Source: Ceraceosorus guamensis (lineage: Eukaryota; Basidiomycota; Exobasidiomycetes; Ceraceosorales; Ceraceosoraceae). From it: a stretch of DNA of 64,000 bases. The notes below the pieces were generated by a model that had not been told where the DNA came from, searched no databases, and saw only the letters and a list, made by a program, of their open reading frames with translations. This document shows, in pieces, positions 1-64,000 of this stretch. Every line of letters begins with the position of its first letter. The stretch's first letter is position 1. Location of the stretch: assembly GCF_003144195.1 (NCBI RefSeq), contig NW_020290042.1, positions 90,240 through 154,239 on the forward strand, in the 5' to 3' direction. The position numbers and the translations under genes are program-made.

Positions 1-48
1 TTTCTGACCAGGTGTAATCCCTGACCCGCCTCCCCGCCCAACCCGCAG

Positions 49-1736
49 TGAATGAGTCGCTGCCCATCTTCCTGTCCGATTTTGGCGGTACAGCGGCAGT
101 CTTGGTGTGAGTGCATACCGACAGCTCCCCAATGACGCATCTAGCTTACTGAGCATTCAGCCTTCTCCAGCTCCACACTTCTGATCGTCATCTTTGGCGA
201 GATCGTCCCTCAGTCGATCTGCGCGAGGCACGGCTTGGCCATTGGCGCGTACTGCGCACCGCTCGTGCATGCCACCATGATCATCATGGCTCCCGTCGCC
301 TGGCCCACAGCCAAGCTGCTGGACTGGGCTTTGGGCGAAGATCACGGGACGACTTACCGCAAGGCCGAATTGAAGACGTTCGTCTCTCTCCATCAACAGA
401 TTGGCACGGATGGACTGAATGAGGACGAAGTGACGATCATTCGATCAGTGCTGGAGCTGAACGACAAGACGGTTTCCTCGGTTATGACACCAATCGAGGA
501 TGTCTACACGATGAGCGCCGACACGATTATGAACGAAGAGAACATCAACCACTTGGTTCAATCAGGCTACTCCAGAGTGCCTGTGCACGAGCCTGGCAAA
601 CCTGATGCCATTATTGGGATGCTACTCGTCAAAAGGTTGATCACGTACGATCCAGAAGATGCAATGCCCGCGAGCTGGTTCCAATTGACACCTCTGCCAG
701 AGACGAACCCAGACCTGAGCTTGCTCGACACGCTCAACTACTTCCAACAAGGACGAAGTCACATGATTTTGGTGTCGACGAACCCCGGAGAAAATCGCGG
801 AGCCATGGGCATAGTGACGCTGGAGGATGTCATTGAGGAGGTCATCGGCGAGGAGATTGTAGATGAGACGGACGTCTTTGTGGATGTGCACAACAAGATC
901 AAGGTGAGCATCGAGTGCTTCATCCAGCGATGGCGACGTCGAGGCTGAATTACATGCGCTATCCGCGACAGGTCGTTCGCAATCGACCTCAACAAGGCAC
1001 CTCGGCGAATTACGCAGGCTTGGTGCAGGGCATAATTGAACGTCGACGCAAGTCAGGCATGATGAAGCGAGCAACACCGCTTAAGTCGGCGGGTACTGGA
1101 GTGAACAAAGTCGCTATCAAGCGACCTGGCAGTCCCTTCTCCACCTCGAGCCAGGCCGGCGAATCATACACTCAGCCGAGTGGATTAGCTGGGTTTGGAT
1201 CGCCACGCAACAAGGGCGCGGTACTGGACGCAGCCAGGCGAGCGTCATCTACAGATAGGGGAACGGGTATCGTCGAGGGTCTATCCAAAGCTTTCACTCG
1301 CACGATGACATGGCCAAACGCTCCAGAGGGCGACAACTCTTCTCAGGCGAACGGCAAGTCGACGCCTGCTGTGAGTGGCTCGATAGGGGCTGCAGCGAAC
1401 GAAGCCTCGCGCAGGAATAGCAGCAGTCGCGCGAGCGGATTGCCTGATGGCTCTTATATCGTGGAGGTGGATGGCGGTCGAACCACGCTTTTGGAGGTGG
1501 GCGATATTGCGGAACAGCCGGCTGCTGAAGAAGTAGCTAGGATTAGAGCGGAACAAGAGGCGAAGCAACAAGCCGCAAGAGAGGCACAGGCCGAAGAGGC
1601 AAAGAAAGCCAATGGGACCTTGATAGGTGCAGCAGAAGAGCAAGATGAAAGCAGACCGCTTTTGAGCGCTGCCAAGAGGATGTTTGGGGCGACGGACGAG
1701 CATGTGAACAAGACTCGGCCTGACCACGAGGCGTAG
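49..1736 (+). CDS. MAM3: CNNM/Mam3-type membrane protein with CBS domains (5' partial)
   Basis: Exons 49-106, 171-903 and 972-1736; the gene begins before the window and the first visible exon edge at 49 is less certain. The visible part starts at the end of the DUF21/CNNM transmembrane domain (VIFGEIVPQS, then LLDWALGEDHGT), followed by a paired CBS region (SVMTPIEDVYTMSAD, YSRVPVHEP, IIGMLLVKRL) and the family-typical VTLEDVIEEVIGEEIVDE block. In this family such proteins sit in the vacuolar or plasma membrane and affect divalent-metal (Mn/Mg) homeostasis. The last exon encodes a Ser/Gly/Ala-rich, probably disordered cytosolic tail of about 250 residues ending in an Ala/Glu/Gln-rich coiled-coil-like stretch. 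The second intron (904-971) is phase 0. The family call is firm; the exact substrate is not shown by the sequence. Confidence 0.86.
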
Positions 1737-2694
1737 CATTTTGCCTTCTCTGGGAGTGGAGCCTACGCTGTCGTTTATGGCTCCACCGCCCAAGCCTTTG
1801 CCCCTTCCTATCCTCGTAAATTCTTTTGAGCTCAAGCCTGACGGACCCTTTACAAACAACTAATCTACCCCAAAAGCTTCGAGCAATGATTCGCCGCGCT
1901 CGCTTTAGCCATCACACTTTCGACGTCATCACTTTTGCTCGAATGGCATCACATAGCAACTTGCAGTGACAGTCTCGAGATCTGCCACCCTTCAGGCGTA
2001 CTCGTAACGTCCGGAGCTTCTGCGAGCGAGAAGGACCTCGCTCTGCTCGTCGGAGAAGCGAAAGCGTCCCTTTCTGCTGTCTCTTGGTGCCTTACTTCCT
2101 GTCGAGCCCCTTTCTTTGATGCACAGCATCCCTCATCACGTAGTTGGTTGCCAGCATCTCTGCACGCGGCGGCGAGATGCGCGCACTCCAATTTGAGCGT
2201 TCAAGACTGCGGCCGTGCAGCAGTCACGAGTGCACCGTCAAGAACCCAACTGACCAGTCTTCGCGCTTTTCGCGCTTTCTTCCTCCGACCCATCGGTGCA
2301 TTCACTTGGTGCATTGGTGCATGGCTGCTGCTGCAGCTGCCTGGTACCCAGCGCGCAGCGAGCAGGGTTGAGTTCGAAAGCATAATCACGATTAAATGTG
2401 GTTGTGAATTTGTAACCCACATTGTAAATTTGGATTTGGGCAGATACAAGAATTGGTCAGGAGCAGTGCAAAGCCAGCAGTTTGAAAATCGGGCGCGCGC
2501 GAATTGCCCGAGGGTGGAAGACACGACACAGCAGACGTGGAGATGAAGGAAGCAGAAAGATGTCTCCTACAGCCCTGCGATTCGCAGCATCTCCCATCAC
2601 CATCGGCGATACGCCTCTTCTTTGACAGTGCAAAAGAATCGACTTTGACAGGGCTCCGCTTCTCCTTGCCCTTTCAGAAGTCAGACTCTTCATC
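1737..2694. other. Intergenic region before the sphingolipid methyltransferase
   Basis: About 960 bp between two tandem + strand genes. Open frames here (for example 1935-2546) have no domain and no conserved pattern. The last 200 bp would be the promoter and leader of the downstream gene. A TTCAGAAGTCAGACTCTTC stretch lies just before the ATG at 2695. No repeat or RNA gene is recognised. Confidence 0.55.
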
Positions 2695-4737
2695 ATGAGC
2701 GAGCAGACTCAGCAAGCGGCTTTGGACGCGCTGGCGTATCAAAGAGCTCAATTACAAGCTCAAGAAGCTCACTTGGCCCAACAAGTCGCGCCTTCTTCGC
2801 CAAGCACCGCATCGGTAGGCTCCCCCGTCAACCCTTCTACGCCTGCTAGATCTTCGATGGGCGCTGCTGCAGCCAATGGCAGTCCTCTCGCCACTTCCAA
2901 CCCCTTTACTACCAGTGCCGGACCTCAAAGCCCAACTATCCCCAGAAAGGACCCAAAGAGAGCTAGCATCGCTGCGGGCGCTGGCTTCAATCCCCTTGAG
3001 GCTGCGGCGTCTGGCGCTCAAAGTACCAGGTACGCTCCAGGAGGAAAAGTGCGCTTGACTGACTACGTGAGTCGACGCTCTCGGTTCGTAGAAAAGTGAT
3101 GCCTAAGCGCTTCATCTAGGAAGCCCTTGTGTTCCGGTGTCTTCTTCTCGAGGCCGCTGTCTTTAAATTAGCATCACCAGCTGGTCTTGCCTCGTAGTCG
3201 ATATCGCGCTCTATGCTCATCTTGCTCGCACCTGCGTTTCTAGGCTACCATCGCGAACGCGCCGCTCCCGGCCGAAGGCAATGGCACTTTCAGCAACCTT
3301 CACCTTGCCTTGCTCGTCTTCTTCACACCGGCCATTCTTCTTCGAGTGATCCCCTTCTTCAAGGCGAGCTGGGTCCCCTGGTGGCTCTACTGGATTCTGG
3401 TGATCGTGATCGGAGCTCCCGTGACCATTGGCTACTGGACCTTTATGAGCATTTGTGGACCTCGCAAAAACGAAAAGGTCAACTTGCCTGGAAAACCCGT
3501 CGAGGATTACATTACCATTCACGATGCCGAACTGAAGCGCAAGTACCACGGACGCAACAAGATCCCCATGCAACCTTTCCATGATGCGTACTTCGATGGC
3601 AAGATCGATATCAAGGGTGATATGCTGGACCTATTGGAACACAGGCTGGATTGGTCCCACATGCACTTTACGCCCGAACTCTTCAAATTTGTCCTCACTG
3701 TACTCGTCCCGGATGTCATCAGACACACTGAGAAGCAAGATATGGAGCAAGTGCGCGATCACTACGACCGAGGCGACGATTTTTACGAGTGGTTTTTGGG
3801 ACCTCAGATGATCTACACTAGCGGCATGATCAGCGATCCCAGGCGCAAAGAGACTCTGGAAGAACTTCAGGACAACAAGATGGCAGCTGTTTGCAACAAG
3901 CTTCAGCTGCAGCCCAGCGACAAGGTTCTGGACATTGGATGCGGTTGGGGAACGCTTACTGCTTTTGCTGCCAAAAACTTTGGTTGCGACGTGACGGGAG
4001 TGACATTGGCCAAGAACCAGACCAAGTTTGGCAACGAGAGGATCGCAAAAGCTGGACTCTCTTCAGACAAGGCTCGCGTGCTATGCATGGACTACAGAGA
4101 CATTCCAGTCGAAAAGGGTTACTACAACAAGATTGTCAGTCTGGAGATGGCAGAGCACGTAGGCATCAGACACTACTCCAAGTTCTTGGCGGACATCCAC
4201 GAGCGTCTGGATGACGATGGGACGTTCTTGTTGCAAGTTGCGGGCATTCGACCTACTTGGCAGTACTGGGACCTGATCTGGGGATTGTTCATGAACAAGT
4301 ACATCTTCAGGGGTGCGGATGCTTCGTGCGCCATCGGCTGGGTCATCAACAAGCTGGAAGCTGCCGGGTTCGAGGTGCAGTCAGCAGACGTTTTGGGTGT
4401 GCATTACAGCGCTACGATCCTGAGGTGGTACGAGAATTGGAAGTCGAACGAGGCGAAGATCAAGGCAAAGTATGGCGAAAAGCTTTGGAGAATCTGGTTG
4501 TACTTCCTCGCAAGCAGCGTAATCATTGCTCGCGAGGGTGGGTCCAGCGTGTTCCAAATCACCAGCAAGAAGGTGAGCGCTCGAGGACCTGCAGTAAGGC
4601 ACGATTACTGCTTACACGTTATCATGTCGCTTGCCTTCGACCACCAGAACCTCAACGCTACTGATCGCGTGTCGTTCTGGGAAGGCAGAATTCAGCCTTC
4701 CAAGTACCAGAGCGTTTACACCCCCGCTCAGTACTGA
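2695..4737 (+). CDS. Sphingolipid C9-methyltransferase
   Basis: Exons 2695-3066, 3244-4572 and 4648-4737; 596 residues. It transfers a methyl group from S-adenosylmethionine to C9 of the sphingoid base of fungal glucosylceramide, at the ER or secretory membranes. The order is a disordered Ser/Ala/Gln-rich N-terminus (1-124), two hydrophobic membrane segments (NLHLALLVFFTPAILLRVIP and WVPWWLYWILVIVIGAPVTI), then a cyclopropane-synthase-like methyltransferase domain. Motifs seen are DHYDRGDDFYEWFLGPQMIY and the SAM loop VLDIGCGWGTLTAF. The 75-nt intron 4573-4647 has no stop and keeps frame; it is called because removing it restores the family ending VFQIT..KNLNAT. The 177-nt first intron is the longest found inside a gene here. 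Similarity to bacterial cyclopropane synthases is fold-level only. Confidence 0.93.
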
Positions 4738-5045
4738 GGTGACAACCGCTTACGCACGTTGCAAGAGCGAGCCAAGGGCTTGACTCGCCAACACCAACGA
4801 ACGCGATTCGTCAAGCAGGCAAGTTGTATTCAAGCCAAAGCAGTGTCGTGCGTGTCCAGAAAGCGATCTACTTTTATCCGAACGCACTACGCTGCCAGTC
4901 TGCTCTCAAGCCCTGCATCCATTCCACCGATATCGGTTCATCACGCCCAGCTTACAAATCACGAAAGGTGTCGACCTCGAATGCATGACATTTTAGAGTA
5001 CAAGCGGTTGTGTGCTCTTCTGCTGCATTGAATGTATCGGGCGCG
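4738..5045. other. Convergent 3' intergenic region
   Basis: About 310 bp between the convergent ends of the methyltransferase (+) and uL3m (-). It should hold both 3' UTRs and polyadenylation sites. No gene or repeat is seen. Confidence 0.55.
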
Positions 5046-6475
5046 CTAGGGTGCCTTGGATCCGATTTCGACTACCGCCGGCCAATGCTGAGCAACGTCG
5101 CGCGTAGCAGCTGGAAAGGGCAATTTCTGGATATCTCCAGGCAGGTAGACGTCTTGGCTCTCCTTGCCCGTAGCCAAGGAGCCATCCAAGAGCCTGCCGC
5201 TCTTGTAAGCATTTGCAGCTTTGCCCACCAGTGCTCGGATGGCGTCCCTCAACGAGACTGTAGCGCCGTCGGGACCTGGCACGTTGCCCTTGACCAGTAT
5301 TGTCCCTGTACGATCGTCCACTCGCAAAACTTGCAAATTGTGCACCGTAGCAACGTGATTACCACCCATTCTTCCTGCCATCCTGCCGAAGGGAAAAGAA
5401 AAAGCAGTGTGCAAAAGGGCGGAACATCATGAGTCGGAGTGCTTCCAAAGGCTGGAAAGATGGGCCGGCCCGTCGCGAGAGGGACTGGAAAATGCCGACT
5501 CACTTTTTGCCTGGGAATACTCGACCTGGATCTTGATGCTGACCCGTACTTCCGTGCGACCTGTGACTGATAGACACACCGTGTGAGGCCCTCAGACCTT
5601 TGAATCCGTGACGCTTCATGGGACCTTGGAAACCTTTGCCTCGCGTGGTGGCCGTCACATCGATGTGCTGACCGGGTACAAAGTGGTGAGCTGACAAGTA
5701 TGCTCCTGCCAACCAAGCCGGAGAAGGGCGCACGGTCCCGAGATGATTTGTGAGCGGAGCTGCTTTGAGAAGAGGTGATTGCTACCTCGCAGAACTCACC
5801 GAGCGGTACCACGGCATCCTTGGTGATCTTGAACTCCTTGATGACCTTCTTCGGGCCAATGTCGGCTTTGCGGAGGTGACCCTTGATCTGAGCAGTCACT
5901 GTGTGTGCTTTAGCGTCGACAGCAGCGACCTGCAGAGCAGTGTACGCGTTTGCGGGAGTTCCATCCTTGGCGGGGTCCAAGCCGATATGAGCCGAGATCT
6001 GATTCGAAGCGACCTGAAGTAGCGTGGCGGGTACGCATGTTCCATCTGACAGGAAAAATGTCGTCATGCCCCTTTTGAACGCTATGAGACCTACGCGACG
6101 AGAATTGGGAGTCCATTCGACGGGCAAGGTCGAAGAGATGGAGCTCGACTCGGCTGCGGAAACGGCCTCGTGGGAGGGAGCGGGTTCGGACAGATCGGCT
6201 GCAGAAGTTTGAGCCGTCTCGCTGACGGAAGCGGATGTCGAAGGACTGGCCGTCGGTGCTGACAGGATGACGGAGCTGGACATGTTGCGTGAGCTCGTGT
6301 TTGATGTGAAGACGCTCTTCGAAGATGAAGGGCAAGACAGTTCGGACGAGGCGATCGAGCGACTCAAGCTCAGGTTTGCGAGCGCTGTGGCAGCGTCACA
6401 TTGCCTGGCATGAACTATCACGCTGCTGGTGGCTCGTCTAAGACCGGTCCGTGCTGGAATAGCGAATGCAGACAT
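5046..6475 (-). CDS. MRPL9: Mitochondrial large-subunit ribosomal protein uL3m
   Basis: Exons 5800-6475, 5504-5759 and 5046-5382 (reading right to left); 422 residues. It is a structural protein of the mitochondrial ribosome large subunit. The N-terminal 120 residues are rich in Ser, Ala and Arg and look like a mitochondrial presequence plus linker. The L3 core begins at [16 protein letters not shown], continues with [17 protein letters not shown] and the signature [20 protein letters not shown], and ends with [15 protein letters not shown] and LQVLRVD. The first intron (5760-5799) is only 40 nt and its 3' end reads AAGCAG, so two acceptors 3 nt apart are usable. ATG 6475 is chosen because it starts the presequence; open frame further upstream runs through a CATCGC repeat and is not conserved. 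Confidence 0.92.
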
Positions 6476-8738
6476 GTTTAGAAGACAGACGAGGAGGTGG
6501 GAGGGGGGAGATGAGAGTTGGAAAGGCAGACAGGAGATATTTCGACGAAGCTCGCAGTGGCCCGGACTGACTGGACGCGGCTGGAGAGGTGGGGGATGGC
6601 CGTGCAGGCTTGAAAGCTGCTGATCACAGGAATCTGTGAATGGAGTAGCCGCCAGGAAGAAACGATGGTGCTCTCTGCGTGCTGGGTGCTGCAGTAACGA
6701 AGGCGTCGATGTCGCGCACGCGCAGGCACGCACACGAACAAATCCAAGCAAAGGTGCCCGCCCGGCTGCAGCATGCGTTGATGTCGAGCCACGTGCCTTC
6801 AGGTCACGAGCCTGGGCACACGCGCCCGCGGGGTTCTGGCATGGCCGGCCGTGTGTGCGCAACCTACACCACCATCGCCATCGCCATCGCCATCGCCATC
6901 GCACGTTGACTATTGACCCACCACTCTTGACTCTCGTGCAATCATTGCGAACCATGCGCACGCGCCTTGCAAATCATCGGCATCCGTCGATTGCCCACGA
7001 TGAAGAGGACCGAGGTAGCAGTCAGAAGCTCGATGCTTGCTTGACCCTTAATTGTAACTCGTCTGGTCACATCCTGCAATCATGACAGCGATCGATCGCG
7101 TCGTCCCATGGCAAATGCCGGCTCATCAGCTGCTCTATCTGTGTGATGCATGCGCGTTCACCAGCATTCACAAGGAGTCAGAGTGCAATGAAGGCCAGGT
7201 GGATGTTTATGGTCGCTTTGCATCATTTCAATCATTGTCCACGTCGATGCGGTCACCAGCCCTCGGTCGATCGAAATGAGGAAAAGGGCGGCAAAGACGC
7301 CGCCAGTCGTGAGTCTGCAGTCCACGTCTACGGTACGCTCGGAAGTCGTATTGGTCGCGGTCCGCGGTCACCGTCTGTCTTGTCGCGTTCGTTTCATGAC
7401 ATTCACGATTGCCTGGCTTGCGTGCTTGTTGTACATCGGCGCGACGAACGATGCGCCGAACGGCCGAGGGATGACTGTCTAGACGCGCGTCGTCCACTAG
7501 TGACCTTTTCAGTGAGTAACAGTTTGAGTCAAGAGTATAGAAGAGTGTTCAGATTGATTGAGCAGAAACCCAGATCAGTCACGCTTCGTTCTCACGTCCG
7601 CGTACAAGAGCATGGCTGCCCGCAGTCGCGCTCGTGATTCGTATGATTTTCGTGCTCCTCTGGCTCTCAACCTCCCGCCACTCAACGCACTTATTGGTCG
7701 CCACACTCACCACTCGCTCACAAGCTCTGGATATGTATCAATCACAGAGCATCTCACAGGATGCGGAAGCGATGACGAGTGGATCAACCATATGCCGGCA
7801 ACCCTAAGTCAAAGCGGAGTTCGCGGTCGCGGTCCGACCAAAGATCAAGGATTGACTTGCACTCAACGTATCAGTCCCACTCACGTACCAATCACGACAC
7901 TCGTGATTGCTACTACAACACTTCTCGGTGCGGCGGTGCACGGAAAGTAGATGCCGGAACAATAGGGATCCACAGTCAAGTGTCGCGCCAAAAATGATAG
8001 AGGTGCAGAGAGGTCACGCATAGGCTGATATCTCAAGGTCGACTGCGCCGGAACGCAAAGTTGGGAAACCTTTGAATGATCAAGAAGCAATTCATCAATT
8101 CGTGCTTCGTGATCGTCAAGGCCCCGAGCGTCGCAGAGGTGCGATTCCGCGGACTACATGTGGTGCTACATAATTTCTGCGTGCAGTCGTGGACCCTTCT
8201 GAGCGCTCTGCTGTGTATATGGGTGTGCTGCTGCTGCTGCTGGTACGCGGCCTTCGACAGCCTGCTTGCTGCTTGCTGGATGTGCGGCACAGACACGAGT
8301 CACGACTGTGAACTTCTTTTCTAGCGCCACCACACGAGATCAGCTATTCGCCCGGGGCGCTAGGCTTGGTGCTTTACCGTGCACCACCTGTGCGCATGCA
8401 GGAGTCACCCAACCGTGGTGTGTCCGTGGCCTGCTGAGCTGAGCTGTACGGTACCGGTACCTGCCTGCATTCGCGATTGTAATTAGACTTCTTGGTGGTG
8501 ACGCTCGGATTGGTCAGCAGCATTTCACGATTCGCGCTTTGCATGCTTAACAAAGCCTTTCCCTCGACACACATTCACGATTCGCGATTTGTCAATCGTG
8601 GTGGACGCTTGCAGCCTCGTCAGTCGTGGGTCGTGCATCATCCGCGAAACGCTTTAAGCGAAAGTCCAAGTCACCAGTGGAACCTTATACATTGGCACGA
8701 GCAACAAAGGACGATCGAGCTGCGCGCATCCCACACAT
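6476..8738. other. 2.3 kb divergent intergenic region
   Basis: Lies between the start of uL3m (-) and the reductase gene (+). It contains a CATCGC hexamer repeat at 6873-6902, a GGTACCGGTACC palindrome near 8450, and several copies of ATTCACGATTCGCG-like words (around 8524-8534 and 8575-8600). Short open frames in all phases show no domain. No tRNA was recognised. Confidence 0.5.
6873..6902. repeat. (CATCGC)5 microsatellite
   Basis: Five perfect tandem copies of a hexanucleotide upstream of uL3m. On the minus strand it translates as an Arg-Trp repeat, which makes a misleading N-terminal extension of the uL3m frame. Confidence 0.95.
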
Positions 8739-10468
8739 ATGTCCGCGAGTCCTTTACGGGAAAGCGTCATCCCTCTTCCCTCGAGGATGATCGAACCCGT
8801 CGTACTCATATGCGGCACCGTGGTGCGTGACGTTAGTGGCAAGCTGAACATTGGGCCTGCGGGGCCCGACTTTGCTGACCGAAAGCACATCTCTTTGACA
8901 CGCAAGGATCACGCCTGCGACGAGCAGAAAGACATTCTCGAGTCTGTGGGCACCGTTCATGTACGTCCATTCTAGCACCTCTCCTTGCGCAACACCCATC
9001 AGCCAAGGAATCCGGACTGACTGAAAAGTGCCGGGTATGCTTGCTTTGCTGACGACCGTCGCAGAAGCTCGAAGCGCAGACGAGGGAAGATTTCTTCGAG
9101 TCCCTCGCAGAAGGAGGTACTCTTTCAGGAGTGACGCACATCTACAGACATAACAGCAGTGCAGACAAGATTGGGGTGTTCGACACAGCTCTCATCGAGA
9201 GGTTGCCGAGCTCCGTCAAAGCTATATGTCACAATGGAGCTGGTGAGTAGGCTGGCTGCCTCACATCGATAGAAGAAAGATCTTTGCGTGGATCGCACCT
9301 CCCCATCCTTGATGACGCGTGACTGACGAACGAGTTGTAAATACTCGTCTGCGTCCCACGACTGGACGCGACAGGCTATGACCAGATAGATGTGACTGCG
9401 GCCACAAAGAGGGGAATTTGGGTCAGCCACACGCCTGGAGCGGTGGATGAATCAACTGCAGACGTAGCCATGTGGCTCATCCTCACATCGCTCAGACGGT
9501 TCGATCTATCTAATCAGAATGCCAAGCAAGGCAAGTGGAAGTCTGGCTTGATTCCCGGCAGAGATCCGAACGGCAAGACGTTGGGAATTGTAGGCTTGGG
9601 AGGAATCGGATGCGTGAGCACACACCACAAGTTCACGCGTTTCATCCTCCTCGTCTGGCTCATCGGAAGATTGACGAGGACTGTTCCCCCCTCCCCCACT
9701 TTACAGGCCCTCGCTCGAAGAGCAGCGGCCTTTGGAATGTCCATCATCTACCACAATCGAAATCCTTCACCATCTGCACCAAAAGGAGCAAAGTACATCT
9801 CCTCCCTTGCAGAGCTGCTGAAACAGGCGGACGTGGTAAGCCTCAACTTGCCCCTGAATGACCAGACGCGAGGAACGTTTGGCAGAGAGCAATTCGAGAG
9901 GATGAAGCACGGAGCTGTGCTCATCAATACTGCCCGTGGAGGTGTCGTGGACGAGGAAGGAATGCTCAAGGCGCTCGAAAGCCGGCAGGTGGGTGAAGAT
10001 TCTGCTCTCGTGAACACAGACGCGCTTTCATCCTAGTCATCTGGCTGAGCTGTTGTGGTGCGCGCTTCGACTTTCAAATGCTCAAATCTGAGCAGCTTGG
10101 CGTAGCAGCGCTAGACGTCTTTCCAAACGAACCTCACATCGACGAGCGTCTTCGCGATCATCCAAAGTGAGTCCAACTCTGGATCAGCCCGCGGAAGGAG
10201 CATTTTTTGGGGGACATCTAGCCAGTCTGCAAGCTGATCGCTAGACGATCCTTCTACGCCTCCCTGATTGCCGCGCCAATGTCTCCCATCTTTTCATTCC
10301 GACAGCGTCATCGTTCTGCCCCACGTCGGCACGCAATCCCTCGACACGGAGCACAAGATGGAATTGCAGACTTTCCGAAGCATCAGATCTAGCATCGATC
10401 GTCTCTTGCACAATGCAGACGATGCGGGTAAACCGGACTTTTTGGTAAAGGAGCAGCAACACCTCTAA
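8739..10468 (+). CDS. D-2-hydroxyacid dehydrogenase (glyoxylate/hydroxypyruvate reductase type)
   Basis: Exons 8739-8822, 8907-8960, 9065-9242, 9375-9613, 9707-9988, 10096-10166 and 10306-10468; 356 residues, normal for the family. It reduces 2-oxo acids such as glyoxylate or hydroxypyruvate with NAD(P)H. Features in order: substrate-domain half (ESVGTVHKLEAQTREDF), hinge motif HNGAGYDQIDV, Rossmann loop GLGGIGCALARRAAAFGM, and the catalytic triad: Arg in NTARGGVVDEEGML, Glu in DVFPNEP, His in VLPHVGT. A Cys follows GLGGIG where related proteins usually carry Lys or Arg. Intron 8823-8906 is stop-free and a multiple of three; it is called from its GTGCGT donor, a CTGAC branch site and the family pattern. 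An alternative start at 8787 (MIEPVVL) would remove 16 residues. Seven exons make it one of the most intron-rich genes here. Confidence 0.9.
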
Positions 10469-10759
10469 ATTCACGATTTCAATTTGCCCCAGCTTGCTCC
10501 AACTTGCGCCTCCCGCGCTATCTTCCGGCATGCCTGTTCGTTACTGCGTATCTTTATTTGCCTGCTGGAACACTTGCAATTTCAATGTTCACTCACGCCC
10601 CTAGCCCATGCCAAGGACGGACTAGGGAAGCCTTCGCACTGCCAGCACAAGCGAGCCAGGGGTTCTTCACAACTGTGCAGTCAGAAGGGGTAGTCCAGTA
10701 CATTTCAAAAGAAGGTGAAGAGCGAAGGCTCGCCTTGAAGCGAGGATTGTCGAGTGCGG

Positions 10760-11974
10760 TCACGCGGTGCGACCGATCCTGTATGTCTGGAAGACGAAGC
10801 TGAGCAGAAAGTCTCTCCATCTTGCGGGCATGAGCCAGAGGAGGAAGGCCACTGTGGTCCGTGCACTATGTTCCGGGACAGGAGCGCGTGGATTAAGAAG
10901 AGGTGCATGCAAAAGCTCGACTTGGAATCCCACACAACCACTCACCCGCTCAAGATGTAAGCTCGAGGATTCTTCTTTGTGACGGCACGTCTGATGTTCT
11001 TGGCAAAGACGTGCGCAGGCGTGTTCCTACCGATCTGAGAGTACATTGCTCTGTACTGGATCATATCCTCCACATTCTTGTAAGGAGAAGAGTCTGCCAC
11101 AGAGATTCCTTTCGCGCCCGCATCTCCAATGCTTGACTGGATGGCTCCTGGCGCTACCACGATCACTTTGATGCCGAATCCTGCGAGTTCGCTTCGAAGG
11201 CAGTCGGAAAAGGCATGTACGGCTGCTTTGGACGAGGCGTAGGCTGCGGCAAAGGGCAACGGAGATAGGCTGCGAGACGAGAGCAGTAAGCTTCATATCT
11301 TGGCTAAATTGAACTACAAAGCTCTCCTCGACCTTGCGACGACGCTCACCCGGCAACGCTGCCCACATTGACCACGGTACCCGAGCGCGCCTTGATCATG
11401 TGCGGAGTGACGGCTTGAGTGACGCGAATAAGGCCGAAGTACTGTTCGAGACCGGAGTGGAGTGAGTGTCAGCACCGACAAGCGCGACAAGAAAGCAAAT
11501 CATCGCCATCAGCGTCAGCTCCATCGCGGCCTGGGGCAGGCTGGAGGTCAAATCGAACTCGATATACGCGAGGAGGTGTGACGGGGTGTGCGTGAGTGCG
11601 TGAGAAAGAGAGAGAAAGAGACTCACATTGGCATCAAATGTCTGCCTGTACCTCTCCAGCGATACTTCGACCGAAGCTCCCACGGCGGTATTCGTTCCAG
11701 CATTATTGACCAGCATATCGATCCTGCCCAGTTCCTTGATAATGTCGTGTATGGCCCTGTCCACGCTCGATTGGCTCGTCACGTCCAACTGAACCCTCCA
11801 CACATTGCTGGGTAGGAACCTCAAGGATTCCAAGTTGCGCGCAGTCGCTACCACTCTGTGCGTTTCGGCGCTGGAGAACTCTTTCACCAAGGCTGCTCCT
11901 ATGCCGCTCGAGCAGCCCGTGATCACGATCACTGGTCGCTCATCCTCTTGGAAGGGCGAAGGTGCGAAAGACAT
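10760..11974 (-). CDS. AYR1: Short-chain dehydrogenase, Ayr1-like (1-acyl-DHAP reductase family)
   Basis: Exons 11627-11974, 11350-11441, 10946-11269 and 10760-10865; 289 residues. Family members reduce 1-acyl-dihydroxyacetone phosphate with NADPH at the ER and lipid droplets, an early ether-lipid/phosphatidate step. Seen: cofactor loop VIVITGCSSGIGAALV, LDVTS, structural motif LVNNAGTN, Ser in VNVGSVAG, and the catalytic YASSK. The small last exon gives a hydrophobic C-terminal helix (VAFLLWLMPARWRDFLLSF), as expected for a membrane-associated Ayr1-type enzyme. All phases close (0, 2, 2). The gene is convergent with the reductase upstream, with 291 bp between them. Other SDR substrates cannot be excluded from sequence alone. 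Confidence 0.86.
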
Positions 11975-13069
11975 GATGAGATGGGAAAAGAGGCAGATGC
12001 GTTCGCTGGATGGGAACGAATGGATTTGGCGATGAGTGCGAACCGTGTAATCGGGAACGCGGAGCAGTGGGCAGGTATCCTCCGCGCTGGTCGTTTATAC
12101 GAAGGTGAAAGTTTGCAGAGAAGCGAGAGATCGTTAGACGATGACAGTCAAGAGTGTCGATCGATCCGTTTGCCGCGCCTGTCATCGCGATTGCTTAATT
12201 GTCTGACACTTCTTGCAAATTCAACGCCGTCACGCTTTCAAAGCTGTCACTTTCAGGCTGGAATGCTAGTACACAACGTGCATTCACAAATTGACGATTC
12301 CGATTCTTGATTTTGATTCACACTCAATTCAAACTCTTGGCTAGCGATTCCGTTCATTTCTTAGAGAAGAGCTATGAGTTGTTACATGCGCGCCCTCCGC
12401 TTATTCAAATGATCACTATGGTGCTATGTGGAGCTACTGTATACACCAATGACTAGCCGACTTCACCGCGCTAGTCTACCCGGTTCCGAGATCGGACATG
12501 ACGATCACAATGACTCAATGCTTCGATCGCGGTCAGCTTGTATCGGAGCATTTTGCTTGCGTGCCGATCTCAAGACTCCCCAGTCACAGTTATCGAACCC
12601 AAATTACGCAAATTTTAATCACGAGTCACAACAGCGTCTTGTGAGTGCGAAGACCCACACACCTCATCATAGCTGCCCCACAAACAGAAGAAGACCGCGC
12701 ATGCATCCGTCACGTGAGCACACGGCCAAGCGGAGGGCTGACGGGCGAAATCGATCACGTGGCTATGAAAACATGGAACGAAGGTGACATGCTTGAAGCA
12801 GATCGCAGCGCACCCACGAGTCGGCGCGAATCGCGATGCTCTCTCATTTCAGCTCTGCCACTATAATCTGGTATTCAAGAGAACCAGACGGCTCAGCAGC
12901 AGCATCGCTTTCTATACCTCCGCACACTCGGCACCACCACACACATCCTCGCCTTTTTCTTTTGGCTTCGCACAAGCCGTCTGGCTCTGACTGATTGTCG
13001 GGTTTTGGAGTCTGATAGCACATCTAGAGCGCGCTGCCAAGCTCCATCACGACGCATCAATAAACCGTC
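11975..13069. other. 1.1 kb divergent intergenic region
   Basis: Shared upstream region of the Ayr1-like gene (-) and mS35 (+). It contains TTGACGATTCCGATTCTTGATTTTGATTCACACTC-type tracts (12291-12335), another GATTC-like cluster near 12615, and a TATA-like CACTATAATC at about 12860. No coding feature is supported. Confidence 0.5.
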
Positions 13070-14096
13070 ATGGCTTCCTCTTCCTCCCTGAGCGTCCCTC
13101 TCGCTCGAAGTGCCCGTCCCATCTGCCACGCTCTTTCTCGATCGCGGGCCGCCTTCAGCACTTCAGCACCCGACCTGATCACGGGCAAAGGAGTGGGAGG
13201 TCGGATGACGAAAGGACGCAGGGATGATAGCAACAAGGGCTTCGAATTGGAAAAGATGGGAACTTTTGAATATGACGATCTGCCTTCTGGTGGGCATGCT
13301 GTTGTCCAAAGACAGAGGGAACTTCTCAAGTACTACAGATTGGCTGAACACGAAATGCCCAAATTGACCGGTGAGCGGAGCCTTGCCTCCATGAGCACGA
13401 CCTGCCCTACGCAGTCATGCAGACGCATGACGCTGATTGCCCAACCATCGAATTCCGGCCCTTTCCGCTTCCTCTTTAGGCTTTGCGAAATCATACGAGC
13501 CCCCAAAAGACGAGGAAGTGATCCAAGCTCGTTCGTTGCACTATCAAGGCCAGATTCATCCCGCCGGTCGTAAAGTGGTAGTCACATCGCGCATCTCCAA
13601 GCTCTTGTCGTCGGGAGCGTTGCATTCGACCCAAGCGGCGCACAAGTTGAAATTGCTCGCATCGACGCATTTCAAGCCGGACGACCCCATCGATGCGTTT
13701 GCGCTCAAGTCTTCGATGTTGAATGCGAATGCCAAAACTGAACGGGGGACAACGAGGAACGAGGATGGGGTGATCAAGATCTCGTGCGAACGATTTCCCC
13801 AAGAAAGCCAGAACTTGAGATGGGCTGCAGAGAGAGTGCAGCTCCTCTGCGAAGAGGCCAATGTGAGTCGTGATGTCCAAAGCTTAAAATTTGAATTCAA
13901 GCTCACAGCTCACATGAGATCGTCTTTGGACTCCTTATCTCCCCTCCTCCTCGTCCCCAACGCCCAGCGTAATCCTGACGAATACGCATCAGTCCCGTTG
14001 GATCCGAGGCAGCACCTCTCCAAGGCTGTCAAGAAGGGGGGAATGCCAACGAGCAAAAGGGTCACCATCAAGGATTTCCCTCAACACTGGCTCTGA
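13070..14096 (+). CDS. RSM24: Mitochondrial small-subunit ribosomal protein mS35
   Basis: Exons 13070-13370, 13480-13862 and 13968-14096; 270 residues. It is a structural protein of the mitochondrial ribosome small subunit. The N-terminus (SLSVPLARSARPICHALSRS, then AFSTSAP) is a typical presequence with a likely cleavage near residue 25. The mS35 core shows FAKSYEPP, LHYQGQIHPAGRKVVV, LKLLASTHFKPDDPID, VIKISCERFPQESQN and the ending DEYASVPLDPRQHL. The second intron (105 nt) is stop-free and in frame, so it could be taken for coding sequence; skipping it joins EEAN to RNPDEY as in relatives. With uL3m this is the second mitoribosomal gene in the window, but they are 6.6 kb apart and not adjacent. 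Confidence 0.82.
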
Positions 14097-14424
14097 GCCG
14101 CATCGACACGCCACTGCAAATTTGCATCATGCTTAAACGTCTAGGACAGCTCTTCTTTGCGTTTAGTCTGGACTGAGACGAACAGGCGAATCGCGAGACT
14201 CGAACGTATCGTTGTATTGCTCAGGGAAAGGCGCAGGGCAGAGTGCTTAGCTAGGAAAACCACTAGTGGAACAATGTGACAGTGACATGTGGTGCAAAGT
14301 GAGCAGGGGCGAGGCGAGACGAGGCGGGTCGAAGCTGACTGATTTTGGGGCAGAGCATCCATGCGAGCAAAGAAGGTAACAGGACGCATGAAGTAGCCGT
14401 CATTGCGATAGCCTTGCTAGACTG
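14097..14424. other. Convergent 3' intergenic region
   Basis: About 330 bp between the ends of mS35 (+) and the zinc-cluster factor (-). Expected to hold the two 3' UTRs; nothing else is seen. Confidence 0.55.
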
Positions 14425-17400
14425 TTAATTGTATGACTGCTGGTAAGGGTGCGCTCGCTGATACCCGCGCACGTACGGCGGGAAATCAGGAGGTGGCACG
14501 CTGTTGTCCATAGGCGCTCTTGCTTGCTGCATTGACGGATGTACACGGTGAAACGCGTGCTCCGACTGCTGCGGGTGAGGATGATGTTGCTGTGCTTGCT
14601 GTGCTTGCTGCGACGCGTGCGGGCGTTGAGCAGATGGATACTGCGCATGCTGATGTGCGCTTTGCGGCTGGAAAGGATGCCCTCGCGGATCCGCTGCGCT
14701 GTAGTCTTCGCTCTGAACGTATCCTGCACCCTTGGACCACTCCTGTTGTCTCGCCTGGATCGCTTGCACTCGATTATAGTACTGCTGTTCCGAACCCAGT
14801 CCATTGTGAGCGCTGGTGGAAGGCACCCTTTCGCTGGAATGGGAATCGGAGACACCCCGTTCGTGTCCCCAAGAAGGCAAGCCTGCTGGAGAGTAGCTAT
14901 GACTCGATTCGGCCTCACGGTTGCTGTCGTCGTCCGTGCCATTCTGAGCCTCTTCGTAAGAAGAAGGAGAAAGATCGCTGTCAACATTCTCCATGTACGT
15001 GGCGGCAAGCAGTTGAAGGGAGTCGGCTTGGTCATAGCACTCCTCAAATGCTTGGCCGTACTGACGAAGACCTGAAATGATGCTCAGGATTTCTGGCCTC
15101 TTGAAGTGCGCCAGACAGTAGCCGGCTTCGCTCATGGCGACTTTCATGATTCCTGCTTCAAGACGCAGGTAGCCATTCTCTTGCAGAACTTGCGTGACCG
15201 CAGCCGTGCGCGTTGCCGCATTCAGCGCCTCGTCATAGATGCGGGCTTTGAGCGCCTGGGCTTCGACGATTTCAGGTGTGTCATTCTCCTTCCGCCGCGG
15301 CAGAAGTGGTCGTTTGAATTTGCCATCTTCTTGATGTTGCTCTGCCTTGCGCAACTCCGAAATCCCAAATTCTTCGATGGCTTGAAACATGAAGATCCAC
15401 ACGATGTGGTAATTCACGTCGGAGGCTGCTGCCGTGACCGCTGTCGCGAAAGACCAGTATGCAGGCCAGGAGGGCGATGGCGCGCCAACAGCGCCCAAGT
15501 GTCTGCTTCGCCATCTCTCCGCGTGGCCAATCAAGCCCTTCAACCGCAGGACCGACACGCCTTCCTTCGCGACTCGGGGCGTCCAGAGGGAGAAGTAGAC
15601 CTCTCTCATCATTTCCACTTGGTCCGTCGCGGCGCTAAGCCATTTCTGTTGCTCGATCTGGGCCGAAAGAGGATGCGGTCCGTAATTTTCCGCATTTTGC
15701 GCGGCGAACGGTGGCTCCACGTCGTAGTCCTCTATGCTCAAGTGTGGCTTGCGTCGGAACATGGCAGACATGTGCGCGTCCATCATGCACGCCAACCACC
15801 ATGTCATGGTGGCCTGAGATCTGACGCTGATGTCTTCTATCCTCGACACCGTCTCTTGAAGATGCACTCGCAATTCGATCAAGTGCGTGAGCCCGCTGAC
15901 GACCCAGGCACCGTTGCAATTGTAGAGTCCGCGCCTTGTGGGTCGTATCACCTCTTCGCTCCCTGACAGGCCTTGGACTTGAGCCTTGCGGACGTCGTCG
16001 ATACCTCGCTGCCAGAACAGAGCTTGGATGATCAAGCAAGCTTTAGCATTGTCCATGGTAGCAATCCGATGAGCTTTGTTGCGATCCAGCACCTCCTGAG
16101 CCTTGACGATCAGGTCTTCTGCTATGCGAGACCTGCCCACTTTGCTAGCGGCGGAGCGCGCGGATTCTGCATTGACGACGTCCCTCGGCGCCGTCAGAAA
16201 GTCACGCAAGCTGTGTGGCTCTGGTGGGACGCTCACGTCTCGGACGGGTTGACTTCGTGCCATCACAGCGTCTTTCCCTTCAGCGTGGGCTGCTGCTGCT
16301 CGACGCTGCTGTTGCCTTGGTGTCAACTGAGCAGCGGTTTCCTTGCGATCCGCGACGATGATAGGTGACTCGGAATACTTGGCCCCCCAGGCCAAAATGA
16401 CGGCTAAGAGCACGTCTGGCGGGTTGCCTTCCCGATACTTCTGTAGAAACGCTTCAGCGTCGAGGACCGGGTATCGAATGTGGACCAGCTTGAAGTACGT
16501 GTCTACGAGATCGTTGCAAAGATCTTCTCTTGCTTGTGTTATGACCAGCCTGCTTTCTGCTGCAGTGGTCGGGCTCAGCCTGCGCACGGCGAGCGAGGGA
16601 GACACAGACCTGCCGTCTCTCGCGTTCGCGCGAGTGATAGGTACGCCAACTCCTGGGTCGTATTCGTTGTCCCTCAACAGGCAGAATCTTACCACAGGAA
16701 GTGGCAAGTCGTCCGCGATTCCATTGACACCCTCTCCGCTGCCGCCGGCGCCACCACTGCCAGCGCTACTAGACGTGACTATCGTAGCACCCCGCAGCCG
16801 CTTGGTAGGTCTCTTCGAACCGTTTGTGGCCAGCTGGATGTAGACTGTGGTGCATTCAATGCCTTTGCTTTTGCAATGCTGGCACTTTTGTTCCCCTTTC
16901 AGCTTCTTACATGCAACCTTTCTTGATCTACAAGCATCGCAGCTGGTATTCTGGCGTCGCTGCGGCTCCTTCACTTCGCCGGAGCCATCGTCATCCACTT
17001 CCCTCCGCTCGGCACTGCCGCTGCCACTCGGCCCATCGTGTCTCAGATCGTCGCCATCTGACAAGCGGCGCGTGCGAGGCATTGGCTGAGCTGCAGAGAG
17101 CTTGCAATGTCCGGGGTCGTGAGTGGAATACGCAAACACGCGAGGCGATTGAGCAGCGTCAATGACAGGTCCAAGGGCGAGGGTGGAAGTGGACGTGGAA
17201 CTGTTTGCGGTGAGCGGGCGTCGATCTTCCGTTTGCGATCGGGTTTGATCCGACGACGTAGATTGCGCGATGTGCGCGTCCTCAAAGATAGGTGAGGTGG
17301 TGATACTCGCCGACGCGTTTGGATTGCTTTGTTGTGCGGCGGTGTCTACCCACGGCGAGGAAAGTGTGGCACTCGCTGCAAGCGGTGCGATTGGTGGCGT

Positions 17401-17883
17401 TCCGGTAGGCCAATGGGCGGCGCTGTCCACAATGGTCTCTGGACTGAAGATCGCTGGAGCCCTTTCTGCCTGAAGCCCAAAGTGCGCGTGCGAGATTGAT
17501 CTGTCGGCAAGTACCGAAGGCGTCTGCAGCGTGCTGTAGACGCCGGTGTCAATGAGACTGCACGGCACCTGTGAGGGGGCCACCTGTTGCGCGATCGACG
17601 GAGTTCGGACGAAGTCCTGCGTTAGCAGGGCTGGAGCAGAGTATGGACCGCGAGGTTGCAAGGTCTGATGATTCGAAAGAGACCAACGCGGTTCTGTTGC
17701 TGAAACGTCCGTCGGTGCGGAGGCAGGAGAGGCTGAAAGTGAAGGGTGCTGCTGTATGGCAAGGTGGTGGTTTACAGACGGTTCTAGCAATTCGGACTTT
17801 GACCGTAGGTAAGTTCCGGCGTGGCTGAGTGAGGGATCGGATCCGCTATGCCGGGGGATGCGCGTTTGTTGCTGGCTGTACAT
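14425..17883 (-). CDS. Zn(II)2Cys6 fungal transcription factor
   Basis: Single exon, 1152 residues from ATG 17883. A disordered Ser/Thr/Pro/Gln N-terminus of about 300 residues is followed by a zinc-cluster DNA-binding domain (about 312-345): CDACRSRKVACKK, then CQHCKSKGIEC, six cysteines with the usual spacing. The fungal-specific regulatory domain follows (about 455-720), with YFKLVHIRYPVLDAEAFLQK, VLLAVILAWGAKYS, CLIIQALFWQRG and WWLACMMDAHMSAMFRRKP. The C-terminus is Gln/His-rich and probably an activation region. The layout resembles carbon-metabolism regulators of the FacB/XlnR kind, but targets cannot be read from sequence. Upstream frame continues without an ATG, so 17883 is taken as the start; a short 5' exon cannot be excluded. 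The lack of introns in 3.5 kb stands out among intron-rich neighbours. Confidence 0.87.
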   Translation of the reverse strand: MYSQQQTRIPRHSGSDPSLSHAGTYLRSKSELLEPSVNHHLAIQQHPSLSASPASAPTDVSATEPRWSLSNHQTLQPRGPYSAPALLTQDFVRTPSIAQQVAPSQVPCSLIDTGVYSTLQTPSVLADRSISHAHFGLQAERAPAIFSPETIVDSAAHWPTGTPPIAPLAASATLSSPWVDTAAQQSNPNASASITTSPIFEDAHIAQSTSSDQTRSQTEDRRPLTANSSTSTSTLALGPVIDAAQSPRVFAYSTHDPGHCKLSAAQPMPRTRRLSDGDDLRHDGPSGSGSAERREVDDDGSGEVKEPQRRQNTSCDACRSRKVACKKLKGEQKCQHCKSKGIECTTVYIQLATNGSKRPTKRLRGATIVTSSSAGSGGAGGSGEGVNGIADDLPLPVVRFCLLRDNEYDPGVGVPITRANARDGRSVSPSLAVRRLSPTTAAESRLVITQAREDLCNDLVDTYFKLVHIRYPVLDAEAFLQKYREGNPPDVLLAVILAWGAKYSESPIIVADRKETAAQLTPRQQQRRAAAAHAEGKDAVMARSQPVRDVSVPPEPHSLRDFLTAPRDVVNAESARSAASKVGRSRIAEDLIVKAQEVLDRNKAHRIATMDNAKACLIIQALFWQRGIDDVRKAQVQGLSGSEEVIRPTRRGLYNCNGAWVVSGLTHLIELRVHLQETVSRIEDISVRSQATMTWWLACMMDAHMSAMFRRKPHLSIEDYDVEPPFAAQNAENYGPHPLSAQIEQQKWLSAATDQVEMMREVYFSLWTPRVAKEGVSVLRLKGLIGHAERWRSRHLGAVGAPSPSWPAYWSFATAVTAAASDVNYHIVWIFMFQAIEEFGISELRKAEQHQEDGKFKRPLLPRRKENDTPEIVEAQALKARIYDEALNAATRTAAVTQVLQENGYLRLEAGIMKVAMSEAGYCLAHFKRPEILSIISGLRQYGQAFEECYDQADSLQLLAATYMENVDSDLSPSSYEEAQNGTDDDSNREAESSHSYSPAGLPSWGHERGVSDSHSSERVPSTSAHNGLGSEQQYYNRVQAIQARQQEWSKGAGYVQSEDYSAADPRGHPFQPQSAHQHAQYPSAQRPHASQQAQQAQQHHPHPQQSEHAFHRVHPSMQQARAPMDNSVPPPDFPPYVRGYQRAHPYQQSYN

Positions 17884-20800
17884 AGGGCCACTGGAACCGA
17901 AGGGGCTTCGTGCTTGTACCAAAAACACGAGACCTCGAACAGAGGTAAGGATCTACGTAGTGTGATCGATGCCACTGTACTGTACGCACGCGCCTTCGCC
18001 CGCGGCTCCGAAGCTACGGTAGAAGCACCTGGCTACACTTGACCCAGGCCGCACACCTCCACCAGTGCGGAGCCGATGTTTTATGCGAGCTGCTGCTGCT
18101 GTGGTGCAATGCAGGCTACTGCGCCAGCCGTGAATCGCTTTCGAGCAGGGAGTTGTAGAGGTCTCAGACAGGAACTTTCGGGAGACTCTTCCGTACGACT
18201 TGCTTCCTGTCCCAGACTGACCACAATGGTCCCGGCTCAATCCTTACTCGTGACTGGTGGTACCTGACGCTGCGATCCCTGGACGAGCAAATTACCTTCC
18301 GCTGCGGAGACTGAAACAAATCGAGATCGCGCTTCTCGCTCCCGCGGTGCTGGAAGTGCACGCCAGCGGTGCGCTCCTTGTGCTGCTGCTGATCGGGGCC
18401 AGACTTCCGCTCGGGGGCCCAAGTCGCATGCAGTCTTTGAGTGACGCCTAGGCTTGATGGCCCGCAGCGTGATGCAGCATGCAGCTAGTTGCGAGATGCG
18501 GCAGCGGGACAACTGGGGACGGTGCAGAGCTCATGAGGGTCAGCGAACACCGGCAGGAGCAAACACCACCTTCGTGACTTCTCCAAGGTGCAGGAGTCAC
18601 AGAGTGGATCACCGCAAGCGTCTTCGCACCCAGAAGCTGCTTCTTGGCATTGCAGAAACGGGCTTGCACAGGTGCTGTAGGCGGAGGGGCACCCGATTGA
18701 TCGCCATATACGATTGCGCCTGAGCCTCGAGGGACCTTTGATTGGACCAAAAGCCGAGACGCGGGCAAGATCGAGTGGTCTCACACGTAGCCACTGTACC
18801 GCTATTGATGTGGATCGCATGGTTGGTCGCCTTGAAGGCTTGCGAGCGACCCAGAAACCGCATTTATTCGACCTGCACAAACGCATCAACACTCACCTTG
18901 ATGCCCGAAGCTTAGATGACTGCTTCTCTAAGCTGGCCAGACTGAACCTTGAACAAAGAAAAGGCGACCTCGTGCTGCGAGACAAGTAGCGTCTTTCGGT
19001 GTTTGCAAGTCACCGACGATTCCGTGGCGAAGACCAACGCCGTGTATCGAGGCGGCACCGAGCAGAGACAAGTCAAAGCGCTCTACTCGTTCCGATAGGC
19101 GACGCACCTCGCCGTGCTGTCGTTGTGACCCCCGGTCCACAATATGCAGGCTGTTCAACCAGCGCCGAAGAGCTGATTCGCGGACTTGCTCGGACACCAA
19201 CCGTGGCGCCTTTGTGACCAGCGAGCTGCAAGACGCGTGTCCGGATGCGGTCAGCGAGGATCTCTTTGTAACGTGTGGGATCACCGCACTGGGCTGCTCG
19301 CCCTCTTCGGGGAAGGCCTCGCAAATCATGAATGACGCTCTTCCACGTTCGAATCTACTTACGCCCTCCTACTGAAGCCCACCATGTGCTCACCTTGCAG
19401 CGTGTACTGGCCCCAGGTCGCCGAGCACTGGGGACAGCGAGCCTATCGGGTGCCCAAGAAAGTACTGTGCGAGGACTGGTGAGTGCAACCACTAGCGCGA
19501 GCTGCAAGAAGCGCAGTGCCTTGCACGACGGCGAGCGCAAGGAAGCAGCAGAAGAGGCTGTACTGTGTCTGCTTGGGCTTGCGGCTAATGCGGAATCGTG
19601 GTCGTTGTCGAGTGCAGGAAGGTGAGCAAGGGTGAGGAGGAGCGGGTGAGATGTGGATAATGACGCGGACCCGAGGAGCTCTTTAAGCGATCTGCTGGAC
19701 TTTGTGGCGAAGAGAGAATCAATCAAAATAGCGTGCGCAACACTCACGACTGTTCGAATTTGGCGAGCGGAGTGCAGACTTGTCGAGATTAAGGTTGCGT
19801 ATTGCTCAGCAAGAAAGCGGATCTGGGTCGAGATCTAGCCTCCCCATGGTCATGGCTATAGGGGCCGAGTTGAGCGGACCTCGGTGCGGCACACTCACGA
19901 GTCGCGATCGAGTATATGGCTAGACGTTGTCTCAGATCTTACAATTTGAGTCCGAACAAGCGCGAGACGGCACAGCCATTCAGCCCGTGCCTCCATACGG
20001 TACATACATGTGCACCGCTTTAGTTTCGCGATGCTGTATCCATGAGGCTGGGCAACGCTCGTCACAACTTTTGAAAGTGTGAGACGATCGGCACATTCAT
20101 TTGTATAGCGTTGTGCTACGTTTCCACTCCTGAATCATCAGACTTTGACCCATTTCGTTGCACTATAAAGAATTTGAGACACTCGTTGACTGTGACTCAT
20201 CAATCACAATCACTAATGACTCTTATATATTGCTCCGTTGCACCGAGGTTGAAGTTTAGATGCGTTTAGCAGTTGACTCACGACTCACGACTTGCTCCAC
20301 GCGCGGCTGACGGCTACAGCTGCATGCTGCTGCTGTCAGTGCTGTGACCTCTCTCTTGCGGCTGCGCGCAGCACCAGCAAGACTGTGACTGCATTCGCAA
20401 TCTTGAATCAGAACTGACTTGACTTTGACTCAGCCACCGACGTCCACGCTTTGAGATCCGGCATCCGTTGTCGACATTCAATACCCCAGCAATTAAGATA
20501 TATCGCTCTTAAGCAACGTTTCCGACACGGGCGGCTTATATCGCGCAGAGCGTTGACTCAGCAGTCGTGAGTACAGTGTCGAATGGAGCGAGAAACTCTT
20601 CCTATATGGAGGCATCTCAATGCGGGGTTGACATGGAGACAACGTTCGACGCAGCAGTATCGAGGTGGAAGTCACCAGTCGCAGTGCCTTCGATGCACCT
20701 GTACATGCCTATATCGATCCCACGCTTCAAATATGGAGGGAGCCATTCACGAATGGCACAGGACATTGACTGGAGAGCTGGCTGAAGTCAAGGAATGAGG

Positions 20801-21137
20801 GGGGCTCATTTAGATCCGACTCTGAGGTTCTTGATGAGATGATCACCACCCAAGCGCATCTTTCGGTTTGAAAGCTAAGTGACACAGCCCAGCCGCGGAC
20901 CGACAAGAAAATGGCGAAAGCTCAGACTTTGCGGCAGTCAAGAGTCGACGGCTTCTTGTCACGTTCGGGATGCAGTCGCCGCAAGGCTCTTGCTCAAAGG
21001 GGGTTCAGGAATCGGGTGCGGAAGCTGCAGCAGCTGCCGTCAGCGTGTGATTGCGCGAGAGTCAATGCCTATGATCAAAATTGACCAGCTTCGAGAATTC
21101 TTTCAGCTGGAGCTCCGGCAGCCTTCAATGTCAACTG
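17884..21137. other. 3.3 kb gene-poor region
   Basis: No gene can be assigned with confidence. On the minus strand, 19355-19747 has coding-like codon use and a weakly PCI/CSN7-like stretch (KSSRSLKELLGSASLS, then CKALRFLQLAL), and 18448-18768 is also open, but I could not link them into one gene. The right half (about 20160-20460) is AT-richer, with many TGACTC and CACGACT words and a TATA-like ACTATAAAG at about 20162. Confidence 0.45.
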
Positions 21138-21917
21138 CTACTTTCCACCTTCTTCCTGCTTGACCCAGTCGAGCCATGAGCCGGTGTAGTTCCGTACGCT
21201 GCGCGAGAAGTGAGGTAGTCGCAGATTTAGTGACACTACAGTGACGCAAAGTGGTCGATAGAATGCAGCTGACAATGTTCACGGATCACCCGCGGAAGCC
21301 CGCTTATTGGGCGTACGATAGCAACGACGTCCCTCGACCTTCACAAAGTTCGAACCTTGCGCTCGCAACAACACTCACTTGTTCCAGCCGTTTTTCTGTG
21401 CGAACTCGAGAGCTTGCTGAGAGCGCTTACCGCTTCTGCAGTAGAAGACCAGCTTGTCATCAAATGCAGGTCGATCGAATGCATATTGCTTCCTAAAGTC
21501 TGCGCCCTTATTGGAGTCGAAAGCGTCGTTGAATTGGCTCAACGGCACGCTCACCGCAGAGGGGATGATTCCAGCTTGGACCTCGTCAGGTTCGCGCACA
21601 TCGATGATGGTCAGGTCCAGGGGCGGAGCTTGGGTCAGAGGCTTGAGTTCTTCATACGAGATGGGCCCTTTTGCAGCCCATGCGCCTTTTGAGGAGAGCA
21701 CGCCCGAGCTGTGAAAGGCACTCGATCGGTAAGCGAGGCCTTTTGGAGCGGCTGAACAGGAGCGCAGATGTTGCGACTGGCTCGTGTGAGTAGTGATGGC
21801 AGAAGTGCTCATGCCCTGAGGCTTGGCGATTGCTGCTCCTCTAGGGATTGCAACCAGCTGGGCAGCTCCAAATCTAGTGGAGCTCGCGCAGTTGCGCGCA
21901 GCTCGAGACGCCAACAT
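21138..21917 (-). CDS. Single-domain rhodanese (thiosulfate sulfurtransferase), probably mitochondrial
   Basis: Exons 21379-21917 and 21138-21198; 199 residues. It transfers sulfane sulfur from thiosulfate or persulfide donors to an acceptor. The N-terminal 70 residues are rich in Arg, Ser and Ala without acidic residues and look like a mitochondrial targeting presequence. The rhodanese domain follows: DLTIIDVREPDEVQAGIIPS, VPLSQFNDAF, and the active-site loop VFYCRSGKRSQQA with the catalytic Cys. The small second exon gives the family ending NVRNYTGSWLDWV and a Lys/Glu tail. The 180-nt intron is phase 2. It is the only gene in about 6.5 kb. It resembles the single-domain mitochondrial rhodanese Rdl2 of yeast. 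Confidence 0.87.
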
Positions 21918-24466
21918 GATGCGAATCTGGGCGCAGGTTGCGGAAGCGGTGCTTCAAAAATAGAGATGTGCCGCGAAGGTATGGAAAGAGTGAAAGTCTG
22001 AAGAATGATTCTGCTGTGATCGAAGGATTGGATGAAATTGCGACGAGGAGGGGGAAATGAGCGCGCTTTAGCGGGTTGTTCACGACCTGCAATAGGTGGA
22101 GGGAGGGTGCATGATGCGATCCGCTACACTTAGCACGTGAGTGCCCATGTACGCACCAGTCAAGTCTTTGAGTCTTGATCAGTTTTTGAGTCGTAAGTCG
22201 AGGCAAAACAGGCTCATGCTGGCGCTCCAAAGCTGACACGTGGCGAGCCCCTCGCGTAACTCCTTTGACTTCAGATGACGCGGAATCACGACACATCACT
22301 TATCACTTTGACTCACCATTTGGTTCAATCTTGACTCTTGACTACTAAGACCGATGTCACTCGTAACCGCAGCGGGCACGCGGTGCAACCTCAAACTATT
22401 ATGATATGTGAAGATTCAAGTTTCGCGATCTGGGAGGAAGTGGTACATAGCACAATCAAAGAATGCACAACGGACCATCATCCCTCATCCTCTCAAATAT
22501 GCCAATCAAGAATCTTGAACATTACGCTCTTTGTCACATGGACCAGAATGGCCATACCACACACGGTCAGCGCTTTCACAGGTGCTATAAAGAGATACTC
22601 ATAACTGCGTAGCGTCCACGCTCAAGCGCCACCTACAAGGGTCGTCCTGAGGACTCTTTCGGAAAGCGTTGGTTCGGCGTCGATCGCGAGTCGGCGATCT
22701 CCTTCACAATTCAAAATTGAACCTTGGGTACTCTCTTTGCCAAGCCCTGAGCGACGCGTCGCAGCCTTGTTGACATCAAATAGGTGGCACATGGTGGTGT
22801 GCACTCGTGACTACCATCTATATGCACACAGAGCCGCGTGCGTCTCAACGTCATGTCTCAACGAGAAGCGCTTTACTCGTCTCAGATGTCGGGCATGCCA
22901 GCAGCTATAGGGAGACAGTGCATGGTGCACAGCCCGCAACACAAGGTGATGACTCTCGGCATTTAGCGCTCGGGTCGCATGCACTCGACTGGATTGCAGA
23001 CTCCGCTTCAAGCCGTGAGTGCCTAACCATGTGAGGAACGAAACAGTAATCCGATCACGCCATGACTGCCGGCTTGACGGTGAGACTTAGCTCCACGCAT
23101 CAGCTATTCGCAGCACTTGTGTCATCAACTGTCAAAGATCCTGGCTGTCGCCCGGTCCAGCACGGACATGCCGCTTTCCTGCGCTTTCCTGCGCTATGCT
23201 GGGATTGCTTTGCGACGTCTTCAGGTCATGTCTCTGCCGACATCAATAGTTCGGGCACGAAGCATCAAGCTTTGCCGCTGTTTATTCCGGGAACAGTGCT
23301 CCCGCTATCGCAAGCGTAGGCCATGCGACGATGCTGAGACTTTGTTGCAGCTGTCGCAGTGACAGTCGTAAGTGATGGAGTCCAATCGCCCAGCTGGCGT
23401 CTACGCGCACTGGCTGCAGGGCGGGTGTCATCTTGTCGGCACGCGTCCAACTCCGTTGATCTTCAGCGGTCGCATGTGCGGATGAGGTTAAGTCGCACAC
23501 GCAAGCAACCTTCAATCAATCACTGACATTCACGATTGTACAGAGAGCCTCGTCTATCTCAGTCTGATTCATAAATTGCCCTTCGGTCGCAATGACTCGA
23601 GGGCAGAGTCGAGTCAAATTCGACCTCCTTCATCAGCAACTCGGCTGGCGCCCAACTCGGCACGCATGCCGGTACGGTGACGCGTATGCGCAGCGCTTCA
23701 GCCCGCACGCCAGCAGCTATAGGCGACCGGTCTGCTAGCTGATGCATATATGCGTGGACGGCTGGATGCTGCACACGCTGGGCGCAGTCGAAGACTTCCG
23801 GGCGCCCACCTTGTCGTGCTGCTGCACAACACGTACGTATACTCACAACTCCCACAATCGCAAGAGTTGATCCAAAATCGAATCTACCCCGAGTATATGC
23901 GCCAAAGACAATCTGAGATTGGCGCGCGGGTCTCCATCACAAGCGCAATGCCCTGCGTCTCAGCTACACCCGAGTGCACATCAGCAGTGGTATGCCATCG
24001 ACGGCAAGGTACCGATATACTAAGCTGCGCTTGGCTGGCAGCACGGCGGGCCGGCCAAGGGCAGGCAAAGTCAGGCACGGCGATCACAGCTACACTCACA
24101 AATGCTGAGCGCCACGAAGCTCAATTCTGATCAAGACTCACGCCTCTTCAGTTCTGAGATGGCCTATTTCAGGCAAATTCCCAAGCTTGTTTCCCTTTGT
24201 GAATTCTGGGCGTACGAGGTGGATCCGCCTGAATCGCTCGCACACGCCCTTTAGCCACTCCCTATTCACAGGCCATCACCAGCACCCGACTGTCTTTACA
24301 TGCATGATCGCAGCCGAACATCACTCACATTCGCTCTCACGCTCTCATTCCATACAGATCACGTCTTCGCAGCAATTCGGCCAGCTGCTGCTAGCCTTCA
24401 CACCATCACTACGCTGGTTGGCGCTGGTCACAACCGTACGCTGCGGTCCAGTCGGCATTCTTCGTC
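21918..24466. other. 2.5 kb divergent intergenic region
   Basis: Lies between rhodanese (-) and the large membrane protein (+). It contains TGACTC-rich tracts at about 22285-22345 and 23513-23540 and a TATA-like GCTATAAAG near 22583. Short open frames on both strands show no domain or consistent splice pattern. No RNA gene is recognised. Confidence 0.5.
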
Positions 24467-27400
24467 ATGCGAAGTCTAGCAATACACAGGATATGGTTCG
24501 TAACGACGATACTTGTGGGGTTGGTCCTCGCAGCCGAGGCGCGCACACCGTTGCCGACTGCTTCCAGCTTGCGAATGCGCCGTGTCGTCGGACGAGGCCT
24601 GTTAGAGCCCTCTCTTGCCCACCTGTCTCCTCGTCAGACTTACACCATCGACTTTTCGGGCCCCAGCAATGACGACAGTAGCTCTGGAAGCAACTCAGAG
24701 GGACCTCAACCATCAAGCGAAACTAGTTCTGAACCTCTGGGAGACTCTTACGACAACACTTCTGCCGCTGAGCCTTCCAGTGCTAGCAGCGCAAATAGCC
24801 CAACAGGAGGACAAGAAGAAGGATCAGACTCATCATCGACCACACCAAGCAGCGCCAGCGCTTCCGAAGGCGAGCCACACAGCGGTACGCCTGCTTCATC
24901 GGCCAGTGACGATGGGCAGTCTAGCGATGAGCAGCAAGTCCCCTTCTCAGGATCGTCAAATCACACTCCTCCCGTACCAGACTCGGCCACCGAGGAGAGT
25001 CCGTCAGTCAGCCATTCCCCTGTGGATGTTCCCTCTCCTGCTCCGGTGCCACCGGCCAACGTCACCACTGCGGAACCTTTGCATCCAGCACCAACGCCTC
25101 AGCCTCCTCCACCTCCTCCTTCTACGAAATCTGGGCCACCCCAAATACCCCCCGCGGCACCCGAAAATGTTCGCGCGATGCTGCTCGACAAGATACCGAA
25201 GGCCGCCATGCTTGGCAGCGACATTCACACCGCGTCTTGGCGCATCAGCGCCAACATACCGCCCATCATTTTAGGTCTTGTGAGTATTTCAAGATGGGCC
25301 GGCAGTCTTATGATACTTTGCATCGCTCACTCGCTTCCTGTTCTGCATTTCACGCAGATTGCAGCTGGGGTCTACCTCTTCTTGAAGTTGACAAATCGCC
25401 CTTTGCCAGGGTGAGAAATTTTGAGACGACCGTGCTCTACGGACAGACGAGCTCAGATGCGATCTATCTTCATTCGCAGCCCGGTGTGCTGGCTTTTGTG
25501 GTCCGATTGCCTGCTTGTGCCGGCTGCAGCTGTGCATATAGCCTCTGAAAGCCCCATCGCCAACGTCATCTCAGGACTGTTGACCAGTATCACTTTGACA
25601 GGTCACTTTGCGTTCTTGGCATGCCTGGCTGGCACCGTGCTGGCACCATCCATCGCGGAGATGGAAGAGAAGCAAAGTGAGGTACGCCGAGGTCCGAAAA
25701 GCCGCCTGCGAGCCTCACTTCACCGTCTACAACCTCCTGCGACCGATCCATCTACCTCGACACCGCTTCTACCATCACGAGCATGGCGAGGCCCCGTCGT
25801 CGCAGCTGTGGCGTGCACGACACTACTGACCATCACCGTCGGCATCACCAATTTCTTTGCGATGATCTTTGTGGCTCTCAAGTCGCTATCGGACGCCACT
25901 GGCGCACTTCGTGCTGAAGCTTGCCTAGCAGCGATCACGACAATCCTGGGCAATTCTCTCGCTTTTTTTGCCACGGCTCGATCGGGTCAGGCCTTTGAAG
26001 CACACAGGGCTCAAAAAGCGGCCGGCGCTCGCGCTCTGATTGGCAGCTGCATACTCGAATTTGGTATGTAAGGAATGGGTTTTAGGAGAGATGTCAAAGA
26101 GCACTCCTACTGACTCCTCCCTTGTCTGCAGCCGACTCGGCACTATCCATCGCCTATCCTTACTTCAACGATTCGCCTCTTGGTCAGCTTCTATTGCTGC
26201 TCTCGGGAGTGAGTTAAGTTCTGGCCCACAGATCTAGTACGATTCTGACATCATATTTCGCCGGATCTTATGAAGCTTTGCTTGATATTTGCAGCTGTGA
26301 TGGTCACCTCCGTCTTCCTCCATGCGAGCCCACACTCAGCTCGTGGCGCTACCAGGACCAGCGCCAGCCCTGAACAACGATGTTCGCGTCAGTCCTCTCA
26401 GATGCCTGAACCTGTCCAAAGACCTGCCTCGGCACGCCCTCCACCCCCACCCCGCGCAGTGATCACGAGACACAGACAAGAGAACGCCGGGGTAGAGAAC
26501 AAGTCAGGCGTCGATCCAGCGAGGATGTCTGCCGGCGGCCGTCATGTGCTGAGTCGTCTAATCAACCAAGTGCGCGGGCAGAACGCCACCCCTGAGAATC
26601 CTGCCCAATCTGCACCAAGACTCGCCTCGGGGGGCCTCGACGATTTTGGCGACCCCTTCGAAAGCCCTGAGCTGCCTATAGAGATGGACTCAGCCTTGTC
26701 TGCATCCGAGTACCACTATCTCGCCCAATTTGCAGATGGCGGCAAGGAGCCCTGCGGCCTCAGCGCTGTCACAGAGGAATCAGTGCCGGAAAGCGAGCAA
26801 AGCCAGTCGAACCTTTGGCAAGTGCGCACAGGGCCCCGCTTGCAGCCCAAAAACCAGGCAAGCTACTGGCAAATACGCGCAGGATCAACGCCTATCCGGG
26901 CTGGCGCGAACACGCCTCACCGCCGCTCGCAGGTCTCATCGAAGACGAGACCTGCCCATCCATCGGTGCATCAAGAAACCATGATGGCCTCCGAAGTCAG
27001 ACCTTTGAGCCAAGTGACGAGGCTGTCCCAGATTCTCGCTTCGCCTGCACCTACTAAAATCAGATCGCCTGGATCGTCATTCGTATCGGCCGCATCTGAT
27101 GACGACTACGCTGCTGGTGCAGTGATCATCTCACATCCAGGTGTTGCGCCAAGCGCCCAAGAGTATGGCGTGGCGCGAAAGGTCAGCTACAAAGCTTCGC
27201 ATCATCGACACGATTCCGATGCTAGCGCTATCAGCGCGGTGGACCAACGCGACAGCATGACATCCCATGAGATAATCGCAGCTCGAGCACAGTGTGACGA
27301 CGCGCCAGAAATGCCTGCCGATGCCAGGATTAACAGCGGAAGTAGATATAGCGGTGAGAGCTGGGATGCAGGATTCAAAGCCCGCAATGACGCAAGAAGG

Positions 27401-28728
27401 TCAAAATGGCGCTCGCACCCCCTTCAGCGTTCTAGCACAGGGTTGTCGAAACGGTCATCGATGCCATTCGATTCCCAAGAGTTGGAAGGATTTCCGCTGC
27501 CTCCGCAGGAAGAAGGGGTCCACGATACTTCTAGAATCGGCGACGAAGTGAGGGCCACGCTCGCAGACGCTGGTTCGATCTCTGGGAGCAGCTATGAACA
27601 AAACAGCCTCACACCCTCAACGAGGATCTCTGCGCTCTTGACGGCCGTTGGCTGGAATGGCAGTCGCAAGAGTGAAGGTCCAGAACCTGGAACAGCTCCA
27701 AGTGCGTACGGCCCCGACCACCCCGACGGCACGTTTATTCGGGCCCCTAGTCCTCAGCGGCAGTCTAACAGCACTCATCTGAGCGTTACAAGGTACGTCG
27801 CACCCTTGTCTGGCCACGCCGGCGTAGTTCTCGATGCTGACGTCCGCCGTTACACGGGATTGGCAGCTTCATGTCTGTTCTGGCTCGAAAACGAGATGGT
27901 CACACCGACAGCACACCAGCACTGGACCTGGGTCATGGCCCCAGAGAAGTTACTCGCCACCCCTTGCATGAGTGCACCACGGCAGAATCTCTTGTGCGCC
28001 CCTTGAACACTACCTCCAGCATTAGTCGTCCAGATGCGCTCTCAAAGGTAGCCTACGACACATCAGGCGCCGGCGCAGGTCGTCCAATGAGTGCAGTGCC
28101 AGAGGTGCGCGAGGTGGCTGCTCGTATAGACCAGCCTTACAGCAATGCAAATTTGGGCACAGCAGATAGGGTGTCGGTGATACCTTCAATTGTCAGCCCT
28201 GCTGACAGCACGTCCAACGCGGCCGGCCCTGAAGAAGTTGGCGGACGGCCTAGCGAGCACGAATTGACCGTACCACGTGCAGCCCACATCGTAGGGGGCC
28301 CAAATCAGCTCGCCTGGCCAACCCAAAACAGCAAGCCCGCTGCACAGCTGCTGAGCCCGCAAGACGCAGACGAGAGTGAAGATCATCTGCCATCGTCTGC
28401 CAAGGGCTACATCGAGCGCCCGCTTCCGCCCACGCCCGACGGCAAATACACTGGACCACAAGAAAGACCTGGTTCTTCACGCTCACGCTCGGGATCGGTG
28501 AGGTCACGCGTCAGCTTCATAGGGACTGCTCGAGCTATCCCTGAGCCGCCTGCTAGTCCTACCATCAAGATTGAGCGGTGCCCAGAAGAGACCGAACCAA
28601 GACCCTCTTCCAGTATTGAAACTCGTGACCCTTCTTCTCCGGCCGCGCGTCTGCCCGTGCCAACGAGCTCTCAAGCAGGGCTCTTGAGCCCCGAATTCGC
28701 CGCTACACATAGGCACATTGGTGCCTAG
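24467..28728 (+). CDS. Large multi-pass membrane protein with Ser-rich exported N-terminus and disordered tail
   Basis: Exons 24467-25279, 25358-25410, 25447-26063, 26132-26208, 26276-27792 and 27867-28728; 1312 residues, function unknown. Residues 1-24 form a signal peptide (FVTTILVGLVLAAEA). A Ser/Pro/Glu-rich segment of about 200 residues follows, with an NVT and an NHT glycosylation sequon and a poly-Pro run before the membrane. About six hydrophobic segments follow (for example IIL.GLIAAGVYLFLKL, ISGLLTSITLTGHFAFLACL, VVAAVACTTLLTITVGITNF, LLLLLSGLCLIFAAVMVTSV); the last is created exactly by joining exons 4-5. The remaining 790 residues are polar, Ser/Arg-rich and low complexity, with LPPTPDGKYTGP and SRSRSGSVRSRVSF that could be kinase sites. 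The layout suggests a cell-surface sensor or wall-linked protein, by inference only. The 36-nt intron 25411-25446 is the weakest part of the model. Confidence 0.6.
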
Positions 28729-29286
28729 TGCCATTTCACGTTTCTTTGAGCGAGACGACGACGAGCAGGCCTTACCGAGCATAAGCCCGCGTCCAGCATC
28801 TCGCCAAACCCAGCATCTCTACTTGCATATTCTCACAACATCGAGACATGTCCTTCTCTCCACATTCTTTCTTGCAGCGTGTCCGACACCTCTTTGCGAT
28901 CCAAACTCAATCAATTTGCTCGATGCACAAGTCAGCCAAGCAGTGGAAGGTCCTTGTGATGTCTGTGGCAGGGTCCTCGCAAAATCGCTTAAACGCACAG
29001 CGATTGCACTTCATGGTGGTGAGGCAGTTACGAGTGCAACTTTACGAACGCGGCTCTGCACGAATGAACAAACACGAATGTGGTGATTGCAAGCCAGATC
29101 GGGCATGATGAATGGTATGACATGTTGCGTGCAAGCAAATAAGGAGCACACAAAGCAATGCAGAGAGGGCGGGGGCACATCGAGACAGGAATGAGTTTGC
29201 GATTGGGCGGGAGGGCCAACTAGGATGATGAGAACTTTCAAGATGGGTTCGCCAATTGCAAAAGGGCGTTCGGGCGTCCCGCTGGC
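28729..29286. other. Convergent 3' intergenic region
   Basis: About 560 bp between the membrane-protein gene (+) and the disordered-protein gene (-). It should hold the 3' UTRs. No further gene or repeat is recognised. Confidence 0.55.
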
Positions 29287-31491
29287 TCAGCGGATACCGA
29301 CGAATCGTCTCACAGCTCCTGCGCCACCGAGCGCTGGGCTGTTGGTCGCAGACCCGAAAACGTCCTTGGCACCTGGTGCGACGTGTCGGTGCTGAGAACC
29401 AGATCGACTACGAGGATGATGCGTGGTGCTATCTCCACTTTCAGAAGACGCATTCTCCTTGTCCTCTCCACGATGACCTCGACGAATCTTTTTGCTAGAC
29501 TTTTTGCTCGGCTGAGCGTCGATCATGCGAGCTTTGCCTTTGCCCAAAGAGGCGCCTCTACTCGATTTGCCCACGTTGGCGTTGGTGGAGCCGAGAACTC
29601 CTTTGCCATTGGCGCATGCTACAGGCGGACCAAGTGGAGTCCAGCTATTCCCCTCGTTGGGAGAAGACAGGTCAAATACTCCCCAGGGAGACAGATCCGC
29701 TTTGCCAGACGCAGCAGGCGCGCTCTTCATTAATGCGGATGCAACCTCGAGCTCTTCCACACTGCGCTTGCGGCCTTGAGGACTGACAGAGCGTCTGTCG
29801 CTGGGGACTAGTGGCGAAGAGGCGAGCTCCATAGCGTCGCCTGGCTGCTTAGCGTTGCGCGACGAAGGCTTGGTTGGACTTGCAGTGGTGGCCGCGGCTG
29901 CGCTGCCGGTGAAGCCTTCGAAAGGTAGCGAAGCGGCAGCAGCCAGGGCGCTCTCGCGCAAAAGATCAGAACGAGCTTTGCTCTGGGTGCGCAGCGCAGG
30001 ACTGGTCTCTGCAGTATCGCCTTCAGCTGCCGTTGAAGAGCCAGTCCGAGCAGGTGGGCTTCCTGCATTGCCCTGCTTAGGACGTCCTCCTGCGCTGTAG
30101 GGTGTCAGTCTGGTCTTCTCAATGTGGGGCGTCAGACCGGTCGAGCGCTGGGAGAAGGAAGTCGAGCTGGAACTTCGCTTGAGGCTTGCGCTTGCCATCT
30201 GCGAGACCTCGTCCGGCTCAGCCATGACATCTCGGAGTGGAGCTTGAGGCGCGGCGCGAGAGAAGTGGGGATCAATGGTCGCGCTGACTGGAGGAAGCAC
30301 AAACCTCACACCTAGACCTTGCAGTCCTTGGCTGTGAGGCATGCCACCTTCGATTTGTACCGTACGTTCTCGTTCCATCTCTGCCGCTCGGACAGCTCTT
30401 GGCGTCCAAGAAGGGGCGGTCGCTGGAGGAGCCGTGTGTGGTTGACCTTCGAAGCGCAAGTCAGTGTTCCAATTAGACGAAGCAAAAGAGGCCGAAGGTG
30501 GGCTGGTAGGCAGAAGGTCTTCGAAACGACCAGACGAGGCGTGGAGGTTGGGAGCGCCGGGCATTTGACGAGCGGAACGAGGCATACCTCCGACCATCGG
30601 TGTAGCCATAGGCGAGTTCATGCTGAATGATCCAAGGCGAGGGGTCAAGTCTGTCGGAGATCCTTGCGCAGGGTTGGAAGAGCGGCTTGCAGAGAGGGAC
30701 AAGCCCAAGCCCTTGATGCCCTCATCTCTTGGCATGTCCATCCATCTGCGAGCGCGGACAGCTTCATCAGAAGGTCCCGCCTGGTCGTTGGGAGTCGCCC
30801 AGCTGGCGCTGGGGCCCGGAGGTAGGGCAGCGTAGCCGATACGAGGAGCGCGGGGCACCGCAACGTCGGAAGAGCTACGGTTGTAGCCAGGTCGAGTCCA
30901 CTCGGCCTCAAGTCCAGGGAAAATGCCGGTAGCGCTGGTCCTGGGCGCTGCAACATCCGCAGGGCATGAAGCTGGCACGATGTGCTCCTCGTCTTGTAGC
31001 ACCTCCTTATCGCTTGGGTCGCTCTCGCCGCTGATCTGACGGTCGCGTATAGCTTCGACGGGAGGTCGGGCCGAGAGTGGAGGCGAGTCAAGGCCAGAAT
31101 TGGAGATCATGCTGGACAATCCGGGAAGTTTGGTGCGCTGTTGGCTACCGTCAGCGAGACTAGCATCGGCGTTGTTCGATGCGGAACCGCTCGCGCCATG
31201 GGAGTTGATGTGCAAGGGTGACAGCCTGAGACCAGCGGTGACGGGCGTGGGAGGCAATCCGTCGATGGAGATGGGGCTGCGTAGACCGAGCAGCTTGGAG
31301 CTGGGTCGCATGGGATCCGCGTCCACTTGCATCGCGGTGCCTTTGGCATGCGAAGAGGCACCGTGGGATGCGTTGAAGGATGGCGAGGGCCATGGCTGAG
31401 ACTCGGAGGAAGAGATGCGATGGGGAGAGATGAGGTCAGCTGGACGTGGGCGGCCAGTGCGCAGCTGCGAGAAGCTGCCGGAGGCCTGCAT
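29287..31491 (-). CDS. Disordered Ser/Pro-rich protein of unknown function
   Basis: Single exon, 734 residues from ATG 31491 to a stop at 29287. No domain is recognised. The sequence is rich in Ser, Pro, Ala, Gly and Arg throughout and has many SP and TP dipeptides typical of proline-directed kinase targets (ISPHRISSS, LDSPPLSARP, SPTDLTPRLGSFSM). Short repeated motifs of the type GL.GLG/LS are seen (KGLGLSLSAS, LQGLGVRFVLPP). The C-terminal quarter is basic (KKSSKKIRRGHRG) and looks like a nuclear localisation signal; near it sits a KEN motif (EDKENASS), which in other proteins can be a degradation signal. The coding call rests on an uninterrupted frame with typical codon use and a clear ATG. 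A nuclear, cell-cycle-regulated role is possible but only inferred. Confidence 0.65.
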   Translation of the reverse strand: MQASGSFSQLRTGRPRPADLISPHRISSSESQPWPSPSFNASHGASSHAKGTAMQVDADPMRPSSKLLGLRSPISIDGLPPTPVTAGLRLSPLHINSHGASGSASNNADASLADGSQQRTKLPGLSSMISNSGLDSPPLSARPPVEAIRDRQISGESDPSDKEVLQDEEHIVPASCPADVAAPRTSATGIFPGLEAEWTRPGYNRSSSDVAVPRAPRIGYAALPPGPSASWATPNDQAGPSDEAVRARRWMDMPRDEGIKGLGLSLSASRSSNPAQGSPTDLTPRLGSFSMNSPMATPMVGGMPRSARQMPGAPNLHASSGRFEDLLPTSPPSASFASSNWNTDLRFEGQPHTAPPATAPSWTPRAVRAAEMERERTVQIEGGMPHSQGLQGLGVRFVLPPVSATIDPHFSRAAPQAPLRDVMAEPDEVSQMASASLKRSSSSTSFSQRSTGLTPHIEKTRLTPYSAGGRPKQGNAGSPPARTGSSTAAEGDTAETSPALRTQSKARSDLLRESALAAAASLPFEGFTGSAAAATTASPTKPSSRNAKQPGDAMELASSPLVPSDRRSVSPQGRKRSVEELEVASALMKSAPAASGKADLSPWGVFDLSSPNEGNSWTPLGPPVACANGKGVLGSTNANVGKSSRGASLGKGKARMIDAQPSKKSSKKIRRGHRGEDKENASSESGDSTTHHPRSRSGSQHRHVAPGAKDVFGSATNSPALGGAGAVRRFVGIR

Positions 31492-33585
31492 GTTGTGTGC
31501 AGTGCAAGGTGTAAGGGATGTGTGAATGAGTCCCCTACGTTGAGATTAGAAACAGCAGAGAAGGAAGCAGAGGCAAAGATGTGATAATGTCGTTCAGAGC
31601 AGTGCGCGACAATGTGCCGTCGCGAGGCAAGTGGGGTGATCGATTGATTGGGTCGATCGAGTGCTCTTGTTGAGTTGGCAGTTGGAGTCGTGCTCGAATA
31701 TCGTCGCTGGATGGTGTTGCGATGCTTAAGAGGGGGATCTTCGGGCGATGGATGCAGCAAATGAAGCAATGTGGCTGAAGAGCAAGTCTGCAAAATATTA
31801 AAGGAGCTTGGGGAGGTCGTCAAAGGGCAAGGGCAGAGAATGGTGCGCAAGGGAGTGGGCAAAGAGGGCAATGATGGTAGGGAATGAGTCGTCGTCTCGT
31901 GAAAGTTATAGCAGTCGAGCGACGAGTGCAAAAGCGACTGGTGAAAGCGAGCGGAGAAGGGCAAGGATCTGGCCCAAGGGAGCAGAGAGGGGGAGAGGGG
32001 GGGAGAGGGCGATGAGGGCGATGAGGAAAGAAGCTTCGACGGGCGCTAGTGACAGCGACTTGCCCTTATGAGGAAGGCGAGGCCTTCCTTGCGGAACAGA
32101 CTGAGCCACACAGCGGACAGCATGACAAGTCGCTGTCCGACCGTTGGGTGGACCGTTGGTTAGCCTAACGGAACATGCGCTCAGTCGATCTTGCCGCTCA
32201 AGTCGCGCTCAAGTCGTACGCTGCATGGCCTGCTTCTGCGCATCCTACAGCATGAAAGATGCGCCTGATTGCCTTGCAAGTCCGCCACGATTGCCGTCGG
32301 TCCATCTGGGAACTTTGAGCTGCCCAGGACCACACTCTGTGAGTTCATCGCTGGATCACGGCAGCGTTCGGAGCTCGGAGCATATCTGTGTGACGATGTG
32401 CGCGCCAGTCTTGAGTGCCAGATCCTCCGCCACCATGCTCGAGCCGAGACGAGGCTCGTCCAGAGTGCATGTGTCAGCTGCTCATCTGATTTGACCGCTA
32501 CTTTGGGTCTACCTGGCGTCGATCTCGTAGCGAGCAAGGCGCAGCTACGGCTCAGACGCCCCACGGCGGGCGGAGAGTGGAGACGGCGAGCGCAGGTGGT
32601 GCGAGGCGCGCGCGTAACGCAATACAGCACGACAGGCACACGGCCCTCGATACTTGGCCGCTCCGCAAATCTAATCGGGCAATTGGAGATGCTGCCAGAT
32701 GAGGCAACGATCGCGACTCTGAGCAGCAGCGATGCGCCCCGCTATTCCAAAGATGGCAAGGGCCAAGCTCGGGAAGCTGCCATGCGCTGCACCTTCTTCC
32801 AAAGGCACGCTCGGCCAGGCTGAAGCTGGTCATCCATGGCAGAAAGAGCAACAGACCGGTGCTCTGTGCGTGGGCCAGTCTATGTGTCGCGATTGACAGC
32901 TCAATCGCATGTCGATCATCGTCAAAACCCCGAACGGGCTCTTCGAGACTAGACTCGCGAGCGTGACGCTGCTGCTGGAGCAGCTGAAGGAAGGTACCTG
33001 TAGGTGAGATGGAGCAGATCTGAGCGGACCGGCAAACAGCCAACGTGGGCTGACGTGCGGTTGTAGGGTGAAAAGCTGAGGAGGGTGAGGGCAGGTGCAC
33101 AGAGAAATGCTGCGCGCATTCCTCCGACACAATTTATTTTGAAATGGCGTTCTGTGCCGTTCGAGTGACGTGTGCTCACGATTGACGAGCGTCGTCAGAA
33201 GGTCTCCATTTTGGCCATAGGCACGCGCACAGGCGGGATCGGGCAAGTCCCCCGTCCCCCCCACCTGCGCCAGAAAGAGCATCACATACGGTCCAGATTT
33301 GGCGCGCGCGTTGCACTTGGCATGTGCGGCGCGTCAAGCGCAGGGCCGCGCGCGGCAGGAGAGAAACACGCGCAGCAGCAGCAGCTCACAGCGATGCATG
33401 AGCGTGATGGACGCGTGCATGAGAACAACACTGACATCCGAGCGCACACCGCTCAAGTGCTCATCCTCAGCTCAAAATGCGCCACCAATTTCAAACGCGC
33501 GCTCCGGACAAAGCATACCAAAGCTGGCCTCTGGCCCTTTCCCCGATACTGTGCCCCGTACGAGAGGTGTGCGAGCACGCGATGC

Positions 33586-33586
<1 letters not shown>

Positions 33587-33620
<34 letters not shown>
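33587..33620. repeat. (GCT)11 trinucleotide repeat
   Basis: Eleven tandem GCT units in intergenic DNA. It is open on both strands as poly-Leu/Ala or poly-Ser, but no gene around it is supported. Confidence 0.95.
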
Positions 33621-33621
<1 letters not shown>

Positions 33622-34166
33622 GCGCGGTCCCCCTCGTGACTACTGTGGCTGTGCTATGCGGATTTTTCTCGACTCGACGTTCAAACTTGAAACGTTCTGC
33701 ACGCGGCCCGAGCGGTCGATCCTTAAGCATCAATGGGTACTTTTTTCCATTTCTTCTTGGCTCAATATTCGGTGGCTATCCTTGAGGCTCTTGCGTCGGT
33801 GCCTCGAAGTGTGCATTACGATGATAAGCTCGAACGCAGAAATGTGGGTCTTGGCGTCGAATAGGCGCGGTATAGGAAGCGCATTGTTCATGCGACGATT
33901 GGTGGGTGAGGGGTGGAAGCCGCTACCGAGTCGAACTCACGCGACCAGGATGGGCGGTGTAGCAACTTCACTGGGATCTGCTGATGACTCTTTGCCGCGC
34001 TGACCACCTTTCGCAAGCACTCGATCAGTCGAGAGCAGTGCTCAAGCCCTTTCTTGAAGCGCAGTACTTTTGGAATCTTATGAATGCAGGAAGAGAATGC
34101 AGCGCCGGATTTTGGTTGACACGCAACGCTGCGTTTCGTAGCATCTGTAGAGGTCCTTATTAGAGC

Positions 34167-34182
34167 CCCCCCCCCCCCCCCT
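34167..34182. repeat. Poly(C) tract of 16 bases
   Basis: An uninterrupted run of 16 C residues in intergenic DNA. Its true length may vary between reads or isolates. Confidence 0.95.
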
Positions 34183-35196
34183 TCACTCATGTCTCACGTT
34201 TTTGCATGGTTCAACATCGAGATGTAATCGAGCCGTCAGTGGCGGCCCCTGCAAATCATATTGACGCAAAAGGCCTTTACGATGCTGCTCTACGAGTTGG
34301 AAAGATAGTCAAAGAGCAACATTATTAATGATACTGGAGCACGTGCTGCCTACACCCACGCACCCTCGTGTGTGGGTCGAGCGGTTCTCGGCCGCGTGAG
34401 CACGACCGCGCGCCAGCCGCTGCGAGGCGCAGCGCGCGGGAGCAGAAAGGTGAGCTGAAGCCGCGTTGCTTGCCGGTGGTGTGGCAGCTGCCACAGCTCA
34501 TTGGTGATGCAGCAGTCGTGAGTGCCTGTAACTCGAACTCGAACTCGAACTGCTCGACCGACGTCCCGGTGCATGTTTCAGACGAGACCTCCATCACCTC
34601 CAGCCCGACTTCCTTGGCGCTCAAGTTACAGCCGCATATACCTGATGTACAGCATGCAGCTGTGATTGAATCTGAGCAGCGAGGTCGGAAGGTGTAGGTG
34701 AGTGTCCATCTAATACAGTCACGCATACCACACACACACACATCAGCAACCGATTCAAGATTGGGCTGCGAAAGCAGGGCGAGTCAAAAACATCAGCAAC
34801 ACAAGAATTGCTGAATAGCGTTTGCCGCCTCCCCTTAGGTTTCACTTCTTTGTGAGCCATACGCGCGAATCTTGGCGCCGCAGTGCATAATTTGTGGGCG
34901 CCTGTCCACACTGACTTTTTCCCTTTGCTGCACTCGCTCAGACTCGAGGCACAAAACACTCGCACGTACTCGAAAAGCTTCGCTGCGATTGCTGCTTCGC
35001 AGCTTATAGTCTACACCCCCAGAGGCACCCCAGAGGGGTACTGGGAAGCGCCTGGATTAGCAAGCACGCATGGCTTTTGGAGAGAGAGAGAGAGCAGGCA
35101 ATTGGCAGTCTGGAGAGCACAAGTTTCACACATCGAGCTGGAACAGCGGTCGCTTCGTCGGGCGGCGAATGAGAGCATTCAAGCAGCCTCGTCAAA

Positions 35197-38097
35197 ATGC
35201 CTCCCCGCACTCGCACCCGCAATCAGCAGCAGCAGGCTGCAGCCGCAGCGTCAGTCCCTGACCAAGTCCCCAACTCAAGTCATGACCTTGGCGCCATAGG
35301 CCCAGCAAGCACGCATGCCGCTTCTTCGCACAGAAATCGAGAGGAGCAGAATGAGCGGCTGAGCGGCCATCAAATGCAGAGTCCTTCGCAATCTTCGCAT
35401 GGACAATTGGCGCAAGTCTTTGGCAGTCCACACGCTGAAGGTACACTATCTTTCCCCGATATGCACAATCAATCCCTCATGCTCCAATCCAACCAGTCCC
35501 AACCACGCCATCAGCATCAAGCTCATCAACACCTCCCACAGCATCCCACCCACACGCACCATCACCTGCAGCAGGAGCTCAGAGGCGACAACCAGTCGCA
35601 GCCTCAGGATTACACCGACACCAACTATGGCGGGGAGCTGATGGGCCGCTCCGACTATGGTGGTCAGCTTGCGGCCCACAGCCGGGCAGATCAACAGCAA
35701 CCCGGACATGGGCACTCACAGCCGGTCGGAGTGCACAACGATCAGCTTATGGGAATGCAGCCACAACACGCGCAGGTGAGTATGGTCGCCATCAGGGGAT
35801 CAACAACCTGTCTCTCCGCGTCGAAATCCGCTTTCGAAAGGTTTCGGTCGAGCTGATGGCACGACTACCCGAGCACACACGCTTACGACTTGTACTTCAT
35901 CTTCGTAGCCTCACATTGGCCATACTCGCTCGGCTACACAGATGTTTCGTCCTCCGTCAAGATCACTTGGACAAGCCAGCGAGGCTGCTAACAGGCACCT
36001 GGAAGAGTTGTCAGCTATCAACACTGCGGTACGGCGGAGCGATGGGGGACACAATGCCAATGCGCAAGCCAGCGAAGGCCTCCTCCGCCTCTCTGGCCTT
36101 TCAGCTGCCCGGTCCGCAGGTCAACATGGAGCATTCATGAATACATACGGATCCAGCACGCCCACGTCCATGACGACTTCTGCCTCCTTCTCCGGCACAC
36201 ACACTCCATCGCTTTCGCGCAGCTTGTCTCCGACTAGCAGCATCAACAGCAGCTTCACCAATGGTACCGGTCAATCGTTGGCTTCCTCTGCTGCCGCTGC
36301 AATGGCAAACAGTGCAGGTGTCAAGATCAAGAAGAGGTTGAGCAACGTGGACCGCAAGCAGATCTGCGAGTATGCAAGGGATCATCCTCATGAAAGACAG
36401 GAGGTGGTCGGCAATCACTTTGGCGTAGAGAGAAGCACTGTGAGCAAGATCATGAAAGAGAAGGACAAGTGGCTTGCTATCGATGTGGAGCGCGAGGGTC
36501 ATGTCGTCAAACATCGGTGAGTCGTCCGAGACCACGTGCCGCGCCCGTGCTCTGGTGCGTCGCTGACCTTCGCCTCTCGCATCGTGATAACCATCTATTC
36601 AGCAATGCGCGGTTCCCTGAGATCGAAAAGGAAGTCTGCGTATGGCTCGCAAAGGAAGCAAAGCGACCTTCGGACAAGGAAATTATGAACAAGGCTGCCA
36701 AGATCGCTGCCGCGCATGGCGAGCTGACGTTCAAGGCTAGCGCTGGATGGCTTGTCAAGTTTCGCGAACGTCTCGGTCGTCAAGGTTTGCGATTTGGTCA
36801 CGTGCCTGCACGCAAATTGATCAACTCGGCCCTGACCCTGACCTCTCCAGGCGCAACTGGCACAGGTCAGCCCTACCATGCCAGTCCGCTTGGAAGCCCA
36901 ATTGGCGCATCCTCCATTGCCTTCCTCGACAATTCGCACACTGCAGGCATCATTGGGCAGTCCGATTCCGCGAGCGGCATGCATACAGCCCCCTGGTCGA
37001 ACGAGCCGCAACCTTTTGGTAGCGCGGACGCCGCGACATTCGCAGCAGATGACACTGCAAACGCCCAAATTTACACCCAGACGACTCCTCGAGCCTCTAA
37101 GCGTCGCGCAGAGACGATGCTGCATCAATCGTTCCCAGCTCCGATCTCTTCTTCTATTCTGAATGAAGCTCTTGGAAGAGACCATGGCACCCCTCCGCAG
37201 CCGGAGCATCATGTGCTCGGAAAACGCCAAAGAGGCAAAAAGGCACGCACAACTCCCGATGCTTCGGCAATCATGGCCATCAATCAGACGGACTATTCAC
37301 CTTCCATGCCTTCTTCCATGTCCATGCCTCTTTTCGATCAACGTCAAAGCGATAGTGCCCTACACTTTGACAAGGCGCGCCGAGTATTAGAGCTCGCGCT
37401 TGGAACGCAAGATGGAAGCCACATCCAAATCCCGGCTGAGCTGCTGGAGCACTCGAGAGCTCTGCGGCAGAGAGACTTGCACGGCTCTTCCGGCTCCAAC
37501 ACTGATCTGCGTGATCAGCCGCACGAGGAGCCACGGAGCGAACCAGATGCCGGCCGGAGGCACACGCGATCTATGCAGGCGGCGCAGAAAGGTCATGCTG
37601 ACGATCTCTACGTCGAAGAACACGCGGGGCAAAAAGTCGAGGCTGATTCCGGCCTGAGCACTCCGAATCACCCACACGACGACTCGGGTATGCAGATCGA
37701 CAGTCGTGCACCCTCAGGCAGCCCCAGCGATGCAGCTGGGCATACGTCGTCAAAAGGCAAAGGTAGGGAGCAAAGTCGGGCTGTAATCGCCTCACTGGAC
37801 CGTGCATTGCCCGCCTTCGGCCTCCAGCTGGACTCTTTCCACAAGAGATCTTCTTCCTCTTCGTCCTCGGGTGCAAGCTCGAATGCGCGCGTTTCTGTCA
37901 ACGAGGCTCAGACATGCGTGGACACGATCATTCGCTTTTTGCAAGAGCACCCCAGCTTGTCTCAGAAGGCTGACGACTTCCTCTACTGGGGCACCCTGAA
38001 GGGCTACCTCAATGCGATGGTAGAGCAAGAAAGACACGAAACTGATGACCTGGACGGCGTTCCCACTTCGTCGCAGGAGAAGCGAGCCAACAATTAG
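35197..38097 (+). CDS. CENP-B/pogo-type helix-turn-helix DNA-binding protein
   Basis: Exons 35197-35775, 35942-36516 and 36603-38097; 882 residues. The N-terminal 300 residues are Gln/His/Ser-rich and disordered. Two DNA-binding helix-turn-helix units follow: a CENP-B N-terminal-type domain (about 318-370: KKRLSNVDRKQICEYARDHP, then VGNHFGVERSTVSKIMKEKD) and a CENPB/Tc5-type domain (about 385-445: FPEIEKEVCVWLAKEAKRPS, IMNKAAKIAA, ASAGWLVKFRERLGR). This pair is known from CENP-B, fission-yeast Abp1/Cbh and pogo transposases. No DDE catalytic domain follows; instead there is a 440-residue low-complexity region with a basic KRQRGKKARTT segment and a final helical block (CVDTIIRFLQEHPSLSQKAD). 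It therefore looks like a host DNA-binding factor derived from a transposase-type fold, not an active element. Confidence 0.83.
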
Positions 38098-38586
38098 CGC
38101 GCCACTCTTTGCTTTCTCAGACAAGACGTGGGCGTAAGCAGTGCAGCCACCCTACCCAGCTCGTCGCGACCGCTTCATCCCTCGCACAAAGTCGTTCTGC
38201 ATGGTGTTGCAGACAAATCGCAATGCTTTGCTGATAGCCTTGCAGAGGACTGCCCCGATTGCTGCTACCATTTGCCTTGCGACCTGCGTCCTACGAACCA
38301 AATTTTCACAATTGTCAGATTTCTGCATTCCCCGCTTCGACCTCGCAATTGTTTCGTCTCGTTGCCTCTGCATTCACTACCCATCACACAATCAAAGCTT
38401 CACACAAACATTCATCCCTTTACAACCAACCAAGATGCACCAATGAGACCGTACCGTCAAACTCGAGCTTGCGGTTGGATGATCTGCGCAGACTTTTCGC
38501 TCGCTCCATGTGAAAGCATGTTTTGTACAGGATGTCTATCCGGGTTGTGAGACCGTGATATTTAGCGGGTAGTTGTAACTTCAAAT
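38098..38586. other. Convergent 3' intergenic region
   Basis: About 490 bp between the CENP-B-like gene (+) and the MFS gene (-). Only 3' UTR sequence is expected; no feature is seen. Confidence 0.55.
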
Positions 38587-40308
38587 CTATATCTTGAGGA
38601 GCCGAAAGCCTCGCTCAGGCTGCGGATTTGTTGAATCTCTCCTTCTCCGCATAGCATCACGCACCTCGATGGCATACGCGCCAGCAGCGCACAGAGCACC
38701 TGCAAGCACGATTGCCCCTGTGAATCCGATAAGGTGAGAGAACTTTTGCTGCGTTGGCTCGCCCTTTAGGAAAGCTCCGGCAGTAGGTGTGCCGACCAGA
38801 TTTGCGATGGCCACGACGGAATAGACTGCACCCAGCCTCGCACCGTAGTGGGACTGGGGCGATATGCGAGCGATGTAGGCGGGCAAGAGGGAGACGAAAC
38901 CTCCGGAGAGCAGACCGTACAATGCTGCAAAGGCTACAATTGCTCCCTCCCCTTTGGACGGCAGCCATAATGCCAGCACAAGCACTCCAGAGGCTGTGAT
39001 GAGCGGCACGAGCATGTTCAAAACTCCCACCCTGTCCGCCATGATGCCCGGAATGATTCGAGCGGGAATACCGCAGGCGTTGATGATGGGCAACAAGTAC
39101 TGCGCGAGGTTGGAGTTCACACCTTGAAGCTGGGCGTATTGTTGTATGAAAAAGAAGGGATTAAAGAGTCCGTAGAAGACGCAGAATGCGGATGCCGTTG
39201 CCAGACAGAAGCGAATGTCCTTGAAACCACCAACGTCGATGAATTTGAGGAAGGAGGACATAGGCTGAGGTCTTAGAGGCAAGCGAGTCTTCATGGTGAG
39301 GCATGAGAAGGTGAGACATCCCAGAGCGATGAATGCGCACGCTCTGACGGCCCAGCCGAATCCCTTCTCCGCCAGAAGCCTTTGCAGGATGATGGGAAAG
39401 ATGACGCCTCCGAGACTAGATCCAGCCGCAACGACTCCCAGTGCGTATGCTCTCTTTTTTCTGAACCAATGCGTTAGCACCGCGAGAGCCGGCGTGAACA
39501 CCATCGCGTTGCCAAGACCGAACAAAAGACCTTGTGTCAGAAAGTACTGGTAGGTCTGATCGGCTTGAGTGATGGAGAGCATGAAAGTGCTAAAGATGAT
39601 GCAGAAGGATCCAAGAGGCATGAGAACACCGACGCCGTAGCTGTCGAAGATTTTGCCAACCTGATAATGAGGCGGGGATGAAGCAAAGAATCGTAAAGTT
39701 GTAGCGCGACTGGTCAAAGCTCCGAGTGTCTGCGACAGACAGCGCAGCGTGCTCACCAAGGGTCCAAATCCGTACAGCAGGAACAGTTGGATCGCACCGA
39801 TCAATGCCACGACCGAATCCGTCTCGTGCGTTAATCGATTGGAATTGTAGTAATTTTGGAACACTCCGTAGCTAGCAATGCAAGAAGGAGGCAAGCACGG
39901 CCAGTGCGACGTGAGGCAATGTGACTCGTGCATCCTCTTCGTGCGAGCTCACCTGTTTGCAATTCCAAAGCTGGCGAAGAGCGTTGTTGCAGCACCAATA
40001 GCGACCAGCCATGCTCTCCATCCTCCATCAGGAACGTCTGGCAGAGCATCTGAGGTTGGCGTTTGCTGGGGACCTAGCGCTTTCTCATCCGCTTCACTTT
40101 GCCCAAGTGGCGATGTGGATGTCTTTTCTGCTTTCTTTGACTCGAGACGTGATGTTGCTTCGCCTCCTTTCTCCTCATTTTCCTCCGGAGACAACATTGT
40201 CGCGCTCGATGCCCGTCTGAGTGGAGTGTGGACCGCAGAGCTTTCTTGAGGCGCTGAGTGGGTCGCCAAAGCTTCCAAACCCGCATTATTCGACTTCATA
40301 TCTGACAT
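38587..40308 (-). CDS. MCT-type major facilitator transporter
   Basis: Exons 39953-40308, 39757-39871 and 38587-39660; 514 residues. It has a polar cytosolic N-terminus of about 90 residues, the monocarboxylate-transporter signature PDGGWRAWLVAIGA, then twelve predicted membrane segments (for example IGAIQLFLLYGFGPL, YFLTQGLLFGLGNAMVFTPA, AYALGVVAAGSSLGGVIFPI, GAVYSVVAIANLVGTPTAGA) and a short basic C-terminus. Fungal relatives carry monocarboxylates, riboflavin or related acids across the plasma membrane; the substrate here is unknown. Start ATG 40308 (MSDMKSNN) is preferred to upstream open frame because that is not conserved; ATG 40299 is an alternative. The second intron (39661-39756, 96 nt) is stop-free and in frame, and its removal joins FGPL to VGKIFDSYG as in the family. 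Confidence 0.88.
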
Positions 40309-40886
40309 CCCTCTTGACTGTGGGTGTATGGCATGAAACTGTTGGCAAAGCAGGTCGGATGGTGGTCGAGCTGCGAGGGACTGTGGAGAGGCGATTAGTC
40401 TAATGATGGTCAGAAGCGTCTCTCTTCGTCTGTACGGATGCGCTGTCTTTGGAAGGGACGCGGTGTTGCCATTCACAAATTTACGAAGGTGACTCAAAAG
40501 AGTCTCATTCACAGTAGACCCCATGATCTGCCACTTTGAAGTGACTACAGTGAATGGACCCCTGGTCTTTCTGGTACAATCGCAGATATGGCTCTTCCGA
40601 GTCATACAGTACGCAGCATTCACAACTGAAACTCCCGCTTAGGCCCGATCTATTTCGGTCAAACCGCCATGTCCGCCGCGCGCGTACTCTACTACTCGTA
40701 TCATTTCGAGCGGCTGTGCTGCTGACGCGCCTCGGTCATGCAAGCGCAGCCAAACAGCTCTTTTACCGCCCGCGGCGCCCCCCCCTGCATGCTGCTAGCC
40801 TGCGCGCATATATTCTGATTCACGATTCGACGATTGCGTGCGTTTGCTGAGGATTCGCATTTGCGCGGGCGAAGAGCCAAAATGTT

Positions 40887-40957
<71 letters not shown>

Positions 40958-43248
40958 TGGAGCTGGAGCCGGCCGACTATGACTCTCAACAGCCTCGCTC
41001 ATGGGACGCGGACAGCGTGAGTGTGAGCGATAGGAAAGGGAAATTGTTCACAGGACAGGAGTACCATCGTACCATCGCTCTGCTGGCTAGTGTCTACCTA
41101 CGAGTTGCTTACGAGAGAGAGAGCCAGCATCACGCATACCACACGGGCGCGTCTACGTACCCCTTCCATCCTTCGATCGTCCCGTGCTGAAGTGTAGCGT
41201 CCGCGCAAAGCACAGTGGATCATATGATTAGGCGTAGGCGGTGAGTGCGAGCTTAGAGGAGCAAACGCTCAAAGGACCACCGCTGTCAAACAGCGAATCG
41301 GCCTGATGAGCGCTCCTCGTCAGACTTCGATGCTTGATGCAATCACTCTGACTCAAGACTGATTGACAACTGGCATAGATGAAGCACGTGATGCAAACTC
41401 GCTAATTGCAAGCGCGACGCTAATACTAACAACCTGCCGAATACAGTACTACACTACTGTATGCGTGTCACACAGCAACAGCAATGAAGAGGGGAAGGGT
41501 CCCTCCCCTCGCACAAGAGTCTCGCCCACAAGACCTGTAAACCCTGCCAATCACGATGCATTGGACGCTTGTCTCCTTCAAAGCTTTGAGGATAGCGTCA
41601 ATCACGATGCTATGGCGCAAAGGTTGCGAGCGCGATCCACGCTGGGAAACGACGAGAACTTTCGTTTGCGCAGATATGTCCGCTCGAACGTTCTACCCTG
41701 CGTCTGGTTTCGATGCCATAAGGTGGAGGGAGCCCTCCCAAATGGGCGAGCGACAGCGTATGCTCGCAATTCAGGAGCCGCTCACGAGACGTGTCGAGTG
41801 CGAGTACTTGCAGCGCAACGCGCGGACACCACGTCTATGTATGTAGCTGCTGCTGCATGATGTGGACTCTTGCAAATTGAATCTGCACCGTTCAATTATT
41901 CTTGCCGAGCCGGCGATTTCGCATCGCGCGCTAGCTGTACGCCGCGCTGCCTACGCAAGATCGATCTGATGCCGGCGTTTAAAATCGGATCTCGAGCGTA
42001 CCGCAACTATATAGCTGCATGACATGCCGGGTTGTATAGCTGGGTGGACCCTACCTGGCTGCGATCCAGATCATAGGCGATCGCTACGCGCCGAAGACCA
42101 GCGGCAACCGCCGGTGAAGGACTCATGGCTGCGACTGCTGTCCAGTCCCCTAGGCCTCTTGGTCACGAGTACAGCCGCAGGGCTGCTCGCATGGTTGGTC
42201 TCACCTCCTGCACTCAGGTGTTTGCAATGGAGTGTCCGGCAACTCACGATTTGCTGAGCGGCTCGTCAGTGCAGCTTGAATCGTCTCGCTGCAAGCTAAG
42301 CTATTCGGATCATACTTCAGTCGATGCCCCGTCTGGGCGCAATGTGCGAATCCCCGAGGGAAAGCCACGACAACGATCGCTAGTGGCGAATCATTGGCGC
42401 TACGTGGACTAGAGTAAAGTTACTTCCGGTACGTTTCAAGGGTGCCCCCTACAGCATCTTCACGGGCTTGGATAAAGGCAATGTTTTGACGTGCGCTGCG
42501 CTGTAGTCGTATGTTAGATGATGTGACTGTGCCCCAAATTGCGACTTGAAGGCAAGCGCATGTACGGCATAGTGCATCACCTCTTTGGAATCCAACTTCA
42601 GCAGGTGGTGGCCTGTCTTGACAATTTTAGTGAGCTGTCCACAAATTCAATGCTCTCGCATATGCATTGAGTGAGCAGATAGATGGGCTCTTGAGGTGTC
42701 TGAGACGTACCAAACCCGCGAGCACCTTTGCGATACTGGACAGACCACCGTCCAAGACATACTTTACAGAAAGCTTCCTTTCTTGGAAACCTCAACGCGG
42801 AGACGGCAGAAGGCAGGCTAGACGTGCAGTGGTGTCAATCATCACGTCAGAAGGGGTTGTCAAACACACAGCAAGAAGATGTGCCCAGCAATTTCCCTAC
42901 TTAGCTCCCTGACTGCTTCGCACATCATGAAGCTCAGTATGTGACTGCGAAGGTGTGGTGATAGAGATTATGGCACTTTAGCAGCGTGAGAAGAGCGAGC
43001 AGGAGATGTCTCGACATCCCTTATCTAGGCTACTTGCAAGGATACCCAGATTCGGTCTTCCCAGAACGTCAAGAATCGAACTTCCTTATCTTTGTCACGC
43101 TAGCCACACCCATCTGCAATCATAGCATCTGACATCTCGTACCTTGTCTCGCACCCCAGTGCATTCCAACGTCGTCAACACAGACGAGTATCCACTGCTG
43201 CACCTTGCCAAGACGTGCGCCACTCCGGATCAGCTTAGCGTCACCGTC
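40309..43248. other. 2.9 kb gene-poor divergent region
   Basis: Lies between the MFS gene (-) and the amine oxidase (+). It holds the GGAGCA hexamer repeat (40887-40970) just after an ATTCACGATTCGACGATT tract (40815-40840), and TGACTC words near 41350. No supported gene or RNA. Confidence 0.5.
40887..40970. repeat. (GGAGCA)11 hexanucleotide repeat with degenerate GGAGCT tail
   Basis: Eleven perfect GGAGCA units (40887-40952) followed by GGAGCT, GGAGCT and GGAGCC. All plus-strand phases and at least two minus-strand phases are open across it, giving Glu-Gln, Arg-Ser or Pro-Ala repeats. Flanking sequence shows no gene. Confidence 0.95.
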
Positions 43249-45096
43249 ATGTCCCACGTTTCGGCAGTAGGAGCACGAGGATCCGGAAGCGCTAGCGGCT
43301 CCGTACCGAAGCGCGGGGCTGAAGGATCCAAGCCAAAGCTGGCGATTGCGGGGGCAGGAGTCTCCGGTCTGTACGCCGGCATCTTGATGCAGCGCGCAGG
43401 CTGGGACGTCGACATTTTCGAGGCGTCTGCCCGCGTCGGGGGTCGTATCCAGACTCACCGATTCAATGATGAGCAAGACAATTGGTTCGAAGTTGGCGCT
43501 ATGAGAATTCCTCAATCGCCAGCGCACCAGATCGTCGGCGACCTCATCGACTACTGCAACGTTCATGGGGGAGGAAAGAGTCGACTTGGACCTCTTCAGC
43601 GCATCCCTTACGTTCTGGAACATCCTAACAATTTGATCCATGTCAACGGTCGTCAAGTGCGCTTGTGCGACCCAGAAGCCAAATGTCCTGTCAAGCTGGG
43701 CTTTCCCGATGTTCCTCCTGCGTACCACGGCAAATCGGCGCAGGAGCTCTTGATGGTAAGTGGTAGACTCGACGCAGCTTGGACTATGCTCGTGGAGACT
43801 TGGCGACCATCACGCGAGCGCATCGTACTGACCTTTCTTTCCTCCTTCGACCTGGTTGGATAGTCCGTCTTGCATCCCTTCATCGAACAATTGCACAAGG
43901 ACTTCAACAAAGGTTTTGAAGAGATATTAAAGTATGACCACCTTTCCTTCCGGATGTATCTCAAGCAGATAGCTGGCTTTCCCACGAGTGTCATCGACTA
44001 CATCGAGGCACTCTGCAGCCAGTCCAATCAGTACGATCTAGCGTTCACCGAAATCTGCTGCTTGTCGATGGACTTCTTCACTCCAGAATGGATTACGCTC
44101 GCAGGGGGTATGGACCGCCTTCCGCGAAGCATGGCGCACATGATAGGTCTCAAGAATCTGCACTTGGGTGCCCCGGTCACTACTATCGAAGCTCTTCCGG
44201 ACGGCAAAGTCTTCTTGGCTGCTGGCGGGCGAGTAACCGGAAATGTGTACGACAAGGTGTTGCTCGCGATGCCTCCTGCTGCGCTCAAGATGATTCCCAA
44301 CAGACCTAGATGGCACACTCGCAAAGAGCACGCTTTGCGAGCGATGCATTTTGAACCGCTCTACAAGCTCGGTATTCGCTTCAAATCGCGTTTTTGGGAG
44401 AAAGTCGCTCAGCCCTCGTTCGGTGGTCAAACGACCACGGACCTACCATCGAGATGGATTGTCTACCCAAGCAACGGCATCGGAGACCAAGGTTCAGGTG
44501 TCTTGCTGCTCTACTCCTGGATGACCGACGCAGCCGCTTTCCTGCCTCTCTCCATCCCAGAGCGTCTCGAGCTCGGCCTCAAAGACCTTGAGAAGATCTA
44601 CGGTCCGCAGGGCGTCGACGTTCGTGCGGAATTCCTTGAAGCCCAAGATGCTGCTTGGTCATCCAAATGGGCAACTGGTGACAGCATGTTCCTTCCGGGT
44701 CGTGAGTGCATGATCCGCCTCAGTAGACCATTAATAAGACCGTTGCTTATCCTTCCCGCCACATCTCCGGATGCAGAATTTTCCACGTTGCACGACGCGG
44801 CTGGCCAAGCAGAAGGCAACATCCACTTTGCTGGCGAGCACCTGTCCAGAAGACACACCTGGATCGCTGGCGCCTTGAGCTCCGCTCTGTCTTCCGTTCG
44901 AGAAATGACCGGAGATGCAACGATCGAAGCACTTGGCCAGCACACCACGACGGTGAACCCTCAGCAGCCAGAAACATTCCGAGCAGACCCCGAACCTGCA
45001 GTAGCTACTGCACAGCACAATGAGTCAACTCGCCCTTCGAACGAGAGGTCGCTAGAGCTCCAACCTGCCCGCAAGCCTCCACTTGCAAAGCTTTAG
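43249..45096 (+). CDS. FAD-dependent L-amino-acid / monoamine oxidase
   Basis: Exons 43249-43755, 43864-44701 and 44777-45096; 554 residues. It oxidatively deaminates an amine or L-amino acid to the oxo product, ammonia and H2O2. The Rossmann FAD site is KLAIAGAGVSGLYAGILMQR followed by EASARVGGRIQTHRF. The substrate-domain core includes WFEVGAMRIPQSP and TLAGGMDRLPRSM, and the C-terminal FAD site is IHFAGEHLSRRHTWIAGALS. No signal peptide and no peroxisomal SKL end are seen (it ends PPLAKL). The 75-nt intron 44702-44776 is stop-free and in frame; taking it out gives FLPGQFSTLHD, the family pattern. The first ATG in frame is 43249. The final 60 residues are polar and probably disordered. Confidence 0.89.
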
Positions 45097-45291
45097 ACAA
45101 ATCACGCTTTCACGCGACCGCCTATTGAATCACAAACGTCTCCTTTCAATCACATTGACTCACACATAGACACCATAGACGTAAATGCAATCCTATTGAC
45201 GATCATGCGTTGTTCTTCCATAATGTTGGTGAGCGGACGTCGTCCTCGGCTGCCTTGGAAGTCGACGACTGGACGCCGGATTGGGATTCCT

Positions 45292-46980
45292 CTACGCTCT
45301 AGTCTCGGTCGATCGACGAGGCGGATGGGCTGCACTGTGCGAAGGACACTGGTAATCGGACCAACTTCGATCGTTCGCCGGACAAGAGGACGATCCTGCT
45401 CTTCTTGAAGTGTCAGGAGGTGAGCTGGATTTGATGCTGATCATCGACTTCGAATGGCGCGCATTAGAGCTCCCATTGCTCAGACCTGGAGCTTCTTGTA
45501 GGCTAGCCGCGGCATGTCGAGCACGTTTGACCGGTGTGATCCTCATTCCATTGTTGCCTTTTGGCCGCTTTTTGATAGGTCGCATCTGCGAGGTATCAGG
45601 CTCCGCTTGCTGTGCGGCAACGGTTGCTCTGTCCACCGAAGCGATTGGTGTCGTCTTTCCAAAAATCATTTTGACACCGTTACTGGACGAGCCAAAGTCG
45701 TTGGGCGTATATGTATTTGAGGGACTCAGTAGGCTACTGATCGTGGCCGCCGAGGCTCCCGCTCTGATAGTCAGACCAGCTCTGGGCATGGAGGGAGGTC
45801 TCATGATACGGCTCGAGGTAGATTCGTTGTTCCCTATTTCCGATCTTGCAGTGCTTCGAGGCTGAGTGAGCTGCCGCGTTAGGTGCGTCGCCGCTCTCGC
45901 CTTGCTCATCAAGGTTTGTCCCTTGCTCCGTTGACCGGCGCTCGTCACGCCTGCCTTTGCAGTGGACAGTCCCCTTCTCTTCTTCAGGTGAGACTTTGCT
46001 ATCGCGTCGTCCACCACGATGCCTCTGGAATCCCTTTCCGCCGTGGCTGCCGCCAGACGCTCTCGCAGACGAGCGCTTGCTGCCTCCTTCGCTTCCTTCT
46101 CAGCGCCCAGTTCCCGCAGATACAGTCGCCTCCAGGAGGCGGGCGGCTCGCGGTCATACAACCCCTCCGCGTCCTTCCTGCGTACGGATGCGAGGTCCGC
46201 ATGCGCGAGACGGCGCCAAAGATCTGCGAGTTTGACACGAGGATGGCAATTATGAGCAGGTGGCGAACGGCGATGGTCGGCCACAATCAAATCGCACCTT
46301 CTGTCTCTGACATGATTTGCTGCACAAGCGAGACGAGGGAGCAATGCGACTCAAGTGTCAGAAAGCACCCGCCGCTCTTCAGCCGGATGTGTGCGCTTCA
46401 GACTTACTGGAGAATTACCTTCGATCACCATCAGCTGACTTGCAGAGCAGTGTCGTAGCACTGGCCCCGCCAAGCTGTAAGGCATGGCGCCTATGTCTTC
46501 AACCACTGTAAAGACGATTAGCTTGGTCACTCAGCACGAGCGCAAAACGGGTGGGGATGATAAGGAAAAGCTCACTGTGGATGTTGCGGCAGATGACTGG
46601 ATGCATGAGTCAAGAGGTGATGTCAATCGTGAGTCCGTTCCAACAGCTGCAAGAGCAACATTGAAGGTGGAATTTTCCCATCAGAAGCAAGGAAAAGTGA
46701 ACTCACCCGTCATGGCCATGCTCTTGAGGCTCATCATCTTGCTCACACGGGCGTCTTGCCGCGCTTGCCTCTCGTGCGTTTCCTCCTCGGCAGCAGCGGC
46801 CATTGAGGCCATCTTTGAGCTGCCCTCATTGCCCAAGAAAGGAGCAATGTATGCGCCAGGCAGAACCTCGTCGAGGCTGGAGTGGGAAGACTGAGATTCG
46901 GTCGGGGGTGTTGCTGATTGCACTGGAGGCTGAGGACCCATCATAGAGGGTGGCTCAGGAGATCGTTTCCAATCCTTCAT
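45292..46980 (-). CDS. ELA1: Elongin A (RNA polymerase II elongation / Cul3 adaptor subunit)
   Basis: Exons 46707-46980, 46576-46596, 46408-46505, 46298-46319 and 45292-46223; 448 residues. Elongin A binds Elongin C; in fungi the complex serves a cullin ligase that acts on stalled RNA polymerase II. After a 75-residue extension the Elongin A domain reads MSLKSMAMTVICRNIHMVED, IGAMPYSLAGPVLRHCSASQ, LMVIEGNSPQIMSETEDLWR, then RLAHADL and REPPASWRRLYL; the first part is the BC-box-like and F-box-like region. Two exons are only 21 and 22 nt, yet all phases close and both are needed to rebuild the conserved block. An Arg/Lys/Glu-rich coiled coil and a basic Ser/Pro-rich tail with KKRPKGNNGMRITPVKRARH follow. 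The domain is weakly conserved, so the call is good but not certain. Confidence 0.77.
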
Positions 46981-47715
46981 GGCTGAAATGATATAGGGCC
47001 AGCTTCAGTCGGCGCGTGTCAGAGAAGGCAAAGATGGTAGGCCAGAAGTGTGCCACCGCGTAGAGCGGAATCACGAATGAAGAATAATCATGAATGTGAA
47101 TGGATGGAGCTCTTCAATAGGGAAGGAAGCCGCGCAACAGGTACAAGGTCCTTATTCGCGATTTCAAGATTTCAAGATTAATCAAAATACAAGCGCGTCC
47201 ATACCGATCACGTGCCCTATATACGTATGCTTGATGGCCCAGCAGGCATCCTCGCCTAGCTGGTCCGCACCCACGTTTGACCGTCCAGCAAATCGTGAAT
47301 CGAGCGCCCGGGCATAGTGAAGGTCATCTTCCAACACACCATTAGGTTGAGTACGTGGCAGGCAAGCGTCGGTGCCTAGAGCACGATCGACCGATTGCAC
47401 GGACATATCGCGCATCTTGCATCCGCCATCGAAGACAGAAGAAAAGTTGAGCAAGCACTGTCCTCAAGCAAGTAAAGGTTTCGAAGTTTTGCGCGCGCTT
47501 GAAGCTGTACTACACGGTCTAGTGAGAGATTGAAGTCGCACAGCTGGTTCAGCCATCCTTTTTGGCGGTGTTCTTCTCACAGCTCTCCGATTATCGCCTG
47601 GCGGTGCAGAGCCACCAGCGCATGGAATACTCCGTCCTCTCGAATAGGGCGTAGCACCTTACCGAAACCCCTTGTCATACAACCTGACACGTCGTCTCTT
47701 GCATCGCCCGACAAG
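46981..47715. other. 0.7 kb divergent intergenic region
   Basis: Shared promoter region of Elongin A (-) and the Mpr1-type acetyltransferase (+). The gap is AT-richer around 47040-47200. No coding feature or repeat is recognised. Confidence 0.5.
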
Positions 47716-48909
47716 ATGGCTTACGGGTCCATTTCACGACCGGGCAGGACGCATTCGCTGCAGCCTCGACTCTATCCTCTTCCATCTAAGCTCTCCAAGA
47801 GTGGCGGCGCACAGAGCGTGTCGCAGGATGAATGCTACGCCCTTACCCTGCCCTTCAGCGCCGATCTTCGCCCGCCTGTCGCACTCGAGACAGCCATGAG
47901 GCAGTGTTTCAACAAGTAGGTATTGCACTGTTGGTTCCTGAAAGTGACAAGACGTCGCCAACTTTGCGACGCTGAAGAGACGATCGCTGACGGCAGCAAG
48001 TCGCCTTGAACGAATAGCGAGCTGGAAGCTGGCAGTACGTACCCTCAGAGAGGTCCCATGAGCAGACAAGAATTCAGCAGCTACTTCTTGGCCAACGATT
48101 TAATTGTTGGCTTGCTCTTCTCCAAGGCCGAGTTGCAACTGCAACAAGTTCCGATAAATGCCGAAGCTGAGCCCGACTTGTTGGCCGAAGTCTTGACCGA
48201 GGCGATTCAGAACACGAGTGACAATGTGTTGGACTTTCATGGGCACTTGCCGACCTCAGGAATGGCGCTGCAGCTGGACGTTGCGAGCCTCATCCAGCGG
48301 GTTTCCACCGAAGGGACGGTCGACTGGGAAAGTCGATGGCGCTTTGCCTACTACATCAAGGTCGGTTTCTGCTACGTTGAGGCTTGCTAGCATGCATGAC
48401 TAATCAGCTCTCTCTCCTTCACTCTAGCCTAACTATCCTGGTCGGTCTTCTCATCTCGTAAGTTCGAGCCCTGCAGAGTCAGGTCTGACCCGTCGCGATG
48501 CCGAGCTGACACGCTCTTTTGCATGCTGACTCGTCTCGAACCCTTCATGTTCCGCCATCAGTGCAACGCCGGGTTTCTAGTGCCTCCAAGCGCGAGAGGC
48601 AGTGGGTTGGGATCACTAGCAGGTCTGTCTTTTGTGCATTACGGTCCAGCAGCGGGCTACATCGGCTCCATCTTCAACCTGGTCTACGTCTCCAACGTAG
48701 CGAGCATGAGGATCTGGGAGTCTTTGGGCTTCGAACAGGTGGGACGAATAAGAAAGGCAGGCCTCTTGAAGACCGGACCGGATGGGACTGAAGAATTTGT
48801 GGATGCTTGGATCGTTCAGGGAGACTTCGACAAATTGACAAAGATACAGGAGCAGCGAGCCGCTGAGAGGCTCGACCAAGCAGCTCAGATTGAGAAGAAG
48901 ACCATCTAG
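47716..48909 (+). CDS. MPR1: GNAT acetyltransferase, Mpr1-like
   Basis: Exons 47716-47915, 48018-48360, 48428-48457 and 48562-48909; 306 residues. The family N-acetylates small substrates using acetyl-CoA; yeast Mpr1 acetylates azetidine-2-carboxylate and proline-related aldehydes and protects from oxidative stress. Family blocks seen: GSTYPQRGPMSRQEFSSYFL, KPNYPGRSSHLCNAGFLVPP, the acetyl-CoA loop ARGSGLGSLAG, then IFNLVYVSNVASMRIWESLG and FEQVGRIRKAGLL. Exon 3 is only 30 nt and codes PNYPGRSSHL, which is conserved in the family. Intron 2 has an unusual GTCGGT donor. The C-terminus adds a Gln/Glu/Arg helix. The gene ends 123 bp from the convergent GLE1 stop. Confidence 0.82.
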
Positions 48910-49032
48910 AGCCGAACCGCTTGGCAAGAGATGCAAGCTACTGAATAGATTACTTAGTTGCAAAGGTCTTCGGAAATGTAATTGATGTGTGTGCATAATG
49001 GACCCTTGGGAGTATTACTGGGCCACACCTTA

Positions 49033-51439
49033 TCATTGCGACAGCATCTCAGACCCCGGTGTAGGATTGCAGATCTTTCCCTCCTTGCTCCAGTCCTCGA
49101 GCAAAAGTCTCAACCTCGTCGTCGCAGCATTAGCCGACTCGTCCTTGACAAAGCCAGCTTTAGCCTGTCGAATACCCTGCTCGAGCAAAAGGTTCCAGAG
49201 CTTGACAATCTGTCTTGAGTACACCTGCAAGAGGTTCGGTCCAGCAACCTCAAGCAGTGTAGCCCAGAGAGCGGGTGAGAGAGCGTGATCCGTCATGGGA
49301 GGCGTGACGCATCTGGCTTGCCATGTCCAGAGAGCAGAAGGTCGGAAGTGAGCCGGTATCAAATTTAAGTCGAGGGCCTTGCCAGAAGGCGGGATCGTGG
49401 GCTTGATCGTGATACACGCGCTGTAAAAGGCAAGAATGCCACACATTCTGGAAGTGAACTGTAGAGAGCTCTCTTCAGGCGATGCGCGACCAATGAGTTT
49501 TGCGTGCTCTGCGCTGTCCATGCTCTGGTACGGGAGAAATAGATGAAGAGGACGTGAATCACTGAACACCTCATACGCGCCTGCACGCTCAGCGCGACTC
49601 ACGGCTGGTCGTTCCGGCACAAAACCCAAGACCCAGCAACACTTTTTCGTCAACCTGGCCATCAAGACCTCTCCAAGCTGAGTGTGCCCCTCCAACAGCA
49701 ACCAGATGACAACTCGAGCCAAGGGAAAAGCAGTGTCCTGCTTGGCGGTCACTTCTTGCTCTGCCTGACGAATCAGGCATTTGCAGAGGTGATTCAGCAT
49801 CCATGTGTACGTCTCTCCACCCGGAGAAGCGTCTCGAGCTGCGCTAATCGTGCTGCCGATGTCCATGGTCTACGATTCGAGCACAATATAGAGAGTGCTG
49901 AGTCTTCGCGACTTCATCCTGATATCCTGGATGGCAACTTACAATTCGGATGATCTCAGAGCGTGTGTTCGTGAGCTGACCAATCTTAGGCGTGATCGCG
50001 CGCTTCGCCTGAAAGCATTGCTTCCGCCAGACGGGATTGCTAGACACGGCAGGCAGGACCTCGGTTTTGATGCGCTAGATTGCGCAGTCATGCAGTAGAA
50101 CATAAGCATGGTACGAGAGCATCCGCAATAGTCACAGCTGATCGGCCACTCACAGTCATCTCTCGACGCCAACGCTCCCATTCCACCTTTGCTTCTGTCT
50201 TCAAAGAAGCTCCCCCGCCTTGTGACTCTACTCTTGCAGCCTCCTCTTCATCCCGCTTAGCTTCTTGAGCCTTCGCAGCTTCCCTAGCAGCCTCCTCTTT
50301 CTGTTCTCTATCCATCTTCTCCTTAACCTCCTTCTCCTTGGCTATTAGCCTCTCCTCAGCTTCTCGCGCTTCTTTGGCTCTCTTTTCGGCTGCAGCTTGA
50401 GCGGCTCTGGAAGCTGCTAATCGCTCGCCTTCTTCTTTCGCGCGACGCGCCGCTTCGCGCTCTTCATGCTCTATCGCGAGCTCAATTTGCTGCGCAGCGA
50501 GGATAAGGTACGACTAAGAGATCAACAGGGGCGATGATCACTTCTCAAGACGAGCAGCGCGGCACTCACTTCCCAAAGCGCTTTTTCCCTTCTTTCGAAA
50601 GCTTCTTTCTCCGTCCTCTCCTGCTCTGCTTGTCTGAGACGCAGGCTTTCTAAGAGATTCGTCACGTCTTGGACATCCTCCAGATCCGTCCCTTTGTTCT
50701 GCTCCCGAGCAGGAGGAGAAAAGAGCAAAGCGACCGAAGCACTCCTCGACCTTTTCGCGATCTGCTTAAGGATGCTCCGTCTCTCCCGCTCTTCATCTTC
50801 GTCCCAGCCATTCGTTTGTGCAGCCAAGTGAACTCGTTGTTGAAACGCGGCATCCTCCTCCTTCGCCCTAGCATTCAGGTGCTGCCTCCGCTCTCCACCT
50901 GCAGCGCGAGGTCGAGCGGTAATGGCGGGTCGGACAGGCCATTGCTCCTCTTCGCTATCATCTTCGGAGCCTGTGGAACTCTGATCATCGATCGATCCAC
51001 CTTCATTGCCTCGAGTGAACCAAGATGGAGATTTGCCTCGACTTTGCTGACCAGGACAAGAAGCAGCGTGGACGGATCGACGGGGGAGACTGGGAGTATC
51101 AATGGGTGAAGAGGGCGGCTCTGGTGAACTTGCCGTTCTTTGAAAGCTGACGGATCTGTCACGGCGTGCTGAGTTGGAGGCGAGTTTCGCAGCAGACGAG
51201 CTCCGGAGAGCAGAAGGTGGAGTGGTCAAGCTGCTGTAAAGCTCATCGCCATTCAACGTCAGATGAGAAGAGCTTGCCCTGTCGTGAGCTGCAGAGAGGC
51301 TGCTGCTGTACTCTGCTCCGCCATGCCGTCTCGGCGTGAGCGGGCTCTGCGATCCAGCGTGGACGTATCCATCATCAAGACTTGACAGGCTAGAGCTGCT
51401 GGAGGATGAAGAGAGGCCAACGCCGTATCTAACCATCAT
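49033..51439 (-). CDS. GLE1: mRNA export factor GLE1
   Basis: Exons 50570-51439, 50154-50513, 49943-50074 and 49033-49869; 732 residues, all phase-0 introns. Gle1 sits on the cytoplasmic side of the nuclear pore and, with inositol hexakisphosphate, activates the DEAD-box helicase Dbp5 in mRNA export. The N-terminal 290 residues are Ser-rich and disordered. A long charged coiled coil follows (about 291-410; AIEHEEREAARRAKEEGERL, then many Glu/Lys/Arg/Ala heptads). The conserved C-terminal helical domain then shows WRKQCFQAKRAITPKIGQLT, DIGSTISAARDASPGGETYT, WMLNHLCKCLIRQAEQEV, FPLARVVIWLLLEGHTQLGE, MARLTKKCCWVLGFVPERP, RMCGILAFYSACI and LLEVAGPNLLQVYSRQIVKL. Start: ATG 51439 with a second ATG right after it. 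Confidence 0.92.
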
Positions 51440-52347
51440 TGAGTCAGTGAACCGGATAAATGCGGGTAAAGCCGCGGAGGGATGGACTATGCAGCGCGAT
51501 GGTCCGCGAGACTTGAGATTTCTTAGTCGGCGGGTCGATTACCGTTGCGATGGTCACGGCGAATATGAGACTGGCTAACTAGGCAAAGAGCGCAAGGCTG
51601 CCGAAGCAGGGCGAATTCGACGAAACGTCCGTGAGGATCAAGTGGACGTACTGATGCTGACGCAGATGCAGAGGCGAAGGAGCAGCTCGCGGCGAATAAG
51701 GCTGAAGTGTGGGGCGATGCGTGATCTTGGACGGATGTGATGACGAAGATGAACTCGAAGAGCTTGGCTATAGTGTACGATACAGTGGTTGCTGCATCGA
51801 TCGCTCGACTCGTGCCGTGTAGCTACCGGTATATAGCTGGTCATGGACCATGAATAACATCCATCCAAGGCAGCACATGACGGGAACAAGCGACGCGGTG
51901 ATTTCGTCCGCGAGAGACAGCACGTGACTTCTCTAGACCAGCCTCTCTCTCACAAGGCGAAGTCATTCACATTCTGATTCAAGTTTCGTGATTCAAATTT
52001 GATTTCTGATCAAGATCGACCTTGACTTCAGACTCATCAAGATTTGATTTGGACCTCATCAACTTGGACTCACTGCGACCAAAATACCGACCGTGGAGCA
52101 TTTGTAGCTGCACGAAAGACTGCAAGGACTTCTGCTGTCCATCAGGGCTCTTCATTGGGAACAAAAGCTTTGCGCTGAAGCTTACTCTTTGGCGTGGGAA
52201 CGGCAAGAGCCACAAGGGGCGTGTATTGCTCGCTGAGCTTTGGATTAGCCAAGATGATGGACAATTGAAAGCCTCGCCTACAAGAAACCACACCACTCCG
52301 GCCCTGATGCAGATGCAGCGCGGGATTGCGCTTGTGTGCTTGGCATC
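51440..52347. other. 0.9 kb divergent intergenic region
   Basis: Shared upstream region of GLE1 (-) and the AlkB-like gene (+). From 51966 to about 52075 it is a dense tract of GATTC, GACTC and GATTTG words, the longest such tract in the window. No coding feature is supported. Confidence 0.5.
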
Positions 52348-55300
52348 ATGAAGCTTTTGTTCGACAAGACTGGATCCGTTGCGCACGTTCCGAGCAGGCT
52401 TCACGAGCGAGCAGCGAGCCAGGTCAAGCAGCACGAGCACGTCGGTCGAGAGTGTGATGGAGACACCGCAACGACCCGACAGATACCTCAAAGTTCTGTC
52501 GTGGAGGCAGATCCAGCTCCCCCCGTCCATGAGGACTCGAAGTCGTGCCCGCCAGTGTGGGCAGAAACGAGGCAAGAGCTGTGCGAGACGTTGCAGTACT
52601 TTCGCTCCTACCATGGAGGCTCTTATGCCCAAGGCGCAACACCCATCAACTCCGCGCTGGTCAATAAAGCTCGATCGAAGGCGGACAGCGTGTTCAGAGA
52701 TACAGTGCCGCTGGGTTACTTGCTCGGGGCATACGGCAGTCAGAGAGATGCTTGGGCTTCAGGTGGCAGAGTCGTAATTTCGCACGGGCAAGTGATGCGT
52801 CAGACACCTGATCCGCGCCACTTCATGAAAAGTCTTTGACCGACGATCGCAATCTCTGCCCCTCAATCATGGTGCACAGAGGCGGGAAATCCGTCAGCGA
52901 ACCTGGGGATGACACGATAGATCAATCCTTGCCTCCAGATGACACATCACCATCTTCGGCCAAGCAAGCCCTCCCTTCGCCAGCATCAGACCCAATTCAG
53001 CGCTTCAGGCTGGCAGACGATCAGAGCGAGCACGACGGGAGAGTGGCGGGACTAATACAGAGCTACGAGCAACGCAGGCCCATCGTGCTCATCTTGGCCT
53101 CCGACTATCCTCTTTGCGACTTTCAGCATCCTTGGCCCTTTGCTGTGCTTGGCTGGTAAGAGAAGCACAAGCGACTGCTGCCTTTTGTGCATCCCCTCAC
53201 ATCCGCTTCCATGGCCATTTGCCGAACTTTTCAGGTATCGGATCACACTGGCTTGGCCCGAGAAAGAGTCTGGTGTGGATGGGAAAGAGGGGCACGTGAG
53301 ATGGAAGTTCCGATTTGAGGTGAGTGCTTCAGTAGGCACCCCCAGAAGTGGAACCATCGCACCTACTCTGACATCTGCACTTCCATGCTTGCAAAAGTGG
53401 ATCGGCGCTCAAGGCGCGCCATGGTGGCTTGAAACGCCAGCCCGAGAGAGCCCAGAGCCACCAGCACCCTCAAAGGAGGTTCCTGCTGAGTCGCATTTGC
53501 AAGACAGTATTTTAGCTAGAGAGGACACGGTCGCCGCAAAACGGGCAGCATTCAGTGACGTAACCCGAAAGGTACGCCGGAATGCCGCCCTCATCTCTCT
53601 GTACACTCCCAGCCTGTGCTACGATCACTCGACGATCAAATGCCGAAGCTGCAACAGGGACTCGCCGACCGTCTATCGCGTTTGGTTGTGTCTCAATACA
53701 GGCTGTCCCAAATTTTGGAAGGTGAGCTTGAACAACGCTTGTTGAGCAGTGCGGTGTATCGCCTGGGCGGCTCATCTTTTGACAGTGGCAACAGAGACGT
53801 GATGGCGCCAGATCGCTCGATCCCGTCTTTTCCCAGCTTCGATTCCACGAGACCTTTCTGTGCACCACTGAAAGAGATCAAGAACAATTTCAGATCCCTT
53901 TCGACGTGGCACCCCCCCAGCCGAGCTCTTCTAGTATACAGACAGCAGACGATATACGAGGCTGGCATTGCCCCAGGTGTCATCGTCTGTCTGCGCGTCA
54001 GTTTGCGCAGTATCGGTTTTGTCCCACGTGCTCCAACATCAGGGTGCCTGAACTAGAGCTGGTGCCGCTGCCGCTTGTCAGTGCGCTCACGCCTTTGATC
54101 GAAGATGCAAAGGTGCATTCCCATGCTGGTATAGAGACCAGCACCCGACGCACTGAAGACGGACTTCAAATCACTACCTGGGCGTTACCGATGTGTCTGG
54201 GCGGCGGTAGAATACACGTCGTACAGCGCGAAGATGGCGCCGAAGTAGAGGCCGATGACATCTACATGCTTTCTCAGCGATCGATTACTTCGACAGGAGT
54301 GAACGATGAAAAAAGTTGGAAGGATGTGATACGATTCCGCAGACATCCTCTGACTTGCCATTCGATGAAGAGCACCCTGCTGAGCCAGCAAGTGAGAGCA
54401 CACGCTGATCGCTACAGCGCAAGCAGGTTGCAGAGGCTGACGCTGCACACGTGCAATCGGCCCAGTTCACGTTCAACTACGGCGCAGAATACAAGGTGAG
54501 TATATTTGCGCTGTAGACACTCACAACCAGCTTGTTCTCCAGCTTAATGCTTCCAGCCCACCGTGCGACGCACAGCACGCCGTGAAGCTAGACACGACCC
54601 CTATGGAACAAGCGCCGCAGAGCGCCAAATCTGCAATGGCGTTAATAGAAGCTCGGGTGCGCGCTGCGAACCTCTGCAGCAAGCAAGAACCTTTCAATGA
54701 GCTGTACCCCGTTCGATACGTTGAAAGCCAGCAAATGAACTATCACGACGATGGGGAACCTGGTTTGGGACCTGTTGTCGCTTCCCTTTCGCTCGGAGTC
54801 ACTGCAACTATGAGCTTCAGGCTCAAGGCTAAGTATGCTCGGGGAGGACAAAACGATGTGACCAAAACCATTCATCACCCCGAGTCGAGCACGACAGCTT
54901 CACATGTCGTTTGGGATAAACCGATCCAGGAGCAAGTCAAAGAAGAGGTCGGAGAGGTTGCTGGAGATTTCACAGAATGGCACACGACGTTGGATATGGA
55001 AAGTGTGGCTCAAAATGCCTTGTTGAATGCTCGTTCTGAACCCGAAATCGATGCAGAACAGCGTCTCGAGGCGATGGTCGAGGCAGAGTGCGCCATGTCC
55101 GAGGTGCCTCAGATAAGCCAACACAACCGTGTACTGCTCAGCGTGCCGCTCAAACATGGGAGCGTCTGCATACAAGAAGGTCACCGCTTGCAGAAATTTG
55201 TGGAGTGAGCGCGGCACGCTTAACCACTTGGAGCACGTTCGAGCTCAGCTTCGCTGACATTTGTGTTCTTTTTGTCTTGTGCGCACAGACACGCTGTCGA

Positions 55301-55670
55301 GCCTTTGTCGGCGACTGGGAGTAGCGGGGCAGGGGGACTGAGGTTTGCATTCACTGCTCGGGCAATCTACCCGCGCAAGTCGAAGAAAAGGCCGCGGATC
55401 AAACTGCTGCTAAAGCCAAAGCCAGAGCACGAGGAGGTGGAGAGCGCTGCCTCACGGCAGCAGCAGCAGCAGCGGCAGCAGCCGTCCCCCGGCCAGCAGC
55501 AACCGACAGCGCTTGAGCAGAAGACATCGTTACCTTGCAAGAGATTGGGGAATGACTACGAGAAGAAGCTGCATCGGAAGAAGAAGAAGACGACGGGTCT
55601 GCACAAGATGCCGAAGGACCTCATGAAGATCTCTTCGTTTGTGCTGGGCAGCACGCGCCGGCCGACATGA
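52348..55670 (+). CDS. AlkB-like 2OG-Fe(II) oxygenase with cysteine-rich zinc-ribbon modules
   Basis: Exons 52348-52791, 52833-53155, 53235-53319, 53398-53721, 53837-54391, 54427-54495, 54543-55204 and 55289-55670; 947 residues, all phases close. The N-terminal half is an uncharacterised module (WAETRQELCETLQYFRSYHG, GGRVVISHG, VLGWYRITLAWPEKES). Two Cys-rich units follow: CRSC...CLNTGC with FW, and CPRC-x12-FCPTC. The C-terminal part matches the AlkB double-stranded beta-helix: iron ligands His-Asp in MNYHDDGEPGLGPVVASLSL, a third His in FVEHAVEPLS, preceded by VPLKHGSVCIQEGHRLQ, and the 2OG-binding RxNxTxR motif as LRFAFTARAI (Asn replaced by Ala). About 110 residues are inserted inside the oxygenase domain. 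The tail is basic with poly-Gln. This predicts an oxidative demethylase/hydroxylase; the substrate (nucleic acid or protein) is unknown. Introns of 35, 41 and 47 nt occur here. Confidence 0.78.
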
Positions 55671-56103
55671 ATCACGGAGCCTTTCTGGCCGCACCCGTCG
55701 CAGGCCCGCAGAAGCCTTCAGCTTTTCACGCTCTGGTGGTCCGAAATTTGTCCGGGGGAACTTCAACGAAGTGTGAATATTTGTGTTAGGGGTCAAGGAG
55801 CTCGAAGATGACCCTGGCAAGTGCCTCCGCTGCAGTGCGCGACGAGAATGACATTGCCTGTTGATGAGCGAGCTGTCTCTCCCTTTTAGCTGGTGGATAA
55901 AACCTCCTTCGCTATTCTGCAAAGAGCGGCGGTCTCAAAGTCGGGCATGTGCGAGCAAGCATCTTGCCCCAAGATCAGCATGGGCCCACTTGCGGTGTTT
56001 TGAAGATGCCAAATCGCGTCGAGTGTGAATCACATCAGGAGACATTCGTTCCGACTAGGCATCTGCTACGTTGCATCTTTCATGACTGAGTACCTGTCTC
56101 GTG
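55671..56103. other. Convergent 3' intergenic region
   Basis: About 430 bp between the AlkB-like gene (+) and the Nudix gene (-). 3' UTR sequence only; nothing else is seen. Confidence 0.5.
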
Positions 56104-56696
56104 TCAATCGGCAACTTTCAGCTCTGCCATTTCCAACAGGTGTCTGCAATCTTGCCTCCACCTCAACAGATCCACCGCCTTGTCCCTCGCCACCCACACG
56201 CGTTTTCTCTCCCGCGTCTCCGGCCAATCATCCAGCACACCTGAAATGCCATCGATCAAGACCTCGTGCGATTCGTAGATTGCGCGAGGAACGAAATCGG
56301 AGGAGTTGGGATCGGAGACGGGAGATTTCTTGTGCGCTTTCAGGTCGGATACTGTCTGGGCATGGGGCAGCGTTGCAGGCTGTGAAGGATGAGGTAGCAG
56401 TCCAGCTTTGAGGAGGATGCGGGTGATGCTTCACGTCAGCTCAGGGTTCGAGTCAATTGGCTCCATGTGAGCAGCGAACAGTCGCGGGACGAACCTTCTT
56501 CCCACATCTCTCTGATCGCAGCTGCTCTGCCCTGCTCTCCCTTCTCCACTCCGCCCTTTGGAAGAACCCACAGACCTGCATGTTTGCGACTCGAGACGAG
56601 ACAGATCTCGGCTTGTGATTTGGTGAGAGCTCCACCAGACAGGGATGGGTACCGATATGGGATGGCGACTGCTACCTGACGCGGCTGGGAGACCAT
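56104..56696 (-). CDS. Nudix hydrolase, diphosphoinositol-polyphosphate type (frame discontinuity at the intron)
   Basis: Exon 1 56495-56696, exon 2 about 56104-56428; about 175 residues. Nudix enzymes of this size (yeast Ddp1, fission-yeast Aps1) cleave diphosphoinositol polyphosphates and dinucleoside polyphosphates. The Nudix box is split by the intron: GGVEKGEQGRAAAIREMWEE at the end of exon 1, then the expected x-G-hydrophobic and ITRILLKAGLLPHP in exon 2. The C-terminal family block is VLDDWPETRERKRVWVARDK. Start ATG 56696. Oddity: the only usable donor (GTTCGT) leaves one base of a codon, while the only AG before exon 2 needs two, so canonical splicing does not keep frame. Either the assembly is off by one base, splicing is non-canonical, or the gene is broken. 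Confidence 0.72.
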
Positions 56697-57504
56697 GCTG
56701 ACCAGGTTAGAGTGACCTGAAGATCAACGCAAGAGATGAGTTGACAGTCTGACTAGATGCCTTGCTGCTCTGTGTCCATCGGAGCGCGCACCTTCTCGAC
56801 GCTGACAACAGTCGCGACTAACAGTGTGAGTGTGTCGCGGTCGCGGTCAGGGCCAGGGTCGCGATCGTACTGATGATCGTATTGAGCAATCTTGGCTTGC
56901 ACTCAAAATTCGTGACTCTTGAATTCGTGTCCATGCGAACTTTGCGTCAAAGTCTTTATTGAGTGCTTGAGTGCGAGTGCGAGTGCAACCTGACAACCAA
57001 ACATGGGATCGCCTCCACCTGATGCTCCCGCCCCTCGCCTTGCGAGCTTCAATCAGAATCAAGATGCGCGCGTGCGTCACGTGTGCAGTGCCAAGGCTCG
57101 CGGCTCGAAGTGGCGGCCGCGCGGTGAGGGCATGCAGCACGCTTTGTATCTTGGAGACCCCCACACACACACAAACACAGCGCGGAAATCAACGCTGCAT
57201 ACGCCTTTCTCTTTTCGACCACAAAGACCACCCTTGGCCCCAACCTCGCCACTGTGGGGAATTCTTCTTTCCGTCACGGAAGCAGCTTGTTTGGCTGCTA
57301 CCAAACTTCTCCGGTGACTGCACAAAGAACTGCGGCTGCTTTCGTACCGGATTCAGAACAGCACAGGGAAGCCCTCCGCTTGTCCGGCGCGAAGCAACGA
57401 TCCTAGCTTTATTGCCTGCTGCACCTTTCTGCATCTCAGAAGTACCAGCAAGGCCAGCTTGAAGAGTTTACAAAACTACATCTGCGAGCTCTGGCGCCTG
57501 CAAG
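56697..57504. other. 0.8 kb divergent intergenic region
   Basis: Shared upstream region of the Nudix gene (-) and the palmitoyltransferase (+). It contains ATTCGTGACTCTTGAATTCGTG around 56905-56930 and a GAGTGCGAGTGCGAGTGC run near 56968-56986. No coding feature is supported. Confidence 0.5.
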
Positions 57505-59393
57505 ATGGCACGCTCGATCCGACTTGGTGCGCAGGGCGCAGGTGCAAGTCGACCTCGAAGTCGAGCTCAAAGGCTTCTCTCCATCCTCGCCTTCAGCCCG
57601 TTCATCCTCGTCCAATCCCTTTTTCTATTTGCCTGGATCACGTTGCTCCGCATGCATCTCAATCGTGACTGGTCCCGAGCCAATTCCATCTTCTTTCTAT
57701 TCATCGACACTACGCTTTCCACCTTTTTTGTCGGCTCTGCCGCGGGCTGCTTCGCGATTGCGGTGTTCAAGAATCCTGGGACGCCAAAGTGGGATCAGGA
57801 GACCGATGTGGAGGGAGGACGAGAAAGAAGCCTCCCAGCTCGTGAAGTAGAGCGAGAACGGGATGGCGAGGCTGAGGCTGGTGCTCAGCAGAATAGCCGT
57901 CATCCAGGTATCGAGGTGGAAACTGAAGAGGAAGTAGAAGGCGACGGGGAATTTGAAGGACCCAATGCACCTTTGCTCTCAGCACCTGAAGGCTCGGTAG
58001 ATGCCAGGGGCATGCTGGCCATGCGTCTCATGCCTGGTGCACCTCGCCTACCTTCCCGCACTGGCCTGGTGCAACTCGAAGAGACGCTGCAGAGAGCGGG
58101 TGCGAGGGGACAGAAGAAGACCACAGCACGGCTGGGTAACCTGCAGGTCAAGAGCAGCACAGGTCAACAACGATGGTGTGCCAAGTGCAATGCGCCCAAA
58201 CCTGACAGAGCTCATCATTGCTCCACTTGCGGCGTGTGCATATTGAGGATGGATCATCATTGTCCCTGGTTAGCTTCGCGCTGCGTAGGTCTACGCAACC
58301 ACAAGGCCTTTTTCCTCTTTCTCTTCTACACCTGTCTGCTTTGCCTATGGACGAGTCAGGCAACAGCACGAGCTCTGTTGGACTACGTCTCCAGTGAAAA
58401 GGATGGATTTGAAAACTCTCCCTTGAGCTGGGCCATACTCTTCTTTATCGCATTTGTGTTTGGTATCGCCTTGATCCCATTTGCGGGCTATCATGCTTGG
58501 CTCATCTGCAGAAACAAGACCACGCTAGAGTCGATGGAAGGAAGCGGAAGGGTGCGGCTACAAGCGCAACGTGCGCCAGGCAGAGAGAGCGTCACGGAGA
58601 GGCTCAGAAGGCTAGCTGCTGAGGATGAAGATCACAGGCCAGAGGAACACTCGACCGGCCAGACCTCATCCGACCAGTCGGGACAGGAGCGGAACAATGA
58701 AGAGTTGACGAGAGAAGAGAGGAAGGCGTTGAAACGAGCGGGCAAGCTCAACATTTACGACTTGGGCGCCTCGGAGAATTGGAAGTTCATGATGGGTCGA
58801 CGATGGTTCATGTGGTTCGTGCCTACCGGAGAACCGTGAGTTGAGGCCCTCTACGAGACGCAATACAGCTCGTTTGCGGTCCATTGACGTTTGCTTGCCA
58901 CATGTTGACATGCTATTCCTTTGCGGCGAATGCCCCCAGAGACTCGGACGGGCACGCATATGCGGTCAACGATATCACGCTCGCTGAATTGAGGAGGATC
59001 ACTTCTTCGATCCGGCAAAGAGGAGCATCGACGCCCGCCAACGCTTCTTCAAGCTTATTTCACATTTCCTCTATCCGAGGCAAGGCACGAGAATCGCCTC
59101 TTCATTCTTCCCGCAACAAGGTTCAAAGCAATCCCCTCTCGGACTCGCCTGGTCCCGCTGCGACGCGTCAACCACGCGGTCCTGCGAGGAGCGCTCATGG
59201 CGTCGTAGAGTGGGGCGCTCCACCTAGAAAAGATTTCGTGCTTTACGATGTCAACGATTCGGACGACGAAGGTGGAGGTCTGGGAACACCAGGCGAAGCG
59301 GACGAGGTATCGGTTTCCCTTTCACGCGATCCTTTTGCGCCCGCGACCGACGATCACCAGACATCTGTGGGAGGGGACAATGTTTGGAGGTGA
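57505..59393 (+). CDS. PFA3: DHHC protein S-palmitoyltransferase (Pfa3-like)
   Basis: Exons 57505-58835 and 58940-59393; 594 residues. It attaches palmitate to cysteines of membrane-associated proteins; Pfa3 acts at the vacuole on Vac8. Four membrane segments are predicted: FSPFILVQSLFLFAWITLL (about 30-48), FLFIDTTLSTFFVGSAAGCF (about 62-82), FFLFLFYTCLLCLW and WAILFFIAFVFGIALIPFAG. Between segments 2 and 3 lies a 140-residue acidic loop and the Cys-rich domain (about 223-270): WCAKCNAPKPDRAHHCSTCG, then VCILRMDHHCPWLASRCVG with the catalytic DHHC. The C-terminal half is cytosolic and polar, with an ENWKFMMGRRWFMWFVPTG stretch matching the TTxE/PaCCT area of the family in position. The single intron is phase 2. 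DHHC assignment is firm; the Pfa3 subgroup is likely. Confidence 0.92.
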
Positions 59394-59574
59394 CATTCGA
59401 TGGTTTTCTTGCGCACGTGTTTTGCCCTTTGCACGGGACACGAAGCCTTGATCGATGCGCCGAACCCCGAGCTTTCGAATTGCGCGTTCTTGAACCGAAG
59501 CGCCATTTTTTGGTGTAAGGGGCTCTGCCAGCAGACGATAGCAAGTCATGCTGAAAGATGTTGAAGCGAGATGT

Positions 59575-61510
59575 TCACGCATTCGTCCGAGTCTCAAGCA
59601 AGACTTGACTCGGCCGCGCACCAATATTGTGGACCGGGCCTTTGCCTGGTCAGAGGTCAACAACCGCAATCTCAGCAATGGCATCTCAAAATACTGCTCG
59701 CGTTTTTTGGGACCAGGATTCACTCACCTGCAAGTCCTTCCAATTGCAACCAGTTGCACACGGGCTCTTCCCTCCCACCCAGAGCATTCAGCAAATCTTG
59801 AGCCAACACGCCACCGAGTATGGCACAAACCGGACTCAGCTCGCCCGCATTGGCTGGGTCATGCGCTGCCAAGAAAGTGCTTAGGTAGCAAAGCATGGCA
59901 CCGATGTTGAGCACTTTTAACAAGACCGGCAACAGAGCTTTCCGATTCGACAGCTTCTCTCACCTAATGAAGGCGTTCTTGTCTACACCTTGCTGCTCGA
60001 AAGCTGATCGTTGAGAGACTCCCTTAGCTTCCAGCAATTCATCGATCTCGCTCGTGAAATCTTCCACCCTCGCCGGCACTGTTCTTTGCCCGCTAGCAAG
60101 CTGTTTCGATGTATACCTCCAAAGTGCTAGGGTGCGGTTCAAAAGGCGTTGTCAGTGGGCTGCTATGACCTTGATCAGAGCTCCTCTGTCGGACTCACCC
60201 CACGTAGCCCAAACTCCGGGAGATATTCTGACCCTCTTTTTACCCTTCCAATCACTGGCGAGGGCTTGCTCCAGAGTCACAAATTCTTGTATCCTCTTCT
60301 GTTGCGTCTTCTCGGATGTTTGCTGAGAAGGCTGTGAAGCCTTGTTCCGCTCGTCGGGCGGTGGCTCTGCGGCCTGTGGCGTCGACGTCGAAGCTGCGGA
60401 GGCTGCTTGTGCACTTGGTGCTGCAGTGCTTCCCGCAGCTGCGGGACGGGTTACAATGTACTCGTGGCGAGGCCCGAGATCGGAGAAATAGAAGCCGCCA
60501 AAGCCTTGCGATGAGCACAAGTGAAACGGCAAGCCTAATGTTCGGGCCAGGTTGTTCAACTCGATCTGAGAGATTCCAGTCTGCGTCAGCTTGAGTCGGC
60601 AGCCAGTGGCGAAAGATCTTGCTCACCAGCCTTTCTTGCGTCCAGCTTGATGTCGAATTTGTGGAAGACAGAGTGACGACTAGAGAGTTCACGCCCATCT
60701 GGAGCAGCGGGTGTTTCGAGACGCTATCTTTGCTAGCTCGCAGAATGGAGAAGTCTGATGTCGTCTCCAGCTTGACGAGGGGGTTGAGGGCTTGTATGCG
60801 GGGCAAAGCAGCCGTCGCTCTCTAGCAGGTGGGATGGGGCGTCAACATGCGTCAAATAATCAAGCGCACTGCCGCAGGTCTTTCAGTGCTGCACCCACAT
60901 TCACGCCAATCTCGTCCTCCCTCAGCAAGAACCCCGCGCTCAAGTCTGCGGGCGTGACTAGGCCTTCATCGAGAATCGTCACTTGTCCGACCCCGGCCAA
61001 GACGACATTCTTGATAGCTTCGGTGGCCACGCCGTGCAGATTGACAACAAAGATATGAGACCGACGCATACTGCACAAGACATCCCCTATGAGTGTCCCA
61101 AACACTGACAGGGATCTGTCGGTCACAACCAGCTCACCGATTTTGCGCTTCGAGACCCCACAGCCTGATTTGCCTATCATACAATGCAGCTTCATCTGCG
61201 AAAAGGGGTGCCGTCCTCAAGTTAGCAAGAGCGATTCGTACCGGCTGCCGTATCCAGCTTGAGCATGCCGCAGGGGTGGTCTGGCCCCGTGCGACGCCAA
61301 GGGGGGAGGGGTGCACTGAAGGGACCTGCAAGACTCACCTTCATCAACACCTTCCCGACCGTCGCGCGCTGATTCCAACACGACACTCGAGGACTTTGAA
61401 GCGTTTCCCCGGCCATTTAGGGCAGCATCGGAGCCACTAGGAGCATTGTTGGTGCTGTTACTGTTCGTGAGCGCGGCCACATCCACGTCGAGTGCGGTAG
61501 CGAGAGACAT
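59575..61510 (-). CDS. AOS1: SUMO-activating enzyme subunit AOS1
   Basis: Exons 61339-61510, 61138-61195, 60870-61070, 60627-60819, 60199-60565, 59964-60126, 59728-59879 and 59575-59645; 458 residues. With Uba2 it forms the E1 that adenylates SUMO. It has an N-terminal extension of about 57 residues, then the E1 start YDRQIRLWGLEAQNRMR, the nucleotide-binding fold HIFVVNLHGVATEAIKNVVL and AGVGQVTILDEG, SSWTQERLIELNNLARTLGL, FGGFYFSDLGPRHEYIV, a roughly 45-residue Ala/Ser/Gln insertion, EFVTLEQAL, and the ending ELSPVCAILGGVLAQDLLNA, LGGREEPVCNW and GKGPVHNIG. It lacks the E1 catalytic-cysteine domain, as expected for Aos1. All phases close. The exon-4 acceptor (CTAGAG) and the exon-7 acceptor (CCTAAG) were chosen by frame. 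Confidence 0.91.
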
Positions 61511-62146
61511 GATGGTAAGAGGGCTTTGCCGGTCGGCACCAGGGGACCGCAGTAATGCAGGTGATAGGCGAGGAATATGTTGGAGGGGGATCAAAGGACC
61601 TGACTTGACCAGATACTGTAGACCGGCGCAAGCTGTCTACATGCGATCTGCGAATCAAGCAGATGCGTGGTCAGGTTGCTGATGAAAGTCATGCTCATCA
61701 ATCACTTTGACTCAGACTATTCACGATTGTGATTGATCGCCTGCGACTCCAGCTACCAGACTCGTGACTTTTGGCACGCCAGCCCCGCAGATTTTCAAAA
61801 AGCCGAGGCAATCGCGCTAGCAATGATGAATGGCTGCAGGCGCGTCCGTGCACCGCATTTCTTCTCGTGGCCGTGCGCCTCTACACTTGCAAATGGCCTG
61901 CAATCGCAGCTCGATCGTGGCAACACTCGATCGTGACTCACAATCTTGACTAGCAACTGCCCTCGCTACACTTGCGACGCTGGCGTCATCGTCATTTGAC
62001 TGGAGCTGCCAGTCGGAGACCCTGTCACCACCCGAAAGACTCACTGACTGACTCTCAAGTGGAACGATCCAGGTCCTGAGCGGTCAGTGGCCAGGGCTAA
62101 TCACGTCAAAACTCGCGACACAGGCAGCACCTCGCACACAGCAATC
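61511..62146. other. 0.6 kb divergent intergenic region
   Basis: Shared promoter region of AOS1 (-) and the PIG-X-like gene (+). It contains ATCAATCACTTTGACTCAGACTATTCACGATTGTGATTGATC (61695-61735), partly palindromic, and GATCGTGACTCACAATC (about 61931-61947). No coding feature. Confidence 0.5.
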
Positions 62147-63404
62147 ATGACAAGTCCCTCCCGTCCGTGGGAACCAGCGACGCAGCATCCTTTGCTGCGC
62201 ATCCCAGTTCCGGCGTCCTTTCTTCTAAGTCCCTCTTACTGCATTCCGACGCTGCTTCTACGATTCCCACCCGCCCTTTTCCCAGATTTGGACGCTCTCG
62301 CTCGACAAGATCTGGTGCGCGAATGGCAACATCTCAAGCCTGACGAGGACGAGGTGGTCAGAGTGCTCGGCGATGGTGCAAAGGGCATAAAGTGGGACGA
62401 GGTGGATGTTGAGAGTCCGGTAGGATGGAGTCTTGCAAGGCTCAACTTGAATTTCGAGACTCAGGACAGCTACACGACTGCACAATCTACGAGCCAAACA
62501 GTTGTGGCTCAAGATGGATCCACATTCAAGGTGTCGTCAGATACCGATGTCGCGAGCGCCAGCACGTCTCAGTCTACCGACTCCTTGAAGGTTCCGCTGG
62601 CATTAGAAAGACGAGTGCTGCTGGTGCGGCTCAAGCAACTCGACCCAGCAGCGCTAGGCTCAGACGAGAGGTACGACGATGAGACACTCCCTATTCAGCT
62701 CAACGCCAGGTACCTGCCCGCATTTTCTGCTCAAGAAGACACTCCGTCAAAGTCCGCGACGGGAAGCGCAGAACATGCCTCAGGCTGGCTCAAGCAGATG
62801 TGGAATGTTGTGCGAGACCCCAAGAAGGGCAACTACCTTGATGTCGAGATCAGAAGACCCGAATTCATTTGGGAATGCGGCGATGGCGTGGATAAGGATG
62901 TTGAAGCAGGCTCCCAAGCAATCCTAGACGAGGAGGCACTCAGCGAGGAATTCGGGGTATGGTCAGCAAGTGAGTACTTCACCCGGTCACTGATAATGAT
63001 GCTTGGGTTCGAAGAGTAGACGAGGAACTTGGCGCTTTTGTCTGTTACTTCACATTTGGCACAGGTGGTGGGCGACTGACGACGCTTCTTCTGAAATTGC
63101 AGGCACCGCCGACCTGCTCCCATCTCCTTACGCCCATTTCAACATTCACTCGTCCAAACTCCAGAACACCTCGACGTCCGTGCTGCGCCTAACAAAGTCA
63201 TTTCACGGCGAAGGTGTGGCACCCAGGTTCCATCTCGCCTTGCCAGCCGGAGATAGCGATCTCTACGAGCTTGTCAGAGATATGACGGTTGGAATCACCA
63301 TTTTGGCGACTGTTTGGATCCTCCTCAGCTTCAGTAAGACGATGAGGCGGGTCAAGACAGCCGAGAGGAAAGCGGAGAGGAGAGCAAAGGGAAAGACTTT
63401 GTAA
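62147..63404 (+). CDS. PBN1: PIG-X/Pbn1-like subunit of GPI mannosyltransferase I (probable)
   Basis: Exons 62147-62969 and 63103-63404; 374 residues. Pbn1/PIG-X is an ER membrane protein that stabilises the first GPI mannosyltransferase (Gpi14/PIG-M). Family-like features: VPASFLLSPSYCIPTLLLRF, the ETLPIQLNARYLPAF segment that matches the usual P-x-H-x-RY-x-P block with Asn for His, a short beta-type region ending LDVEIRRPEFIWECG, and a single C-terminal membrane helix (VGITILATVWILLSFSKTMR) followed by a very basic tail (RRVKTAERKAERRAKGKTL), giving a lumenal N-terminus and cytosolic tail. No cleavable signal peptide is obvious, as in yeast Pbn1. The start is the first ATG in frame. The family is poorly conserved, so this is a probable call. 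Confidence 0.62.
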
Positions 63405-64000
63405 TGCTAATGTCAAATCGAGTCAACTTAGGTCGCGCCCCTGTCTCTTCGATTTGACCATGCATCGACGCTCACGAGGTGGGCATCGGCAGCTGCAGCG
63501 ACAAGAGCTGCAGCGAGACTTGGTCTGACCAGTCCTCCACACACAACTCGCACACCTGCTTGCGATCACTCTGGCTCAATAGTGTCAAGCAAAAGCCACT
63601 CCTGAATCTTGAATCTGATTTGGTTGTGATTCGTTCGTCAATATTCTGTTGCGATATGATTAGTTCTTCTGATGCTGTGCTTTCAGCTCGGGACTCGGCG
63701 CCTGATAGTAGCCGACAGCCGACTGCTCTCAGTCTTCGCAGAGTGTGAATGTCCACATTTGCGAGCTGGCCTGGCTCGTCATGCCCGCGGCCAGAGTTGC
63801 ATGGGATCAAGTATAGTCTACAGCAGTAAGTACAAGCACGGAACAGAACGGATACCAAGCAGATCCTTTGTGCACGAGTAGCGCTCGTACGATCTATGGG
63901 TCTGGTGGCGGGCGGGCTAGCTGACAATGTTCGAGATGTGTAAACTTTAAGACGTTGTTTGGTCACGGCCCGCGCATACCTGTGTACATTCAAGATGCCC
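63405..64000. other. Terminal intergenic region
   Basis: About 600 bp to the window edge. The minus-strand frame 63472-63993 is open but has no ATG-anchored domain. It carries TTGAATCTGATTTGGTTGTGATTCG (about 63605-63631). No supported gene. Confidence 0.45.

Follow-up and report, generated by a model that had tools for sequence, protein, structure and literature searches.

A divergent AlkB-superfamily gene with two four-cysteine patterns in Ceraceosorus guamensis

Gene model and the region preceding the AlkB domain

The gene described here occupies positions 52348 to 55670 on the forward strand of the window, a 64,000-nucleotide stretch of the Ceraceosorus guamensis genome (contig NW_020290042.1, positions 90,240 to 154,239). 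An earlier sequence-only reading had proposed a model of eight exons and 947 residues, which splicing of this stretch reproduced exactly, giving 947 residues followed by a stop codon. The seven introns range from 35 to 92 nt, with GT-AG ends in six of the seven and GC-AG ends in the first (52788-52879). Exon 1 (52348-52787, residues 1-147; all exons are on the plus strand) comprises an N-terminal segment that begins at a predicted start codon and ends at the GC donor. It is followed by exon 2 (52880-53155, residues 147-239), which is backed by splicing and codon score, and by the 85-nt exon 3 (53235-53319, residues 239-267); no Pfam family was found in any of these three. Codon usage was scored against 10 other long stop-to-stop frames in the window, which served for training and are not verified genes. 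By this score the used frame ranked first of six in seven of the eight exons, with small margins in some and a value of 0.0 for exon 8; the single miss is exon 3, where the score is not in favour of the frame. The model also requires a 35-nt intron at 54392-54426, and an alternative 32-nt intron, which would add one Gln, is also compatible with the sequence. Of the gene model, the first exon and its start codon are the least secure.

Eight nearby or long reading frames in the window were scanned for families. On its right the gene is flanked by frames for a Nudix hydrolase and a DHHC palmitoyltransferase; the frame on its left gave no family match, and the neighbouring frames give no functional hint. 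A minus-strand frame elsewhere in the window (45298-46350) carries a near-cut-off match to Elongin A (27.2 bits versus 29.8).

Two four-cysteine patterns precede the oxygenase domain. The first, C349-C352-C365-C370 (53641-53706, plus strand), lies at the end of exon 4 (53398-53721, residues 268-375) and has a second pair of the form C-x4-C. The second, C437-C440-C454-C457 (53969-54031, plus strand), lies in exon 5 (53786-54391, residues 376-577), ahead of a segment without a Pfam family. Two separate CxxC pairs had been described previously; the pairs are present, but each belongs to a complete four-cysteine pattern, so that 'pairs' understates what is there. Among 20,000 shuffled versions of the protein, at least one such pattern occurred in 167 and at least two in 3. 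The second pattern weakly resembles zinc-ribbon families, below cut-off, and in Pfam no zinc-ribbon family exceeded its cut-off for the putative ribbons (best PF23145, 15.5 bits, cut-off 25). Their assignment to a named family was rejected on these sub-threshold Pfam scores and on PDB matches at E 0.74 or worse. The unassigned N-terminal part, formerly put at about 450 residues, proved longer: residues 1-577 hold no Pfam family above cut-off in scans of the whole protein and of four pieces, the pieces omitting about residues 283-320. We also rejected the idea that the front or ribbon part is repeated in the genome, as each matches only itself at E up to 1. At the opposite end of the protein, Lys and Arg make up 26% of the last 97 residues, with basic stretches around residues 850-857 and 917-921 that we take, from a general rule, to resemble nuclear localisation signals; residues 324-328 form another small basic cluster.

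The AlkB domain, its motif residues and its relatives

The AlkB domain starts in exon 6 (54427-54495, residues 578-600), which opens directly behind the 35-nt intron and contains QFTFNYGAEYK. Exon 7 (54543-55204, residues 601-821) holds the bulk of the domain, the PF13532 match and a long insertion, and exon 8 (55289-55670, residues 821-947) supplies the third Fe ligand, the R-x5-R strand and the Lys/Arg-rich tail. PF13532 (2OG-FeII_Oxy_2/AlkB) matched the whole protein at E 1.1e-11 (45.8 bits, cut-off 31.2) and the domain alone at E 1.2e-12, again above the curated cut-off. Together with ALKBH3 matches in the PDB and an alignment with viral AlkB proteins, this match bears out the AlkB-family membership that had been claimed from the letters of the sequence. 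The motifs cited for that claim, MNYHDDGEP, KHGSV, FVEHAVEP and RFAFTAR, were likewise all recovered, in the order expected for AlkB.

To place individual residues, we aligned the protein with 23 viral AlkB proteins, a Vibrio AlkB and the genome's own paralogue L001. The viral set derives from a motif scan that yielded three viral loci, alignment of whose AlkB proteins led to 29 loci, of which 23 were aligned. One locus (L013) was left out for an in-frame stop, and five (L018, L020, L023, L025 and L027) were left out as sharing length, identity and E-value with a kept neighbour, their letters not having been compared. Some members are near copies of one another (L033, L035 and L036), and L012, L015 and L030 share contigs with L009, L011 and L010. 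The alignment positions the first and second Fe(II) ligands at H668-x-D670 (54744-54752, plus strand) and the third at H822 (55290-55292, plus strand). These three residues, and Y659, S683, Q817, R839, T843 and R845, fall in columns that are identical in all 23 aligned viral proteins. Of the two patterns used to retrieve the viral proteins, one contained H-x-D and the other the NxY residues, so part of the conservation in those columns comes from the selection itself; neither pattern covers the columns of H822, R839, A841, T843 and R845.

Two motif asparagines are replaced. The segment R839-F-A841-F-T843-A-R845 (55341-55361, plus strand) aligns with RxNxTxR and has Ala in place of Asn, as the sequence-only reading had noticed; the same column holds Asn in 21 of the 23 viral proteins and Ser in the other two. 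The segment V657-R658-Y659 (54711-54719, plus strand) aligns with NxY and has Val in place of an Asn that is present in all 23 viral proteins, in the Vibrio AlkB and in L001, a change that reading had missed. Both positions depart from strict ALKBH2/ALKBH3-type features, and strict membership of that type is therefore not claimed. Fungal proteins combining YHDDGE-GLGP with RFALTxR are, we presume, well represented in public sequence databases, in which case the Ala would be characteristic of the family. The insertion said to split the domain is also real, although it aligns as about 95-100 residues (roughly 699-797) rather than the 110 first given, and it is acidic, with 20% Asp/Glu in residues 701-795.

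The strength of the homology is uneven along the domain. With a profile of 23 viral AlkB proteins and the Vibrio AlkB (24 in all), the gene's protein scored 22.2 bits (E 9.4e-7 in a set of 204 sequences), and not one of 200 shuffled sequences was reported up to E 10; the domain's second half, taken by itself, scored at chance level (0.3 bits). Single-sequence comparison with the same 24 proteins gave 21 at E below 0.03, the exceptions being L040, L031 and L039. Homology is thus carried by the Pfam match, by the domain's first half and, in its second half, by the order of the motifs, and the protein is a divergent AlkB member. The loss of both asparagines, the long insertion and the low score of the C-terminal half are what might be expected of an inactive or very weak AlkB relative, retained for nucleic-acid binding or regulation. 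We consider this quite unlikely, since the Fe ligands, the Tyr, both Arg, the Thr and the Gln are all kept, whereas drift at these positions would be expected in a dead enzyme. The replacements at V657 and A841 suggest instead a shifted 2-oxoglutarate or substrate pocket.

The same genome (23.8 Mb, 199 contigs) contains at least four PF13532 loci including this gene, a lower bound from a six-frame search. The paralogues L001 (contig C184), L002 (C5) and L004 (C16) exceed the PF13532 cut-off, as this gene does, but read TSITFR, INLTFR and LSITGR in the RxNxTxR region, with Ser or Asn where this gene has Ala. The 24-protein profile gave L001 93.5 bits and L002 81.4 bits and left L004 unreported. 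When the gene's own domain was searched against the paralogues and 200 shuffles, L002 scored 7.2 bits and the best shuffle 5.0; L001 and L004 were absent from the best eight matches. By these scores, the AlkB domain of the gene appears far more divergent than those of L001 and L002. L002 (G000:C5:206486-210181, minus strand), with its canonical INLTFR, is of separate interest: its upstream part reads DLERALELSEQEA and EEEALEAALAASMEQ, which we take, from the general pattern, to resemble tandem ubiquitin-interacting motifs, making L002 a possible ubiquitin-recruited repair demethylase.

Further relatives were sought in collections of viruses, plasmids and prokaryotes, a scope that says nothing about rarity in fungi. 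Protein-guided scans with the AlkB domain gave 2 pattern matches in viral contigs and 19 in genome contigs, none of which was confirmed. A degenerate-DNA scan for YHDDGE.GLGP found none in viral or genome contigs, and a looser version found none in viral contigs. A 130-residue piece of the domain had no match among phages and two weak matches among plasmids (E 0.2-0.3), and scans of these collections led by the L001 alignment and by the Vibrio AlkB found no relatives. Structure prediction added little. The exon 7 model (mean pLDDT 55.5, pTM 0.36) represents a partial domain built on a shallow alignment and is evidence neither way; its input was unspliced sequence lacking the first and last domain strands, aligned with 21 AlkB partners truncated ahead of the insertion. 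No AlkB chain was found among the 50 matches listed by each of Foldseek and VIA-align for this poor partial model. Exon 5 modelled alone was unusable (mean pLDDT 34.1), and one alignment (A4) was rejected as input to structure prediction, its domain end having been set on the insertion.

Sequence searches of the PDB bear more directly on the kind of AlkB protein involved. At E up to 10, the only AlkB-family chains matched were four ALKBH3 sequences, with weak E-values of 0.029 to 0.41; the first half of the domain matched ALKBH3 chains at E 0.0048 to 0.071, again without any other AlkB type. Zinc ribbons can have protein as well as nucleic-acid partners, and given the replaced asparagines the gene might encode an AlkB-fold oxygenase acting on a histone or other chromatin protein, with the ribbons as protein-binding modules. 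Schizosaccharomyces pombe Ofd2, a member of the wider enzyme class, has been reported to interact with histones (PMC3175000). We nevertheless regard a protein substrate as distinctly improbable: the solved relatives, weak as their E-values are, are ALKBH3, a nucleic-acid demethylase, and include no other AlkB type.

Proposed activity and genomic setting

Taken together, the alignments and searches make it rather probable that the gene encodes a nuclear AlkB-superfamily oxygenase dependent on Fe(II) and 2-oxoglutarate, lying nearest the ALKBH2/ALKBH3 side and probably within a group nearly confined to fungi. The protein most likely acts on nucleic acid, and a nucleic-acid demethylase guided by its ribbons is a plausible form of this activity. 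In such an enzyme, iron would be held by H668, D670 and H822, and 2-oxoglutarate would be bound by R839 and Y659, the roles given to the motif Asn, Tyr and Arg residues being general background on the family. An N-alkyl group on a base (e.g. N1-methyladenine or N3-methylcytosine) would be hydroxylated and then released as an aldehyde. Retention on single-stranded DNA or RNA within the nucleus would fall to the two putative zinc ribbons together with the basic tail.

Which methyl groups such an enzyme might meet was considered from the genome's own complement of methylation genes. Six-frame searches found a cytosine DNA methyltransferase (L041/L042, G000:C19:225460-227229), represented by two pieces of PF00145 over cut-off and in order, together with two MT-A70 loci and two YTH loci, in some of which stop codons inside the matches may be introns. 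The best Tet_JBP match (L046, G000:C85:22481-22654) reached only 25.2 bits against a cut-off of 34.9 and contains two stop codons, and is possibly a decayed copy or a stretch interrupted by introns. An MGMT-type domain (PF01035) was found at E 0.001 in all 14 control genomes and not in this genome, a search that an intron-split domain could escape. Given the methyltransferase, MT-A70 and YTH loci and the lack of a detected MGMT, the substrate could be alkylation damage or a deliberate methyl mark.

The second of these substrate classes underlies a further alternative, in which the gene encodes a TET-like base-modifying oxygenase that oxidises a deliberate mark (such as 5mC or 6mA) and is not a repair dealkylase. 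The methylation loci listed above make deliberate methylation of DNA or RNA likely in this genome, and an AlkB-family protein from another fungus, Mucor Dmt1, lowers 6mA in vivo (PMC8470550). We consider this alternative very unlikely for the present gene, as no feature of its sequence ties it to those marks and its solved relatives are ALKBH3. A bolder proposal is that the gene belongs to a separate AlkB branch whose co-substrate pocket has been rebuilt, both motif asparagines being replaced. Its two putative ribbons and unassigned front module would target it to a particular nucleic acid or chromatin site, as part of a lineage-specific system for demethylation or base oxidation in a genome with no detected MGMT; we hold this to be rather unlikely. 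A long AlkB protein with two zinc-ribbon patterns and two exact motif changes would be well suited to testing the function of fungal AlkB groups, including whether they act on damage or on deliberately placed marks.

Comparison with known AlkB proteins

Among structurally characterized proteins, human ALKBH3 (PDB 2iuw, 9ncz, 8jnr and 8jnk) has in common with this gene the block H-x-D..E..LG..P.(I/V)ASLS.G. The solved ALKBH3 chains comprise 232-250 residues, whereas the present protein carries about 580 extra residues in front, an insertion within the domain and replacements of two motif asparagines.

Results from two species indicate that repair is not the role of every fungal AlkB protein. 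Deletion of the dmt genes in Mucor, where Dmt1 is a genetically tested AlkB-family protein, left sensitivity to ethyl methanesulphonate unchanged, and both S. pombe AlkB homologues are cited in the same paper as not repairing DNA lesions (PMC8470550). Demethylation of m6A by ALKBH genes is said never to have been confirmed in fungi (PMC10826363). The Fusarium graminearum ALKBH2 (FGRRES_09872), a 933-residue protein with PF13532, is described as a close relative of human ALKBH3 and Arabidopsis ALKBH2 (PMC10826363). Compared by description, its likeness to the present gene is that of a long fungal protein carrying a domain of the same name.

Among the titles of open-licence papers surveyed, none concerned a zinc-ribbon-AlkB fusion. 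The closest described groups are ALKBH11, ALKBH12 and ALKBH13, which a clustering of 1943 AlkB proteins found to be almost entirely fungal and grouped with ALKBH2/ALKBH3 (PMC3265494); a table in that study also marks diatoms for ALKBH12 and bacteria and stramenopiles for ALKBH13. The present gene resembles these groups in its AlkB domain and its probable ALKBH2/3 affinity, insofar as a comparison by description allows, and the sections of that study drawn on here make no mention of zinc ribbons. Such groups, nearly confined to fungi, were described as early as 2012 (PMC3265494); the 'lineage-specific' character suggested by the sequence-only reading agrees with them and need not imply a new system. 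The gene is most likely a member of this already known, little-studied kind of fungal AlkB protein.
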